Shown here in pieces: positions 1-64,000 of a DNA stretch of 64,000 bases (position 1 is its first letter; every line of letters starts with the position of its first letter). The stretch is from Chrysophaeum taylorii. Taxonomy: Eukaryota; Sar; Pelagophyceae; Pelagomonadales; Pelagomonadaceae. The notes beneath the pieces are model-generated. The model searched no databases. It saw nothing but the letters and a program-made list of their open reading frames with translations, and had not been told where the DNA came from. A program made the position numbers and the translations under genes. The stretch spans positions 16,616 through 80,615 of the forward strand of contig JAQMWT010000278.1 of NCBI GenBank assembly GCA_029834535.1. Reading direction: 5' to 3'.

Positions 1-2440
1 ACTACTTACTTTGCCGTTCCATCAAATGTCTTCTGCGTGGGGGGTCCAGTATATGCCGTAATCTAATTTATATGCTGCAGCTTGCCTTCTGCGTGGTGGG
101 AGAAGCACATAATTATCTACTTCCGACCTCGGGCGCTTTGGAGTTGCATACTGTAGTAATTGTGGCCGCACAAATGCATCCTTTCCATTTCCTTCCTCTT
201 CCTCTGCGCGCATCCTTTTTTGCTCTAAGGGCCTGAGAAGTGCTTAACAAATTGATAAAACAATTTATGAGAATAGCGCCTTATGTTGTTTCAATAATAA
301 TTAACGAACTAATAAATGTTGAATGTGAGCTTGAAAAATCGTAAGGGTAAGTCCCGTCGACGCGTGCCGAACTTGTAATGAGTGCGCAACCAACGACGGC
401 ATAAATAATCAGCAATCGTGGTTTCGTTCGAGAGAAGGGCTCTAAGCTTGCTAAAATAATTCTGGCTCTTTGGGCCTAGAAGTTGTTAACGACATCAAAT
501 AATAGTAATAAAATTACTAGAATTATTGCGAAGCACTTAGTTAAGAGTACACATGGTGAAACCCTGGCATTCAATTCCTCCGCACTTTAAAGCGTCATTG
601 ACGGATGTCTCGGCGCACTATATCTCTCTAAGTACAGACACTAGCAGGAATCACGTTTCGTACTTGCAAATGGTCAAGTCTTCTTCAACTCCGAGCAAGT
701 CCTCTCAGTAGCTCAAGCCCACTCTTCACGAGCTCTTCGACACGACACAATTCAATAAAGAGCATCATGGCCGCACGTGCCTCCGCATTTTCAACCCAAA
801 AAAAAAGGATAAGGCGCTTAAACATACTCGTCGGGACTGGTGGACGTGCTTAACGGATGTAGTCGAGATGCCGCGTTTAGAAATTGCGAATGCTTTTTAA
901 TCGCGCCTTGCAATAGAGGAACACCTTGCCGGAACCACGCACCAGCTGTTAACGGACGTGAGATTCTTTCGGCAGTTACTAAACGGAAACAGCATCTCCC
1001 GAAAGTTCAAGATACGCTGGATTCGATAACCCGAACATATCTCGGAACTTCATTGCGCATGCGCAGCGTGAACTCCATTCCTGAATCTGCCGCATGCAGC
1101 AATCAAAATCACCACAGTCTCGGCGCTTGTAATCGGCGGCACATGAAAACGTGCACGTCACCCTCCAGATCTTTCCTCCTCCAGAAGAAAGAATAACTGG
1201 CATTTGCAATCGAAGGTGCGTACATCCTTTTCCCAGAAAAACATATCTGGCTGGCGCCACGTGCGAATGAATAATAGGTTCCTCCTCAAGAAAAAGCACC
1301 AGCGGCATGTATCTAAAGCATCCAAGAAAAAAATTTGGCCGTCCCAAGAAAAATGTCGATTCAATGCATATTCGCGTCAAGATGCAGATTCAACTTGAGG
1401 CAAAATATGTAGCAGACTTCGTTTTTAAGTTCAGTGTCTGTTCAGCTTGAAGGAAGCTTACGCACTTGGGGTCGGGGTTGATGCCCGACTTGACCTTGAG
1501 AAGAAGCTGGAACCGTCGTCTCCGCGCCAGCGCTGAGGCGTGAGGTATGGGTGTAGTGGATGGTTGCGCTCGAGGCGCTCGCCGCAACACTGGGGATCTC
1601 TCCCTCCCTTTTGAGCTCGGATCGTCCCGAGACGGCCCGCCAAGCTCGAGGTGACGGCGGTGGACCTGTGAAGAGTGTGTTCGTTGGGGCTGGTGGGGCG
1701 ACCGCGTTGCTGGAGCGATGGCGGTGAGATTTCGCGCGATCGCTGCTGCTGCGGCGATTGGCACGGAGAGGAGCGCGGGGCTCTCTAGGCTCATCGCGTC
1801 GAGCAGTGAAAGGGGGAACGTCGACGCGAGGGTCGTCGAGCGACGCGCAGGAGTAAAGTATCTGCTCGGCGCCGAGAGACACGAGGAGGTCGAAAGGCTC
1901 GCGGAGGACAAACGGGCGGGTCGTCATGGGGCTTTTATTTCCGCGAGAAAGAAGAATTAGTAAGTTCAATCAGCTCTCGCGCGACAATCGTGGCGCTTGA
2001 AGACAGACGTCAACGGGATAGTGCGTGGTCGCTTTGGTGCGTATGCGCGAGATACTTTTTCGATTGTTGTTCGGGTTGTGTGCGCCCGCATTTTTTTTTC
2101 TTCTCCTTCCTTTGGGAAACATTTTGTCCTCCTCGACGGCGCCCTCCCGACGTCGTCGTCGTCGTCTGCGCGACCGCGTCGTCGCGGCCTGCAGCGTGAC
2201 ACTGCCCCAAGCATCATATAAAATCCAGAAGTCCCTTCCGCACGACAGTTATTAGGATCTGTAGGCTATTTTGGCGAGAGAAACCACACAACGAATCGCG
2301 AACGCCATCCTCGCGGCGAAGAAATCTAGAACAAAAAACGCGGAATCGCCACGCCTCGGGTGAGAGAGAACAAAAAAAAAGGCACGCGGCGTGGTGCAGA
2401 ACGAAAGGAATAATGTTTTTGAATCACTCCGATTGGGGAA
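1..2440. other. AT-richer accessory stretch with no supported gene
   Basis: Only short overlapping open frames occur here, without a recognisable domain. A GC-rich patch around 1450-2220 is open in several frames on both strands (up to about 175 codons) with low-complexity Arg/Ser/Pro/Ala translations, which is what random GC-rich sequence gives. I see no terminal repeats or RNA gene. Confidence 0.5.
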
Positions 2441-2447
2441 GTGGGGT

Positions 2448-4360
2448 TTAGGCCTTGGTGTTGAAGGAGAGAGAGGGCGGACATAATTCAGAGGGAGGGC
2501 CGCCGTAGTCGTCGCTTCGACGGCGATGGTGCTCCATCGCCGCCTCCCGGCGCGCGGCAGCCTGCGCCTTGTGGCTCTGATGACCACGAAAAGCCGCTTG
2601 GCCGAAAATCTCGCGGCGGCGCTTTCGAAGACGCGGCACCTTTGGAACGAGAGCACCCCGCGGCATCATCAGGCGGGAGCGCTTCTAGCATGGTCTTCTG
2701 GATCATTGGCGTCAGTCAGAGAGTAGCCCGAATTGCCGCGATATACAAGTGGACTGGCCGTCGACGGACAGCTTCGCCGACCCGGCCCGCATCTCGAGGA
2801 ATTAATTGGGGGTACGTTGCAATCTCGGCGTCCAAGACCTCGGCGGTCGCGACGAGTTGTGGATTATCCTGGCATGCTCCGAAGAAGAAGGCTCGCACTC
2901 GGTTGAGAACTGTCGTCGCAGCGTCGGCTCTGTAGCGCTTCAACTTGAACTTGACGAACGAGCCGGAGTGCTTGATTCAGGTCGCCGAACCGATCGGAGA
3001 TCGTCTTGGCCTCGTCGGTCGCGCTCGGGTCAGAGACCTCGTACGCGCCGCGAGCATCCAGTTCTCCGTCTCGCAGCACCGTTTGATGCGAACATGGGTG
3101 GTTTCGACCTCTTTGCCGTCGAGCGGCGACGCGTCCGTCGCCGCCGACGTCACCGTAGCCCGGAGCGAGGGCGACGGCGGTCTCGAGAAAGACGCCTATC
3201 TCGGAGCGCGGGTCGCGAACGAAGCGTTCGGACGGGAGATCTACGTCGCTCGCCCGCTCCGGCCGGCAACAACCTCGACGACCGAGGAGTCTCCGAAGGC
3301 TCAACCCGCAAGGCGAGCAGTTTCATGCACAGCGCCCTGAGCTTCGAGTCCCGCGGCGCGCCCCGACCGGATCCTTCGACGCGCTTCAGCGTTCTGCTTC
3401 TCGAGGTCCGCTCCCACAGTCGCTCAGTCACCTCCTCCTTGGCCTGGTCGATCTCCATTCGCTTCACCTCCTGGTTGACGGTGGCGTATTTGATCTTGAG
3501 TTGTCGCATGGCCCGAGGGTCCAATAATTTCTTCGCTCGCTTCCTCGTTCGGCCAGAGTCGTAGTCTGTCTTGCCGCCTCCTTTGACTGGGCCTTGGTCG
3601 TGGCGTTGAGCTCGTCGATGAATGCTGCACCTTCGCAGCATCATTGCGGTCGTGCCACTTCTCCCTCGCGGCAACTTGGCGCTCGTTCCTGACCCGGAGT
3701 CGCTCCTCCAGACGCGCGGCGTCGCGAACCCGCGCCTCGTACTCACGCTCGGCCTCGAGACGCACCGCCTTGGCCTCAGCCAACTCCGCTCGGCATCGAC
3801 AGCCTCGGCGTGGGCCTGGTTCCACACGCGCTCGGCTGCGGTAGCGCGCCCTTCTTGTGGCCCAAAGGCTGTCTTGAGCTGCTGAATCTGGTTGTCTCGA
3901 CGCCGGAGGATTGCCTAAGAATGTGCGATGACGACAACGGTCGTGAGGACTCTCTTTGAGCACAAGAGCTCATCGGCCGAAGGGGCTATCGGCTCGCCGC
4001 GCGGATCGCCAGACGCAGGACGCGATTTTCCGCTTCGCCCGCCACGACGCCCTTGAGCCCGACCGCGACGGTCTGGGTGATCGTCCAAAAATAGTCCCGG
4101 TCTCGGCGTCGTAGCGCGTGCTCTCGACAGTCCCAGCACCTCCTAGGACAATCCGCCCCGCCGAGAATTCCTGGACGACCTCGACCGAGTCTCCAGGACG
4201 CATCGTCGTCTTCAAGTGCCGCGCGAGAGCGTCCAAGATCCGACGGATGATTGCTAAAAATTATCGGTGCTTCTTCTCCATTCTTCGACGCCAGATCCCT
4301 GCGACAGTCCGTCGAGCAGAGATGAAACCGGATCGGCAAGTCCCCCGATATGCACAAGAT
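2448..4360 (-). pseudogene. Decayed minus-strand ORF, coiled-coil rich, unknown family
   Basis: Reading the minus strand from about 4360 to 2448, protein-like sequence continues but hops between frames. The first part (about 4260-4080) reads as a small globular stretch containing SVEVVQEFSAGRIVLGGAGT. A one-base shift continues it as WTITQTVAVGLKGVVAGEAE (about 4080-4020). A highly charged Ala/Glu/Arg coiled-coil follows (about 3850-3560), including EAKAVRLEAEREYEARVRD. Further segments lie at 3480-3300 and 2940-2450. At least three frameshifts and several stops interrupt it, so it cannot encode one protein as it stands. I do not recognise the family. Position next to a hAT element and LINE fragments suggests a gag-like or transposon-borne gene, but this is inference; a decayed host gene with unseen introns is the alternative. 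Confidence 0.4.
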
Positions 4361-4647
4361 TCGTTCGACATCCAGGGGTGCCCCCCCTTTATTTATCCGA
4401 AAGCGTCTTCACGCCGCATGCGCAATCGCGGTCAATCAAATAGTCTCGCCGTTCGCGCCTACCCACAGGCTTCTGCGGCCGTTGGGCTTTCGGCGCCGAC
4501 TCTACAAGGTCGGATGCGTCCGTGTGGTTCCCGATAGGTGCGACGCCGCCTCCGGGCACGTTTCGACGGCATCCATGACCTCTACGGAGGGGAATCCGCG
4601 CGTGTGGTGAGACCTGCTCTGTGTTAGTAGCCCGAGAGGGTTTTTTA

Positions 4648-4661
4648 ACAGCGTTGGGAAT
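4648..4661 (+). repeat. Left terminal inverted repeat of the hAT element
   Basis: The sequence is CAGCGTTGGGAATT, perfectly matched by the inverted copy at 7360-7373. Beyond 14 bp the two ends stay similar (TTCACT motifs) but are no longer identical. Confidence 0.85.
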
Positions 4662-4806
4662 TAATTCACTGGGCTCACTTCACTAGGTTCACTGAATTTG
4701 GCTCACTTCACTTCACTTCACCTCACCAATTTTTTTTTTTTCCGAAGTCCAATGTTCACTTCATGTTCATTCGCTTTGGCTGACGGCCTGACCCTGGCCC
4801 CTTCTG

Positions 4807-6968
4807 ATGACCGAAGTCGAGCCGCGCTACCTGGAGGTGGAGGATATTGTTGATGACTAACTAACTAACTAACTTCAGACCTCTCCCGAGCATGGGAGCC
4901 AGGCCGGACAGGCAGGAGCCGATCCGGAATCACAGAGGAAAATCACGCAGATGGGGCAGAGGCGAGGGACGAGGACTCGTCGATGACGGAGAATGTTGAT
5001 GAGGAGGAGGAATACCCGGAACAGAAGGAGGAGCACGAGAACGAGCCGATTGCGACGTCGATGCTGACGTGGAACACACCCGGCAAAGGTGGACGATCAA
5101 CCAGGTTTTTCCAAGGTGTGTGGGACTGCGTGCGTCGACTGAAGGAACACCATCCTGACCGCGTCAGTGGGAAGGCGACACACGTGTTTGTCCTGTGCTG
5201 GGAGCGCCTGAAGGTGACGAGAGACTTCAAGAAAGGCACGTGGCAGACGACCAAGCCCTCTTGGGGCCCACTTCAAGGCTGCGCAACCGGAGGAGGACGA
5301 GCTGGGATGTCAACAGCTCACCAAGGAACAGAAGACAGACCACGAAAAGGAGGGCGTTATGACGGCCGGGGGCGTTGTGGCAGCCTCGAAGGGTAAATCG
5401 GATATAACGAGATACTTCATGGCCATGCCCAGCCTGACAAAGCCCGATTTGAGTGGCTTTGAGACGGTGTGCGTGGGCCTCGTTCCAGCTGACGACGGAG
5501 CCGATTCCGGCACGGCTTCCCTGCTCCGTTCTGTGGTCGCGGAGCGTGCGGGAATCGATATCGATTTGGCGGGCGCAACAATTGTTCAAGACCGGGCTGC
5601 AATTGGCGTCGCCGAAGAATTTTTTGTTGAGGTCGAAGCGTGTGACATGCATGATATCTCAAAGATCTCGGCAGCGACATTTGGCGAGTTGACACGATCC
5701 AGAGGCAGGCAGGTGATCAATCCATTCCAAGCTGGCCAGGAGCTGCTGAACAGCGCCCACGATGGTGCCAAATACTTTTCTTACTGCACACGTTTGAAGG
5801 ACCTGCGAGTACGCGCTTTTGCCATTACAACCGGGGAAATAAATCGCCGAAGCTCAAGCTCGACCTCAATAAGACGAGGTTCCGGGCGCGATACCAGCTT
5901 ATTCGTTCCTTGTTGCGTACGCACCACGTGCCCAAACTGTACACGGCTACCCACATTGGATTCCCTTGGACAATCAGTAATGGGCAATGGGCGGCGTTGG
6001 CTGAATTCGAGGCGATTTTTGCTATAACGGATGCGGCCGTTGTTTTCGTGCAACATGAACATACATACCTGGGGGCGTGCGCCGCATTGATCAAGCACAA
6101 CATAATCGAGTCTCTGCGAGCTGGGACGCTAGAAGTCATTGATTTCCCGAACATAACTGCGAAATCCATTCCACGTAGGACTGTCGATGTTGACGACGTC
6201 AGCGAGACCGGCAAAATCTGTCTCGAGCGGGCTATACTCGAATGTGAACGTCGGTTTTGCGGGAATATTAAAAACTACGTGCGTCACTTCAACTACGAAT
6301 TGAACGATCGCGAGCTGATTGCCTTCCTTCTTGACTTTCGGACTATCAACTGCTGGCACCTGTCGTCCAATCAGAGAGCTCGGGCCAGGAAGTTGCTTGC
6401 TCAAGGAAGAATATGTGATTTACGCACGGACTGCATTCCACCACAAAAAGGCAAAGACTTCCTCCGAGCCTGCGCCGCCCTCCGAACCTGCGCCTGCCCG
6501 CGATCTCTTGGCGGCACTCGACGCACCCGGCGCTTGGGACGACATTAGTGGCGATGAGCCTTTTGCTATGCCTGAGAACCAGATGCCCGATTTCAATGTG
6601 GAGTTTGAACAGGTCTTCACTCAATGGATCAGGCTCTCGAGATCGCTCAACAACTGGAAAGAGCATTATCCCGAGCTTGAGAAGAAGGATGAAGTCGGCT
6701 TCACAGATCTGGCTGTGCTCGACGTTGGAAAGCTGTATCGACCGCTCACCAAGGAGCAGTATGGGTACCTTCCGGACATGGCGAGAGCCTCTAAGGGTTT
6801 TTCCAATTGGCGCACATGGCGCGCAGAGCTACTGTGAGCTCTGCCTGAGCATTGGAAATCTTGTCCTGACCGAGGGAAAGAAACACGTTGCTCTGCGCGG
6901 ACGAGACGGACAAAGTTGCCCTACTGCGCATGAACAAGAATTTCATTGCGGCGGCCCGGATTAGGTAA
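4807..6968 (+). pseudogene. Broken hAT-family transposase (BED finger + hAT dimerisation region)
   Basis: Plus-strand reading starts at an ATG at 4807 (MTEVEPRYLE...), is interrupted by the LINE fragment at 4857-4993, and resumes in frame at 4994. A BED-like zinc finger follows (about 5090-5300): a W..C...LK segment, then ATHVFVLCWERLK, then TWQTTK, then GAHF after a frameshift near 5260. The body reads LTKPDLSGFETVCVGLVPAD, DLNKTRFRARYQLIRSLLRT and later blocks, with further shifts near 5890 and 6400 and a stop at 6837. The C-terminal part (6720-6965) matches the hAT dimerisation region in layout: LPDMARASKG, then SIGNLVLTEGKKHVAL, then KVALLRMNKNFIAAAR. At least three frameshifts and one stop make it non-functional. 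Residue matches are from memory of the family, not from a search. Confidence 0.7.
4857..4993 (-). mobile_element. 5'-truncated LINE copy 1, inserted in the hAT transposase
   Basis: This is a 137-bp fragment of the LINE family also found at 11462, 48748 and 60050. The 3' tail is on the left as (CTAA)n at 4857-4872, followed by CTTCAGACCTCTCCCGAGCA and the conserved 3' region. It is flanked by a 9-bp direct repeat TGTTGATGA at 4848-4856 and 4994-5002, a target-site duplication. Removing the insert and one repeat copy restores an uninterrupted transposase reading frame across the junction. Confidence 0.8.
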
Positions 6969-9104
6969 GTACAGGGACCTCGGACACGAGACCGAGTTTT
7001 TCAAAAACGCCGGGAGCACCATCCCCGAAGGGTCTTTGGAGATGGAGGTTGATGAGGAAGAACCAGACGAAGATACCGAGGTCGGTCGTTCACATCGCCT
7101 ACTAAAGTATGAAACACTGAAAAACATCCATGGTGACTCTCCTTCGCCCCGAAAAAACGCGAATGAATCTAAGAGCACCAGACCTAGGCAATAGCGCGCG
7201 GGGGGCACGGAACTGACGGGGCGCGGCAGGGACCGGCGGTGGCTTCAAAAAAAAATGGCGTTCACTTCACAAAGGTTCACTATAGCCACGTAGGGCGACG
7301 TGTTCACTTCGAATCACTTCACCAAATTGCGCGGCTGGTGAAGTTCACTTGCTGAAGTGAATTCCCAACGCTGGAGTAAAGGCTTTTTTCTATACCCGAA
7401 ATCGAGTAAAAGTGCAACGCGGTAAAAGTTCGACCCGACCCCTTTACTCCCAGTTAAATTGCTGTTCATTTTTTTTTGTTGAGATTTTGGTTTCGGCACT
7501 GGCAAGAACAAAAAAAGGAGCGGCACAAGTAGGAAGGGGAAGAGCCAGTGAGGACGGCGAAGAGAGGGAACAGGGAGTGAGTTAGAGATAACGAAAGCTA
7601 AATGAAGAGGTAGGGGGAAGAACGTGAAGAAAGTCACAAGAAGGAGTGACGCAAGAAAATTTCGAAGGAAGAGACGAAGCAGAAGCGAAGAAGCATGGCT
7701 TTGACACGAGAAGTCGATGCTAGGAGACGATCGCAGCGCGATACCACGCAACTCCAAGCGAGCCGTCATAATTTGTTTCGGGCGAGGCGGCCAAAGTTAT
7801 GTCGCGAAAAGACAAGGCGACCAGATGTCATCAGCATCAACGGCACATTTTACAGGGATGTCAATAATGCTCTTCGAGCCTGGGAGTTGCAAACCATAAT
7901 AATAATATCTGGGAGTTGCTAATCGTTAAAAAAAAAAAATGCCATTGAATCGAGCCGCAAACCACTCTCTCCTCGACCGCCATTTCCTCACCCCCCTTGC
8001 TCCACATTCAGCGCCTCCTCCCACCATGCGCTCCTTTTGCTGTCCCCTCCGTTCTACACCTCTCTTGCGCCTCATCCCAACACGCGCTCTTTTTGTTGCT
8101 CTCACCTTGCTTCTCACTGCGTTACCGCCTCTTCCGGCCTTCTCCCGTGTGCTTTGCTCCTTTTTGCTTTCCCCATCGCCTTGCTCTCCGGCAAACGGCC
8201 TCGCGCGAAGTGTTATTATTATACGCGGCAGCAGCGTCGGTGCCACATGCAACGGAGAGGGTTTGTCGGACTTTGCGTCCGTTGAGTATTGGGGAGCATA
8301 CAGACAGAAAGGCAAGAACCAGTCCTGTATTATCGTGCTCGCGAGTGCCAGAGGGTGATACACTTGGGTAGCCACATGCATCGTAGCTCTGTCTCGCGGT
8401 AGTCGATGTGGGCATGGAGTCGGAAGATGGTTTTCAAAGCGGCTCGGGAGAACAAGGGGGGAGGTCGCCAAGTGCGACACGCGTGATCAGGAACGACAAA
8501 CAGGCAGTAGAGCGCTGTCGAGTGGCTAGTTGTGTTGTCACGAGGAAGTTAAAACCTGCATTGCGCGCATCATGGAGGAAAGAAGGAAGGAAAGAAAGAA
8601 GGACCTGCACGAGCCGACATAAAAGATGTCCGGGCGAGAGCGCGAAAACAGAGGGGGCCTGACGACAGGATTTTTTCCGCGCGCGCGCACGAGTTCTCTT
8701 CTTTTTCTTAAAATTATTAAATTGGTTTGCCTTTCCCAGACTCGAAGAAGAGCCAGAGTGGATGATGGGTGAGCACAAAGGGGGACAACGAAGAAGGAGC
8801 AAGCAAAGGGGGGTGGCAGAAGTAGGAATTGGGAGGACCAGCAGTGAATGTTTTTCTTTTTTTTTTTGTAATAAGAAGGCAGGTCCACGATTGATGGACT
8901 GCCTCCCTCAGCACCCCGCAAACAACAAAGCAAAAATACTGATGATCCAGGACTTTAGCAGCATCTGTTGATGTGCTGTAGGGGGATGCGTGCCGCAAGA
9001 GTAAGTAAGTAAGCTCCCCACTTTATTATTATAAGAAGAATTTTCTTCGGCCTGTGTAAAAAGAAAAGAAAGCATGTCCCCCGACACGACTAGTTGACAC
9101 AGAG
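6969..9104. other. Transposon tail and kinase upstream region, no supported gene
   Basis: From 6969 to 7373 the hAT element continues, with one short acidic open frame (6946-7194) that may be transposon-derived. From 7374 to 9104 there are only short open frames with low-complexity translations on both strands, plus A- and T-runs near 7930, 8850 and 8870. This may include the promoter of the kinase gene at 9105, but no specific element is evident. Confidence 0.4.
7360..7373 (-). repeat. Right terminal inverted repeat of the hAT element
   Basis: The sequence is AATTCCCAACGCTG, the exact reverse complement of the left terminus at 4648-4661. Confidence 0.85.
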
Positions 9105-10103
9105 ATGGCGGCATTGGTTGTCAAAGACGCTGGGCCAGAGCGGGAAGTGAGCATCGACGAACTGGACATCCTCGAGAAGGAGCTCGGTTTCGGGTCGTAC
9201 TCGGTGGTGCACCTCGCGGAGCACCGCATGAAGAAGGAACGGTTTGCCGTGAAGATCGCCGACGGGCGCGACTCGTCGGCGCATTCTTCGCTCCAGCGCG
9301 AGTGGGATGTGCTGCGGCGCGCGAGCCGGCTGCCGGGGGTGGTCCAAGCGTACGGATTCGAGCAGCGCGACGGGGAGTCGTACCTCATATTAGAGTACAT
9401 GGCGGGCGGCGAATTGTTCGAGCGGATCTTGGAACGAGAACGGTACACCGAATACGAAGCCCGCGAATGCGCGAACGTCCTTCTGAGCATCGTGCGGTCC
9501 CTTCATTCCGCCAACGTCCTCCATCGCGACATCAAACCCGAAAATCTGTTGCTAGTTGCCCCCGACTCGGAGGCCTGCAAGCTCGCCGACTTTGGTTCGG
9601 CTCTGCTCCTGGAGAACGATCAACCGATCAAAGACGCGGCGGGCACCGAGCTCTACATCGCTCCCGAAGCCCTCCAACTTCTGTACAACGCCCGCGCCCC
9701 GGCCTACTCTGGCTTCAAGAGTGACCTCTGGAGCTGCGGCGTCGTCGTCTACGTCCTCCTCGCCGGCTATCCCCCTTTCGCGAACGAAGAAGGAAAAGTA
9801 GATTCGGACGTCGTCGACGACATCCTCAACGCCCGATTCTCCTTCGACGACGACGTCTGGGACGATGTCTCCGACGCGGCCAAGTCCCTCGTCTCCTCCT
9901 TGCTCCAAATCGACCCCGACAAGCGCCTCTCGGCCACCGCTGCCCTCGTCCATCCTTGGTTCACTACCGACCTACTCGACAACACCAAAATCCTCACCAA
10001 GACCCTCAGCAACATTCAGACCATGTTCAAGCCCAAGCAAAAATTTAAGGGCGGCGTCTCGGCAATAATGGCAATGAACCGCGCCAAGCGCCTACTCAAA
10101 TAA
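9105..10103 (+). CDS. CaMK-like serine/threonine protein kinase
   Basis: A 332-residue single-exon protein that is almost entirely one kinase domain. Visible landmarks are the Gly-rich loop G28-F-G30-S-Y-S-V, the ATP-anchoring Lys in FAVK (K50), a helix-C Glu (about E66), the catalytic loop HRDIKPEN (140-147), DFG (162-164) and an APE-type motif IAPE (185-188). SDLWSCGVVVYVLLAGYPPF follows, with a C-lobe ending in HPWF. The short tail (FKPKQKFKGGVSAIMAMNR...) resembles the autoinhibitory/calmodulin-binding segment that follows the domain in CaMKI-type kinases; this is similarity of pattern only. All catalytic residues are present, so it should phosphorylate Ser/Thr in the cytosol. No EF hands are encoded, so it is not a CDPK. 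The start ATG at 9105 lies close before the kinase fold. A (GA)n tract directly follows the stop codon. Confidence 0.95.
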   Translation: MAALVVKDAGPEREVSIDELDILEKELGFGSYSVVHLAEHRMKKERFAVKIADGRDSSAHSSLQREWDVLRRASRLPGVVQAYGFEQRDGESYLILEYMAGGELFERILERERYTEYEARECANVLLSIVRSLHSANVLHRDIKPENLLLVAPDSEACKLADFGSALLLENDQPIKDAAGTELYIAPEALQLLYNARAPAYSGFKSDLWSCGVVVYVLLAGYPPFANEEGKVDSDVVDDILNARFSFDDDVWDDVSDAAKSLVSSLLQIDPDKRLSATAALVHPWFTTDLLDNTKILTKTLSNIQTMFKPKQKFKGGVSAIMAMNRAKRLLK

Positions 10104-11461
10104 GAGAGAGAGAGAGAGAGAGGTCTCTCGACCTCCCATCCTTTTTCGCGATGCGCGCGCTTATTTATTCTCCTTCGAGCCGCCCTCCCTCGAATGCTGC
10201 CTTTATGTTTTAATAAGACTAGTATGCCCGGTCAACTTTTAAGTCTTTTTTTAAGTACCGAGAACAACAACAACAACAACAAAAAAAACTAACAACGCGT
10301 CGCTTGATTATTATCATATTATTTGAGACGAACGAAAAAAAGAAGGGCACATCATCTATCACCCTACTCGTCGCCGCCGCCGCCGCCGCCGCCGCGTTAA
10401 GTTGTTGTCGATCGATCGACACCGTGGACTTTCGTTGGATGGACATCTCGCTCGTCGTCAGCGAAAAACCTTTTTCTTCGACTCGCATGTCGCACCGTGG
10501 TAGTTAGTTGCATGCTGGCATCTCAAATCTTGTGGGTGGCCAAACTCCGGAGGTCCTAGAAAACTCGACCGACCAAGGGCGTCTCTCTCCCTGATTGGTT
10601 GCCTCGTGGTATATTTGTGGCGCGACCCCTTGTGTACCGGCGGCGCACGTTGTTCCCGTATCTAACATCCTTTTTCGAAGTTCTCTCGCACTCAAAAAAC
10701 AAGTCGAAAGCCCTTCTTCGGTTTCTGAGCCGGATCATCGAGAGTTTTACTTCTAAAGCTGCCAGATCAATCACCTCGCGGTTCTCAAGTCTCGACTCTA
10801 GAACGTCATCACCTTGACTGCGACCGTCCTACTTTCTCAAGCCTGCTGCATGTGTCACCATTCCGTAGAATTACATCTAACCTGCTGTCGGCCATTCCGC
10901 TTCAATCCCGTCATCGGCACCTACCTCCGCGTGGACGCTCCCTTGCGCGACAAAAAAAACTCGAGAAGAGAAAGGAAGAGAAACGGCACTCTTTTCCAAT
11001 TAATTCGAGGGGCCCTTCGCGTTCGGCCGCTTCAGTCTGAGGAGCGGAGCGAATGCTCAGCGAACCCGCCAAGACCCGGCCGGCGGGTCAACCCAGTATC
11101 TCTCTATTCATGGCGTCTCTGATGCTTTGCCAACGTGGCCGGGTAATAAGTCTTATTTTGCCAACTTATTATTACTACAATGTCGTATAATAAAATAACC
11201 AGTAAACAAACACACGGCGGCGGCTAACAAACCACCCCCTCCTCAACTTATTTATTATTAATAAGTCCTGACTTCGGGCCGATTTTTTTAAAAAGCCACG
11301 ACGAACGCAAGTCGAGCCTGAAAACGTTTCTTTCTGTGGCAAAAGTAAAAAAATGCTTGACTTCGAAACTTGGGAATGCAGGAGTAAGTAAAACTCCAAA
11401 CTTCAACCCATTTTTTAAAAAATGCAGTAATACAACAAAGGTTTTTGACTGGCCGAACCCT
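10104..11461. other. Spacer with microsatellites, no supported gene
   Basis: It holds a GA run just after the kinase stop (10104-10122), a (CGC)n run at about 10370-10396 and short open frames only. The right edge abuts a LINE insertion at 11462. Confidence 0.5.
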
Positions 11462-11865
11462 GTGATCGCTAACCATATGGTTGCGATGGAGGACGGCGCC
11501 TAACACGCTTGCTCCCTGCGGCGGCCCCGGCCGTCCCGGAGTGAGACGGTGCCTGCTCGCCTCCCGGGCTGGCCGGTTAGCACCCGGAAAGTCCGCGATG
11601 GGATGGGGGTCGCTCGGTTGGGCAGAACGCGACGGACAGGTCGATTGTACGTGGACCAACACTTTCGCGGCCTGCGACGCTTTTTCACGACCTCGCACAA
11701 GACCGCGTGCAGTGGCGGTCCGCCATCAACAACTCCTCGCCCGTCCTCTCTGCCCCAACTGCGTGATTTCGCTCTGTGATTCCGGATCGGCCCCTGCCGC
11801 GGTCCGGCCTGGCCCCCATGCTCTGGCTCCCATGCCTCGGGAGAGGTCTGAAGTTAGTTAGTTAG
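11462..11865 (+). mobile_element. 5'-truncated LINE copy 2 (plus orientation)
   Basis: This is a 404-bp copy, the longest of the four related LINE ends. It contains the end of the ORF2-type protein: one frame reads DLAQDRVQWRSAINN, like the C-terminal 'AQDRxxWR' region of many LINE ORF2 proteins, and ends at a stop near 11780. A 3' UTR follows (GGAGCCAGGCC... inverse of the minus copies) and then a (GTTA)n tail at 11853-11865. The flanks carry an imperfect direct repeat of about 18 bp: TTTTGACTGGCCGAACCCT at 11443-11461 and TTTTGACTGCCAAACCCT at 11866-11883. Two differences in the duplication indicate an older insertion than the copies at 48748 and 60050. Confidence 0.75.
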
Positions 11866-11883
11866 TTTTGACTGCCAAACCCT

Positions 11884-12468
11884 CCCCGAAGTTTTTTTCG
11901 TGCCAACACTGCTGCACGACGGGGTTTACGTTTGATACCAGCCACGTCTATATGCTTGAAGCTGCCATGGATCGCGGGGGGATCGAGCGCTTAACTTAGA
12001 ATCTACGTTCGACTGATTTTTGATTTATGTTGTGCGGAAACATCCAGAGAACGTCGTCTAATACGTGCCAGAAGTCGAGATTGGGCGCTTACTCGTAAGC
12101 CACCTCCGTCGTCGACTTAGATGATCAATCCACGGCAGACTCGACTCGAGGTGCCGCCTTCGGCGAACCCGATGATGCTCCCTTAGCGGGGAAAAGAGAA
12201 AGTGCCGTAGTTCGTTCCCGCGATGAACATCGCGTATTTCTTTCATTCCACGACCCAGGGAGAATTCGACAATCTCAAATCGAGCATCAAGACGCTGTCT
12301 GAGAAGACACAACATTCTCCCGCTGACATAAATAATATTACGAGCTCTTTGTTTGTTTGATTTTTTGTTCGCTCGTTCGTTCTAAGGACAGAGTGATCTT
12401 TCTCTTTTGGCGAATTTCATCACCCTTCGGCTTCTCTGCGAATTATCCTTGGTGGGTTGTGCATAGTT
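11884..12468. other. Spacer between LINE fragments, no supported gene
   Basis: Only short open frames are present, the longest on the minus strand at 12058-12315. No recognisable domain or repeat boundary was seen. Confidence 0.4.
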
Positions 12469-14140
12469 CTAACTAACGAACGAATTACGGGCCAGCCCAA
12501 TGCATCGGGCGTAGGCTAATCCCAGCGCAGTGGCGCGTTGGGTCAGAGTCACTGGGCGTTCAGACGGGAAAGATTGAGGGCGACTTGATTTTCTGTCGCC
12601 ACGGTTTTGAGCGGGGGAGCACACCAGATTTTCGTTGGTATGGACACCTAGTTGAGACCCCGGAGGTTAGTGCGTAACTGTGGGGGTGTTTTGGAGACGC
12701 ACCAGGAGACGAAGATCTTCCGTGGGAAGCGGTTTCAGGGCATGCGGGCAACATGGATTGCCCTGCGGAGTTGTCGCCGAGAGATGTAGGTATCGATAGT
12801 CTCCAGGCCAAGGCGCTGGACGAGAGTTGAAGTTTTGGTATGTTTCCAGGTCCGGCGATTTGTAACGCTGAATATCGCGCGTGCGTACTGTGCGTGAACG
12901 CATCGTCGGCGACTGTAGACAACCTCGGTTAGGCACCGTGATTCCGCCGCGTGAAGGAGGGTGCTGACGATGAGACACGCGTAGACAGATCGCGTGGCTC
13001 TCGCGGTGACGTATCTCGAGGCAAAAACGTAAAGACGAAGCGCATCGAAAGCCGCCGCCGCCTTCTTCAGACGAGAGCAAACGTCCTCGGAGGAGTCACT
13101 ACAGTTGTGAGAGAGTAACGAGCCCAGTTATACGAACGTCGCCACTACGGGGATACGACGGCCGTCAACTACGTCTAAGTCGGAGAGGTAGGCGCCATCG
13201 TAGGTTGCAGAGTCATTGTAGAGCATGCCTGGCTTGGCAACAAACAGTATCTCGGATTTCGGCTCTTTCCCTGCTTGACGATCACCTGCGTGGACTTCCA
13301 TACCGCATCTGGCAACAACGTGCCTCACGAGACGGGGCATCTCCTCGTTCGCAGCGCGACGGTCGGGAAACAAACGGAAACGACAGATCATCGGCATAAG
13401 CTGGGGCTCTTAGAGTGCACCCCCCCCCCCTCCGACGTTTTGAGTTGTAGCGACGTCCCGTAAGTACATCGTCTTGCTTCGTTTTCACCTAGGACAACAT
13501 CCTGCTTTACGCCGATGATATATTGAGTCGATCGAAGCGGTAGTGCCGGAGACGAAGAACCGCAATTGTATACTGTGGAGCGCTATAGTGAGGTGCACGA
13601 GTTTCTTCGCTGGAACACCGAACTTCGATAGCACTAGCCATTGTAGGTCCCGCGGGACCACCCTGTCGAAAGCCTTGACGAAATCAACGAAGAAAACCAA
13701 CGTTTCCACGACATGCTCGCGGCGCTTTTTCAATGCCATATTCAGGCTGAAAGTTGCGTCGGCAGTTCCCCGTTCCGGCCGAAAGCCGCACCGCTATTCG
13801 CGTTCTAGCTCAGCGGAGGTGACGCCGAGAGGCGCGCGAATGATGTTGGAAACGGGGTCTTTCGTGCGACCTCGAGCATCATCTCGCCGCGATAAGAGCC
13901 TGGCAGCGAAAGGTCACCTTTCTACCGCAAAATACCAAGGATGCCGATATCCCATTCTTCCGGTTGTTTCCCGGACGATCAGAAACCATGCACTACAGTT
14001 CTGAGGATCGTAAACGTGCTCTGACGACCAGCGAGCGTCCGCCATGTATCCGTGCGCGAAGCGTCCGATGCTCCAGCAGCAGCTGAAAGATTGAGGTGCC
14101 GCAAAGCTCGACTCGTTTCGTCATCTGACGATACAGCACC
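12469..14140 (-). pseudogene. Decayed LINE reverse transcriptase (non-LTR retrotransposon)
   Basis: Read on the minus strand from about 14140 down, the blocks of a LINE reverse transcriptase appear in order. GDLSLPGSYRG lies near 13900, CGFRPERG near 13790 and MALKKRREHVVETLVFFVDF with VKAFDRV (palm motif A) at 13739-13650. GVKQDVVLG (motif B, one base out of frame) is at about 13526-13500, and AYADDL (motif C catalytic Asp pair) at about 13400. Thumb/connection sequence follows, such as SEILFVAKPGMLYND and a FVYLGS-like step near 13130. Several frameshifts and stops separate the blocks. The order is collinear, so this is one decayed element. A possible tail CTAACTAACGAACGAA lies at 12469-12484. 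It may or may not be the same LINE family as the four truncated 3' ends. Confidence 0.8.
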
Positions 14141-14760
14141 AAGTTCATCACGGATTGGCCGCTGTGCTTTATCCTCAACGACTCCTGCTTAAAATTAAGG
14201 CTGTCGGTCGAGAGTTTCGCAACGCGTGCGCGGAGGAACACTTCGGCATTTTCCCGAGGTGGTGAACAGCGAGCACCATCTGCCTTTTGCATGAGCGTCT
14301 GACGTGACGACCTATCCTTGGAAAACAAACAAACAGCTCTTAAGATGGCCGATAATCTCACAAAATCGCGACGTTTCGCTGGTCAAGCGACTCGCGAGAT
14401 TCGGCATTCAACCCTTCACACATCGAGCAGATCCAACTTTGATTTGCGAGTACCACGGCCGTAGAAATGGTACGACGAGCAACTCGCAGAGGAGTGAGGA
14501 GCGAGCGACGTGCGGCGGCCGAGGATGCTGCCGTGAACGCTGCGAAAGCCGAGTTTTTTCGCGCTTCTTGAATTTATAAAGGTGATGTAACCAGCAGCCC
14601 GGTTCGTTGCATCGGGTGCGGTTCAGAAGCCGCTGCGACCGCCGCTGTCTCCAACTTTGAGTTCACATAGCCTGCGTTCGCGGAGTCGTTTCAAATTTGC
14701 GGTAGTGGTATCATATGCACCCGGTGGCCAGACGACGGAACCTCAACGGATCATCATCAG
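14141..14760. other. LINE edge and GH99 upstream region, no supported gene
   Basis: Remnant open frames of the LINE continue to about 14360 on the minus strand. The remaining 400 bases hold no convincing gene and probably include the promoter of the gene at 14761. Confidence 0.4.
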
Positions 14761-16116
14761 ATGGGTCGCAGGTACTCCTCTCACAAAGAGCACCGTCGGC
14801 CTCGATCGACAGCCGTCGCGTGCGTTGGCAGTTTCTTTTGCCTTGGCGTCTTCATTGGGTCGAGGGAGCCGGCGGCAAGGAGTTCCGAGGGGTCTCCGAA
14901 GCGGCTTCGCGCCAAGTTCCCAAGCGACAAGTTCTCTAATCCGATGAAGAGGACGAAGGCAGCGACGACGATTGGGCCACAAAAAGAGAATCCGAATGAA
15001 TCAGCGACGAGTGAAACGCTGGCCGAGACGATTGGGACGACGCTGCTACCGATTGAGAGGCCGTCGCGTCTGGTCCACGTCTTTTATTACGCTTGGTACG
15101 AGAGTCGATCGAGCGACGGACGATGGATGCACTGGAATCACGAAAATCTCCCGCACTGGGACGCGAGAGTCAACGAGAGATACCCGCACTTCCGCCACGA
15201 TCCGGACCTTGGCGACGTCGGTTCGACCTTCTACCCGCGTCTGGGAGCGTACAGCTCGCGCGACGCGGTCGTCATCGAAGACCACATGAAGCAGCTGGTC
15301 AAAGCGCGCGCGGGCACTCTGGTTCTCTCGTGGTTTGCCCCCGGGAGGGCCGATCCGCGGACCGAAAACGTTGACACCTTGGTGTTACCCTTGCTCGACG
15401 CGGCGCGTACACACGGCCTCGAACTCTGCTTGCATCTCGAACCGTACGAGGGTCGATCGGCCGCGAGCGCGCGCGCCGACGTCGACTATGCCGTCCGCCG
15501 CTACGGAAGGCACCCGGCGTATCACAAGAGCGCCGCCCAAGGAGGACAGCCGGTATTCTACGCATATGACTCGTACCAAATCCCGGCCGACGAATGGGCG
15601 AAATCGTTTCCGACCAACGTCGGGGACAAGAATTGGTACGTCGTCGGTCTCGTCTTGCACGAAGGACATCTCGACGAGTACGTTATCCGAGGTCCTTTTG
15701 ATGCCGGGTACTCCTACTTTGGCGCCGAAGGCTTCACACAGGCTGCCTCGCCCTCGCGTTGGCGACGTTTTGTCGAGGAAGCCCGCGAGGCCGGCAAGGC
15801 GTTCGTCCCGTGCGTCGCGCCGGGGTACGACGACCTCCGAGTGCGACCCTGGAACGGGGCTAATTCGCGACCGCGCAACGCCGGTGCCTACTACGACACC
15901 ATGTGGACCGCGGCCGTCGAATCAGGCGCGCGCGTCGTCGGCGTCACCTCATTTAACGAATGGCACGAGGGTACTCAAATTGAGGCGAGCGTGCCGTTTT
16001 CGTCCTCGCGCGACGGCGTTCCCCCCTACGAGGACTACGGGTCCCTCGGTCCCGAGTTTTACTTGGACAGGACGCGCCATTGGGTCGCCAACTTCGAGCA
16101 ACGCGCAGGTCTATGA
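14761..16116 (+). CDS. GH99 family glycoside hydrolase (endo-alpha-mannosidase-like), type II membrane protein
   Basis: A 451-residue protein. Residues about 17-33 (AVACVGSFFCLGVFIG) form a hydrophobic segment after basic residues, consistent with a signal anchor and lumenal orientation. A Ser/Lys/Thr-rich linker follows to about residue 100, then a full GH99 domain. Family landmarks are HVFYYAWYESR...DGRWMHW, LPHWD, DVGSTFYPRLGAYSS, ADVDYAVRRYGRHPAY, VFYAYDSYQIP and SFNEWHEGTQIEAS. In GH99 enzymes the two Glu of EWHE are the catalytic pair; here they are E400 and E403. Eukaryotic relatives (MANEA) trim glucosylated mannose from N-glycans in the Golgi, and bacterial ones cut alpha-mannan. The family call is firm; the exact substrate is inferred. 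It ends 36 bp before the convergent sulfotransferase at 16153. Confidence 0.92.
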   Translation: MGRRYSSHKEHRRPRSTAVACVGSFFCLGVFIGSREPAARSSEGSPKRLRAKFPSDKFSNPMKRTKAATTIGPQKENPNESATSETLAETIGTTLLPIERPSRLVHVFYYAWYESRSSDGRWMHWNHENLPHWDARVNERYPHFRHDPDLGDVGSTFYPRLGAYSSRDAVVIEDHMKQLVKARAGTLVLSWFAPGRADPRTENVDTLVLPLLDAARTHGLELCLHLEPYEGRSAASARADVDYAVRRYGRHPAYHKSAAQGGQPVFYAYDSYQIPADEWAKSFPTNVGDKNWYVVGLVLHEGHLDEYVIRGPFDAGYSYFGAEGFTQAASPSRWRRFVEEAREAGKAFVPCVAPGYDDLRVRPWNGANSRPRNAGAYYDTMWTAAVESGARVVGVTSFNEWHEGTQIEASVPFSSSRDGVPPYEDYGSLGPEFYLDRTRHWVANFEQRAGL

Positions 16117-16152
16117 ACTAGGCGTAGTAGTAATAGAGCTCGTCCGCCGGAT

Positions 16153-17199
16153 TCAGGTTGCCCCCCCTTCTTCTCTTCTTTTTTGGTGGTCGCGGTGGAG
16201 CGAGCAGCCGCAGTCGATTTCCGGGTCCCCGCCCCAGTCCTCGTCGACGGCCAATGCTAGGCGGTGGCGGAAAATGTCGGTGGCGATGTCGTAGGCGTCG
16301 TAGTCACCGATGTGCGAGGCGGCGAATCGCGCTCGATCGTCGTCGTCGAAGTCAAAAGCGCACTTGGGATCGTCGTCGGCGACGTTCCTGCGCTCGAGGG
16401 TACGATCGGCGCAGCAAAAGTCACAGATAACGGAGTGCGTCACGCCAGTGCCTCCAACGAAACTGCGCGCAAACAGGCACAACGACGCGTCGAACTCCTC
16501 GACCACGCCGATGAACCCAAAGGACGCGATACGGCGACGCGCCGCATAAATTTTGGCGCCGCGCATCGTTTCGTTCGAAGACCGGTCGTCGTGCCAGTCG
16601 CGCTTCGGTAACAAGTGGGACTCGATGGTGTTTTCGAAGAGCACGGCCTTGCGCGGCACGTTGCCCGCAGCGTCGCGCACGTGGTAGAGCACGTTCGGGT
16701 TGCCGTGACGACGACAGTTGTACTTCATGTCCGACATCATGCGGTCCCAGGGATCGCGCACGAACGTGAACTTGATCGTGTCGGCTTGCCACGGCAGGAG
16801 ATCGTAGGCGCCCAACTCGTCGTTCGACGATGCGTACGACGGCGGCTCGCCCGCGAATGCCTCGCGCACCTTGTCGACGCCTACGTCCGTCCGCACGTCG
16901 ATCTGGCGCATCAGACATGTCGGTTTCTTCCCTGCCCCGAATGACCAGGTCTTTGGACATCGCCTCGCCGTCCTATTCTCGCCGAAGATGACCCGCGGCA
17001 AAAGCTGCTCGAGGGTCATTCCGCCACACTTGTGGATGTGAACGTGCAGGAAGAGCGTCGATTGAGGTAATGCGAACCATCGCCGCCGCGCCTCGACCGC
17101 TTCGGACGTCGCGTTCACGGCGACAGGGAGACCGAGGCGATCCAGGTAGAACGCCCACGTCGCCGACACCTTCAAGCTCGCCGCCACCATGCATCTCAT
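16153..17199 (-). CDS. Membrane-anchored carbohydrate sulfotransferase (ST A)
   Basis: A 348-residue product from the ATG at 17199; the frame is open further upstream, but that part reads into the divergent promoter. The PAPS-binding 5'-phosphosulfate motif is LFLHVHIHKCGGMTLEQLL and the 3'-phosphate motif is FTFVRDPWDRMMSDM. The Lys in HIHKCGG and the Arg/Ser region of FVRDPWDR are the expected cofactor contacts, although the usual 3' Ser spacing is loose. The N-terminus (MVAASLKVSATWAFYL...) is mildly hydrophobic and could be a signal anchor. The C-terminal half contains paired Cys (ICDFCC, DCGCS). It is arranged head-to-head with ST B, with 66 bp between start codons. It probably transfers sulfate to a glycan in the Golgi; the acceptor is unknown. 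Confidence 0.85.
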   Translation of the reverse strand: MRCMVAASLKVSATWAFYLDRLGLPVAVNATSEAVEARRRWFALPQSTLFLHVHIHKCGGMTLEQLLPRVIFGENRTARRCPKTWSFGAGKKPTCLMRQIDVRTDVGVDKVREAFAGEPPSYASSNDELGAYDLLPWQADTIKFTFVRDPWDRMMSDMKYNCRRHGNPNVLYHVRDAAGNVPRKAVLFENTIESHLLPKRDWHDDRSSNETMRGAKIYAARRRIASFGFIGVVEEFDASLCLFARSFVGGTGVTHSVICDFCCADRTLERRNVADDDPKCAFDFDDDDRARFAASHIGDYDAYDIATDIFRHRLALAVDEDWGGDPEIDCGCSLHRDHQKRREEGGAT

Positions 17200-17225
17200 C
17201 GCGCTTGCTTGCTTGCTTGCTTGAT

Positions 17226-17235
17226 GCCACGTGGC
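17226..17235. promoter_or_regulatory. Palindromic G-box in the divergent sulfotransferase promoter
   Basis: The perfect 10-bp palindrome GCCACGTGGC has a CACGTG core. It sits within the 66-bp gap between the start codons of the two divergent sulfotransferase genes (17199 minus, 17266 plus). CACGTG is the known binding core of bZIP and bHLH factors in plants and algae; a role here is inferred from position and symmetry. Confidence 0.45.
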
Positions 17236-17265
17236 AAGTCTGTGAATATCGTTGAACAAAGTAAA

Positions 17266-18334
17266 ATGGCACCACTGCGGGTGACGATGGCCGTCGCCAC
17301 CGCGTGGGCCACTTTTCCTCCAAAGTACCCGAGTAGCGCGGTCGCACACCCCGCGCTTCGGTGGCCGTTGCAAATCAAAAACCACTCGTCAATATACTTC
17401 GCCCATATCCCAAAAACTGGTGAGAGAGAAGGAACGAGACCTCATCGCCCCCCGTCAGGCGGGACGTCGCTTACGAAGCGCCTCAAGGAGATGGCATCAC
17501 GGATGTCGTTGACGTTGAAATCTCGAGAGCGCTGCGAACCGATCGGCACGCCGTCGCTACTCGTCACGCAGTTGCGAATCCCGAGGGATCACGTCGTTTC
17601 TCAGTATGAACATTGCCGCGACGCCAGGACCCCGGTGAGTGCGCGATGTACAGCGACGTCACTTGTCCGCGCAGAGACGGACAGCGAAGGAGAATGCGTC
17701 CGGCCACGAATTTCCGGTTGGCAACGCGCCCGTCGAGGGTCTCGCCACCTGGCTCCGTCACGGCTTTGGCACGCAAGACGACCTTCACTTCGAACCATTT
17801 TACGGCTGCTACAACCCAAACAACTTGCAGACACTGTTCTTGACTAACGAAAAACAAATTCAAAGCAAGGAAAGCCGGCGCGTCGACGGCGCCATCGGCG
17901 CGCTCGAGAGGTTCGATTTCGTCAGCACCCTCGAGCTATACCCCGAGGCACTCTGCGTCTTCGAGTACGCGCTGACCTCCACCCTCCCCCGGGAGTGCAC
18001 GTGTCACGGCGACCAATCGGCCTACGCATCGACAGTCCCCGCGGCAAACAGAGCAGTCGTCGAGTTATCCGTCGACGACGCGCCTCCCGAAACAATCGCG
18101 CGCATCGACGAGCTGACGCGCGACGACGTCGCCGTCTACCTCGTCGCATTGGGTCGTATTTTGGAAGCCATCCGAGTCGTCGAGCTCCAGACAGGGCTCA
18201 AGGTGACCTGCAACGACCGACACTCGGCACTGGTTACTAGGCTTTTCGCGCATATCCCCAATTTTCCAAAATACCTCGACTCTTCTCGTTTTTCGCACCT
18301 TAATGGCCTCCTCTGGCCACTCGCCTCTTATTAG
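17266..18334 (+). CDS. Sulfotransferase with two micro-introns (ST B)
   Basis: The proposed exons are 17266-17419, 17459-17634 and 17675-18334, giving 329 residues. Splicing the first intron (39 nt, GTGAGA...GTCAG) joins HIPKTG to GTSL, producing the canonical PAPS-binding HIPKTGGTSL. Splicing the second (40 nt, GTGAGT...GCGCAG) joins the 3'-phosphate region LRIPRDHVVSQYEHCRD to the downstream frame, which begins RRTAKENASG. The C-terminal part has GCYNPNNLQ and ALCVFEYALTSTLPRECTCH, patterns I associate with algal sulfotransferases of this class. The first intron is a multiple of three without a stop, so an unspliced reading would look like an insertion inside the cofactor loop. A start at 17209 is possible but overlaps the promoter. 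The acceptor is unknown. Confidence 0.8.
17420..17458 (+). other. 39-nt intron in ST B
   Basis: It has GT-AG borders (gtgagagag...ccgtcag), phase 1. Its removal restores the HIPKTGGTSL cofactor loop exactly. Confidence 0.75.
17635..17674 (+). other. 40-nt intron in ST B
   Basis: It has GT-AG borders (gtgagtgcg...ccgcgcag), phase 0. Its removal connects the two otherwise out-of-frame halves of the sulfotransferase. Confidence 0.7.
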
Positions 18335-18500
18335 GCGAAGCGCATGCTTCGCACGGTTTGGGCTCCCCCCATACTATAATATTGATCCCTCCCGAAAAAA
18401 ATAAAAGAAAGGTCGTCCCTAATCTCATAACTCCCCCCAGAACTTCCGACAGTGTAACTACTGGTTCCTGTATACTAGTCTAACGATTGGATGGTGTTGC

Positions 18501-19691
18501 GTGGCCGTTAAATACACGCCGGCAATGCTGGTCTTCTTCTTCTTCTTCTTCTTGTTACGACTGGGGGTCGAGTCGACGGAATGCGGGTCCGACTGCGACG
18601 TGCTGATACACAAGGTTTTGATCGGGCGGGACGGCGACGACACCGACGAATACAGAGAGGCGTTAGCGCTGATGAACGAGACGAGCGCTTCGTACACAAG
18701 GCGAATGGAGCCGGTGTGCAATGTGCGGGTGCGAATTTGGGGCTACGATGAGTCGCGCGCGCTCGTCGCGCGAAGGGACCCAGAAATGGCGTCGATGCTC
18801 GATCGTATCAATCGTCGGACGTACGCGGCGCTCGTCGCCGACGTGGTAAGAGTGGCCATCGTCTACGAGCACGGCGGGTGGTACCAGGATGCTTCTTACG
18901 AGTTCTCAGACCCGCGTCTGTTCTGCAACATTGTCAAACTCTACGACCTCGTGGATGGCGTCTTCAAGACGCACGGCGACCCTCTCGCGTTCGAGGCTTT
19001 GGTCGCACAAAACACTACCGAAAGGCGCTGCGGCGTCGCGCCGGCGGAGCATTGTATCGGGACTTTGGAAGGGCCGTGCGACAAGCCACACACTCTCGAA
19101 CGGTGCCAACTCGACAGCTCTTGCGTCGGCTTGTGGCGTATCCCGGGCTTGAGGTCGTGGCCGAAACCGGTTTGCGCTTTGCTCGTGTGCGCGGACCTAT
19201 TCCCGGCACGAAACTCGTCGTGCCCAGTGCTCTACAAAAACGAGCCCGTGCCCGACGGCCTGGATTTACACGAGGCGAGCAGACTGGTCAACAACAACTT
19301 CGCTGTCAAAAGGCCCTACAGCAAGACGTTGGCCGACGCCATGCGTCTCATCAAAGAACGAATAGCGGAATCCCTCAGCCGCTTCGACAACGATGGCCGT
19401 CTTCGAGGGAACCACAAGAACGAATGTGCGAACACCTTGCACTACTGCGGCACTGGTGGCTTGAGCGACGCCGTTCTGGCCGCCGCTTATAACCCGTCTC
19501 CTTCCGTTCATCGCGGCATCGCGCTCCACTTAAGCACCACGCACGACGAGAGGCTCGTCTTCGCCACCTGGCATGGCGTCCACAGGGTCCCCTCGGTATA
19601 TCACAGCTACAACGACTTCCAAAACGGATCGAGCCCCTACGCGCATTGGTACAAGGCCGAAAACCAGCCGCTCTTTTTGACCCGCCCTTGA
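18501..19691 (+). CDS. Secretory glycosyltransferase with DXD-type sugar-binding motif
   Basis: A 396-residue protein with a very hydrophobic N-terminus (MLVFFFFFFLLRLGV), a signal peptide or anchor; the second Met at 18525 is an equally good start. The core reads YAALVADVVRVAIVYEHGGWYQDASYEF, which follows the pattern of the glycosyltransferase sugar-binding region (OCH1/Gly_transf_sug class): A..SD..R...L...GG.Y.D.D. Here the acidic motif is QDAS rather than the usual LDTD, so the metal-binding second Asp is not conserved. The C-terminal part contains an acceptor-side block with CGTGGLSDAVLAAAY and a late H/W-rich segment. Many Cys suggest a lumenal fold. It is probably a Golgi hexosyltransferase; donor and acceptor are unknown. 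It follows ST B on the same strand. Confidence 0.75.
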   Translation: MAVKYTPAMLVFFFFFFLLRLGVESTECGSDCDVLIHKVLIGRDGDDTDEYREALALMNETSASYTRRMEPVCNVRVRIWGYDESRALVARRDPEMASMLDRINRRTYAALVADVVRVAIVYEHGGWYQDASYEFSDPRLFCNIVKLYDLVDGVFKTHGDPLAFEALVAQNTTERRCGVAPAEHCIGTLEGPCDKPHTLERCQLDSSCVGLWRIPGLRSWPKPVCALLVCADLFPARNSSCPVLYKNEPVPDGLDLHEASRLVNNNFAVKRPYSKTLADAMRLIKERIAESLSRFDNDGRLRGNHKNECANTLHYCGTGGLSDAVLAAAYNPSPSVHRGIALHLSTTHDERLVFATWHGVHRVPSVYHSYNDFQNGSSPYAHWYKAENQPLFLTRP

Positions 19692-20752
19692 CGAGCTTCG
19701 CTTCGTTTCCAACCAAAGGGACCGATCCGCGAGTCTTGTTGTTGTTGTTGTTGTTGTTGAGTCGCGTGGTGTTCAACTTATACGAATTCTGTGGCACGCA
19801 GTTCTCGACGACGAGTAGTGCTGGAATTAAAGAATTAGTAGTAGTTGTTCGTTCATTTTTGAAGAAGTGCGCTTGTCAGCTTACAACGTTTGCCGATGAT
19901 GTGCAAGTCTAAGGGGGGCGTGCTCGTCCCTCACTGCACACCTCGCGTGAAATATGCGCATTCGGCCGCAGTTTTTTTTTTTTTTTCGCTGGAAAAGCGG
20001 CATCAACCATCAATTTCGACGACGACGACGACGACGACATAGTAGGCGCTTTGCGGAGAGATGACGACAAAGCTCCGGGGGGATCACCGCGGCAAAATAA
20101 TCGCTCGAGTTTAGTTTTATATCAGCGATGCACGCGTCCACGCGTCGCGCGGACTCCCTGAATGAATGAATGAATGAATGAAAGAATGAATGAGTAAAGT
20201 CGAGCACATCCCGCCTTGCTCGACTGCAAGTAAAAAGACAGTTTTCCCGATTCGGTCGATTTCGGCGAACACAAACCCGTCTCACGGAGGCAGAAAAAAA
20301 AAACCGCGTGAGTGATTCGAAGGCTAGCCGGTACAGCACCTACGCCAAGAGGTGTGACAACGCATGTCGAGGCATCTGACCTCTTCGAAGGGGTCGCGGG
20401 CGACTTGGATGGATGGAACCGAGGGCCTCTTTTTGCGGCGATCGAAGTGTCTCTACTAGCCGACGACGACGACGACGTCACATGACGCGGTTTTCGAATT
20501 GCGGAAAACAAGGGTAAAGATCATCTTCTGGCGTCGTCGGTATGTATCTTTATTCCCCGTGCGTACAGACAGACAGAGACAGACAGTCCCGGGGCTTGTT
20601 TTTTATTGCTGCGAAATGAGCTCCTCCTCCTCTCTGGAGGCCGCCGACGGTGGAAAGGATAATAATGCTTGGGAGTGGCTCGCGCGATCCGCTGCGTGGC
20701 ACCACCTGGTCCGGCTCCCGAACGGTGGGTGAAGCGAGGGTATTTATTCGAG
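19692..20752. other. Spacer with microsatellites, no supported gene
   Basis: It contains a TTG run (about 19737-19758), a T run (19974-19986), a GAC run (20019-20038) and a TGAA run (20159-20193). Open frames here are low complexity. The first 60 bases or so before 20753 are probably the leader of the next gene. Confidence 0.5.
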
Positions 20753-22399
20753 ATGATTGCGTCGTCCTCCTCGGTAGGCGTGTGCTGCGGGCTGTGCGGA
20801 CTCGTGACGTCGACGGAGAAAGATGAGGAGGGCGAGTTCGACGCCGAGCTGTCGTCGCGCGTGTGGTCGGAGATGGAGGAGCACGTGCGTCGCGAGCACT
20901 GCGCGGCATGCGTGTCGTGCGGTGCCGTCGCCGGGGGCCTGGTGGAGGTGGCGACGGGGGAAATCGCGTCTTGGATACGTCGGTCGAGGACGCGCAGCCC
21001 GCTCCATGCCCTTCGTGCCCACCGGCGCGAGCAGGCGCGGACGGCCGAGCGGGCGCGAAGGGCGGCGGCGAGCGAGGCCCCGCGGCCCTGGCCCGAGGAT
21101 TTGTTCTACCGGTACGGGCTCGTCGCCGAGGGCTCGCGGCGCGCCGACGAGTCGCCCGCGCCGCCGATGATGCAGCAGCGGCGGCGGCGGCGGTGCGGGC
21201 ACGCGGTGTGCGTGGGGTGCGCCGTGGCGACGGCCCAGGCGGCGCGCGGAGGAAAGGCCTCGTGTCCCGCAGCGGGGTGCGAGGCGTACGTCGACGCGCG
21301 CGCGCTCGCGGTCTTCTTGCCTCGCGAGAACGCGGACGCGAGCTTCACCTGCGTCGCCTGCGGGGACCCGCGACCCGAGAGGGACCGGGTCTCGCTCCAC
21401 GACCCCGACCCCGAACGCTACGCCTTCCAGAGGCAGCGACGCGACCTCTTGGACTTGTATCCGGCGAATTTCGAAGTTTCGCGCGCCCTTCCGCTCTCGC
21501 TCCTTCGCGCCGAGGACCCGCCGCGCCTCGTCGCCCTCGCCGAGGGCGCCAAGCGCCCGGCCTCCCCGCTCAGCGACGAGGACGACCACCACATCGTAGG
21601 GGGAGAATTCGGAACGGGACGCCACAAGCGCCGCCGTCACCAGACGCCCGACGCCGTTCCCGAGGCGTGCGAGCTCTGCGCTCCGTGCGCCGAGCGCTGG
21701 CTCTCGATCCAGGCGCGCGACGGCGTCGCCTACGTCCGGTGCCCGACCCCTCGCTGTCGCGCACCCCTATCCCGCGAGACCCTCGAGCTCCTCCTCACGC
21801 CCGAGGCCTACCAAGCCCACCTCAAGCGCGCGCGTCGTAGCTTCGAGTCTCGCCTCCGCCAACTCCAGACCTCGGCGCGTTCCACCTCCTTCCGCGCCGC
21901 CGAGACGGCCACCGACGACGCCAAACAGGCTCTCTCGAAGACGACTACTACCTCCGCCGCCGACGACGACGGCACGCTCGCCTTCTTGCGTTGGGCCGGC
22001 GACGCGACGCGCGCTTGTCCCGAGTGCCACGTCATCATCTATCGCTCCGAGGGCTGCGCCCACATGTCCTGCAGCTGCGGGGCCGAGTTCAACTGGGACC
22101 GCGCGGAGCGGATCGTCGACCCTCCCGACGCCCCCGCGCCCCCCAAACCCCCCGCCCTCCCCCGCGACCTACCCGACTCCCCGGCCGACCTCCGCCAGGC
22201 CCTCCTCGTCGAAAGGGCCCGCTCGACCGCGCTCCAGAACGAGCTCGACCGCATGCGCCGCCGCGTCGTCTCCGCGCGGGCTCATCCCCCGCCGCAGAGG
22301 CCCCCGCCCCAGAGGCCCCCGCCCCGCCGGCTCGACTACGCCCTGGCGCCGACACAACCCGACGACGCCGCCTCTGCCGCCGCCGCCCCCCCCCCCTAA
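20753..22399 (+). CDS. Divergent RBR-like E3 ubiquitin ligase
   Basis: A 548-residue Cys-rich protein from the ATG at 20753; an in-frame ATG at 20669 would add 28 residues. It has an N-terminal Cys pair region (CCGLCGL, CAACVSCG), then a RING-half-like block CGHAVCVGCAVAT...SCPAAGCEAYVD (about residues 145-190). A second such block is CELCAPCAERWLS...VRCPTPRCRAPLS (about 305-345). The best-conserved part is the RING2/Rcat-like segment at about 422-448: CPECHVIIYRSEGCAHMSC, then CGAEFNW. The Cys in EGCAHM corresponds to the catalytic Cys of RBR ligases. The final zinc-ligand Cys after FNW is missing. A coiled-coil and a Pro-rich tail end the protein. RBR ligases form a ubiquitin thioester and pass it to substrates; activity here is plausible but the fold is divergent. 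Confidence 0.65.
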   Translation: MIASSSSVGVCCGLCGLVTSTEKDEEGEFDAELSSRVWSEMEEHVRREHCAACVSCGAVAGGLVEVATGEIASWIRRSRTRSPLHALRAHRREQARTAERARRAAASEAPRPWPEDLFYRYGLVAEGSRRADESPAPPMMQQRRRRRCGHAVCVGCAVATAQAARGGKASCPAAGCEAYVDARALAVFLPRENADASFTCVACGDPRPERDRVSLHDPDPERYAFQRQRRDLLDLYPANFEVSRALPLSLLRAEDPPRLVALAEGAKRPASPLSDEDDHHIVGGEFGTGRHKRRRHQTPDAVPEACELCAPCAERWLSIQARDGVAYVRCPTPRCRAPLSRETLELLLTPEAYQAHLKRARRSFESRLRQLQTSARSTSFRAAETATDDAKQALSKTTTTSAADDDGTLAFLRWAGDATRACPECHVIIYRSEGCAHMSCSCGAEFNWDRAERIVDPPDAPAPPKPPALPRDLPDSPADLRQALLVERARSTALQNELDRMRRRVVSARAHPPPQRPPPQRPPPRRLDYALAPTQPDDAASAAAAPPP

Positions 22400-22703
22400 G
22401 GCAACAAACAAACAAACAAACAAACAAACAAACAAACAAACAATGTGTGCTCTTATTCCTCGTTTATCCTCGCTACCACACATTGCTCTTCTACGTTTCT
22501 TGGAGGCGCTTTCGTCGCCTGTCACCTCCACCCACGCCACGCCACGAGGCGTCTGTCTCTCTCGGTCTTGACGAGAGGCTTTTTATTGACTACTACTATT
22601 CGTATTCGTATATTACTACTCCTACTACTTATACTACGAATACACAGGAAAGAAGGAAAAAAGCGTTGATTCATCAATCAAGAGAAGACGTAGTAATTAA
22701 GGA
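22400..22703. other. Spacer with (CAAA)n microsatellite
   Basis: A CAAA repeat at 22403-22442 immediately follows the RBR stop codon. The rest holds no gene and leads into the next ATG. Confidence 0.6.
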
Positions 22704-24676
22704 ATGTGGTGGTGGTGGTGGTGGTTGTTCGCGTTCGCGGAGGGAAGGATGTTGATCGACGAGGAGTGCTTCGCTCCAGCGAACGGGTCGATCGCCCAGG
22801 AATGCATCTTGAAACGGGGTCGCATCAAGCCTCGGGGAATCGATGACCCCTGCGTGTCGCCGCCGAACGCGATCGTCGCCGAGAACTGTATGGAGGGGGC
22901 GCCCTCGACCGAGTGGGACGTGAACGGCGCCGGGAGCGACGACGTGGTGGGGTTCTCAACGCGGGCGTCGGTCGAACCCGGCGAAGGCGTCGAATTCAAG
23001 ATCCGAACGAGAAGGCGCGAGGCGGTCGCCGTCGACGTGTACCGGTTTGGGTGGTACGGAGGGCGAGGGGCACGGTTTGTGGGGAGCGCGAGGGTAGTGG
23101 GGGAGGCGTTTGAGCAACCCGAGTGCGCGCATCCCGAGGAGGAGTTTGTCGACTGCGGGAATTGGCGCGTGGTTGCTGCGTTCGACGTTCCGGAAAACGC
23201 GACGTCGGGCGTTTACGCGGCCCGTTTTTCGCTGCCGAGCGACCCTCAGAACTGGCGGACCGACCAGTCGAAGCATCTCGTGGACCCGCACCACGGGCTC
23301 GAGGGCCGGGACCCGTTGTTGGGTCCCGAGGAGGGGCCGCACGCGTACGGGTCGCTCGGGAAATACGAACTCCGGAACAAATTGTCTCGGCCTCGGGCGA
23401 GCCTCGCGTGGTTCGTGGTGAGGTCGTCTGGCGGCGGCCGCCACCAGCTCCTCGTGCAGACGTCGGACACGACCACCCACGCCTACAACGGTTACGGCGG
23501 GCTCACGACCTACGGGAGTTTCGAGTACCCGCTTCGGCACGCGCCGAATCGGACCAAAGTCGAGGACGCGTCGCGGCGCGCGTTTAAGAGGTCGTACAAC
23601 ACGCCCGTCGTGACGAGGGACTATAGGTCGGTGAACGCTTTTTTTGGGGCCGAGTTTCCGGCGATCCGGTTCATCGAGCGCCTCGGAATGGACGCGCACT
23701 ACGCGACGGGACTGGACGTGGGGTTGCCCGCGAGAGCGAGGGACCTCCTAAAGAGGTCGGAGGGCTTTGTTTCGATGGGCCACGACGAGTACTGGTCCTA
23801 CGAGCAGCGCGAGGCCGTCGCGGCCGCGGGGATCCACCTGAACTTTTGGAGTGGAAACGAGGCCTACTGGGCGATCCGCTGGGAACCCTCGGAATTTGAC
23901 GACGACCGAGGAGAACCGCGGACGCTCGTGTGTTATAAGGAGACGCAGTCGACCGAGAAGCTCGACCCTCTCGAGGGCGCGTGGACGGGGACCTTCCGCG
24001 ACGCGAGACCCATCAATCCCAAGGGACCGCGACCCGAAAACGCCCTCGCGGGTACGATGTTCGTCGTGAACTCGCAGCGCAACGACCCTCTCGTCGTCGA
24101 CGGTACCAAGTTTGGAGCGCACCGGCTCTGGCTCCACACGTCGATCGCCCGCCGGACGGGCGAATCATTCGTGCTGTATCCCGGCCTCCTCGGCCACGAG
24201 TGGGACGAGGACGTCGACAACGGTTTCCGACCACCGGGCCTTCAACGCCTCTCGGAAACGACGATCGACAACGTCCAAACTATAATGGACTGGGGCGCGA
24301 CCTTCGACACGGGCACGGCGACCCACTCCCTCGTCGTACGGTGGGGGGAGGACGGCAAGCTCGTCTTTGGCGCCGGCACCGTCCAGTGGTCCTGGGGCCT
24401 CGACGACTTTCACGACCTCAACGATCCGCAGCGGGTCAACAAGTACGACGTTCGCGTCTCGAGAGATCTCCGCGGACCGTGTCCCGACGTCCAGCAGCTC
24501 TCGGTCAACATTTTTGCCGCGCAAGGCCTCGCTATGCCCACACTCCCGACGCACCTCGTGCGCCCCGTTCCCTCGACGGACACCACCCCGCCCACCGCCA
24601 CCCTCAACGTCGCCATGATCTTCGACCAGACGGGAATCTACTACGCGCACGGCGACGCCTCGGATTACGATAAGTC

Positions 24677-24715
<39 letters not shown>

Positions 24716-24980
24716 GGTCGCCGCCCTCGAGATTTCCTGGCACCCCCCAGGCGACAAACCCTCGCGCTGGCACATGGCGAACCTCGTCGCCGTCGCCACC
24801 AACACCACCTGGACGTTTACCTGGGGGGCCGCGAAATGGCACCGCCACCACGCCCCGACCCCCCCCCTCGACGACCTCCGAAACAACCGCCCCTACGTCG
24901 TCAGCCTCCGCGTCGCCGACGACTCCGGCAACATGGCCACCTATGATGCCATCGGTCCCCTCCGCCTCGCCTCTTCCTAA
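22704..24980 (+). CDS. Secreted N,N-dimethylformamidase-like large-subunit protein
   Basis: A 758-residue protein starting MWWWWWWLFAFAEG, a Trp-rich leader encoded by a (TGG)6 microsatellite; a second Met at 22749 is an alternative start. The body matches the pattern of the N,N-dimethylformamidase beta-subunit-like family: an N-terminal beta domain with FGWYGGRGAR, ATSGVYAARF, then LLVQTSDTTTHAYNGYGG. The C-terminal domain follows with KRSYNTPVV, FPAIRFIERLG, GHDEYWSYEQREAV, NFWSGNEAYWAIRWEP and LLGHEWDEDVDNG. Bacterial members hydrolyse amide bonds of small molecules; many others have no known substrate. A run of 13 Gly near residue 660 is encoded by a (GGC)n repeat and separates off a C-terminal Ig-like block (WHMANLVAVATNTTWTFTW). 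The family call rests on motif order; the substrate cannot be read from sequence. Confidence 0.75.
24678..24714 (+). repeat. (GGC)n repeat coding polyglycine
   Basis: A perfect GGC tract inside the dimethylformamidase-like gene, encoding the Gly run near residue 660. It is a likely length-polymorphic linker. Confidence 0.8.
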
Positions 24981-25071
24981 TCTACAGGAATAAAAAAAAC
25001 TCACTCGCTTTCACTTTCACTTTCGCTCACTCCGCCACTCAAAAAGCCCAACGAGACTCAAGAAAGAAGAC

Positions 25072-26028
25072 CTAGGCCGGCTGTCGCCAGAGGCAGGAAG
25101 CGTCGAGGAAGGCGTCGTCGTGGCTGGGGGTCGCCCCCTCCTTGGTCGCGACCCAGGAGCCGAGGCGCGCGGCGGCGCGAAGCGTCTCGTGGGCGTCGTC
25201 CCCGGCCTGGAGGCCGACGACGAGGCGTGCCGTAAAGGCGTCGCCCGCGCCCACCGTGTCGATGACGTCGACGATGGTGCCTTGGGCCTCGTAGAACACG
25301 TCGCTCCGGTGCAGCATGACGGCGCCTTTCTCGGCGAGGGTAACGACGAGAAACTCGGGTCGGAGCTCGGCGCAGAGCGCGTCGCAGAGACCTCTGAGGC
25401 CCTTGGGGGCTTTGTCGGGGACGACCCAGGTGGCGACTTGGCGCGCCTCCTCCTCGTTCATCTTGAGGACCCAGCAGTCCCTAAGAAGGGGCTCGATCCG
25501 CTCGCGATCGACGTACGGCGGACGAAGGTTGACGTCGAAGACGCGTTTCGGCGCGGCCGCCAGAATCCGGTGCACTTCCGAGTTCTCCCCGCGCAACGCG
25601 AGAGACCCGTGCACGACCGCGTCCGCCTTGGCGACCGCCGCCCGCACGTCCTCGGTCGCGCGCACGAAGTCCCACGCCGCCGGCGTCTCGAACTCGTACC
25701 CGGCGTCGCCGCCCTTGTCGACGACGCAAGTCACGAAACCCGTCGGCTTGTTTACCGTCTGCACGCACGACGTGTCGACCCCGGCCTCGCGCAGCCGTCG
25801 TACGGCGTCGCGACCCACCACGTCGTCCCCGACGGCGCTCACGAGGCTCGCCGTCGCACCGAGCGCTGCCGCGTGCACGGCCGCGTTCAGAGGCGCGCCG
25901 CCCAGAAACAGACCCTTCGGCAACGAGTCGTACAGCGTCTCGCCGACGCACGCGATGCGCGGCACGATCACACCGCTCGCCGCGCGCACCAACAACAACG
26001 ACGACAACACCCGCGTGATCATCAACAT
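25072..26028 (-). CDS. PfkB-family sugar kinase (fructokinase/ribokinase-like)
   Basis: A 318-residue product from the ATG at 26028 (MLMITRVLSSLLLVRAASG), which looks like a signal or transit peptide. The frame is open far upstream, but that region is the AT-rich divergent promoter. Family landmarks are ACVGETLYDSLPKG, the substrate loop GGAPLNAAVHAAALG, FDVNLRPPYVD, NEEEA, VVTLAEKGAV and the PfkB signature DTVGAGDAFTARLV, with the GAGD anion hole and the catalytic Asp. All key residues are present, so it should phosphorylate a hexose or ribose. GG(A)PLN and NLRPP favour the fructokinase-like branch. It is divergent from ST C with 181 bp between starts; its 3' end faces the preceding gene. 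Confidence 0.9.
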   Translation of the reverse strand: MLMITRVLSSLLLVRAASGVIVPRIACVGETLYDSLPKGLFLGGAPLNAAVHAAALGATASLVSAVGDDVVGRDAVRRLREAGVDTSCVQTVNKPTGFVTCVVDKGGDAGYEFETPAAWDFVRATEDVRAAVAKADAVVHGSLALRGENSEVHRILAAAPKRVFDVNLRPPYVDRERIEPLLRDCWVLKMNEEEARQVATWVVPDKAPKGLRGLCDALCAELRPEFLVVTLAEKGAVMLHRSDVFYEAQGTIVDVIDTVGAGDAFTARLVVGLQAGDDAHETLRAAARLGSWVATKEGATPSHDDAFLDASCLWRQPA

Positions 26029-26209
26029 CAACACCACAGAAACTGTATGACCCCACCTCTTCCTCCATTGCACTTGAGGTCTGTCGACAGGTCTGTCTCT
26101 TTCTTTGGTTTTTGGTTTTTTTTTTTTTTTCCAACAACAAGAGATTTTTTCTTTCCTTCCTTCCTTCCAATCTTCAGGCAAAGGAAGAAGGAAGACAGAC
26201 CTCTCTCTA

Positions 26210-27157
26210 ATGAAATTATTACCGTTATGGATGCGGCGGTTCGTAGGCCTCGCCGTCTTGGCCAGGGCGAGGGTACCCGTGGTGTGGGTCCACATCCACA
26301 AGTATTGTAATAGGAAGGCAGTCGTGACGATATAATGTCGTCGTCTTAGGTCGGGCGGGACGACGATGTGTAGTTTGGCGAGGAAGCAGGGCGAAAAGTG
26401 CATGGAGCCGTCGAACAACTGCAACGCGGTGGTGTTTCAGGACGGACCCGAGGGCAGGGCGAAGGGTATCCCTTGCGAGAAGCGCGCGGGTATCGCCAGA
26501 AAATCCGAAGCGAGCTGGATGCAGATCGAGCACGAGATCGAAGACTTTGACGTCGCCTGCTCCGACGAGCTGCTTTACGGGATCATGATTAGAGACCCGA
26601 TCGAGCTCATGACTTCGGGCGCGAACCACCACAGCTCCTACATGGACCTCGTCAAAATCGCGAAAAAAATCGAGATAGAACGAACGCCGGCGGAGAAAGA
26701 GAAATTCGTCTTCGCCGACCGTCAGCGACTCTCACAAAATTTGAGCTGCACGTCGGGGTGTTTCATCGACTGGCGATTTTTCGATAATTACGCCGTGCGC
26801 ATGCTCAACGGCAAAGAGGGTCTCTTCCTGCCTCCCCGAGGCGTCACCAGGCGCCACCTCGACAAAGCCAAGCGGCTCGTCTCCGAAGCCTTCGACGCCG
26901 TCCTCGTCCTCGACCACTTCGACCGCGATGTGGTCCAGCTCGTCGAGGTGTTCGGCTGGAAAACCGCCGAAATACATACTTCTTGGAAAAAAAACGCCCG
27001 GTCTCACTCGGACGACCTCGCGGACATGATGCACCACGTGACCCCCGCGGAAGCGAAAAGGTACTACGACGCGCTCCTTCGGATCAACGCCTTGGACTTG
27101 GAACTCTATAATCACGCCAACCACACGGCTGCCGCGCGCAGTCGTTCGTTATTATAA
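26210..27157 (+). CDS. Sulfotransferase with one 48-nt intron (ST C)
   Basis: The exons are 26210-26301 and 26350-27157, giving 299 residues. Without splicing, the frame starts at the ATG at 26366 and lacks the cofactor loop. Removing the 48-nt GT-AG intron (GTATTG...TCTTAG) joins VHIHK to SGGTTMCSLARK, yielding a standard PAPS 5'-phosphosulfate motif HIHKSGGTTM. The 3'-phosphate motif is MIRDPIELMTSGANHH. Exon 1 (MKLLPLWMRRFVGLAVLARARVPVV) is a hydrophobic signal anchor. The C-terminal part has LVLDHFDRDVVQLVEVFGW and AKRYYDALLRINALDLELY, typical of the late alpha-helical part of these enzymes. It is divergent from the PfkB gene and convergent with ST D, with stop codons 9 bp apart. Confidence 0.8.
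26302..26349 (+). other. 48-nt intron in ST C
   Basis: It has GT-AG borders (gtattgtaat...cgtcttag), phase 2, and contains in-frame stops. Its removal restores the HIHKSGGTTM cofactor loop and supplies a signal anchor. Confidence 0.75.
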
Positions 27158-27166
27158 TAATTATTA

Positions 27167-28117
27167 TTAAACACAATAGTGGAAGTAGAGGCCGGAGCCT
27201 GCGAGATCGAGGGGTGGGAGAATCTCGTTCGCCGAGGGCGCGATAGGGCACGCGACCGGGTAGGCGGGACCGAGGCTCCGCGTAAAGTTGGTCCTCGCGG
27301 TTTGGAGACGCATCGCGAGCTCGGACCGCCTCGGCCCGGGTGGTAGGTTGTCGCGGAGCCACGATGTCCACCTGCGAACAGCCTCGTCGTAGATTTCGTA
27401 CTCGAGGGGGGCGATCGCGCGGAGCGAGCTCTCGACGCGCGGGTCCTCGTTTAGTTCGCGTTTGAGCGCGCCGAACTCGAACGACGTCAAGAATGAGGGT
27501 GGAGCCTTGACCATCAACGGGAGCGAAGTCGCAAACTGCTCGATCTCCAAGCCCAAATACGTCGCGATTGCGAGAGGTACGAGGTCGCGACCCTCGACCG
27601 TCGTCACGAGCGCGTCGTCTTCGAAGTACTGGCCCCTCCTCTCCATCGCCGTCCCAAACACCTGGCCGTACTCCTTCGGCCACCCACAGCTCGTCGACAT
27701 GTTTTTTGAGAGATAGTCCAAAAAACCATCGACCGTCCGCACCTTGCCGCACCGATCGTAGTAGTACCCGCTTACGGTCCGGGACGTCGGATCGCGCAAT
27801 ATAGTTATAATCTTTACCGACGGCACCTCGAAGCACTTGGAAAACGCGAGGGCTCCTCCCCGCGCGTACACTGGCAACCCCTCGTGCTGGATGCTCAGGC
27901 AGCTGCGCGACGCGCACTCCGACACGCCGCCCTTCTTATGACAAAGGTGACTCTCGGACTTGCGAAGCGAGTAGACCCGATCGGACCCGTAGGTCCGTTT
28001 CATCCCCTGAAAGATATCGTAGGCCATCACCGTCCCCGATACCTTGTGCAACTTGAGAAACACCACCGACGGAGGGGGCTCCTCCGCGCTCACCAACACA
28101 ACCCACAACCAGCGCAT
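27167..28117 (-). CDS. Sulfotransferase (ST D)
   Basis: A 316-residue single-exon protein. A short hydrophobic N-terminus (MRWLWVVLVSA) acts as signal peptide. The PAPS motif is VVFLKLHKVSGTVMAYDI and the 3'-phosphate motif is IITILRDPTSRTVSGYYYDRCG, with Arg and Ser correctly placed. Eight Cys, including a CHKKGG...C...C cluster near residue 60, suggest disulfides in the secretory pathway. The rest (ERRGQYFEDDALVTTVEGRD, LGLEIEQFA) is family-like. It is tail-to-tail with ST C and is the fourth sulfotransferase within 12 kb. The two pairs are not close copies: their cofactor loops differ (HKCGG, PKTGG, HKSGG, HKVSG), so the cluster is not a recent tandem duplication. Confidence 0.87.
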   Translation of the reverse strand: MRWLWVVLVSAEEPPPSVVFLKLHKVSGTVMAYDIFQGMKRTYGSDRVYSLRKSESHLCHKKGGVSECASRSCLSIQHEGLPVYARGGALAFSKCFEVPSVKIITILRDPTSRTVSGYYYDRCGKVRTVDGFLDYLSKNMSTSCGWPKEYGQVFGTAMERRGQYFEDDALVTTVEGRDLVPLAIATYLGLEIEQFATSLPLMVKAPPSFLTSFEFGALKRELNEDPRVESSLRAIAPLEYEIYDEAVRRWTSWLRDNLPPGPRRSELAMRLQTARTNFTRSLGPAYPVACPIAPSANEILPPLDLAGSGLYFHYCV

Positions 28118-28312
28118 TTTTTGTTTGAGGGTCTTTCTTTGCCACAGCGTTATTCTGGTTTTCCTGGTACCTCGTCCATCATAATAATTATTTTTCGTCT
28201 CTTTTGTTGTTGTGCTCTTTTATAATTAATTATTAGAGCGTATGACATTGTATTATTCCTTGCGTTTCGTGCATCTTCGCTGAAAGGCAGGCAGGCGCAG
28301 GGAGCCCCCCGT

Positions 28313-28337
28313 AATAATAATAATAATAATAATAATA
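28313..28337. repeat. (TAA)n microsatellite
   Basis: A run of TAA/ATA triplets in the spacer after ST D. Confidence 0.8.
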
Positions 28338-28412
28338 AGCCGCCAACATAATATTTTTCGCCCATGCGGGATTATTCGACGTCCTGCAAGATTTAGAATT
28401 CCTACGCCACTA

Positions 28413-28955
28413 CTACTTGCCGGCTCTTCTCCAAGTCCAACTCCAAGTCCAACTCCAAGTCCAACTCCAAGTCCAACTCCAAGTCCAACTCCAAGTCCAA
28501 GTCCAAGCCAAGCCGCCGCGCGACGACCGCGTGGTGTCCAAAGATCGGAACGGTCCCTTAGACCTTTGTCTTAACTCGCGGCTGAAAACAACACTGTATT
28601 GCTGCTGGCATATTCGACTCGTGGGGAGCGCCACGTGCCGGCCCTTGGCCATCCATTTGCTTCTTCTTCGTCGCACCGGAAGAATATCGTCCAAGTCGCG
28701 TCGATGATGCTCAAGTATAGTATTTTGCAGCGCGTGAACTTTAAATGGTCTCCATCGTAGACCCTCGCGGGCTCTCTCTCTTGACACCTCGCACTTTCCC
28801 ACCATGACGTGTCCCGGCACACATAGATAGTAGTACCTGTCCAGAAGAGCGACATCGACCACGCATGCGACTGCGTCGTATGCCTCGAGAGAGGCCCACC
28901 CTGCTCCAGCTGCTGCTACTACTACTACTGTGGTAATGGCATGGCTACCACGCAC
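28413..28955 (-). CDS. Possible hypothetical protein, weak support
   Basis: The minus strand is open for 180 codons, beginning MRGSHAITTVVVVAAAGAGWASLE, which could be a signal peptide. It ends in a (WTWS)n tail produced by a 12-bp minisatellite. A second minus frame (28855-28571) reads equally protein-like (VYDGDHLKFTRCKILYLS...), so an intron or frameshift may connect the two. I recognise no domain. It could be a real spliced secreted protein or chance open frames in the SerRS downstream region. Confidence 0.2.
   Translation of the reverse strand: MRGSHAITTVVVVAAAGAGWASLEAYDAVACVVDVALLDRYYYLCVPGHVMVGKCEVSRERAREGLRWRPFKVHALQNTILEHHRRDLDDILPVRRRRSKWMAKGRHVALPTSRICQQQYSVVFSRELRQRSKGPFRSLDTTRSSRGGLAWTWTWSWTWSWTWSWTWSWTWSWTWRRAGK
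28429..28500. repeat. 12-bp minisatellite, six perfect units
   Basis: The unit CTCCAAGTCCAA is repeated six times without error, with a partial seventh. It is open on both strands: LQVQ repeats on plus, WTWS-type on minus. Confidence 0.9.
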
Positions 28956-28994
28956 GAAGAACGCACAACGAGGAATAACGACGTCAGCAGCTTC

Positions 28995-30872
28995 TCAGGG
29001 CCAGGAGGCGCGTTTGGCCGGGTCGAAGGACGCGAGGTGAGTGAGCCACCTTGTGACATTCGGTCCGGCCTTGAGGTCAGTTCTGGCGGTGAGGTCGTCG
29101 TAGAGCTTGGCGTCCCGAGCCGAGGGCTCGAAGCCGCCAACATAGCTCGAAAAGGTGAGCGTCGCTTCGAGGGAGGTTAACAAGTCGTCCTGCTGGGAAA
29201 CCTTGGCAGCGGCAGGTTCCTTTCGCTCTTGTTTTAGCTTCGGTGCTACCACTTTGGGTGGTGGTTTCGAAGAAGAAGAAGAAGAAGAAGGTTGTTGTTT
29301 GGGCGTTTTCCCAGCAGAAGAAGAAGCAGACGAGTCCTTTGGTTGCTTCTTTTTGGAGGAGGGTTTCTGGCCGGGAGCGAGATACTCTTCCCCCGTCTCC
29401 TCCTCGTACTGGGCTTTGAGGGCTTTGAGGTGTTCGACGGCAGCGGCGACGTCGGCAGGCGGAGCTTTGGCCGCCTTGAGGGAGCGAACGACGTCGCCTT
29501 GTTCGACGATCTTAGAAGCCAAGGGACTTTCTTTTTTTGGAGGAAGAAAAGGACTGCCATCCATGTTGCGGACAAAGGGCAAAAAGTCCAGGCCGCCCAT
29601 GTAGGGCACCAGAACAGGGGGAACCGTGACGCCCGCGTCTGTCTGGCCCGTCTCGAGAAGACAACATATGGTACGACCGGCCGCGCAGAGCGTCGAGTTC
29701 AACATGTGTACATATTTCTTTTCTTTGTCGCCGAGCTTGCGCTGACCGCAGCGGATCTCCATTCCGCGGCTCTGGTAGTCGGTACAGTTCGAACACGAAA
29801 CGAGCTCGCGGTATTGCTGCTGGTAGGGAAACCAAGCCTCGAGATCGTACTTTTTGATGGCCGCGTTGTTGAGTTCGCCGCTGACGATGTTGACGACGCG
29901 GTAGGGAAACCCAAAAGACTGAACAAAGGCCTCCGCGATCTCGCGCATCTCCTCGTGCATGGCGCGGCTGGCTGCCATGTCGCCAACGGTAATGCAGAAC
30001 TGCTCGACCTTCTCGAACTGGTGGACTCGGAATATGCCCCAAGTGTCCCTACCGTGCGCGCCCGCCTCTTTCCGGAAACACGTCGAGATGCCGCCGTATC
30101 TCTTCGGAAGCTCCTGTTCTTTCAGCCACTCACCCTTGTGAAAGGCGCAGATCGGCTGCTCGCTCGTGGCGATGAGGTACTTCTCGTCCGAACCGGTCAC
30201 CTTGTAGAGCTCCTCGTCGAACTGCTCGAGCTGCGCGACGCCCGCCATCACCTCCTTGTTCATGAAAAAGGGCGGCTGCATGACAGTGTACTGCCGTTGC
30301 CGAAGGAAGGCGATCCCGTAGTTGATGACGGCCTGGTTCAGGAGCACGCCGACGTCGGTCAAAAAATACGCGCGGTGGCCCGCGACGCGCGCGCCCCGAT
30401 CCGGCTCGTACCCGCCGATCATGTACAGCAACTCGTGGTGGGACCGCTTCGCCTGCGGGCTCTTCGATCCCCATGTCGTCACCACTTCGTTGTCCTTCTC
30501 CTCGTCTTGGGACACCGGCACCGAGTCGTCGACGATGTTCCCGATCCGCGCGAGCATCTTGCGCACCTTGCTCGCCTGCGGCTCTACCGACGATTCCACC
30601 TCTTGCACTTCCTTGTCGAGCCGCTTCAGCTCGCTCAACATCTCCGCCGGCACGTCCTCCTTGGCCTTCTTCAATTTCGTAATCTCCTTCTGCTGCGAGT
30701 TCTTCGCCTCCTTCGCCTTGTCCACGCGGTTCACGATCCGACGCCATGCCTCGTCCTCAAAGATGATCTGATCCACAAGACCCACGTCCCCGAACCGCCG
30801 CCGTTGCGACTCCCGCACCACCTCGGGCTTCCCGCCCAAGTACTCCCGCAAAGACTTTATGTCGATCGGCAT
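28995..30872 (-). CDS. Seryl-tRNA synthetase with WHEP and GST_C-like C-terminal domains
   Basis: A 625-residue protein; start chosen at 30872 (MPIDIKSLREYLGGK), since the upstream open frame only translates a CTCTG repeat. The N-terminal helical arm (about 1-125) binds the long variable arm of tRNA-Ser. The class II catalytic core shows ATSEQPICAFHKGEW, motif 2 FRKEAGAHGRDTWGIFRVHQ and the motif 3 region AAGRTICCLLE. Beyond the usual end, residues about 454-500 (DVVRSLKAAKAPPADVAAAV...) fit a WHEP helix-turn-helix. A Lys/Ser-rich linker follows to about 560. The last 65 residues (SSYVGGFEPSARDAKLYDDL...RWLTHL) resemble the GST_C-like domain of eEF1B and other synthetases. Such appendages usually mediate assembly with eEF1 or other synthetases. 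It charges tRNA-Ser in the cytosol; no targeting peptide is evident. Confidence 0.93.
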   Translation of the reverse strand: MPIDIKSLREYLGGKPEVVRESQRRRFGDVGLVDQIIFEDEAWRRIVNRVDKAKEAKNSQQKEITKLKKAKEDVPAEMLSELKRLDKEVQEVESSVEPQASKVRKMLARIGNIVDDSVPVSQDEEKDNEVVTTWGSKSPQAKRSHHELLYMIGGYEPDRGARVAGHRAYFLTDVGVLLNQAVINYGIAFLRQRQYTVMQPPFFMNKEVMAGVAQLEQFDEELYKVTGSDEKYLIATSEQPICAFHKGEWLKEQELPKRYGGISTCFRKEAGAHGRDTWGIFRVHQFEKVEQFCITVGDMAASRAMHEEMREIAEAFVQSFGFPYRVVNIVSGELNNAAIKKYDLEAWFPYQQQYRELVSCSNCTDYQSRGMEIRCGQRKLGDKEKKYVHMLNSTLCAAGRTICCLLETGQTDAGVTVPPVLVPYMGGLDFLPFVRNMDGSPFLPPKKESPLASKIVEQGDVVRSLKAAKAPPADVAAAVEHLKALKAQYEEETGEEYLAPGQKPSSKKKQPKDSSASSSAGKTPKQQPSSSSSSSKPPPKVVAPKLKQERKEPAAAKVSQQDDLLTSLEATLTFSSYVGGFEPSARDAKLYDDLTARTDLKAGPNVTRWLTHLASFDPAKRASWP

Positions 30873-30881
30873 TATTCTCTC

Positions 30882-30917
30882 CTCTGCTCTGCTCTGCTCT
30901 GCTCTGCTCTGCTCTGT
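30882..30917. repeat. (CTCTG)n pentanucleotide repeat in the SerRS leader
   Basis: About seven CTCTG units lie directly upstream of the SerRS start codon. The antisense reading produces the spurious N-terminal extension of the SerRS frame. Confidence 0.85.
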
Positions 30918-31802
30918 CTGGGGCGCGGTGTCGGCGAAGCGATGGCGAAGCACCTGCCCTCTCAACGGACCTTATTAGGTGCATCTCTCGAGAGATGCAT
31001 GCCACCAGGGCACCACTCTGGGCACCAGGCGCAGGCGATGCCAGCATGACGATATCGAAACTAACTACGGTCATGGATCGAACCCGCGTTAGAGACACGC
31101 ATTATATATAGGCGGTGCACAGGCGACACCACTATCAAGTGGATGTCGTTCGTGCGAAGCAAACAAGTATGCCGTCTGTGAATCAGTCGTCGAAGCTCTT
31201 CGCAAGCAGCCACTCAGCAAAACCATCTTTGATTGATTGATTTACACCCGGGTAGGTAAACTCTAGCTTACTAGAGGCCAGCAAAATGCAAGGGGTGTAG
31301 GCTTACCCTAGCGCGACGCCAAGTATTAATAATCAAAAAACGGCAACCAGGCAGGCAGTCCACACGGGCTTCCACTTGTGGCTGCGCACCAAGGTCGCCC
31401 ACCCGCTGCATAGTCCAATTGAGCCCCCTATCATCACACCCCACAGCAACCTGCCGCACTCGAGTCCGTCCACAAGGGGGCTGGGCCGCGACCGCTCACA
31501 AAACAAAATGCCACCATCCTCATCATCCAAAAAAATGGAACGACTGATAGTTGTTTACGTAGGAAGAAAAATGCTATCATGGCAAGCAAGGTTTCCAAGC
31601 TCAGAGCTCGTTGTATGCCCAGTCGGCATGGGCCACAACATTTCGAAGCTCGGATTAGCGGGGGGGGGCTTCGCATATTATGTTTAAAGCGAAAGCTCGT
31701 CTGGTCGCTCAAGATATAGCTCCATGTTCATAGCGACGACTGACACTGGATAGCCCTGGCGTTTTGCACCAGCGTCGAGACGACCAGTAACCGTCCCACT
31801 CG
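30918..31802. other. Spacer, no supported gene
   Basis: Short open frames only. A GATTGATTGATT stretch at about 31230 next to a conserved-looking block (31240-31320) may be the end of another repeat element, but no partner copy was seen in the window. Confidence 0.4.
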
Positions 31803-33228
31803 TCACGTGAAAGATAATCTAGGAGACAGGATAATAATGCGCTTTGTCCGCGTTTTTTGTCTCGTGCGACGCACGTCGTTATGAATCACAGGGTTGGATT
31901 TACCCATGACACCGGCAAGGTCGATGTTGGATTCAAACTCCTCATTCTGCTGGCGTACCTGAAGCCCACTATACACGGGGTCATCCGCAGCCGTCGACTG
32001 GTACCAGAGAAGCCCGGCGCCTCTCGCCATACGTCCGTGTGGAAAAGGCAGTCCACCAAAACGCGGGTGACACCTTCAAGTTCGCTATTGGTAGACCAAC
32101 AGTTCACCGGCCTCACGGGTGACAATCAAGGCATAACTACCGCTCGCGCCGGCGCACCTCGTGCGGTTTCGGGCTCACACACACACCTCCCTTTCGATTG
32201 CGCGCCGAGACCGAACGTGTCAAGTAATGAACGGACTAGGCGCTCATTTTCCCTCTTTCAAGTTTGACCGCCCGTACCTTCTGCCGTGCGTAGGTGCGTG
32301 TTCGAGAGCCAACTTGATCGAGCTGCAGTTGCCAATGCGTCCAGTGTTTATTAAGCTGGGCACGCGCCTCCGGTTGAATGTCAATGTTTGCTAGAACGAG
32401 AAAATGTGATGAGGAAAGTCCATCCGAGCTTTGGACAGAACCGAATATATCTATGCCCAGAGTATGATGAACACCAATTCCGTATGGTTGACACAACAGT
32501 CCATGGCGTTTGGGCACTGTGGATCTGACCACTTGACACGCCAGACATTTTGCCACAAGGTCGTTCGTTCGTTGACCGAGGAGACGACAAGAGGGCACCT
32601 ATATGTATGTTTCTAAGATATTGTTGGTGGTGGCATCGCGCACCACACGAAATCCAAACAAGGTGCTGTTGTGTTTTTGGATTAAGCACTTGCGCACCCA
32701 GTCTGGCATAACAGTAAGTCGTCGAGCATCCTCGCCATCAACGGGTAGACTATAGGGACGTTGCAAACGACCTGACGTTGATAATTTTCTTCCAGCGAAT
32801 TGGTCCTATTTCCAGAATTCGGAGCGCTTGCTGGCGATTAGGGTCTCATCCAAAGTGGCAAACGCCGGCCTTCAGTAACAATAACACCAATAACGAGGCC
32901 AACACCGAGGATCCTCAAACACCTCGAGCACCATTCGCGACCAGGCACGGCAACAAAGACACCGTGCTTACGCTCACCCGGGGGTGCGTTGTGCCAATTC
33001 TCGCGCCAATATTCTTGGACCGAACGGTGCTTCAACTTCTTGAACACTTGTTGGTTGGTGGCTCCAAAAAAGACCCAAGATGATCACACCCGTCCAGGTG
33101 AAGAAGCTCGTCAAATTCGAAATGAAAAGACAATCCACGTCATGAACAGTGTAACCGAACGCGCGCAAATCGCAAACTGACGTCCCTGACGACGATGTTA
33201 GGAAAGCATCGCCGACAACTTCATACAT
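31803..33228 (-). pseudogene. Decayed LTR-retroelement-like polyprotein remnant
   Basis: Read on the minus strand, short protein-like blocks occur in different frames. The most informative, 32598-32236, reads LVAKCLACQVVRSTVPKRHG followed by LLCQPYG...HTLGIDIFGSV. This follows the layout of the Ty3/gypsy integrase zinc-binding domain end (C..CQ..K) passing into the integrase core (D-x-x-G). A downstream block (32030-31803) reads DPVYSGLQVRQQNEEFESNI and may be the C-terminal region. An upstream block (33228-32974) contains HQPTSVQEVEAPFG, reminiscent of the connection after reverse transcriptase. No intact frame or LTR pair was found. The class assignment is tentative. Confidence 0.4.
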
Positions 33229-33585
33229 CCAATCACAATATTTTGTGTATCAAAATCTTATGTCATCCGCAGCCTCTTTGTTGTCGGCCTTGGCGACCAG
33301 TTGCCACGCGGGGCGCCCCGTGTTGAAGCACGGAATACTTAAATTTTCCTCGCCAGTGATGATGGCCTTCGCTGAAGCAAACATCCGTATCTATGTCCGG
33401 ACCGCCAGACTTGGGATCAGCACGGTCTCTCATAAGAGGACGCCCCGCGGCGCCATCGGCCCCGCCATAACCTACTCGTCACCACGCGCTTCCCCCAGCA
33501 AGCAGTCGAGAAAAGTTAATCCTGAGATGTGATCCTCCTGCTTACTATTACTACGATTCCATCGATCATTATCATCTAAGGCCTG

Positions 33586-35169
33586 CTAGTAGGAAAAGCG
33601 CATAGGCGGTGGGTTGCCGCCTCGAGTGTTACCACCGCGCTGTCGCCTGCCGGTTGACTGTGCGTTGGAGGATGATGATGATGACGACGACTTTGAACGT
33701 CGGACGGTACCTGTCATCGAGCTCGAGGAGGAGATCCCAGGTGGGTCCCCGTACGACGACGTCGTCGTCGATGTGTCGTAGGGCGTCCTCGTCTGCGCCC
33801 AGCGACCGCTCGCGGTGGCCGGGCGGTCTTCGCCCAGCCTCATTGTCGATGATTTCATGCCACAAACCACGAGGTCTGGCGACGTCCAGATGCCGCATTC
33901 CTCGAGTTTCTTGGCAAGGAGATCCTGGGACTTGGATGCGCGCGCCGACCGTCTCGCGTCGAGCGGCTTTTTGCGGCGCGTCTCGGCCGTCGACGGTCGC
34001 GGCATGCTTAGCGAGGGGGCACCGTAGAAGATACTGTCCGCAGTCCGAGTGGTGGCCTTTGTGCGGGACGGCTTTTGGGTTCGCCCTCGTCGTGGCGCAG
34101 CGTCCCACGCCACCTGCGGCTCGGAAGACGATGGCGCCGAGCGCGGCCGGACACAACCTCCTCCTCTTTGCGCCCGAGTCGGCGGTCGTTGCAACCGCGC
34201 GATGCTCTCGTTTCTCGCTAGCGTTCGCCACGACGCCGCCTCCCACGGGGTCTCGGGCCTCTCGTCAGCACGCTTGAGGATCGAGATCGGCGACCAGTCG
34301 TCTGATGGCGCGCGCTGGCGCGACACCGGCCGCGCGATGGCAGCGGCGTCGCACGCTACGTCGTCGAGCCACCGCAGCTTGGTGGCGACGCGATCAGGCA
34401 GCATATGCGAGGGAGCGTCCGGGACGAAGGACATCGGGTCGGCGCCGATCGAGTTCAAGTACGAATTGATGAGGAGCTGCTCGTCGTCGGCGGCGCGGAA
34501 AAAGTCGTCGTCGCGGTCGTCGTCCCGAGGCCTGCTGCAAGAAAAAGGTATTGAGGCGGGAACGACACTAAACCAGACTCACACGACTTTCCACTCGACA
34601 AGTCGGGCGTGCGCGATCTCGAGGGCTTCCTGGCGTTCGGCGGGCGGGAGGCGGGCGAAGCGGGCGGTGCGGAGAAACTGGAGGCGTTGGTCGAGGCCGC
34701 GAAGCTGTTTGCAGAAGCCCAAGTTCGGGGCCGCGGTGATGCGCTTTGACTCGATGAAAGCGATGGACTTCTCGACTCCCCAGTGGTACTTAGCCATGAA
34801 GTAGACGGCGCAGCACGAGACGCAGCGGCTGGTGCCCTGGAGCGAGTGGACGAGCACCGAGGCGCCCTCGTGCAGCGCCTCGTCGACGAAGCCAACGATC
34901 TGCTGCACGACCAAGCTGTGGGTTGGGTTATTGCGCCGTTCGAAGTATTCGTAGTTTGGATCGTTGTCGTGGCCCGCGTCGAAGAGGTTGTAGTCGTCCT
35001 CGTCCCTCCAGTTGAACGTGAGGTACTGCACGCCGTACTCCGCCCACAGGTTGGGAAGTTGAAATCCGGCGCAATTAATGATGTAGTCGATCTTGTTGCT
35101 CTGGCGGAACTCGAAGTCCTGCGAGCTCGCGGCATCACCGATGAAAAACCCGTCCTTCAGTTTCGCCAT
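33586..35169 (-). CDS. Dual-specificity phosphatase-like protein with Ser replacing the catalytic Cys, long basic tail
   Basis: The exons are 34583-35169 and 33586-34534, split by a 48-nt intron, giving 511 residues. The N-terminal 180 residues are a DSP fold: DGFFIGDAASSQD, IDYIINCAGFQLPN, the general-acid loop NWRDEDDYNLFD and the P-loop VLVHSLQGTSRCVSCC. The P-loop should read HCxxGxSR, but the codon at 34843-34845 gives Ser (S109), so a normal thiol mechanism is impossible and a pseudophosphatase role (substrate binding, as in STYX) is likely. The downstream exon encodes DDDFFRAADDEQLLINSYL, then a disordered Arg/Ser/Pro-rich tail of about 290 residues with poly-Ser. The intron joins KVV to RPRDDD. 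Confidence 0.75.
34535..34582 (-). other. 48-nt intron in the DSP-like gene
   Basis: On the minus strand it has GT-AG borders (gtgagtctgg...tttcttgcag) with a polypyrimidine run before the acceptor. It joins EWKV to the second exon in the long downstream frame. Confidence 0.7.
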
Positions 35170-35459
35170 AGTAGTGCCGCCACCACACAGGAAACTTAAT
35201 TAACGGTGCCCAGGTCCCAATGATAATGATGATCATTGTGGCGTGTCCCGAGCGCCTCGCCTCCCACAGCGACGTGATGCGTGCCGCGCTCGCTCTTCGC
35301 AGCCGCAGCAGCAGCAGCACTTACTCATTTTGGGAAGCCGGTTTACTTAACTCTTGAAGCTAAATCTGCTGAAACTGCCAGCTAACGGATTCGAGGATTA
35401 TTACTTCAACGGTTCGATTCTTTCTTGCGTGGAACAAAAGACTTATTATTATTATTAGG

Positions 35460-36330
35460 TGATCCCGTCGCGTCGATTTACTGCTGCAGACGCTCTCTCT
35501 GAAGTACGGCGACAACCCCTACCACAACGAGCTGCGGACGTGACGCTCGCGACCTACCTCTTCCTTTCAAAGTTAGGGTTTGCCGCGCCAAAGCTCGGGC
35601 TACTCGCGACTGTAGTAGTCGCGGCCATCATCCACGACTTTAACCGCCCTGGGACCACCAACGCTTACGAAGTTGCGGTGAGGTCTGATCTCGCGCTTCT
35701 CGCATACGACGATGCTCGAGCGCCACCATATCGCGTCGGCCTTTTCCTTGCTCCGGCGGTCAGAATTGTGTTTGGGCCCATCCCCGTCGATCAGCGCGCG
35801 CAGCTCCGTTCGATCGTCGTCGATCTTGTCCTCGCGACGGACCTCGAGCGAGACAGCCGAAAAAATCCGGTCCTCGCCACCCGAGGCGACCACCCTATCG
35901 CGCTCTACGCGACAGCGCTCAAGTTCGCCGACATCGGCCACAAGCCCTTTGTGACATACGCAAACAGTGGACCGACAGCAAATAAGAGGAGGAGTTTACC
36001 CGCCTCGGCGAAAAACAACGACAACGTCTCTCTGCTCTGCGATCGACGTCGCGATATCCCTAAGTCCCAGATTTCGAATTCGTCTGCTACAAGACGGTCG
36101 CGACCCTAATCTTAAAAAAAAAAAAAAAGCACATAGCGCCTCGACCTCATCAACTTCTGGCACTGGCTCGTCGCCTCCCAGTCCGCCGCCGCCACCGAGA
36201 CTGAACCCCGCCCGCGCTCCGGCCTTTGCTGCTTTTCGACGACCACCGGCGACCTCGTAATCTGGGATATACTATTATCGCGAGAGGCGCTGCCGCGTTG
36301 GGATGATCAATTAAAAACGGTCTTTGTTTG
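35460..36330 (+). pseudogene. Broken cyclic-nucleotide phosphodiesterase (PDEase catalytic domain)
   Basis: The HD-type PDE catalytic domain can be followed on the plus strand through changing frames. YGDNPYHNE (35500) loses the following His of the usual YHNxxHA.DV by a frameshift, then ADVTLATYLFLSKLG. IIHDFNRPGTTNAYE has Arg in place of the second His of HDxxHPG. SDLALL is followed, in another frame, by MLERHHIASAFSLL, then DLVLATDLERD, ALKFADIGHKP and, after more shifts, the KSQI region near 36065. At least three frameshifts, stops and loss of metal-binding His residues show it is dead. No N-terminal half of the domain precedes 35460, so it is also 5'-truncated. A functional copy elsewhere would cleave cAMP or cGMP. 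Confidence 0.75.
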
Positions 36331-36360
36331 ACCCCCCCCCCCCTAAGGCTAAGGCCTTGT

Positions 36361-37023
36361 ATGCGTTTCTTTCGGGCGATTCTGCTCAACACCCCCAGCG
36401 CGGCGGCGGCTCTGGTGATAAACTCGGCGGCCAAGATGGCGATCGTAGTGGATCCGTTCTGCTTGCGGCAATTCGACCCGGCGAGCGGCAAGACGCCGTT
36501 CATTCCGATGAGCGTGGCCGAGTTCGAGGCGAAGGTCAACGAGTTGTACGACGACGACAACAAGCTCACGGACGGGTACGCACCCTTCTGCAAGCACCTC
36601 TTCGTGCCGAACTTTGCAGGGTGCGAGTCCAACGTGGTGGCCATAACGGCCGAAAACGAGCACTTGCTGCGGTCCGGATACGTTGCGCGCACCGACGCGG
36701 AGCTACCCGTGCTCGAGCGGTGGTTCCCTAAAACAGAATTCCCGACGACTCCCAAAGCCAAGTTCCTCGACTTGATTTTGTACTCGCGCGACCAAATAAA
36801 CAAGGAGAACGAGGCGATGGGGGCCTCGCCGAATCCTGCGACTGCGCCCTGGGGAATCGTGTCGGTCAAGGCGCAAGACGTCGACTCGGAACTCCCGATG
36901 ACGCCCATCACCGTGATGCGAAACGCCCTCGGCAAGGACCAGGGGGGAAGCGGGGTCCCGCTCGACCCAGCAGCGTACCGGGCTTCGGTCGCCTACTGGA
37001 AGGCCCACGCCCCTCTCCGATAA
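36361..37023 (+). CDS. DUF3228 family protein
   Basis: A 220-residue protein starting MRFFRAILLNTPSAAAALVI, possibly a mitochondrial or plastid targeting peptide; an internal Met at 36436 (MAIVVDPFCLRQF) would give the core alone. The core follows the DUF3228 pattern I recall: VDPFCLRQFD, DGYAPFCKHLFVPNF, RSGYVARTDAELPVLERWFP, AKFLDLILYSRDQI, APWGIVSVKAQDVDSELPM and TPITVMRNALGKDQGGSGVP. The family occurs in plants, algae and bacteria and has no established function. The ending YRASVAYWKAHA is also typical. The stop codon lies 4 bp from the stop of the convergent cupin gene. Confidence 0.85.
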   Translation: MRFFRAILLNTPSAAAALVINSAAKMAIVVDPFCLRQFDPASGKTPFIPMSVAEFEAKVNELYDDDNKLTDGYAPFCKHLFVPNFAGCESNVVAITAENEHLLRSGYVARTDAELPVLERWFPKTEFPTTPKAKFLDLILYSRDQINKENEAMGASPNPATAPWGIVSVKAQDVDSELPMTPITVMRNALGKDQGGSGVPLDPAAYRASVAYWKAHAPLR

Positions 37024-37027
37024 AGAG

Positions 37028-37924
37028 TTACGAAAATCCCCGAGCCTCGAGCTTGGTTTGGACGTAGAGGTCGATCGCCGCGTCGGGGACGGCGGGTGTC
37101 CCCCGAAAGTCGGCGACGGCGCGGGAGGTCTCTGCCGCGTACCGTCGGTAGCGGCGCGCCCAGTCCCGGGCCCCCGCAGCTTTGGTTTCGGTCGACTCGA
37201 CCGTGTACAAAGCGGTTTGCGCGGCCAGGACCTCGCGGTTGTGACGCACGAGCTGCCGCGCGCGATCGCGACCAACGAGTTTCGCGCACGATTCGACGTC
37301 CCGGAGGGTCCCGAGCGGGAAATGGTCGAATCCAAACGCGACGAGGTCCAAGCCGAGCGTCGCGTGGAGCGACGGCGATGCGTCCGTTTCCGTCGCGTGC
37401 GGCCAAGCAAAAGGGACGTACAACGCCTCGCCGACCGACAGCGTGACGTCGAGGGCCGGGGGCCCTCGCGGCTCGAAGGCCACGGCCTTGCCCACTTCTT
37501 CGAACACCTCGGGCCGCCAGACGCGCCACCGCTGGGACCCCGCGCACTGCAGAGCGATAATCTCCTGAACGTCCGAGTGCGGAGGTGCCCCGATCGACCG
37601 CGGGCCAGTATGGTAGCAGTTTATGGAACACGGCACCGCGAAGGCGCGAATAGCCGCGCGCGCCACCGCGCCGACCTCCGGTACCGTCTCGGCCGCGCCG
37701 TTGATGATGATCGTGCCTTCGTGAGACTCCTCGTCGAGGTCTACGCAATACGCCGCCGCGCGCCATCCCTCATCGTATGGGGGAGCGCTCCGTGAAGCGA
37801 GCAAAAACGACTCGGAGAGCGACTCCATGGTGCACACGGGACCGCCACCTCGCAGGACGACAGGTCGGCAGCCCCACGCCTCGTGAAGGACAGGGTCCGA
37901 CGCGAGTCGACTCAAAAAGTGCAT
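37028..37924 (-). CDS. Cupin/JmjC-type Fe(II)/2-oxoglutarate oxygenase
   Basis: A 298-residue protein with a single cupin core. The iron-binding facial triad is visible as H-S-D in GAPPHSDVQEIIALQCAGSQ and the distal His in LYVPFAWPHATE. The region between (RWRVWRPEV, LSVGEALYVP) fits the Cupin_4/JmjC hydroxylase group that includes ribosomal oxygenases such as NO66 and MINA53. The C-terminal helical part (ARDWARRYRRYAAETSR) fits the dimerisation/winged-helix region only loosely. It probably hydroxylates a protein side chain; the target is unknown. The first Met at 37924 is used; no targeting signal is clear. Confidence 0.82.
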   Translation of the reverse strand: MHFLSRLASDPVLHEAWGCRPVVLRGGGPVCTMESLSESFLLASRSAPPYDEGWRAAAYCVDLDEESHEGTIIINGAAETVPEVGAVARAAIRAFAVPCSINCYHTGPRSIGAPPHSDVQEIIALQCAGSQRWRVWRPEVFEEVGKAVAFEPRGPPALDVTLSVGEALYVPFAWPHATETDASPSLHATLGLDLVAFGFDHFPLGTLRDVESCAKLVGRDRARQLVRHNREVLAAQTALYTVESTETKAAGARDWARRYRRYAAETSRAVADFRGTPAVPDAAIDLYVQTKLEARGFS

Positions 37925-38107
37925 ATGTCAAGATGCGACCAAAAACCTTGTACGCTTACCAATCAGCGGGGAGAACTACTATACCCTGATACTACTAGAA
38001 CCCTAACTTGATGATATTGTTTAAAGTATCTGCGGTATATATATTTCTGACGCAACGTGCTGGGCACATGGCGGCGCCATGCCGGCTCGCTTCTCCAGGC
38101 CGTAGTA

Positions 38108-38580
38108 ATGGACGACGGTGATCTGGACGACGTACTCTCGACGCAGAGGAGGCGGAGCAGCTCCACGAACTGGTCGCATCCGACGACACAGCAGACAACA
38201 ACGAGCACGACGGCGGCGTTCAGCTTTGGCAGGAAGTTCGCAAGCTCCATCTCAAAAAAAAACATCTGGTTGGTTTGGCCCAAGCTACACAATCGCAAGC
38301 ATGTTTCGGAGAGCATCATCCAGCACCGCCCATACCTCTTTCACTTCTTCATTCCTCTCTTCCAGGAGGTGCTCCCTTACGAGAAGGAGAAGTGGCGTAA
38401 GATCGACGCCTCGATCGAAGCGGACATGGCTACGCTCATGGAGCGGCCTGGGAGACTGGGCGTGAGAAATGGCGTAAGATCAACGCCTCGATCGAGGAGG
38501 ACACGGCTATGCTCATGGAGCGGCCTGGGAGACGGGGCGTCATCGTCGTCGTGGCCGGTTGTTAGTTTGGTCAAGATCCA
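38108..38580 (+). pseudogene. Decayed ORF with a 77-bp tandem duplication
   Basis: A plus-strand frame starts MDDGDLDDVL at 38108 and after a one-base shift continues acidic (DAEEAEQLHELVASDDTADN...LWQEVRKLHL). Further on, EKWRKIDASIEADMATLMER and EKWRKINASIEEDTAMLMER are encoded by the two units of a tandem duplication. The frame does not run through intact. Unknown family; debris of a mobile element is plausible. Confidence 0.3.
38387..38540. repeat. 77-bp tandem duplication
   Basis: Two units, starting gagaagtggcg at 38387 and gagaaatggcg at 38464, differ at about ten positions. The changes largely preserve the encoded EKWRKI...LMERPGR peptide. Confidence 0.8.
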
Positions 38581-39241
38581 TGGGTTCGGGCATCGCCTCG
38601 ATCTCATGCCACCCTACTTCGGGTGCCGGCCGGCCATAGAGTCCGCTGGCGTTCTCATAGATGTGCTCGTCGATGGTCTGACGCTCCTCGGGCCCAAGGG
38701 CGGCCCAGCCTTTGCGCAGAGCAGGAATGCGGTATTGGGAGTTGCGAAGTGGAATCTGGTCACCCGGACAGGTGAGTTGCGCCGACGAGCGAGTTGGGTC
38801 GACGATCAGCCATCTGACCTTCCCGATGGCAAATTGCAGGCGCTTGCGCTCCCGTTGCTCAGCTGCGGCGTCAACGAAATCCCGGCCCTGGAGGTATTGG
38901 TCGACCTCCTCCCTGCTCACAACCCGTACCAGCGTGCTTCTCGGGCGGTGGAAGAACCCCGAGCCATCAGCGAATCGGACGAAGAACTCTTCAAGCCAGT
39001 CGTGCTTCTCGCAGATGCGGTGTACGACGCCAAAGTCGACGCCGATGACGGTCGCCTATGTGAAGTTGGGGCCGTAGAAGTCATCGTCGAGCGCCAACCA
39101 GCGCCCCCTCGGGGTTAAACGACAGATGCGGTACACGAGATCGTTAACATCGAAGTCGATGCCGACCGGCTCCGTTCCAGCCAGTGCGTCCTCAACCGCA
39201 GCGGCCTCATCGGCGGCGTCGATAACGTCGCTCATATCCAT
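38540..39241 (-). pseudogene. Minus-strand ORF broken by a single in-frame TAG
   Basis: From the ATG at 39241 (MDMSDVIDAADEAAAVEDAL) one frame continues to 38540, interrupted only by one TAG after YGPNFT (about 39054). Beyond the stop it reads VIGVDFGVVHRICEKHDWLE and later VSREEVDQYLQGRDFVDAAA. The N-terminal half (YRICRLTPRGRWLALDDDFYG) is echoed by the post-stop half (VHRICEKHDWLEEFFVRF). I do not recognise the family. It could be a recently inactivated gene, a gene with an unnoticed intron, or transposon cargo. Confidence 0.4.
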
Positions 39242-41400
39242 TCGAAGCCTCTCGGAACTGCTAGTAACGGGTGGTCGTGCTAGGAGGTGCCGTTGGCCGT
39301 CAGAGACGCCGGCTACTAGCGACTAGCTCCGAGCTGTGGCAGCTCCAGCGGTTTCGCCGCACAGCGTCTCTTGTCTAATGAAAAGACGGATATGATATAA
39401 GATTTTGTGTACGAAAGTTGGTATACCCCCGTTGATCGGTACGAGTTGTAGTCTGTCTCCACAAAAAGTGTTATTTTGAGGAGGGGGGAATCTCGGTCGA
39501 TTTTGACCGGAGTTTCCTTCGTTTGGGGGGCTCTCGGGCTCGTGCCGAAGGTACAAACGTGTCTTCGGTCGAGCCCGCTTGGCCTCTATCTACACTCTAT
39601 GCCCAAAGACGGCGACCGTATGGCGAGTCCAATCTCGGCGCTCTAGGTGGTGCTACCGACAGTCGTAAGCGACTCAAGTCGGACCGGAGAGCGGACCCGA
39701 TACGCGAGGGCTTGCCCTCGCGCCACACTAGTCGAGTGCCGAGGTCAACAAGAGGGTCGTGCGTATCGCTAATCTGCGCAAGCGCCCATCGTAGTTGCAG
39801 AATCTCGGAATGATATGCTAGGCCAGTAGCCGGCCTTGTCGAATCGGCTGTCCCCGCCAGAGCCTCCGCCTTGATGCTACCCAGGAGTCAGCCTTATCGA
39901 ATCGGCCGTCTTCGCCAGAGCCTCCGCCTTGCGCATTTAGATGACCGTGCGCCGAAACAGCCAATTGCCACGATGACAACAACCCCTTGCTCTTTGAACT
40001 CCGACCAGTGCGCGGCTCGGGGGGATTTCCTTAGCGGCGGCGGGGCAGAGTCGAGATTGCCTCCATCGTCATCGACATCATCTTCAGCGTCGCCGTGTTT
40101 GTTTGGTACCCTTGTGCCTGGTGCCGGTACAGTTGTACAATCTCGACTCCAACGTGTCGCGAGCTCGTTCGACGTCAGCAACTGCCTCGTCGCTCAGCGT
40201 CGTGAATTTACCGAACCTTGAACGCCTTCTTCTGAGCTCTTTTGTCTATGTAACTATTCCAGACATCCAGGTAGGTGTAGAACTTTCCCCGACGCCCCTC
40301 TTGGCCCGAATCCTCTTTCGGTTCCTTCCGATTTTTACCGGGCGCGGAATCACCGTGTTTAGAGGTCTAATAAAACTTGTGGAGCCGGGTTCGTGTGAAG
40401 CGTGCTTTGTCCGTGGAAGCTATCAACTGTTGCAGGAGTGTCCAGCACCTCTTCCAGAACACGCGAAGCCGCCGACCTGTAATCGCGCTCGGCGGCTCCT
40501 CAGCGACGCGCAACCAGCGCGAAAATCAGGAAACGCCGCAAATCGCAACCGCTTTGTTTTACCCCGCAATAACCGCTGAGCAGCGCCCTGCGTGCTTCGC
40601 AGCTCACGCATCAGACCCGACCTTGAAATACTGGCATGGCATTCTTGCGAGAACCACAGGCTAGAATTGACATTGGGTGCCCAGGGAGGTCGAAGACGTC
40701 CCAGCCCTCGGCACAAGCGACGCTGATCTCCTTGAGCACCTTCAACAGACAAACGTAGTTTTAAATGCTAGTCTTGATGTGTCCTTCCGACGCATCCGGC
40801 TTGCGGTGGGACGTCGATCGAGGCTGCTTTGACCTCATGTATGGCCGATGAACGAACTTGACACAGAAACCACACTAAAATCTTCCACAGGTTTATTTAT
40901 TTAGCTCGAATCTGATTGTATGTTGGATCTGCCTTTTGGCATCGAAAACAAATGGAGAGCATTGAGTGGTCAACGTTGGCCTTTCCGGCGAGAGCGCAGA
41001 CAAGGGAAACCACGCTCCCTCGGAGCGTATGGAGCCGCACTGCCGCGCGCGACGCCCGTCCTCACCATTGAGGAGGAAGAACGCGCCGCCGTCCGAGTGC
41101 CGCAGAAGCCTTCGGGCAAGGTCGCCGTCGGTACTCCGCGGGGACCCAAGACGCGCTGTGCACGAACCTTCTTGAGCACGATTACCAAGCCCAGTGCGGG
41201 CGCGACTGCCGGGGGAGTATTTGTTTTTTTTTTGTTTTTTTTTTGTTTGTTTTTTTTTGTCGCAACCGAGATGGGCTTCCTCCTTCGCGAGACAGATGCT
41301 TCGACCCTCGACGGCGTCTAACTGGCGGCGGAGCAATTCGGGGTCAAGCGTAACGGCGTGGCACGCGAATGGAAGCGTAAACGATTTCAGCGACTACAGA
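39242..41400. other. Accessory stretch, no supported gene
   Basis: Short frames only, with a degraded appearance. It contains one duplicated segment (39833-39931) and a T/G-rich homopolymer patch at 41221-41260. Confidence 0.4.
39833..39931. repeat. Tandem duplication of a 41-bp segment
   Basis: The segment at 39833-39873 (gccttgtcgaatcggctgtc...) recurs at 39891-39931 with few changes, about 58 bp apart. Confidence 0.7.
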
Positions 41401-42274
41401 CCGCGGCCAGGCAATGGCCGACCGGTTCGCGGACATGAGTCGCGTCATTGAACTGCTGAGAGGTCTTCGAGGAGCACCTCGAGAGCTTTTGCGCCCTTCC
41501 GGCAGCTACGGGTGCGTTCAGAATCTCGGCAGCCAGGCTGTCGCGACAAGCAAAGTGTCGACGGGTATCGCTTCCGGAAGCTCCTGAAGCACGTCGAAGC
41601 GACGGTACGCAAGGAACTTGGTGAGGAACAGCCAAGTTGCTGTCGACCATCAAGCGCGCCAACCTCGTCAAGGTCTACGACGCCGACTGCCACTGTCACC
41701 TCGAAAAGTCGTCGACGACCGCCGCCTTGACAGTCGTGCGCGTTTTCAGTTCACACGCTCATCGACGGTGGCACCAAAGCCGAGGCCAAGCTCCTTCTGA
41801 AAGACTTGCTCGCAAACACGACGCCAAGCACCTACGCCTCGCCGCCTCGGTAACCCAGGTCGAGGGCGGCTCTCTCAAGTACTACAGCAGGATATTTATT
41901 CTCCAACGCTCGCGTCTGGCTTTGTCCCTTCTTCTCTGGATGACAACGTCTTCGGTTGTTGCGTTCTCGGCACTCATCGCGCGAAGCGCAAGAAGCGTTA
42001 CGCCTACGCCGAGGCCTGCGGCACAACGGCGAAGACCAGAACGCGCGACTTCTCCCACGTGGTCTCGACGGTCTTGGCGCCGACGTCGGGCTTGTGGAGG
42101 TAGTATGGCGGAACTCGAGTCCCGCGAGACGTGGTTCGTGCAGATACGACGACCATTGGTATCCTGCTCCACCCGGAACGCGGACTTTTTGTGACCGAGC
42201 ATCAGAAGCACGTCTACGACGTCATCAAGTCGGAGCGCCGCGAGCTGTCGACCGAAGCTGCGGCAGACGCGTAG
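41400..42274 (+). pseudogene. Decayed plus-strand ORF, unknown family
   Basis: Protein-like blocks occur in shifting frames: LLSTIKRANLVKVYDADCHC near 41640, DDNVFGCCVLGTHRAKRKKR near 41945, DFSHVVSTVLAPTSGLWR then a TAG near 42105, and HPERGLFVTEHQKHVYDVIK ending at a stop at 42272. The last two are in the same frame with only the TAG between them. This indicates a gene that has decayed rather than random sequence. No family recognised; flanking sequence is also degraded. Confidence 0.35.
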
Positions 42275-42553
42275 ATATGGCAACTGTGAGGTGTCTTGCT
42301 CGGCGGTGCTCGGGCAGAGTAGTAGTCACTCGAATCTCGAACAACACCGTTCGTCGCGTAGGTACAAGGCCGGCTGCCAACGCTTATCGGCTTGTTTTTT
42401 TTTTCTGCCCAGCGCTGGCTGACGACGCGCGCAACCCCGCCTTTTGCTCGGCATTTTGCGCGAGGTGCTAAACGATTCGCGAACAAAAGGGTTCCGGTTC
42501 GGGTCCGGTTCGGGTGTTCTTCTGCCACTTGGACTGATTGGCTGTCAGGCGTT

Positions 42554-43159
42554 ATGAGTGACGCCTGCGAGTTGATGTTGCGGACGACGTGCCTCGTGGT
42601 GGACGCCAACGGCATCCGCCTCGCCACGGCCGTCGTGGGGGCCCTCGTAGCGGCGTGCTTGACAAGCCGACGGAGCTCGGCGTCCAAGGAGGCGATGCTG
42701 AGGTCGATCGCGGAGGACCCGCGCGCGCTCGACGAGGCTCCCCTCGAGGTGAAGCGAGACAAGCAGATCGTTCTCGAGGCCGTGCGACGGCACGGCGACG
42801 CGCTCCGTTATTCTGATCTCAAGGACGACACAGAGGTGGTTCTCGCGGCGGTCGAAAGGAACGGCTTCGCGCTTAAGTACGCGGCGCCCGAGCTCAAGAA
42901 CGACAAGGCCTTCGTGCTGCGGGCCGTCGAAAGAAGCGCGCTCTCCCTCAAGTACACGGCGCTCAATAGCGACAAGGACGTCGTCCTCGCCGCCGTGCGG
43001 TGCGCCGGCTTCGCCCTCAAGTACGCCGCGCCAGAGCTCAAGCGGGACGTCGACGTCGTCCTCGCCGCTGCGAAGCAGACCGCCTGGGCCCTCGAGTATG
43101 CTGACCCCGCGCTTCGGAAGGACCTTTGTCGACTCGACCTCCCCCACACACGCTCCTAA
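42554..43159 (+). CDS. DUF4116 repeat protein
   Basis: A 201-residue protein starting MSDACELMLRTTCLVVDANG; the frame is open upstream but that part has no repeat character. A hydrophobic stretch (LATAVVGALVAACL, residues about 24-38) may be a membrane anchor. Four DUF4116-type repeats follow, each of the form VVLAAVERNGFALKYAAPEL with a charged K-D/N-D step: IVLEAVRRHGDALRY, VVLAAVERNGFALKY, FVLRAVERSALSLKY, VVLAAVRCAGFALKY, and a last VVLAAAKQTAWALEY. DUF4116 repeats are expanded in some stramenopiles, haptophytes and viruses of protists, with no assigned function; they probably form a helical solenoid. Confidence 0.85.
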   Translation: MSDACELMLRTTCLVVDANGIRLATAVVGALVAACLTSRRSSASKEAMLRSIAEDPRALDEAPLEVKRDKQIVLEAVRRHGDALRYSDLKDDTEVVLAAVERNGFALKYAAPELKNDKAFVLRAVERSALSLKYTALNSDKDVVLAAVRCAGFALKYAAPELKRDVDVVLAAAKQTAWALEYADPALRKDLCRLDLPHTRS

Positions 43160-43163
43160 GCTT

Positions 43164-43164
43164 A

Positions 43165-43205
<41 letters not shown>

Positions 43206-43206
43206 G
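43164..43206. repeat. (CGT)n microsatellite
   Basis: About 14 CGT/GTC triplets lie between the DUF4116 gene and the convergent TPR gene. Confidence 0.9.
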
Positions 43207-43294
43207 TGTAAAGAAAGCTATTCCCGCTCGATCGTAAAAGCAGCAAGAAAGAAGAGGGAGAAAATCAGTAGGTGGTGGTGGCCGGCGCGTCGTG

Positions 43295-44350
43295 CTACTG
43301 GGTGTTTTTGTTGGGCCGCGCGAGGAGCGGGCGGCGCCTGGACCTGTCCCGCAGGACGAAGTCAACGAGGCGTGCGATGACCAGTCCGGCGACGACGATG
43401 CGGAATCGCCAAGTCGTCAAAGCGAGGGTTGGATCGTCGTCGTCGTCGTCGCCGCCTGATTTGGGGATGGCGAGCCAGCAGGCGACCGCTGTTAAGCCGA
43501 GGACGGCCGCGCGGGTCGTTTTCTCGTTGCCGACGGGGAACTTAGCGGCGACCGCGCGCGCCCAGCGGACCAGGCGCCGCGAGACCTTGCGCCGCGCCGC
43601 TCGGCGCTCGGCGATGTTCGGCACCTTGGTCTTGGGCTCGTCATCCTCCTCCTCCGGAGCAGCAGCAGCGGCGGCGGCGGCGGCGTCCGGCGCCTTAGCG
43701 GGCTGAAAGGCGCCGCGGAGGTCGGCGAAGGCAGGCTTCTCCTTCTTGGCCTGGGCCTTGAGGCGTTTGAGGGCGGCCTGCATGGCCGCGTCCTTGCCGC
43801 CGTCGAGGGCGACCGCTTCGGCGATGTCGGCGGCCGCGGCGGCGGCGTCGTCGTTTGCGCGGGCCTTGGCGACGCCGCGACGGTACAGAAGTTTCGCGCG
43901 CATCGCCTCGCGCGCGTCGCTCGTCGTCCGGAGCTTGTCGGCGAAGGCGAGGCCGAGGTCGGCCGAGCGGATCGCGTTGTAATTGTCGTCCTTAGCACCG
44001 AACGCGGCGGCGACGTTGCTCAACAACATCAGCACGGCCTCCTGCCACTGGCGCGCCTTGCTCGGGGATTCCTCGATCCCATCCTCGAGGCGGTCCTTCT
44101 TCGAGTAGTCCATCGCGTGAAGCCCGGCGAGGTACAACCATATCGCCAGCGACCACTCTGACTTTTTGAACGCGAGGTTCCCCTCCTCTCGTCGGCGGGT
44201 GGCGAGCGCCAACCGGGCCTCGAACCCCGCTTCCCGCGGCCCGTCGCTCTTCGCGACCCACTCCCGCAGCGACTTGGCCTCGGCCTCGATCGCGAAATGC
44301 TCGACGAGGCCTTCGCGGTCGACGTCTTGAACCACAAAGGTCTCACCCAT
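43295..44350 (-). CDS. TPR protein with C-terminal membrane anchor
   Basis: A 351-residue protein. Residues about 50-190 form TPR-like helix pairs (RREEGNLAFKKSEWSLAIWLY, LLSNVAAAFGAKDDNYNAIR, KLLYRRGVAKARANDDAAAA), the layout of the co-chaperone TPRs that follow FKBP domains or stand alone. An Ala/Glu-rich linker follows, then a basic stretch, then two hydrophobic segments (about 277-295 and 315-335) that could be membrane helices, ending in a basic tail. No FKBP domain is present. It may tether a chaperone partner at an organelle or ER membrane. It lies 52 bp downstream of the same-strand DAP3 gene. Function is inferred from TPR architecture. Confidence 0.65.
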   Translation of the reverse strand: MGETFVVQDVDREGLVEHFAIEAEAKSLREWVAKSDGPREAGFEARLALATRRREEGNLAFKKSEWSLAIWLYLAGLHAMDYSKKDRLEDGIEESPSKARQWQEAVLMLLSNVAAAFGAKDDNYNAIRSADLGLAFADKLRTTSDAREAMRAKLLYRRGVAKARANDDAAAAAADIAEAVALDGGKDAAMQAALKRLKAQAKKEKPAFADLRGAFQPAKAPDAAAAAAAAAPEEEDDEPKTKVPNIAERRAARRKVSRRLVRWARAVAAKFPVGNEKTTRAAVLGLTAVACWLAIPKSGGDDDDDDPTLALTTWRFRIVVAGLVIARLVDFVLRDRSRRRPLLARPNKNTQ

Positions 44351-44367
44351 GATGATGATGATGATGA
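44349..44367. repeat. (ATG)n microsatellite at the TPR gene start
   Basis: A run of ATG/TGA triplets directly upstream of the TPR start codon. Confidence 0.8.
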
Positions 44368-44402
44368 TTATTGCAACTGACGCAACGGTCCTCTCTCTTC
44401 TT

Positions 44403-45551
44403 CTAGGAGAGGAGCATCCGTTCGTAGAGAAGCTTCGGGATGCGCTGGGTGCACATCATGAGGGCGCGGACCTCGGTGGGGGTGAAGGGATCGTCGATGT
44501 CGTAGGCGTCGCGGTAGTGGTCGACGGCGGCCTTGAACTCGTCGTCGGTGTAGGGGCTGACGCGGACCTCGACGGGCATGTGGGGGAGGATCTGGCGGAA
44601 GTGCTTGCCGCCCAAGCCGACGGGCCTCGAGGCCGAGTCGGCGTAGACGGCAAGGCCCCGGGCGAAGCGAAAGTCGTAGTCGACGAGAGGTCGTTTGAGC
44701 TCGGATACGCCGAGGATGTCGTCGGGGGCGAGGGGGTCGCGTTGGTAGAAGTGATGGGTGCTGGCGGCGAACAAGCACGAGACCTCGTCGACGGCCACGA
44801 GAGCAGGAACCTCGCGCGACGTCCCGAGCTCGACGAGGACGTCGGCGAGGGCCGTCGACGCCTCCGCGGGTCTCTCGAGGGCCGCGTCCATAAGCGCCGC
44901 CATCGTCGGCGCGTCCCAGCGCCTTTTGATCTCCTCGGACTGCAGGGCCAACCGCTCGAGCTGGTCGCGGCTGTTGCCTCGCGCGGCTGCCTCGAGGATC
45001 TCGCGCGCGCCGCCCGGTTGCTCGAACCGGTTTTCGCGCTCGGACGGCGCGACGAAGGCACCCGCGTTCGTGTAGTTCCAGGCGCTCGCTACCATCACGG
45101 CCACGAATCCCTCGGACCGCGCCTCTTGCACGATGCGCGCGAGTTCGATCGATTTGCCCGAACCGCGCGCTCCTTGCAGTACGTACGACCGCCTCTCGGG
45201 CAACGGCGACCGCACCCTCGCGCACTGCGCGCAGAACATGCGCTTCGTCGTCGCGGCGTAGTTCGTGAACCCGCAGTGCGAGCACTCCCAGTCCTCGTCC
45301 TGCGCGACGCTCGCCTTTTCACCCTTGGCGATCCCGCGCAGCACCTTGATGATCTCAGCGCTCGGCTCGCGCTCCATCACCCGTATCGTATCCTTGTCGA
45401 ACACCTTCTCGTTCATGCACCCCTTCATCTTTAACACCTCGGGTACCACGCGCGTCTCGATCTCGCAATACCTCACACCAGCAGCAGCGCCCTTTGTTAT
45501 AGAAGAAGATCCCCATCGCCTCAAAGCCCATCGCCTCATGATACTAACCAC
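44403..45551 (-). CDS. Mitoribosomal protein mS29/DAP3 family with a RanBP2-like zinc finger
   Basis: A 382-residue protein; the second Met at 45539 is an alternative start. After a probable targeting leader (RRWALRRWGSSSI) comes an insert at about 100-125, EDWECSHCGFTNYAATTKRM then FCAQC, a W-x-C-x2-C ... N ... C-x2-C arrangement of RanBP2-type zinc fingers, unusual for this family. The P-loop ATPase/GTPase core follows: SYVLQGARGSGKSIELARIV (Walker A), LVAVDEVSCLFAASTHHFYQ (Walker B-like), GLAVYADSASRPVG and VRVSPYTDDEFKAAVDHY. The order matches DAP3/mS29, a GTP-binding protein of the mitochondrial small subunit. The zinc finger may contact RNA or ubiquitin-like partners; that is inference. 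Confidence 0.75.
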   Translation of the reverse strand: MVSIMRRWALRRWGSSSITKGAAAGVRYCEIETRVVPEVLKMKGCMNEKVFDKDTIRVMEREPSAEIIKVLRGIAKGEKASVAQDEDWECSHCGFTNYAATTKRMFCAQCARVRSPLPERRSYVLQGARGSGKSIELARIVQEARSEGFVAVMVASAWNYTNAGAFVAPSERENRFEQPGGAREILEAAARGNSRDQLERLALQSEEIKRRWDAPTMAALMDAALERPAEASTALADVLVELGTSREVPALVAVDEVSCLFAASTHHFYQRDPLAPDDILGVSELKRPLVDYDFRFARGLAVYADSASRPVGLGGKHFRQILPHMPVEVRVSPYTDDEFKAAVDHYRDAYDIDDPFTPTEVRALMMCTQRIPKLLYERMLLS

Positions 45552-45592
45552 ACACGCTGGTGGCAGGTATCTCCCCTCTTATTTTTTTTCGC

Positions 45593-46774
45593 CTACGCCG
45601 CCGGTATGGGGGGCCACTCGGTGCCCGGCCGATCCCAGCGCAAGAAAGACCGGACCTCGAGCTCCTCGCCGACCCGGCAGAGGAGGTCCCCTCGGGCCTT
45701 CTTGGCCGCAGCACAGGACCGGGCAATCTTGGCGAAGTCCTTTTCTGCGCGGCGCGCGGCCTTGCGGTTGAAGTGCTCGTACTCGGGATACTGCGACCAG
45801 CCGCCGTTCCGGTCGCCCACGTGGAAGGTGTGCTTCTTGCCGCGAATCTCTCGGAAGGACGTCGCGACGCAACTGAGGGCGTCGCGAAGGTGCTTGCCGA
45901 CGGGGGGGTACCCGACGAAGACGCCTCGCGCGTAGAGTCTGAGAAGGGGCGTGAGGCGTCGTCGCCACACGAAGCAGTCGTAGCCCGCGTGGAGCTGGGG
46001 CCGCGCCTTCCCGAGCTCGTACAACACCTCGAGGTCCTTCGCCCCAAACGGCCGGCCGCTCGCGTCGCCGTCGGGGACCTCGACCCTGTTGATCGCGAAC
46101 GCTTCGGTTTCCGCGGCGATGCGGTCGACAACGGCGTAAAAGTCCCGCTGCACGCCAATGTCCGCGTTCGTGTAGATCATCAGGATGTCCTCTCCCCTCT
46201 CGGGCGAAGAAGCGCAGCCCTCGTCTCCCGGACGTCTCGTCGCCTCGAAAGCCGCGCCCAGGACGTCGCCGACGAGCGGTAACCCTCGCTCGGGGATTCC
46301 CCTCGCTCGCATCTCGTACACCTCGTGCGCGTGCCGCGTCAAGTTGGGCGTCGTACCGAACACGGCGGGCCGCGGCGCGCGCGCGTCGCCCGCGATATCG
46401 GCCGACAACAGCTCGACCTCGATCCCCCGTTCCGCCGCGTAGCCCTTGGCCGCCGCCATTGACGCGAACGTGATCTCTTGGTCCGCGTGGAGACCGTGGC
46501 CCGCGGGCATCGGGTTGATCACGTGCGCGATCCTCCGTGTCCGAGAAGGCGGTACTTCTCGCCGGGGAGGAGGGGTTTCACCTGCCTCGATCCGCGCCAC
46601 CTCGCTCCTCAGCCGCGAAATGACGCGGTCCTGCTGCGCCAGGATCCGCATCGTCTCCTTGATGCGCGACGTGCTGGTGGTGGTGGTGCGCTCGGGCTTG
46701 CCCCTTGGCACCAGCGGCCGGATGCCCAAAACCACCACTACCAACGCAAGGCATGCGAACACCCAACGATTCAT
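45593..46774 (-). CDS. Type II membrane protein, glycosyltransferase-like, unknown
   Basis: A 393-residue protein starting at 46774 (MNRWVFACLALVVVVLGIRPL), a signal anchor. A short coiled-coil stem follows (RILAQQDRVISRLRSEVARI). The lumenal domain contains RRIAHVINPMPAGHG, DILMIYTNADIGVQRDFYAV, AFAINRVEVPDGD, HAGYDCFVWRRRL and FVGYPPVGKHLRDAL. The TNADI plus YDCFVW pattern occurs in uncharacterised proteins often annotated near glycosyltransferases; I cannot assign a CAZy family. Three Cys pairs near the end suggest disulfides. The start is 67 bp from the divergent prostaglandin-synthase-like gene, a shared promoter. Upstream in-frame Mets exist (46840, 46804) but read into that promoter. 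Confidence 0.55.
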   Translation of the reverse strand: MNRWVFACLALVVVVLGIRPLVPRGKPERTTTTSTSRIKETMRILAQQDRVISRLRSEVARIEAGETPPPRREVPPSRTRRIAHVINPMPAGHGLHADQEITFASMAAAKGYAAERGIEVELLSADIAGDARAPRPAVFGTTPNLTRHAHEVYEMRARGIPERGLPLVGDVLGAAFEATRRPGDEGCASSPERGEDILMIYTNADIGVQRDFYAVVDRIAAETEAFAINRVEVPDGDASGRPFGAKDLEVLYELGKARPQLHAGYDCFVWRRRLTPLLRLYARGVFVGYPPVGKHLRDALSCVATSFREIRGKKHTFHVGDRNGGWSQYPEYEHFNRKAARRAEKDFAKIARSCAAAKKARGDLLCRVGEELEVRSFLRWDRPGTEWPPIPAA

Positions 46775-46841
46775 CATAATAGTTAGTAAACCCTCACTCA
46801 TCATCTTGGCTTCACCAAAACCCTCAACAATAATAATCAAG

Positions 46842-47510
46842 ATGATGACGCTCTATGCGTACCGCATATGCCCCTTCTGCTGCAAAGTCAAGGCGGCCGC
46901 ACGCGCTTCGCGCGTGGCCATCAAGACGGTCGAGGTGAACCCGCTCACCAAGTCGCAGATCGCCTTCTCGCGCGACCACCGAAAGGTCCCGATCGCAGTT
47001 TTTCAGGACGGACGCGTGCTCGTCGAGTCGGACCGCATCGTCGACGAGCTCGTGCGCGACGCGGAACCGGCCTTCAAATCCGACGAGGCGCGACACTGGT
47101 CGCGCTGGGCCTCGCAGGATCTCGCCCTCATGATTTACCCTAATATCACGAGATCGTTTTCCGAGTGCCGGGAAACTCTCGCCTACGCCGACGAGGCCTT
47201 CTCCCCCCTCGAGGCCTGGGCCGTGCGTTGGATCGGCGCCGCAGGAATGTCCCTCGCGCACTCAAAGGTCAAGCGCAAGTACGGCATCGAAGACGAGCGC
47301 GACGCGCTCCGCCGACGACTCGACGAGTGGAACGACCAAGTCGAGCTAGGTCCTTTCCGCGCGGGTCATCCCGCCCCGGATCTCGGCGACGTCGCTGTCT
47401 TCGGCGTTCTTGGCGCCGTTGCCGGCACGCGCGCTCACGCCGAAATCATGTCGGACTACCCTGCCATCGCTGCCTGGGCCACCGCCGTAGACGCCGCCCT
47501 CCCTCCCTAG
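46842..47510 (+). CDS. Prostaglandin E synthase 2-like / glutaredoxin-GST fold protein
   Basis: A 222-residue protein starting MMTLYAYRICPFCCKVKAAA. The CPFC motif (C10 and C13) and the run AIKTVEVNPLTKSQIAF...RKVPIAVFQDGRVLVESDRIV follow membrane-associated PTGES2 more closely than ordinary glutaredoxins. The C-terminal GST-like domain matches too: WASQDLALMIYPNITRSFSE, WIGAAGMSLAHSKVKRKYG, RAGHPAPDLGDVAVFGVLGA. No membrane segment precedes the domain, unlike mammalian PTGES2, unless translation starts upstream in the long open frame (46446), which lies antisense to the neighbouring gene and is unlikely. In algae such proteins may act in redox or heme-linked chemistry; prostaglandin synthesis is not implied by sequence alone. 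Confidence 0.8.
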   Translation: MMTLYAYRICPFCCKVKAAARASRVAIKTVEVNPLTKSQIAFSRDHRKVPIAVFQDGRVLVESDRIVDELVRDAEPAFKSDEARHWSRWASQDLALMIYPNITRSFSECRETLAYADEAFSPLEAWAVRWIGAAGMSLAHSKVKRKYGIEDERDALRRRLDEWNDQVELGPFRAGHPAPDLGDVAVFGVLGAVAGTRAHAEIMSDYPAIAAWATAVDAALPP

Positions 47511-47811
47511 TAGGCTTGCTTGCTACCTCTTCTCTTCGCCCCTCCGAAACCATTTTTTTTTTCTGTTGCGTGCGATGGTCGGGCTTGATTCTTTTTTGAT
47601 GTGAAGGGCCGCATGCATGTTACGCAGAGTGCCCTGGCTTCGCTCGTTCAAACTAAATAAAGGAGCACCCGTAGTTGCTCTCACCGTTCTCGATGGGTGG
47701 CCTGCAGCGGCGCCGACGGTGGCACTGCTTTCGGGCGGGCTGGCCAGCGTCCTCCATTCCTACGTGGGTCCCTCACCTGCGATCATTATCCCCCTGAAGC
47801 GGTCGTTCGTT

Positions 47812-47843
<32 letters not shown>

Positions 47844-48732
47844 TGGGGTTTTTTGTCGCCCCCGATCGCGTGTGTCGATGGGCCCCGTCGCCGCCATGGT
47901 CCTCTTGACTACATGAGGATGGTGGTTACTTAGCTGCAGTAGCATCTTGTATACTTGCGAACACAGCTTGGAGATCGGGGGACTTTTTGACTTCCCGTCT
48001 CTGTGTTCACCACACTTCCACCATCGTGCTCGATATTATATATTTTTGCGGGGGAAGCGACGTTCTTCTGCTCGAGATCACACTTCCCGATGGCACTGAC
48101 GCCGCTCATAACGTCGCGCACACGGTCGGAACCTTGCCGGAGACCGTTTCGTTGTCGATTGTGCGCGGATGTGTTACGTGGTTTTTTGCTCTTGCGTTCT
48201 CACGACATCTAGCTGCCTCGCCCGGCCGGAACACGTCATGGCGGCCTGTTAAGGATGTATGCTATCGTGCCGCGACCGCTCTGCAGCTTAGTCTTGCCGC
48301 GTCTCTCCCGATAGCGTCATGGTTTACTACTGTCTGTATCTCCGTGCTCCACTTTTTCTTCGTCAGCATCCTTATCTCCTTTCGTACTCCTGCTGCAATT
48401 TTTTTGATCTGCTCCTTTGCCGACCGACTTCTGCTGTGCTCTTCTCTCAAGAGTCGCTCTTTCTGCTTGTTTCTTGTACCTTTGCAGGATGTTTCGTTCT
48501 ACACACTCTTCTGCCGTCTCCTTTGAGCGCTTCTGCAACTTTCTCCGCCTTCTCCTCTTCTTTCATTTCATCTGAGATCGACACTCCACTCTTGCCCTTT
48601 GAGCCTAGAAGTGAGTTGTTTGTCACGACAAGGCCGGGGGCATCTCTCTCGTATGGAGCTATGACTCGCGCGCGCGGAAAAGGAAATGGGGGTTTCTGGA
48701 AATGGGTTTTTCCAGAAGCTTCCGAGGGCTTC
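47511..48732. other. Spacer, no supported gene
   Basis: Short frames with low complexity, including a (CTG)n run at about 47811-47840 and Cys/Phe/Leu-rich open frames at 48300-48530 that arise from pyrimidine-rich sequence. No domain was recognised. Confidence 0.45.
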
Positions 48733-48747
48733 TCAGACGCTGGAAAA

Positions 48748-49079
48748 CTAACTAAAACTGGTCCCGCATACCTCTATCTACGCCCGTCTCCTACCCCACA
48801 AAACCACACACATCCTTCACGCACAACCCCCCCTCTTACCAGTCGAGATTAAAAAACTGATTTTTTCGGACTTTTCCCGAGGCGTTGGGAGGCGTGGGAG
48901 CCAGGCCGGACCGGCAGGAGCCGATCTGGAATCACAGAGCGAAATCACGCAGTTGGGGCAGAGAGGACGACGGGCGAGAAGTTGTTGATGGCGGACCGCC
49001 ACTGCGCGCGGTCTTGTGCGAGGTCGTGCAAAAGCGTCGCAGGTCTAGTGAACGTGTTGGTCCACGAACAACCGACCTG
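48748..49079 (-). mobile_element. 5'-truncated LINE copy 3 with a perfect target duplication
   Basis: A 332-bp minus-oriented copy. The 3' tail CTAACTAA is at 48748-48755, next to a perfect 15-bp direct repeat TCAGACGCTGGAAAA present at 48733-48747 and again at 49080-49094. The 5' end breaks off inside the ORF2 C-terminal coding region, at cgacctg. Unlike the other copies it has about 110 extra bases between the tail and the shared 3' UTR block that begins near 48876. The undamaged duplication points to a recent insertion. Confidence 0.85.
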
Positions 49080-49094
49080 TCAGACGCTGGAAAA

Positions 49095-49811
49095 GTGCGT
49101 CAAATCATGAATATTCAGTATGTAGTGCGCGCAAGGCCTCCACGTTCACCCACTGTGAGAGAGCGCCGGCGTGCGCGTTCGTGTTGGTGTCATGGGCCAC
49201 ACGCTCGAGTGGGACTGGCGGGAGGTCCCCTCCGCGGTTCACGAGGCGCTGACTGAACCTTACAGGGGTCAACCTTTCAGAGACAAAGGGTTGAAAGTGT
49301 TGGCGTTCTTTAGTGAAGAGGCGGTGCTGGACGCCCCTTGAACCTTTACGCGGACGACCCCGTCGAAGTTGGCGGTCGCGACGAACGTCAAGACGAAGCT
49401 GGCGCTCAAGGCGGATCCGTCGTAGTCTAGAGTTTCAACGCGCGAACATCGGGGACTATCTTCTGCCGGGCGAGAGCCACGATGACGACAATGGCGGCAA
49501 GGACGACGAAGATCTTGATTTGGAAGACGACGATGATGGGAGAGACGAAGAGCTCGACGGTACGGTCTACTTCGATGAGTTTTGAAGTTCCTCCAGGCTT
49601 CTCGTTCGTCGACGAGCCGGTTTTCTTACTCCGCGAGGACGAAAAGATCCCGCTCTACGTTCGAATTTGCTGCTTTTACACCTCCACGACGACGACCTTG
49701 GAGAGCCATCTGTGGTGGTGGTTCGGGAGGGTGGTCAAGTTCGAGCCGCGGGTCTACAACTACGACGCGCAGCGGGACAACAACGCGCCTTGTCAGTCAG
49801 CAGGGGCTTAA
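49095..49811 (+). pseudogene. Decayed acidic ORF, possibly transposon-borne
   Basis: Around 49440-49580 a frame reads an acidic run (DDDNGGKDDEDLDLEDDDDG) ending at TVYFDEF. An overlapping frame continues the sense as FSFVDEPVFLLREDEKIPLY and VVKFEPRVYNYDAQRDN to a stop at 49809, and a third frame then gives LKLENYVDGRM. The pieces look like one protein broken by frameshifts. Similar YD(A/D)-type endings occur in transposon-associated proteins of protists, but I cannot name the family. Confidence 0.3.
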
Positions 49812-50798
49812 ACTCGAAAACTATGTGGACGGCAGAATGTTAAGAATGTTAAGGCTAAGGTTGCTGGTGCTATCTGAAGAAGACACTCCCCTCTGGCTCT
49901 GCTGCCCCTTCCCGCCGGCCGCTTATCCTAGATGGTTCCGACGTCGACGAGACTCCTCGCCAGCGCCGCCGCATCGACGACAGCCTTTTCGACGACTGAG
50001 GTTCGCAGCTTTCAAAGCCTCAAGCGTTGCGACTGAAACGCTGCTAGCGTTGCAATCGAAGTTAAACAAAGAACTCAAGCAAGCCACTGAGCGCCCCGCA
50101 TGCTCACGCTCGCACTCCCCCCCCCCTCTTACAACAGTTAAAACCTTTAAAGATTTTCCTAAAACCACTGAACGCCTTTCCGTGCTCACACCACCGCACT
50201 CCCCGAGGTGGTGCCGGTCGCAGGCACCTCGGTGGACACCCACGTGTCTCTGTTGAGCGTTCTAGCCACTTTGGGCTCGGTCCGCCAGGTGGCCGAAAAT
50301 CTCCTCTCCAGTTTCCGGAAAACTCCACGGATATGGAATAATATGGAAGGCTTCCGGAAGACTCCAGGTCGGCTGTGCACTTTTCCGGAAATACGCGAGT
50401 CATTTTTTGAGCATGGTTCACGTACGTTCATGCCAGAATGAAGTACGTCCGTAAGTCGACGGTTATCGTACATAAGTCGTCGCCTATCTTGCAATAATGG
50501 TATCGATCGCCGACACGTTGAGCAGCAGCAACATGACACCGCCGTCGCGGAGATGCCGCCTTCGAACTGCGGCGGGCTTGGGGCGTGAAACATGTTTATC
50601 CTCAGCTTTTGTTGCGGCGGCAGCCGCCTCGGCACTTCCTCGCCGTCTTTTTCTGCTCTCGAAGAGGAAGTACGAGAACACTGCCTGTAGCAAACGCGCC
50701 GTAAGGGGACTGCACTTTCTTCTCGGTACAAACAAAACTTTTCTTTACGGTCCGTTGGATTCGCTGCTATTTTGTGTGGCGAAAATAAATAAGGTAAG
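49812..50798. other. Spacer, no supported gene
   Basis: Short frames only. Two near-repeats of TTCCGGAAA-type sequence occur at 50310-50395. The last bases before 50799 lead into the next gene. Confidence 0.45.
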
Positions 50799-52283
50799 AT
50801 GATGATGTTCTTTGTTCTGGCGGCGGGTGCCGCGGGTGATTGGGCGAGCGCGCCGTTGAGGCTCCCGACAGATCGCAGCGGGATGCTGTGGGACCTCGTA
50901 GGGCCCTTCAGCGAGACGTGGCGCGAGCCGTTCGTGTCGATCCGCGGGCGTGACGGCGATGCCGTCACTTTCTTGATGACGGCCGATGAGTTCGTCGCGG
51001 AGCTCGGGTCGTCCGGGCTGTCGGCCGTGCTCCGCATAGAGCTGCTCGATTCCGAGGCACGCGAAGCGCTCGTTTCGCTGTTGGGAAACGATATTCTTGA
51101 GGAACCGGAATCGACGGCGCACGTCTACGTGTCGGCGGGGGGCGGGGGCGCCGCCCTCAAGAACCACAGCGATCCGTACGACGTGGGTGTGTCGCAGCTC
51201 GCGGGGGCGAAGGAGTGGCTCCGGTGTTCCCCCGAGCGCCTCCGGTCCCCTTTTATCGTCTCGAAACTCGACGAGTGCGAGCAATATTCGGCGTCGGAAA
51301 TGGGAGTCATTCTCGACGAAGCCAGAGGCGATTGCGTCGTCGAGACCGTTCGCGCCGGGGACTCGTTTGTAGTGCCGCGCCGCGTCGTCCACTCGGCGCG
51401 GTCTCTGGGCGAACCCTCGGTTCATCTCTCGGTCTCGCGCGGCCGTCGTCGTCGTCGTCTCGACGTACTCGACGCTTGCGAACAGTCGGGTCTCGCCACG
51501 AATGAATGCTCGTGCGACGCGGCGAGCTCGTCGGATACGTGCGACCTCGAGGGCACCGAGGGGGCGCCCTGTCCGCCGGGAACCTACTCGCCCACGGGAT
51601 ATTACGAGGCCAGGTCTGCCGAGTCGTGCGACGACGACTGCGACGAGTCGTGCGACGCGTCCTGCGACGAGAGCTGCCGCGACGACTGCACCACGAGCTG
51701 CGACGCTGGATGCACCTCATCCTGCGACGCCGGTGGCATCTGGTCGTGCGACGAGGACTGCACCCAATCGTGCGACTCCGGATGCGCGACCAACTGCGAT
51801 CGCAGCTGCGACGAGGATTGCGACGACGACTGTTCGGGCGGCTGCGACCAGTGCGGTGGCTGCTACGCGTGTCCGAGGAATACGTGGACCTCCGAGCCGG
51901 GATCCACCTTCTGCGTCGCCTGCGACACGGCTACTATGGCGTGTGCGGACGCGTGCGAAGAACCGGTTCCGTCCCCGACTCCGCGAACGCAAAGCCCGAC
52001 CGATGCTTCCGGGAGTAGTGGCGGCAGCTCCGGCTCGTCGACGATATACTCCGAATCGAAAAAAAAGAAGAAAACACGCCACTCGGCCACGTGGAGCTTA
52101 GTCCTCGTTATATTTAGCATCGTCCTCCTCGTCCTCCTCGCCTGCGGCCTCTTCGCCTGCGGTATCGTATACGGGCGCCGGAGGCAGCAAGGGTGTCGAT
52201 TCGAGGCGGCCTCGGTCGACGTGGGACCGACCATCGAATTCGAACTCCCCAACGACTCGCTCCCTCTAAAGCCTGCCCCGTGA
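50799..52283 (+). CDS. Membrane-anchored JmjC/cupin-like protein with a periodic cysteine rod
   Basis: A 494-residue type I membrane protein. A short hydrophobic leader (MMMFFVLAAGAAG) acts as signal peptide. Residues about 15-225 form a cupin/JmjC-like domain: LKNHSDPYDVGVSQLAGAKE supplies H-x-D and VRAGDSFVVPRRVVHSARSL the distal His, consistent with an Fe(II)/2-oxoglutarate site. Residues about 276-358 hold 21 Cys, most exactly four residues apart (C-D-x-x pattern, Asp-rich), an arrangement that could form a disulfide-laddered or metal-binding rod. An ephrin-receptor-like Cys block (CPRNTWTSEPGSTFCVAC) follows, then a Ser/Gly/Pro stalk. A transmembrane helix (LVLVIFSIVLLVLLACGLFA) and a 45-residue tail end the protein. 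Three consecutive Mets make the exact start uncertain by two residues. Function unknown; a cell-surface or lumenal hydroxylase is possible. Confidence 0.75.
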   Translation: MMMFFVLAAGAAGDWASAPLRLPTDRSGMLWDLVGPFSETWREPFVSIRGRDGDAVTFLMTADEFVAELGSSGLSAVLRIELLDSEAREALVSLLGNDILEEPESTAHVYVSAGGGGAALKNHSDPYDVGVSQLAGAKEWLRCSPERLRSPFIVSKLDECEQYSASEMGVILDEARGDCVVETVRAGDSFVVPRRVVHSARSLGEPSVHLSVSRGRRRRRLDVLDACEQSGLATNECSCDAASSSDTCDLEGTEGAPCPPGTYSPTGYYEARSAESCDDDCDESCDASCDESCRDDCTTSCDAGCTSSCDAGGIWSCDEDCTQSCDSGCATNCDRSCDEDCDDDCSGGCDQCGGCYACPRNTWTSEPGSTFCVACDTATMACADACEEPVPSPTPRTQSPTDASGSSGGSSGSSTIYSESKKKKKTRHSATWSLVLVIFSIVLLVLLACGLFACGIVYGRRRQQGCRFEAASVDVGPTIEFELPNDSLPLKPAP

Positions 52284-52701
52284 AAAAAAGAAGGTCCATC
52301 TCTCCTGCAAACGTACGGTGCTGCCTACGACGAGGAGGGGGATCGTGGTGGTGCGGAAACCACCACCCACCACCACTACCACCAGAAGAAAGAAAGAAAA
52401 AAAAACCTTTGTGTACAGATGGTCTACTACTATCCCGCAGGCTTGAAGAAGAAGAAGAAGAAGAAGAAGAAGAAGATGTGCGACTTTATAATAATTTTTT
52501 TGAAGGCTTTATCATTTCTTATTTGAATTCGTGGGACGATAGTAATAAAAGTTTTAAAGTAAAATACCGTTTAGTGATCTCCTCATAAAATAATGGAAGA
52601 AGAGACGCGCGAGAGAGAGACCTCTGCCGCCTGCGCGCAGCTCGTGCAGCTGCTGCGGCATACAGCAATATACCACCACCACCACCACCACCACCACCAC
52701 C
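52284..52701. other. Spacer with microsatellites
   Basis: It contains a GAA run (52444-52476) and a CCA/ACC run (52674-52701) between two convergent genes. No gene was seen. Confidence 0.6.
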
Positions 52702-53964
52702 CTAAGAGGCGGCAACCTTGTTCCAGCCCGAGGGCTTGGGCGTGTCCCAGTCGGGGCCAAAAATGTTGAGGAGGAGCATGATGTCAAAGAGGTTGAGCAG
52801 GAGGGGCTGGACTTTTTGGACGAGGGTTGGAGGGAGGCCCGAGTCGAAGCAAAGCTCGTGCGCTTGAATGGGGATCAAAAAATGGTCCTGAAGGAGCGGG
52901 GAATCTGGAACGACGACCCAGCGCTTCTGGGGCAGCGGGACGGGAAGATCTGGGGCGGGTTCGACGACAAAGTCGTCGAGATCGATCGTCGAATCGATAG
53001 CGACGCGGCCCGCGGCAACTTGGCCGCGGAGCCAGCAGACGAGCGCAGCAACAGCCTCGCTCTCGTGATGGTCGCTGTTGCGCGTGCCGACATTCAAGAC
53101 GCGCGCGAGCGTGGGGAGATTCCGTTTTCCGCGACGCCAGACGCACGAAATAGCGACCCACGTGCCGTCTGGCCGCTGTTCGCCAACCTGAAGGCCGACG
53201 GCCACGCGCAGGCGGTGCCAGGCGCCACCGGACGAGGTCATCATGTAGACAAGACGACGGTTCGTAAGCTCGAGGTTGAAGTGCGTCAGCTCGGCGTCGA
53301 AGACGACCCGCCAGCCGTGAAGGTCTGGTCCGAGGTTGAGGCGGATCCCGGCGTCGGCGACCGTCTCGACGGGCTCGCCCAGGAGCTCGGTCAGGCTGCG
53401 GCTCGAATCGACGACGACGTCGGGGAAATGGTCGGGCGCGTGCCAGGCGGCGTTTTGTGCGACGACCGCGCGTTCGATTCCTTGGTGAGCCTTCAGCCTC
53501 CGCTTTCGGAGCAAGCCGTCCCAGGGCCCCCTGGGTTCTTCGAGAACTTGATACTCGAGCGTGTTCTTCACCACGACGCGATCCATGGGCTCGCTCGTCA
53601 GGAGGAGCTCGATGAGTCTCTCGCCCTCTTTCGCGACCTCGAACTCTTCTTCGGACGCCTTCTTGCCTTCGTCGGCAAACTTGACGCGACGACGAACTGG
53701 CGCCGCCTCCGCGACGTGACGGAGGGACGGCTTGGTTTCCTGCACCGCCGCCCCAAAGGCGGCCTTCCCCCGCACGGTCAGGGCGCGAGGCCTCGACGTC
53801 TTGTCTTCTCCGCTGTCAGCAACAACAACGCCGTCTTCTCGAGGGTCGAAGTGAATGTCGAAGATCTCGGACAAGTTTGGACCGTTGTCAGACGGCTCCT
53901 TCTCCTCGCCCACCCCATCGGACGCTGTCCGCTGCAGGAACCTGATGCTCGAGAGAGATCGCAT
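52702..53964 (-). CDS. Uncharacterised 420-residue protein
   Basis: One uninterrupted minus-strand frame, starting MRSLSSIRFLQRTASDGVGE. The first 120 residues are charged and probably disordered (GKKASEEEFEVAKEGERLIE). A folded region follows: VVKNTLEYQVLEEPRGPWDG, DLHGWRVVFDAELTHFNLEL, RRLVYMMTSSGGAWHRLRVA, GTWVAISCVWRRGKRNLPTL. It ends with a hydrophobic helical segment (LLLNLFDIMLLLNIFGPDW). No signal peptide is evident and the last segment is not a clear membrane helix. I do not recognise the family. The opposite strand is also open for 395 codons, but its composition is that of an antisense shadow (Val/Gly/Asp/Arg bias), so the minus frame is preferred. The C-terminal part resembles nothing I can name. 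Confidence 0.6.
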   Translation of the reverse strand: MRSLSSIRFLQRTASDGVGEEKEPSDNGPNLSEIFDIHFDPREDGVVVADSGEDKTSRPRALTVRGKAAFGAAVQETKPSLRHVAEAAPVRRRVKFADEGKKASEEEFEVAKEGERLIELLLTSEPMDRVVVKNTLEYQVLEEPRGPWDGLLRKRRLKAHQGIERAVVAQNAAWHAPDHFPDVVVDSSRSLTELLGEPVETVADAGIRLNLGPDLHGWRVVFDAELTHFNLELTNRRLVYMMTSSGGAWHRLRVAVGLQVGEQRPDGTWVAISCVWRRGKRNLPTLARVLNVGTRNSDHHESEAVAALVCWLRGQVAAGRVAIDSTIDLDDFVVEPAPDLPVPLPQKRWVVVPDSPLLQDHFLIPIQAHELCFDSGLPPTLVQKVQPLLLNLFDIMLLLNIFGPDWDTPKPSGWNKVAAS

Positions 53965-54647
53965 CGCAGAACCGAAATGGAAGAGGTCCTCCGCACGAGT
54001 TGAAACGAGTGGTCAGGAGGATTCCTGAAACATATCATGACACGATCAAAAAAACTAAACAATACTAATGCAGAACATGACGTCACTCGGCCGTCCCCGA
54101 ACACCGATGTCATTTTGGGTTCTGATTCCCAGGGTTTCGTGCTGCCAGGATTTCCGCCTTTCTTTGCCGCGTGGTCCCCCGGCCCACTTTAGGGAGGGGA
54201 TAACTCACCCACGCACGGCACGCCACGCCACGGATGATCCCCTTCACACACTTGGCCACCGCCGATCATAGACAGACAGCAGCCCTCGTATCTTTGGATG
54301 AATAGACTTATTACTACTCCCGCGCAGGGGAGCTCTGTGCCGCCAAGCATACAACATCTTCCTTTTTGTTTCGCGAGAGGAGGGAGGAGGTGGCCTTCCT
54401 TGTTGTTGTTCTTGTTGTTAGTTAGTTAGTTAATTATTTACCTGCGCGAAAAAAAAAATCGGGCGGTCGGTCGGTCGGTCGTCGAAACATTTACCACGAC
54501 CAAAGACAAAAACAAAATGGGTGCCTCGGATAGTGGTGCATGTGTTTGTCGGCGCATGCGCGCACACCTCGCGGTGCGACGTCGGTACAGGTCTGTGGGA
54601 TTAATCTTCATCGGCACACACAGGGGTGGAAAAAAAGACGCTTCTAT
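53965..54647. other. Spacer, no supported gene
   Basis: Short frames, a TTG/TTAG-rich patch at 54399-54430 and a (GGTC)n run at 54463-54480. It is probably the upstream region of the orphan gene and the 3' region of the next. Confidence 0.45.
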
Positions 54648-55865
54648 TCACTCGTTGGGTTTGACGGCGGTAAAGAAGAGGCAGTCGTAGTGGGTGCGCA
54701 TCATGGACCGCGCGTTGGCCGTATAATTGCACTCGCGCCAGCCCTCTTTGACGATTTTGAAGCCGGCGCGAAGGACGACGTACCTGAGTTCGTCCCAACC
54801 GAGCTCGAGGGATTGGGCGAATCGGTCGTCGTAGTTGGCGGGATCGACGTCGGCCGATGAGGTGGGGACCCAGTGGTACAACAGGGGTCCCAGATTGATC
54901 CAGGGTCTCCCGGGCTTGAGGAGGCGGTAGACGGCCGAGACGTAGTCGATAGGAACGGGCGCGGTATCCAAGAAGAAACAGGTCACTACAGAATCCCAGG
55001 CGTCGGTTTGGTCCCGGTAGACTTCGAGGAACTCGCCGGCGGCCATCGAGAAGTCGAGCGGGAGGTCGCCGGCGTGCGCGAGAAGGTCAGAAGGTCGGAC
55101 GTCGGGAATCCTCACGGGTCGCGATCGGTCGGCGGCCGCGCGGCAGTTCGACGGTTGGTCGACGTAGGGATGGATCGAAATGCTGCCGACGTCGAGGTCC
55201 GAGTTGAGAAGAAAATTAGAGACGAGGAGCATGTGGTAGCTAAATTCGTTCCCCTGAGACGCGTACCCAGCCGCGGCGATTTCTAGAGCGAGGCGCGCGA
55301 GACCCGCGCCCGGAACCAAAACGCGAGACCGCACGCCGTCGACCGTGGGGGGAACCAGGCGTCGGAGCTCGGCGATAAGAGGGGCGTAGCTCTGGTCGCG
55401 CTCGACATTCCCCTCGGCGGCCCAGTCGCGCACGCAAGAGTGCAACGTCGCGCGGACCTTCGCCGCGTCCGCGTCGCGCGGCAGCGCCCTCGGGTGATCC
55501 TCGGACTGCGGGATTGACGACGCCTCGACGGGGCCGAACGACCCCTGGTTCTGGACGACGCACCGCAAAAATTTCGCGTTGGCGGCCGCCGCTTCCCTGA
55601 GGGCGGCCACCTTGCGGGCCATCGCTCCCTCGGGCAGCAGGGACACCTGCTGTGCGTCGAGCCGGGCCGCCGCGCGCCGCGTGCGCTCCACCTCGGCGAG
55701 GGTCTCCTCCTCGTAGCACAGGAAACTTCCCACGACTCGCTCAAAATGGAGCCGTTCCTCTTCCTCTTCAGCACGACACATCGATCGAGCGACGAGGACG
55801 AGGTCCTCCCCCGACTTGAGCGACACACAGGGGTTCTTTTGCTGTTCAACATGAGTTTCCAGCAC
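54648..55865 (-). CDS. Carnosine N-methyltransferase family (N2227-like) protein
   Basis: A 405-residue protein; an internal Met at 55781 (MCRAEEEEERLHFERVVGSF) is a plausible alternative start. The order of blocks follows the N2227/CARNMT1 family: HFERVVGSFLCYEEE, KFLRCVVQ, VRATLHSCVRDWAAEGNVER, the SAM-binding glycine region VLVPGAGLARLALEIAAAGY, SQGNEFSYHMLLVSNFLLN and HPYVDQPSN. Next come DLPLDFSMAAGEFLEVYRDQ, VVTCFFLDTAPVPIDYVSAV and WINLGPLLYHW. Known members methylate the imidazole of carnosine-type His derivatives using S-adenosylmethionine; in algae the acceptor may be another His-containing peptide. All SAM-site landmarks appear intact. It lacks a targeting signal and is presumably cytosolic. 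Confidence 0.9.
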   Translation of the reverse strand: MLETHVEQQKNPCVSLKSGEDLVLVARSMCRAEEEEERLHFERVVGSFLCYEEETLAEVERTRRAAARLDAQQVSLLPEGAMARKVAALREAAAANAKFLRCVVQNQGSFGPVEASSIPQSEDHPRALPRDADAAKVRATLHSCVRDWAAEGNVERDQSYAPLIAELRRLVPPTVDGVRSRVLVPGAGLARLALEIAAAGYASQGNEFSYHMLLVSNFLLNSDLDVGSISIHPYVDQPSNCRAAADRSRPVRIPDVRPSDLLAHAGDLPLDFSMAAGEFLEVYRDQTDAWDSVVTCFFLDTAPVPIDYVSAVYRLLKPGRPWINLGPLLYHWVPTSSADVDPANYDDRFAQSLELGWDELRYVVLRAGFKIVKEGWRECNYTANARSMMRTHYDCLFFTAVKPNE

Positions 55866-57004
55866 ATTTTAGGCTTGTTGCGTGGGAAATATGTAAATCC
55901 CCGCGTCCGTTTGTTTGAGGCAAATAATATTTCGTGCGTTCAACCGTAATACCACGCCGCCGCCGCCGCCGCTTCCTGGCAGCCTCACCTTGGACTCTTC
56001 CATCATGACCGCCTCGCGATGGTAAGTAACGTCATTGTCAAATGGGGATCTACGGGGAAATGCCGCTCAGTTCTTCTCGCTCGCGTCGGCGGAGATGATT
56101 ATGTCGCGGTCGACGATCTTGCTATGCTTGGCACCTCATAAGCACATTGGAGGATGATGAGGCGGTGTTCGTGGGAGATGATCACGTCGTCTTAATACGA
56201 AAGGCAGAGGCTTGTCGTTCATCGTTGGAGACTCGACGAGTCGTCGTCGTCGTCGTCGTTTTCGGGGATGTTGTCAAACTTGAAAAGGTGCCCGAGTTTG
56301 AAAATGTTGGAGCGGATGAAGTTGACGACGTTGCGGGGCGGAAGCCAGCGATGAGGACGTCGATAGTTTCGACGCATATGCACATCGTCTACTTCTTTTT
56401 TCTTAAAAGGGAATGAGGCGCATTTTTCGAGTCGCAACCTCGTAGACGGCGAGCGCCTTTCCACGCCCTAGAAAGTAAGTAATTGCAGCGTCGTCGTCAC
56501 CAGGGTGAGTCCGCGCGCAAGACGCGATCTGCACTTCTTCGAGTCGTAGCTGTGCGTTCCGCATTCTTCGTTCGCCACCCTCGCAATAAGTCGTCGTCGT
56601 CGTCGCCCTTGGCATTTGTTTGCTTTATGCAACTGATTCAAAATTGTCAACAACAACAACAACTCTCATCAGCTTCGGAGAGGAGGGAGAAGAGAAAAAA
56701 AATCGCAAAAGCGATTATTACAGTTTGTTTGCCGCAAAAGATGCCGAAATTTTGTTTTGCCACAAGAAGTCTGTCCGCCGTTTGGCGTAATATTTTTCCC
56801 CCAAGGACAAGGACAAGGACAAGGACGGACGGACTTTAAGAAAGAAATTATTGGGCTGTTAGAAGCAGAAGCCCCTCATAAATTATGGGTATGTATGCTG
56901 GACCTCTTTGAATGAATTGATCTAAGGACCTGTGGTGGTGGTGCGTACCATTGTCAACTCTGCGTTGAGGAAGGACCGTTAATTTTGTCAGAAAAGAAGC
57001 TGAA
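55866..57004. other. Spacer between divergent genes, no supported gene
   Basis: It holds a (CGC)n run near 55954-55973, a (TCG)n run near 56233-56262, an ACAAGG-type run near 56801-56825 and short open frames on both strands (the longest about 118 codons, low complexity). It may contain promoters of the CARNMT gene (minus) and the K+ channel (plus). Confidence 0.45.
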
Positions 57005-58408
57005 ATGTTGTGGGTGGCGAGCCGGGCCTTTACGGCGGCCCCAGAGGAGGAGAGCGAGGAGTCGCCGACCCTCGACGAGGCGATCGACGAGTGGATCGAG
57101 AAGAAGGAGCCCGAAGACTTCGCCGAGACACCGGACCGCATGTCCTCGTTCGCGACGATGGCCTCCGACGAAGAGGTTGCGCCGACAAACTGGTGTACCC
57201 TCGAAGGGTGGTTCTTCGATTCGCCCAAGCCCCTGCCGCGAAAGTCTAGTAATAGTTCGCTCAAAAAGAAACGCCGGAACCCAGGCAGAAGAAGGTCGAA
57301 CCAGCGACTCGCGATCGTCGTCGAAACGCCGCCGGAAGCCGCGCCCGCGCCGGCTACCGCGCGGGTCGTCGCCGAGGAACGCCCCCCCAGCAGTCCGACC
57401 CACCTCTTCATCGATGTCGCCCACCTCTTCACCGACCACAACAACGACGTGAGGCTCTGGAGACACTACTTTTGGTTTATGACTTTTGTCGTGCTCTGCG
57501 CCGTCGCTCTGTCATTTCTCGAATACCCGAAAGAACGAAGGATCAAGAACCGCGAGTATCGGCGCGGCGTGCGGATCAAAAGGGTCATCGACATGGGGAT
57601 CGAGGAGGGCTGGTTCGACGAAGACTTCAAGAAGGACGTCAAGCACGCGTGCGATTTCGTCACCGACGACGACAGGAAAGAGCTCCGCTGGGACGTTCCG
57701 GGAAGCATGTTTTTCGTCGCGACAATCGTGACGACGATCGGCTACGGAAACTATGCACCGCAAACACCCTGGGGCAAGATTCTCACCTGCCTCATCGCGA
57801 TACTGGGAGTCGCATGGTTTGGATACATATTGACGGTCGCGGCCGACCGTCTCGAACACCTCGTCCGCTTCGTCGTGCTCCTCGTCCGCAAGGGCTACCG
57901 CTTCACGCGGTCCAAGCTCACGAGACTCGATATCTACCGCACCAACAAAGAGCTCTTTACGCCCAAAAAAAATCTCCAGCGCATCCTCGGCCTCAACGTC
58001 TTGTTTATCGTCTCCGTCTCCGTCTACGCCTACTACTACGGCCTCATCACCATCGGCAACGCCTTCTACCTGGCCATCATCACCTTTTCGACGGTTGGAT
58101 TGGGCGACTACGCCCCCCCCTTCGACGAAGAGAACGAGTCCAGTTTTGAGGCCACCGTCGAACTTCTCGCCTTGGCCGCGCTCGCCATGACGGGCCTAAC
58201 GCTGCTCGCCTCGCTCCTCCGCGCCGTCGAGGCCTATTCCGCCTCGCAAGTCAAAATACTCAAGGGCGGGAAGAGTCCCACCTCGAGGCGCGCCATGCCT
58301 GGCTTCAAGAGCGACCTAAAAGACCACGACAGACCTGTCCTCCACGACGCCCTCGACCACCCCCTCCCACCCCTCGACGACGACAACGACGACGAAGTAA
58401 AAAAATAG
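57005..58408 (+). CDS. Two-pore-domain potassium channel
   Basis: A 467-residue protein. The N-terminal 150 residues are cytosolic and charged, with a basic patch (KKKRRNPGRRRSNQR). The first membrane helix is FWFMTFVVLCAVALSFLEY (about 157-175). The first pore loop carries TTIGYGNYAP (filter T243-G248), followed by LTCLIAILGVAWFGYILTVA. The second half has LNVLFIVSVSVYAYYYGLI, the pore FSTVGLGDYAP (filter T363-D368) and a final helix (LLALAALAMTGLTLLASLL). One GYG and one GLG filter on a single chain fit a dimeric two-pore K+ channel of TPK/K2P type. No EF hands are present in the C-terminal tail, unlike plant TPK channels. It conducts K+ across the plasma or vacuolar membrane. Confidence 0.93.
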   Translation: MLWVASRAFTAAPEEESEESPTLDEAIDEWIEKKEPEDFAETPDRMSSFATMASDEEVAPTNWCTLEGWFFDSPKPLPRKSSNSSLKKKRRNPGRRRSNQRLAIVVETPPEAAPAPATARVVAEERPPSSPTHLFIDVAHLFTDHNNDVRLWRHYFWFMTFVVLCAVALSFLEYPKERRIKNREYRRGVRIKRVIDMGIEEGWFDEDFKKDVKHACDFVTDDDRKELRWDVPGSMFFVATIVTTIGYGNYAPQTPWGKILTCLIAILGVAWFGYILTVAADRLEHLVRFVVLLVRKGYRFTRSKLTRLDIYRTNKELFTPKKNLQRILGLNVLFIVSVSVYAYYYGLITIGNAFYLAIITFSTVGLGDYAPPFDEENESSFEATVELLALAALAMTGLTLLASLLRAVEAYSASQVKILKGGKSPTSRRAMPGFKSDLKDHDRPVLHDALDHPLPPLDDDNDDEVKK

Positions 58409-58412
58409 CGAG

Positions 58413-58458
58413 CGACCCGACCCGACCCGACCCGACCCGACCCGACCCGACCCGACCC
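58413..58458. repeat. (CCCGA)n pentanucleotide repeat
   Basis: About nine perfect units lie immediately after the K+ channel stop codon. Confidence 0.95.
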
Positions 58459-58606
58459 TCTCGTCGTCGGCACCTTCTCTGCCGGCTGGCTGGCTGGCCT
58501 ACCTCGATAATAATGGTTCGTACTGCCGCGTCTCTCTCCCCAATAACGAATTGCGGTCGGTCGCTGGCTGCTGCTTCTTCCACATTATTATTATTAGGGA
58601 TCCGTC

Positions 58607-61015
58607 AAGTTTGGTCAAAAAGTTTGGTGAATTTCTTTCATGTTTGCTCGATTTTGATGTATGATTAAGGAAAAACTCACATGTGTGGTCACTTTCCATA
58701 GAAGTTAGGTCAGTTAAGTTTGGTCACTCCGAAGTTGCATTAAGTTTGATCAATCAACCCTTCAAGTTTGATTAATTCCCTTGTAAGTTTGGTCAACAAG
58801 TTTGATCACTACTCCTCAAACTTCCACAGTATTGACCAAACTTCGGCTTTTTAAATCAAACTTAAGGAGGCTTTTTAAGGGGGCGCGTGAGCGCTTTTGG
58901 TGCGAAAATGCTTTAAAAACGAGAGCTAGGTGCTGCAGCTACGCAGAATCTACCGTGGCGTTACACGCGCGGCATGGACACCCCCCCATGACCGCCTTAG
59001 AAGGAGGTCCGTCCTAAGACAGCACGGCGATACGCAAGGAGAGCGGGCAGCGACACGCGGCCCCGAGAGCAGATTCCCACGGCTTGGCGTACTTAAGCTG
59101 GGCCCATTCTCATACCTTCCATCGTTCGTAGAAGCCACCCAAACCGCGACTCACCACGGTGGTGTTGCCGTGGTTGTGCGTCATTCTTCAACAACAAGCG
59201 GACATAGGACACCAGACTTACACGGTCTGCGTGAGACGGATCACCCCATTCTGCATCCCAAAACTCGAGAGGGAGCGCGTCTTTGATAATCGACTCGGGG
59301 TTGAGAACGCGAAACTCGACGACCTCGAGAAACTGCGCGAGCAACGAACGCCCCTCGAGCACCCAAAGATTGTAGTCCCACACTTGTGCGGGACCGTACA
59401 GGACCACGTTCAGGAGTTCCTCACCGTCGCGTACCCGACCCGGAGTTAGCTGTCCAGCTTGATCATGGGACGGCAACGCGAGCACGTGCCGTTACGCCAG
59501 CATAAACAACTCGCACGACCGTAAGAGAACACCTCCTTATCCTCCTCCTCCTCGCGCATCTCGACAACCCCGCCCTGCCGCAAGATCTCCCCGGGAGCTG
59601 CTGCTGCACCGTCGAGCACTGTACGAGAAAGTCGGCAAATACAAGCTGCGGCGCGAAGGGATGTCAAGACGTCGACAGCCTCGTTCCGGAAGATCGCCGA
59701 CACCACCCCTGTAATTCTAACCCTGTCATCCAGTACGAGTCTAAAATATGACAAGTTTGATGTGATTGTTCGAAATTTGATCACACCAAATTGAATGCCT
59801 CCAAGTTTGACCATACACACGCATCAACATGCGAACACTCGCAGAACAACATATACAAACAAGGCCTGCGCAAGACAACGCTGATACGACGCTGTTTCGT
59901 CGCCCAAGATTATTCGGATGCGCCTTATTAGTTCGATGTTTATAACAGACTACAGCGAACGATCCCGGTTCGTCATCTCGTGCCTTTAGCGGATGACATT
60001 GTTGCAGATGTCTATCAAACGCATATGCCGAGAAGAGCCGCCTGACTGACTAACTAACTAACTTCAGACCTCTCCCGAGCATGGGAGCCAGGCCGGACCG
60101 GCAGGAGCCGGTACGGAATCACGGAGGAAAATCACGCAGTTGGGGCAGAGGCGAGGGACGAGGACGGACTTGTTGATGGTGGACCGCCACTGCGCCGTCT
60201 TGTGCGAGGTCGTGCAAAAGCGTCGCAGGCCGCGGACGTGTTGGTCCACGAACAATCGACCTGTCCGTCGCGCTCTGCCCAACCCAACCGAGTGCTAACC
60301 GGCCAGCGAGCCGCCTGACTTGCCCTCCATAAAGCCCTTGATGAGGACCGACACGGCCTCGCAGAAGTGCTTCGCGCGATAGCTGGATCTTTGTCGGCAA
60401 GAAGGTTCGGAGCAGGTGTGCCTTTTAGCACACGCGACGGTATTTTCTACTTGCACATCACAACGAGCAGCACGCACATAAACGCTGCATCTTGCATATA
60501 GCACTTGAACGACAGCGCTGTCGCGCTGTAGACCATGTTGTACACGCCGTCAACTTGCCGCCCGTGTCGAACATCATCTGCTGCAAGTCGGCCTCGAGAA
60601 CACACCTGCTGAACTTGGCATCTTGGTCAGATCGAGTAAAGTGGAGCCTCGTATTTGCGCGCTCTGAGCTGCGACAGCGTACTCGGCGATCTCTCATAGT
60701 CGTTTACCTTCGCCTGGGCACGCGACTTCTTGTTTTCTTTCTCGGCGTCGTGGTCAACCGACGTCGGCGTGTTACCACCACGCTCCCGCTCGACCTGAGC
60801 GAAGCCCGCATCGATACCGTGTTCGTTTCGAAGTCGAAGGACGATCCGGAGTCACAGCGCGACGTCCAGAACCGCTGAAAGCTTGATCACGGCGGGCCTT
60901 GTTTTGTCATCGAACCGTATGTTTGCTCTCTGAGAGTACAAGTTTAGTCAACCAAGAGACGGATTGACCAAACTTAAGTGACCAAACTTGTTGAAGGTTT
61001 ACGGTGACCAAACTT
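58607..61015. mobile_element. DNA-transposon-like unit with inverted subterminal repeats
   Basis: The left edge (58607-58870) carries repeated AAGTTTGGTCA and variants (58607-58617, 58716-58726, several AAGTTTGATCA). The right edge (60945-61015) carries the inverse TGACCAAACTT at least three times, ending at 61005-61015. A third cluster lies at 59750-59815. Inverted subterminal repeats of this kind surround transposase-binding sites in hAT and similar elements. No long terminal inverted repeat beyond about 11 bp is visible and no intact transposase is encoded. One minus frame (59485-59093, VVLYGPAQVWDYNLWVLEGR) looks protein-like but is unrecognised. A LINE copy is inserted at 60050-60307. 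Confidence 0.5.
60050..60307 (-). mobile_element. 5'-truncated LINE copy 4 with target duplication
   Basis: A 258-bp minus-oriented copy with tail CTAACTAACTAA at the left. It is flanked by a 13-bp direct repeat GAGCCGCCTGACT at 60037-60049 and 60308-60320. Its sequence is closely similar to the copies at 4857 and 48748 (shared GGAGCCAGGCCGGACCGGCA block). It sits inside the transposon-like unit at 58607-61015, so that unit was there first. Confidence 0.85.
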
Positions 61016-61505
61016 ATATGGTGGTTGGAAACTTGACTTTTCCCTTATTATTATTATTATTCTTATTTTTTCCTCGTCGTGTCTGCTGTACTGACGTCGT
61101 CTTCTTCACCACCACCACCACACGCCGAGCGTTGCGCTGCGGCTGCTGGGGTTTTGTTCCGCATGAAACGCACCGCGAGCTGAGGATGGAAAGTCTAGCG
61201 CACAGAGGGGGGTGGATGAACGACCGCGGACAACCTATACTACGGAGCGCATACGTATATCGTAGCTCGATCGGCGCACAACAACAACAACAACAACAAC
61301 AACCTGGTCGCTAACGGTGCCCAACTATCACTACCGACTCATTACTATCGATAACAACAAACTCCTTTTCGTGCCTGCCTCGAGTCTCGAGTCTCGCGGA
61401 ATGGTGGCTGGCCAACGTGACGATGATGCCGATGTGGTGCGCGTGTGGTCTTCCGATTCGGTCGCGGGCCTGCGAGCCTGAAAACCTGCCGGCCTGAGAA
61501 AGCGA
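61016..61505. other. Spacer with (ACA)n repeat
   Basis: It contains an ACA run at 61277-61302 and no supported gene. It is the 3' flank of the mTERF gene. Confidence 0.55.
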
Positions 61506-62912
61506 TCAGCGACTAACCGCGGGTGACGACGCGGGCGCCGGCAAAGTCGCGCGAGGCTTTCGCGAAGCACCGCCGCGACGAGACGACGGACGTCTAGCGA
61601 GGAGCTCGTCAAATGCCTCGTCCGACAAACTATCACGGTCCAACACGAGGTGTAGGGGCTTGCCCAATCGCCGGCAGAGCTCTACTCGCGGACGGTAGCG
61701 CTTTTCGAGGCTGTATCCGAGCAAAACTGGACGAGACACCACCTTTTCCCGCAACGTCGCGTCCGAGAGCGAGAGCTCCTCCTGCAAAAATGCAAGTTTC
61801 GGCTCGAGGTTGGCTTCGTAGCTGTAGCCGAGCACGGTTGGCAGCCGCAGCACGATCCTCTTAAGCTCGGCCTCGCTCAGTCCCAGGCGTCGCTGCAGCG
61901 CCGCCAGCGAAGGCTCGACGTTACCCTCGTAGCTGTAGCCGAGGACGGAAGACAGCCGTAGCACAACCTTCTTGAGCTCGGCCTCGCTCAGCCCCAATCG
62001 TCGTCGCAACGCCGCCAACGACGGCTCGATATTCGCCTCGTAGCTGTAACTTAGAGCCTGCGGGAGCCGGAGAATTACCTTCTTCAGCTCCTCTTCGCTC
62101 AGTCCCAGTCGTTCCTTCAGCACCGTCAACGACGGCTCGACGTTTGTCTCGTAGCTATAACAAAGCATCTTTGGAAACCGCACCACGACCTTCCGGAGCT
62201 CTGCCTCGCTCAGTCCGAGCCGCGACTGCGTCGCCGCCAACATCGGCTCGAGCGTGGCCTCGTAGCTAAAGCTGAACGCAGATGGCGCCCCCAGGACCAC
62301 TTTCTTCAGCTCTGCCGTGCTCAGCCCGAGCCGCCTCTGCAACGCCGTCAGCGACAACTCAACGCTGGCCTCGGAACTATAGCTCGCGAGGTGCGGAAGT
62401 CGCAGGACGAGCTTCTTGAGCTCGGCACCTCTCAGTCCAAGCCTTTGCTGCAACGCCGCGAGCGACGGCTCGACTTGAGCCTCGTAGCTGCAGTTGAGCA
62501 CGTTTGGCGTCGCTAGCGCAACCTTCTTCAGCTCGGCGTTGCTCAGCCCAAGCCTTTGCTGCAACGCCGCGAGCGACGGCTCGACTTGAGCCTCGTAGCT
62601 GCAGTTGAGCACGTTTGGCGTCGCCAGCGCGACCCGCTTGAGCTCGGCGTTGCTCAGTCCAAGCCGACGCTGCAACGCATCGCACACAGCTTCTGCTTGC
62701 TCAGGAAAACATCGCTCGCGCAATTCCGCTTCCAAGCTCGAGGCCTCCACAGCGGCGGAACACTCGAAACGAGACGAGGCAAAGTCGGCGACGCTGCCGC
62801 ACCGCACAACTTGTGAGCGCTGCTTCTGCACCGCCGGGCGCAAGCCCTGCAAAAGCGCGCGTGTTGCAACGATAAGCGACATGGTGGCAACTCCCGAGCC
62901 ACCACCCATCAC
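61506..62912 (-). CDS. mTERF family protein with nine repeats
   Basis: A 468-residue protein; the Met at 62882 (MSLIVATRALLQGLRPAVQK) gives a neat organelle-targeting peptide and may be the true start. From about residue 90, nine repeats of 36 residues follow, each of the form LGLSEAELKKVVLRLPxVLG(Y)SYEANVEPSL. This is the mTERF motif that builds a helical solenoid binding nucleic acid in mitochondria or plastids. Repeats one and two are nearly identical at the DNA level (both contain SNAELK and ATPNVLNCSYEAQVEPSL), showing recent internal duplication. The C-terminal repeat (LSDATLREKVVSRPVLLGYS) is the most divergent, as is usual. The tail (RRPSSRRGGASRKP) is basic. It probably acts in organelle transcription termination, splicing or ribosome assembly. 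Confidence 0.92.
   Translation of the reverse strand: MMGGGSGVATMSLIVATRALLQGLRPAVQKQRSQVVRCGSVADFASSRFECSAAVEASSLEAELRERCFPEQAEAVCDALQRRLGLSNAELKRVALATPNVLNCSYEAQVEPSLAALQQRLGLSNAELKKVALATPNVLNCSYEAQVEPSLAALQQRLGLRGAELKKLVLRLPHLASYSSEASVELSLTALQRRLGLSTAELKKVVLGAPSAFSFSYEATLEPMLAATQSRLGLSEAELRKVVVRFPKMLCYSYETNVEPSLTVLKERLGLSEEELKKVILRLPQALSYSYEANIEPSLAALRRRLGLSEAELKKVVLRLSSVLGYSYEGNVEPSLAALQRRLGLSEAELKRIVLRLPTVLGYSYEANLEPKLAFLQEELSLSDATLREKVVSRPVLLGYSLEKRYRPRVELCRRLGKPLHLVLDRDSLSDEAFDELLARRPSSRRGGASRKPRATLPAPASSPAVSR
62440..62655 (-). repeat. Two nearly identical 108-bp mTERF repeat units
   Basis: The DNA for repeats one and two of the mTERF gene is almost the same over 108 bp each, while the other seven repeats have diverged. 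This indicates duplication by slippage or unequal crossover. Confidence 0.8.
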
Positions 62913-63009
62913 CGTTCTTGCAGCGAGGTTAAGGTTAATAAGACGTCAACGTTGGCAGTTCTCGCACAAAACCTTTTTTTTTAAGTCGCGTGGCTCACCA
63001 CACGACGTG

Positions 63010-63245
63010 AGAAACTAAACCAACGGGATGGATACCCGTAGCCACGTATCCCGGCTCCCAAGCCTTTCCCGGCCGCGCGGTGGAGCGTTGGTCGAGGCTG
63101 CGACCGCGACGCACCGGATTGGCCGCCCCATATTCTTCCTCGGCGTGTATTCTGAGAGCGCCAGCGCCTGCTCCTGCAGAAACGCTAGCTTGGGCTCGAG
63201 GATGTTTGCGTCTTAGCTGAAGCCTCGCCAGGACCGTTGGCATGA
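63010..63245 (-). pseudogene. Truncated mTERF relic
   Basis: Just upstream of the mTERF gene, the minus strand reads MPTVLARLQL at 63243 and, in the next frame, NILEPKLAFLQEQALALSEY. This parallels the end of the intact gene (LPTVLGYSYEANLEPKLAFL then QEELSLSD). The upstream repeats and the proper C-terminus are absent and a frameshift separates the two blocks. It is a decayed partial duplicate of the neighbouring gene or of another member of the family. Confidence 0.6.
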
Positions 63246-63868
63246 CGAACGAAGGATCATACTAGCGGCGACACCAAGAAGCGCGTAGCGTGTTCAGCAC
63301 CAGCAACGAGACCAGTCTAGAACCCAAGCTAGCACGCAAGCGGCTGAAGCAGCGGCAGCTTATAAGTAAGTGACGTGACTTCAGCAGAACTCAAAAAAAG
63401 TCGTGGCGTTAGAGAAATAGGCGCTCAACCTCGAACCGTCGTCGCTGGAGGCGATAAAGGGGCGATTCGTGCTATAGACTAGACCGAGCTCAAGAAGAAG
63501 GTTGTGCTACGGCTCCAACACGAACCTTCTCTGTGTTACATCGTGCCGTCACTGGCGTCGTCTCTCGAGCGAGGCGGCTCGGGCTGACCGAGGGAGCGTC
63601 GCGAGTGATACTGTGCGGCGACTTCTCTAAACCTCGACTCGCCGTAACGCATCGTACACGTGGCATGCCATGTGGACGGACGGACGGACGGACGGACGGA
63701 GGGTGTGAGTTTGTTTGTCTTGCTTTTCGTATCGAGGGAAGTGCGTTCAAGGCGCGCGATGTCCATATGGAGAATCGGCGACCGATTTTTCGACGTGTAC
63801 CCCGGCGACTTGACAAACCCCAATCAACCCCTCTTTTGCAAGGTTATTATTCTGCCACTGTTGATTCA
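63246..63868. other. Spacer with (ACGG)n repeat
   Basis: It contains an ACGG/CGGA run at 63673-63701 and short open frames on the minus strand only; no gene recognised. Confidence 0.5.
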
Positions 63869-64000
63869 TCACAGTGGCAGCAGCAACATGGGGGTCGCGG
63901 TGCGCACAAAGACCTGGAAGAGGAGATGGTTGTCGTGGGAACAGGGCGTGGCCGAGTGGAGCATCTTGCGGTTATCGAAGAAGAGGACGTCGCCCTGTTG
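63869..64000 (-). CDS. TauD/TfdA-like Fe(II)/2-oxoglutarate dioxygenase, C-terminal end only
   Basis: The last 43 codons of a gene that continues beyond the window. The sequence QQGDVLFFDNRKMLHSATPC followed by HLLFQVFVRTATP has the layout of the end of the double-stranded beta-helix in TauD-type enzymes: GD..ffDN..., the His that is the last iron ligand (in MLHSAT), and the distal Arg (VFVRTATP) that binds 2-oxoglutarate. The substrate cannot be judged from this fragment. Stop codon at 63869-63871. Confidence 0.6.
   Translation of the reverse strand, partial: QQGDVLFFDNRKMLHSATPCSHDNHLLFQVFVRTATPMLLLPL

Follow-up and report, generated by a model that had tools for sequence, protein, structure and literature searches.

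What kind of protein joins a JmjC domain to a cysteine-rich rod and a membrane anchor? The question is raised by a single open reading frame at 50799-52283 of the window, the stretch of 64,000 nucleotides analysed here (G000:C278:16616-80615 of the 70.8 Mb, 697-contig assembly of Chrysophaeum taylorii). The JmjC hydroxylases known so far belong mainly to the nucleus, nucleolus and cytosol. The combination of JmjC domain, Cys rod and transmembrane (TM) helix in this frame is real and conserved (Table 1), and we favour, with a probability of roughly 0.55, the reading that it represents a ROX-like Fe(II)/2-oxoglutarate (2OG) hydroxylase of the secretory pathway, anchored as a type I membrane protein and placed on a disulfide-bonded Cys-Asp stalk. 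The open-licence literature searched on diatom, secreted, ER-lumen and frustule JmjC proteins and on algal Cys-rich repeats yielded no description of a JmjC-rod architecture. A diatom JmjC gene serves as a qPCR reference in PMC3832940, and the passages seen of that paper show nothing that links it to the present family.

Table 1. Features of the open reading frame; positions are those of the window.
Feature	Residues	Position	Strand	Basis
Whole gene, single open frame	494 aa	50799..52283	+	ORF reading
Putative short signal peptide	1-13, end point by eye	50799..50837	+	hydropathy alone
JmjC domain	about 40-216	50916..51446	+	
N122-H123-S124-D125, metal motif HxD within N-glycosylation sequon N-H-[S/T]	122-125	51162..51173	+	25/25 rows
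K138, counterpart of the NO66 Lys 15 residues past the first metal His	138	51210..51212	+	25/25 rows, alignment with NO66
H198, distal metal His	198	51390..51392	+	25/25 rows
H209, probable NO66 His417 counterpart	209	51423..51425	+	25/25 rows; alignment end points; passages of PMC8667043
Cys module preceding the rod (CPPGTYSPTG...), Ephrin_rec_like/GCC-repeat-like by eye	258-277	51570..51629	+	
Periodic rod, 18 Cys in register 4	277-349	51627..51845	+	Cys positions
Cys module behind the rod; Cys 352, 355, 358 at spacing 3	349-386	51843..51956	+	Cys positions
Transmembrane segment	about 433-457	52095..52169	+	hydropathy, AlphaFold2
Short C-terminal tail, presumably cytoplasmic if topology is type I	458-494	52170..52280	+	

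The JmjC domain and its active site

Residues 104-213 match PF08007 (JmjC_2) at 35.8 bits, above the cut-off of 22, and the AlphaFold2 model contains a confidently predicted double-stranded beta-helix (JmjC) fold, the nearest structure to which is the ribosomal oxygenase NO66. The initial annotation had read a cupin/JmjC fold from the letters and proposed structure prediction as its check; the prediction has now been run, and model and structural matches agree with it. By sequence, residues and predicted fold, the domain is JmjC_2.

Conservation was assessed in an alignment (A2) of the query and 24 relatives, including one protein of the diatom Cylindrotheca closterium, one further C. taylorii protein (C16) and environmental sequences; the database protein for the frame (P0002, 492 aa, beginning at the third Met) is the query itself and was left out of all alignments. 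A first protein search gave at least 15 proteins including the query, a second one with the JmjC part of P0006 gave 11 including P0006, and a profile search with the 25 rows gave one further weak match, P0027; as the first and the profile searches scored only candidates sharing most words, the number of relatives is a lower bound. Every row matches JmjC_2 at E 0.01. The motif NH[S/T]D, with H123 and D125 as the HxD pair, is kept in all 25 rows, as are K138, H198, S207, H209 and Cys 143, 160 and 179, in sequences that otherwise share 28 to 41% identity with the query, so that the proposed HxD...H set holds throughout the alignment. The NO66 Lys aligned with K138 is presumably the 2OG binder. 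Active-site numbers for NO66 and MINA53 were not found in the passages seen of PMC6006756, PMC9994133 and PMC5862935, and those of PMC8667043 concern the 2OG pocket only.

The invariant site bears on whether the protein is a catalyst at all, or instead a surface receptor or scaffold whose JmjC fold binds a metal or a ligand without 2OG turnover. Fe(II) and 2OG are scarce outside the cell, and secreted or Hint-bearing relatives would meet little of either there. A precedent is JMJD8, which resides in the ER lumen, has a signal peptide and is N-glycosylated; in this JmjC protein His replaces the Fe-binding Asp, and its finders suspected it to be no hydroxylase (passages of PMC5684140). A later report nevertheless credits JMJD8 itself with demethylation of an AKT1 peptide (passages of PMC9820096). 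Unlike JMJD8, the present family keeps the Fe-binding Asp (D125) in 25 of 25 rows, mostly together with a Cys rod; because of this Asp we do not regard the protein as a JMJD8. With HxD, K138, H198 and H209 retained in every row of so divergent an alignment, a non-catalytic role appears somewhat unlikely, and we continue with the hydroxylase reading.

One residue fits this reading less readily. In all 25 rows the metal motif overlaps a glycosylation sequon (N122 with S or T at 124), and by eye Asn precedes the metal His in none of 15 other JmjC_2 stretches of C. taylorii, which were taken as intracellular by assumption and for most of which the JmjC stretch alone was read. From its sequence context N122 may be glycosylated, or may serve the active site; the secretory-enzyme reading leaves this conserved Asn without an account.

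The cysteine rod

From Cys 277 to Cys 349 the rod places 18 Cys in a register of four, skipping only position 313, and Cys 352, 355 and 358 then follow at spacing 3. The 21 Cys originally counted are all present; the strict C-x3-C spacing claimed for them applies to the first 18, with one place missing, and not to the last three. Residues 277-346, a region picked after the pattern had been seen, contain 15 Cys pairs four residues apart; shuffled versions average 3.72, and none of 20000 reached 15. As for the Cys module in front of the rod, PF07699 (Ephrin_rec_like/GCC-type Cys repeats) found no Pfam match in the protein itself and matched in 2 of the 25 family members (P0004 and P0009).

The initial annotation had further proposed that the Cys line up along one face of a helix or build a compact rod. 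AlphaFold2 gave no confident structure, either in the full-length model, where pLDDT stays under 50 nearly throughout the rod, or for residues 226-400 folded alone without an alignment (mean pLDDT 44.8). In an ideal alpha-helix, each step from i to i+4 would turn the Cys by about 40 degrees, too much for one straight helix face. The helix-face arrangement was rejected, and a regular rod structure is likewise unsupported.

The rod does follow a grammar. Counted over 27 rows (with locus L003 standing in for P0003, and with C24 and C136 added), D or N comes directly after Cys in 165 of 203 C-x3-C units but fills the two following positions in only 33 and 48, giving the pattern C-[D/N]-x-[S/G/D/N]. 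The two residues interchange, with 7 D and 8 N in P0013 and 13 D and 7 N in P0006. This Asx-after-Cys grammar is the basis for supposing that enzyme and substrate share one chain: the JmjC domain would hydroxylate Asp or Asn where these follow Cys, whether in its own rod or in those of sister proteins, during secretion, and the rod would then bind metal or the cell wall or covering. The co-occurrence of the two parts (a rod behind JmjC in 23 of the 25 rows) points the same way, as does the chemistry of known enzymes: ROX add a hydroxyl group at C-3 of His or Arg, and the targets of ASPH are Asp and Asn in Cys-rich EGF-like domains (passages of PMC4543633). Nevertheless, P0017 and P0023 have the active site and no C-x3-C steps, Asp follows Cys in only 10 of 17 units of the present rod, and Asx after Cys would equally fit turns or metal binding. 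We consider a substrate in cis unlikely, and prefer a ROX-like hydroxylase with a substrate in trans.

A different weighting would make the rod the working part, a cell-surface metal-binding Cys-Asp store that the JmjC domain merely loads or anchors. Its composition would suit such a store, with 18 Cys, 23 acidic and 2 basic residues between 277 and 349. An oxidising lumen, however, favours disulfides over thiolates, and rod length varies widely, down to absence in two relatives, while the JmjC site is invariant; this makes a metal store very unlikely. For the preferred hydroxylase, the rod would rather serve as a stalk or docking segment, oxidised and held by disulfide bonds, that keeps the enzyme off the membrane, a role against which its absence from P0017 and P0023 and the low AlphaFold2 confidence must be set.

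Beneath the rod the DNA carries an imperfect 12-base tandem repeat (51627-51705, 6.6 copies, 68% matches), so slippage in four-codon units may have lengthened it. The repeat also invites a more sceptical explanation, that the rod is a slipped repeat without a role or that no single protein is made from the frame, and the database model of the paralog C16 does start downstream of a hydrophobic N-terminus encoded in its DNA. But three other single-frame paralogs show the same order of parts, and C-x3-C steps recur across several lineages, in 23 of 25 rows, which leaves an annotation artefact hardly credible. A protein search of the C. taylorii genome with the rod returned only the rod itself, although simple-sequence handling may hide others.

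Secretory features, C-termini and relatives

The putative secretory assignment comes from simple hydropathy windows alone. The best 9-residue window at the N-terminus scores 2.54, at residue 1, and within the first 35 residues C16, C24 and C136 reach 2.86, 2.67 and 2.44. Values of at least 1.8 are found in 22 of the 25 rows; P0003, P0009 and P0013 are the exceptions, and the maximum of P0021 comes late, at residue 18, observations that count against a secretory enzyme.

Behind the JmjC domain, the best 19-residue window scores 3.22 at residue 434 and coincides with an AlphaFold2 helix at 431-463, in support of the membrane anchor first proposed. A TM window of at least 2.1 occurs behind JmjC in 8 of 25 rows (P0001, P0003, P0013, P0015, P0016, P0017, P0021, P0022); P0007 has one of 2.13 behind a Hint domain and P0006 one of 1.93 at its very end. 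Judged by their sequences, rows without a TM window may be secreted or incomplete. Two environmental relatives carry a Hedgehog-type Hint domain (PF01079) behind JmjC and rod, at residues 440-578 of P0007 (E 3e-27) and 425-606 of P0010 (E 5.7e-24); P0007 also matches the chain 6tyy (E 7.1e-07), which we take to be a Drosophila-type hedgehog chain. Likeness to Hedgehog is confined to these two proteins, and the C. taylorii genome gave no match to the Hint domain. Hedgehog-type Hint domains process themselves. With either a TM helix or a Hint domain behind it, the JmjC-rod unit looks like a module joined to varied C-termini, and the many relatives without a TM window, together with the two Hint fusions, suggest that some forms leave the cell, which also speaks against the secretory-enzyme reading.

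The architecture recurs beyond this locus. At least three C-x3-C steps follow JmjC in 23 of 25 rows, so the Cys periodicity, which relatives had been expected to keep, is absent in P0017 and P0023 only; these two rows partly satisfy the refuting condition that the initial annotation had set. The suggestion of a lineage-specific protein survives in a broad sense, the same architecture being shared by the diatom C. closterium and by environmental sequences. C. taylorii itself has at least five such genes, the present one (C278), C16, C24, C136 and C466. The first four are each one open frame with the same order of parts, and C136 has THTD at the metal motif where the other paralogs have NH[ST]D. 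C466 appears to be split by introns, its pieces falling in different frames; NHSD and VHSA, stretches of Cys-Asp, a stalk rich in Pro and a hydrophobic segment can be recognised in it by eye, and, read as separate frames, it enters no count. The database model of C16, P0003 (CTAYLR_009572), has 440 aa against the 469-aa open frame L003:1381-2790, starts differently and lacks the hydrophobic N-terminus. The tail of the C24 paralog (L005:1357-2706) contains, by eye, two V-P-x-x-x-x-P-G copies.

A family search placed JmjC_2 at 26 or more sites in the C. taylorii genome, C466 not among them, a strong expansion. In a tree (again with L003 for P0003), the 27 secretory-type rows lie on one side of a branch from 15 other C. 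taylorii stretches with support 99/97; the latter are the 26 places minus six without a locus, minus the query, C16, C24 and C136, and minus L028, excluded for a stop in its flank. The tree program warned of long branches, C136 included, so the deeper order is unsure. One stretch, L025, has HSE in place of HxD. The window holds a second JmjC_2 stretch (37346-37642, minus strand, 54.3 bits); its metal motif reads PHSD, Gln takes the place of the family's 2OG-type Lys, and the frame read shows no rod.

Scans for viral or bacterial relatives, which used two short motifs or tblastn and can miss distant kin, gave 18 pattern stretches in viral contigs and 10 in genome contigs, none of them confirmed, and phages gave no match. 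The Foldseek matches among viral models were JmjC, cupin and unnamed proteins, all of low identity, and NCBIfam had no match for P0001, P0006, P0007 or P0010.

Comparison with known oxygenases and a proposed role

With NO66 (RIOX1), MINA53 (RIOX2) and YcfD the protein has in common JmjC_2, HxD...H, the Lys 15 residues past the first metal His and the nearest predicted fold. In contrast to its hydrophobic N-terminus, Cys rod and TM helix, ROX share dimerization helices and a winged-helix domain (passages of PMC6182338). Structural matches to NO66 stop at about residue 216, residues 217-276 form a low-confidence model with one short helix (223-230), and the AlphaFold2 model has no confidently folded domain in residues 217-430. 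A ROX winged-helix domain is unlikely there, as this part consists of the Cys-rich rod and linker. As neither dimerization helices nor winged-helix domain are seen in the model, we call the protein ROX-like and do not assign it to ROX; it would at most work like a ROX enzyme. ASPH, an ER 2OG oxygenase acting on Cys-rich repeats, resembles the role proposed here in working only, and lacks the D/E of HX(D/E)...H (passages of PMC4543633), whereas the present family keeps the Asp.

We propose that the luminal or outer JmjC part would act as a ROX-like Fe(II)/2OG oxygenase, hydroxylating a luminal or cell-surface protein in trans, most likely during transit through the ER or Golgi, compartments able to supply Fe(II) and 2OG. 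In pelagophytes the Golgi is the route by which mucilage and a perforated theca of an unusual kind are made (passages of PMC12168098), and these are possible clients. If true, this algal family would bring JmjC hydroxylation into heterokont cell-surface making, with all active-site residues tested, a hydrophobic N-terminus and a Cys-Asx rod kept together. The attached rod and the Hint fusions provide concrete substrate and processing hypotheses open to mass spectrometry.

By eye, the neighbouring genes in the window look ordinary: 28995-30965 (minus strand) is presumably a seryl-tRNA synthetase, 57005-58408 (plus strand) a two-pore-type potassium channel, and 61506-62912 (minus strand) what we take to be an mTERF-like repeat protein.
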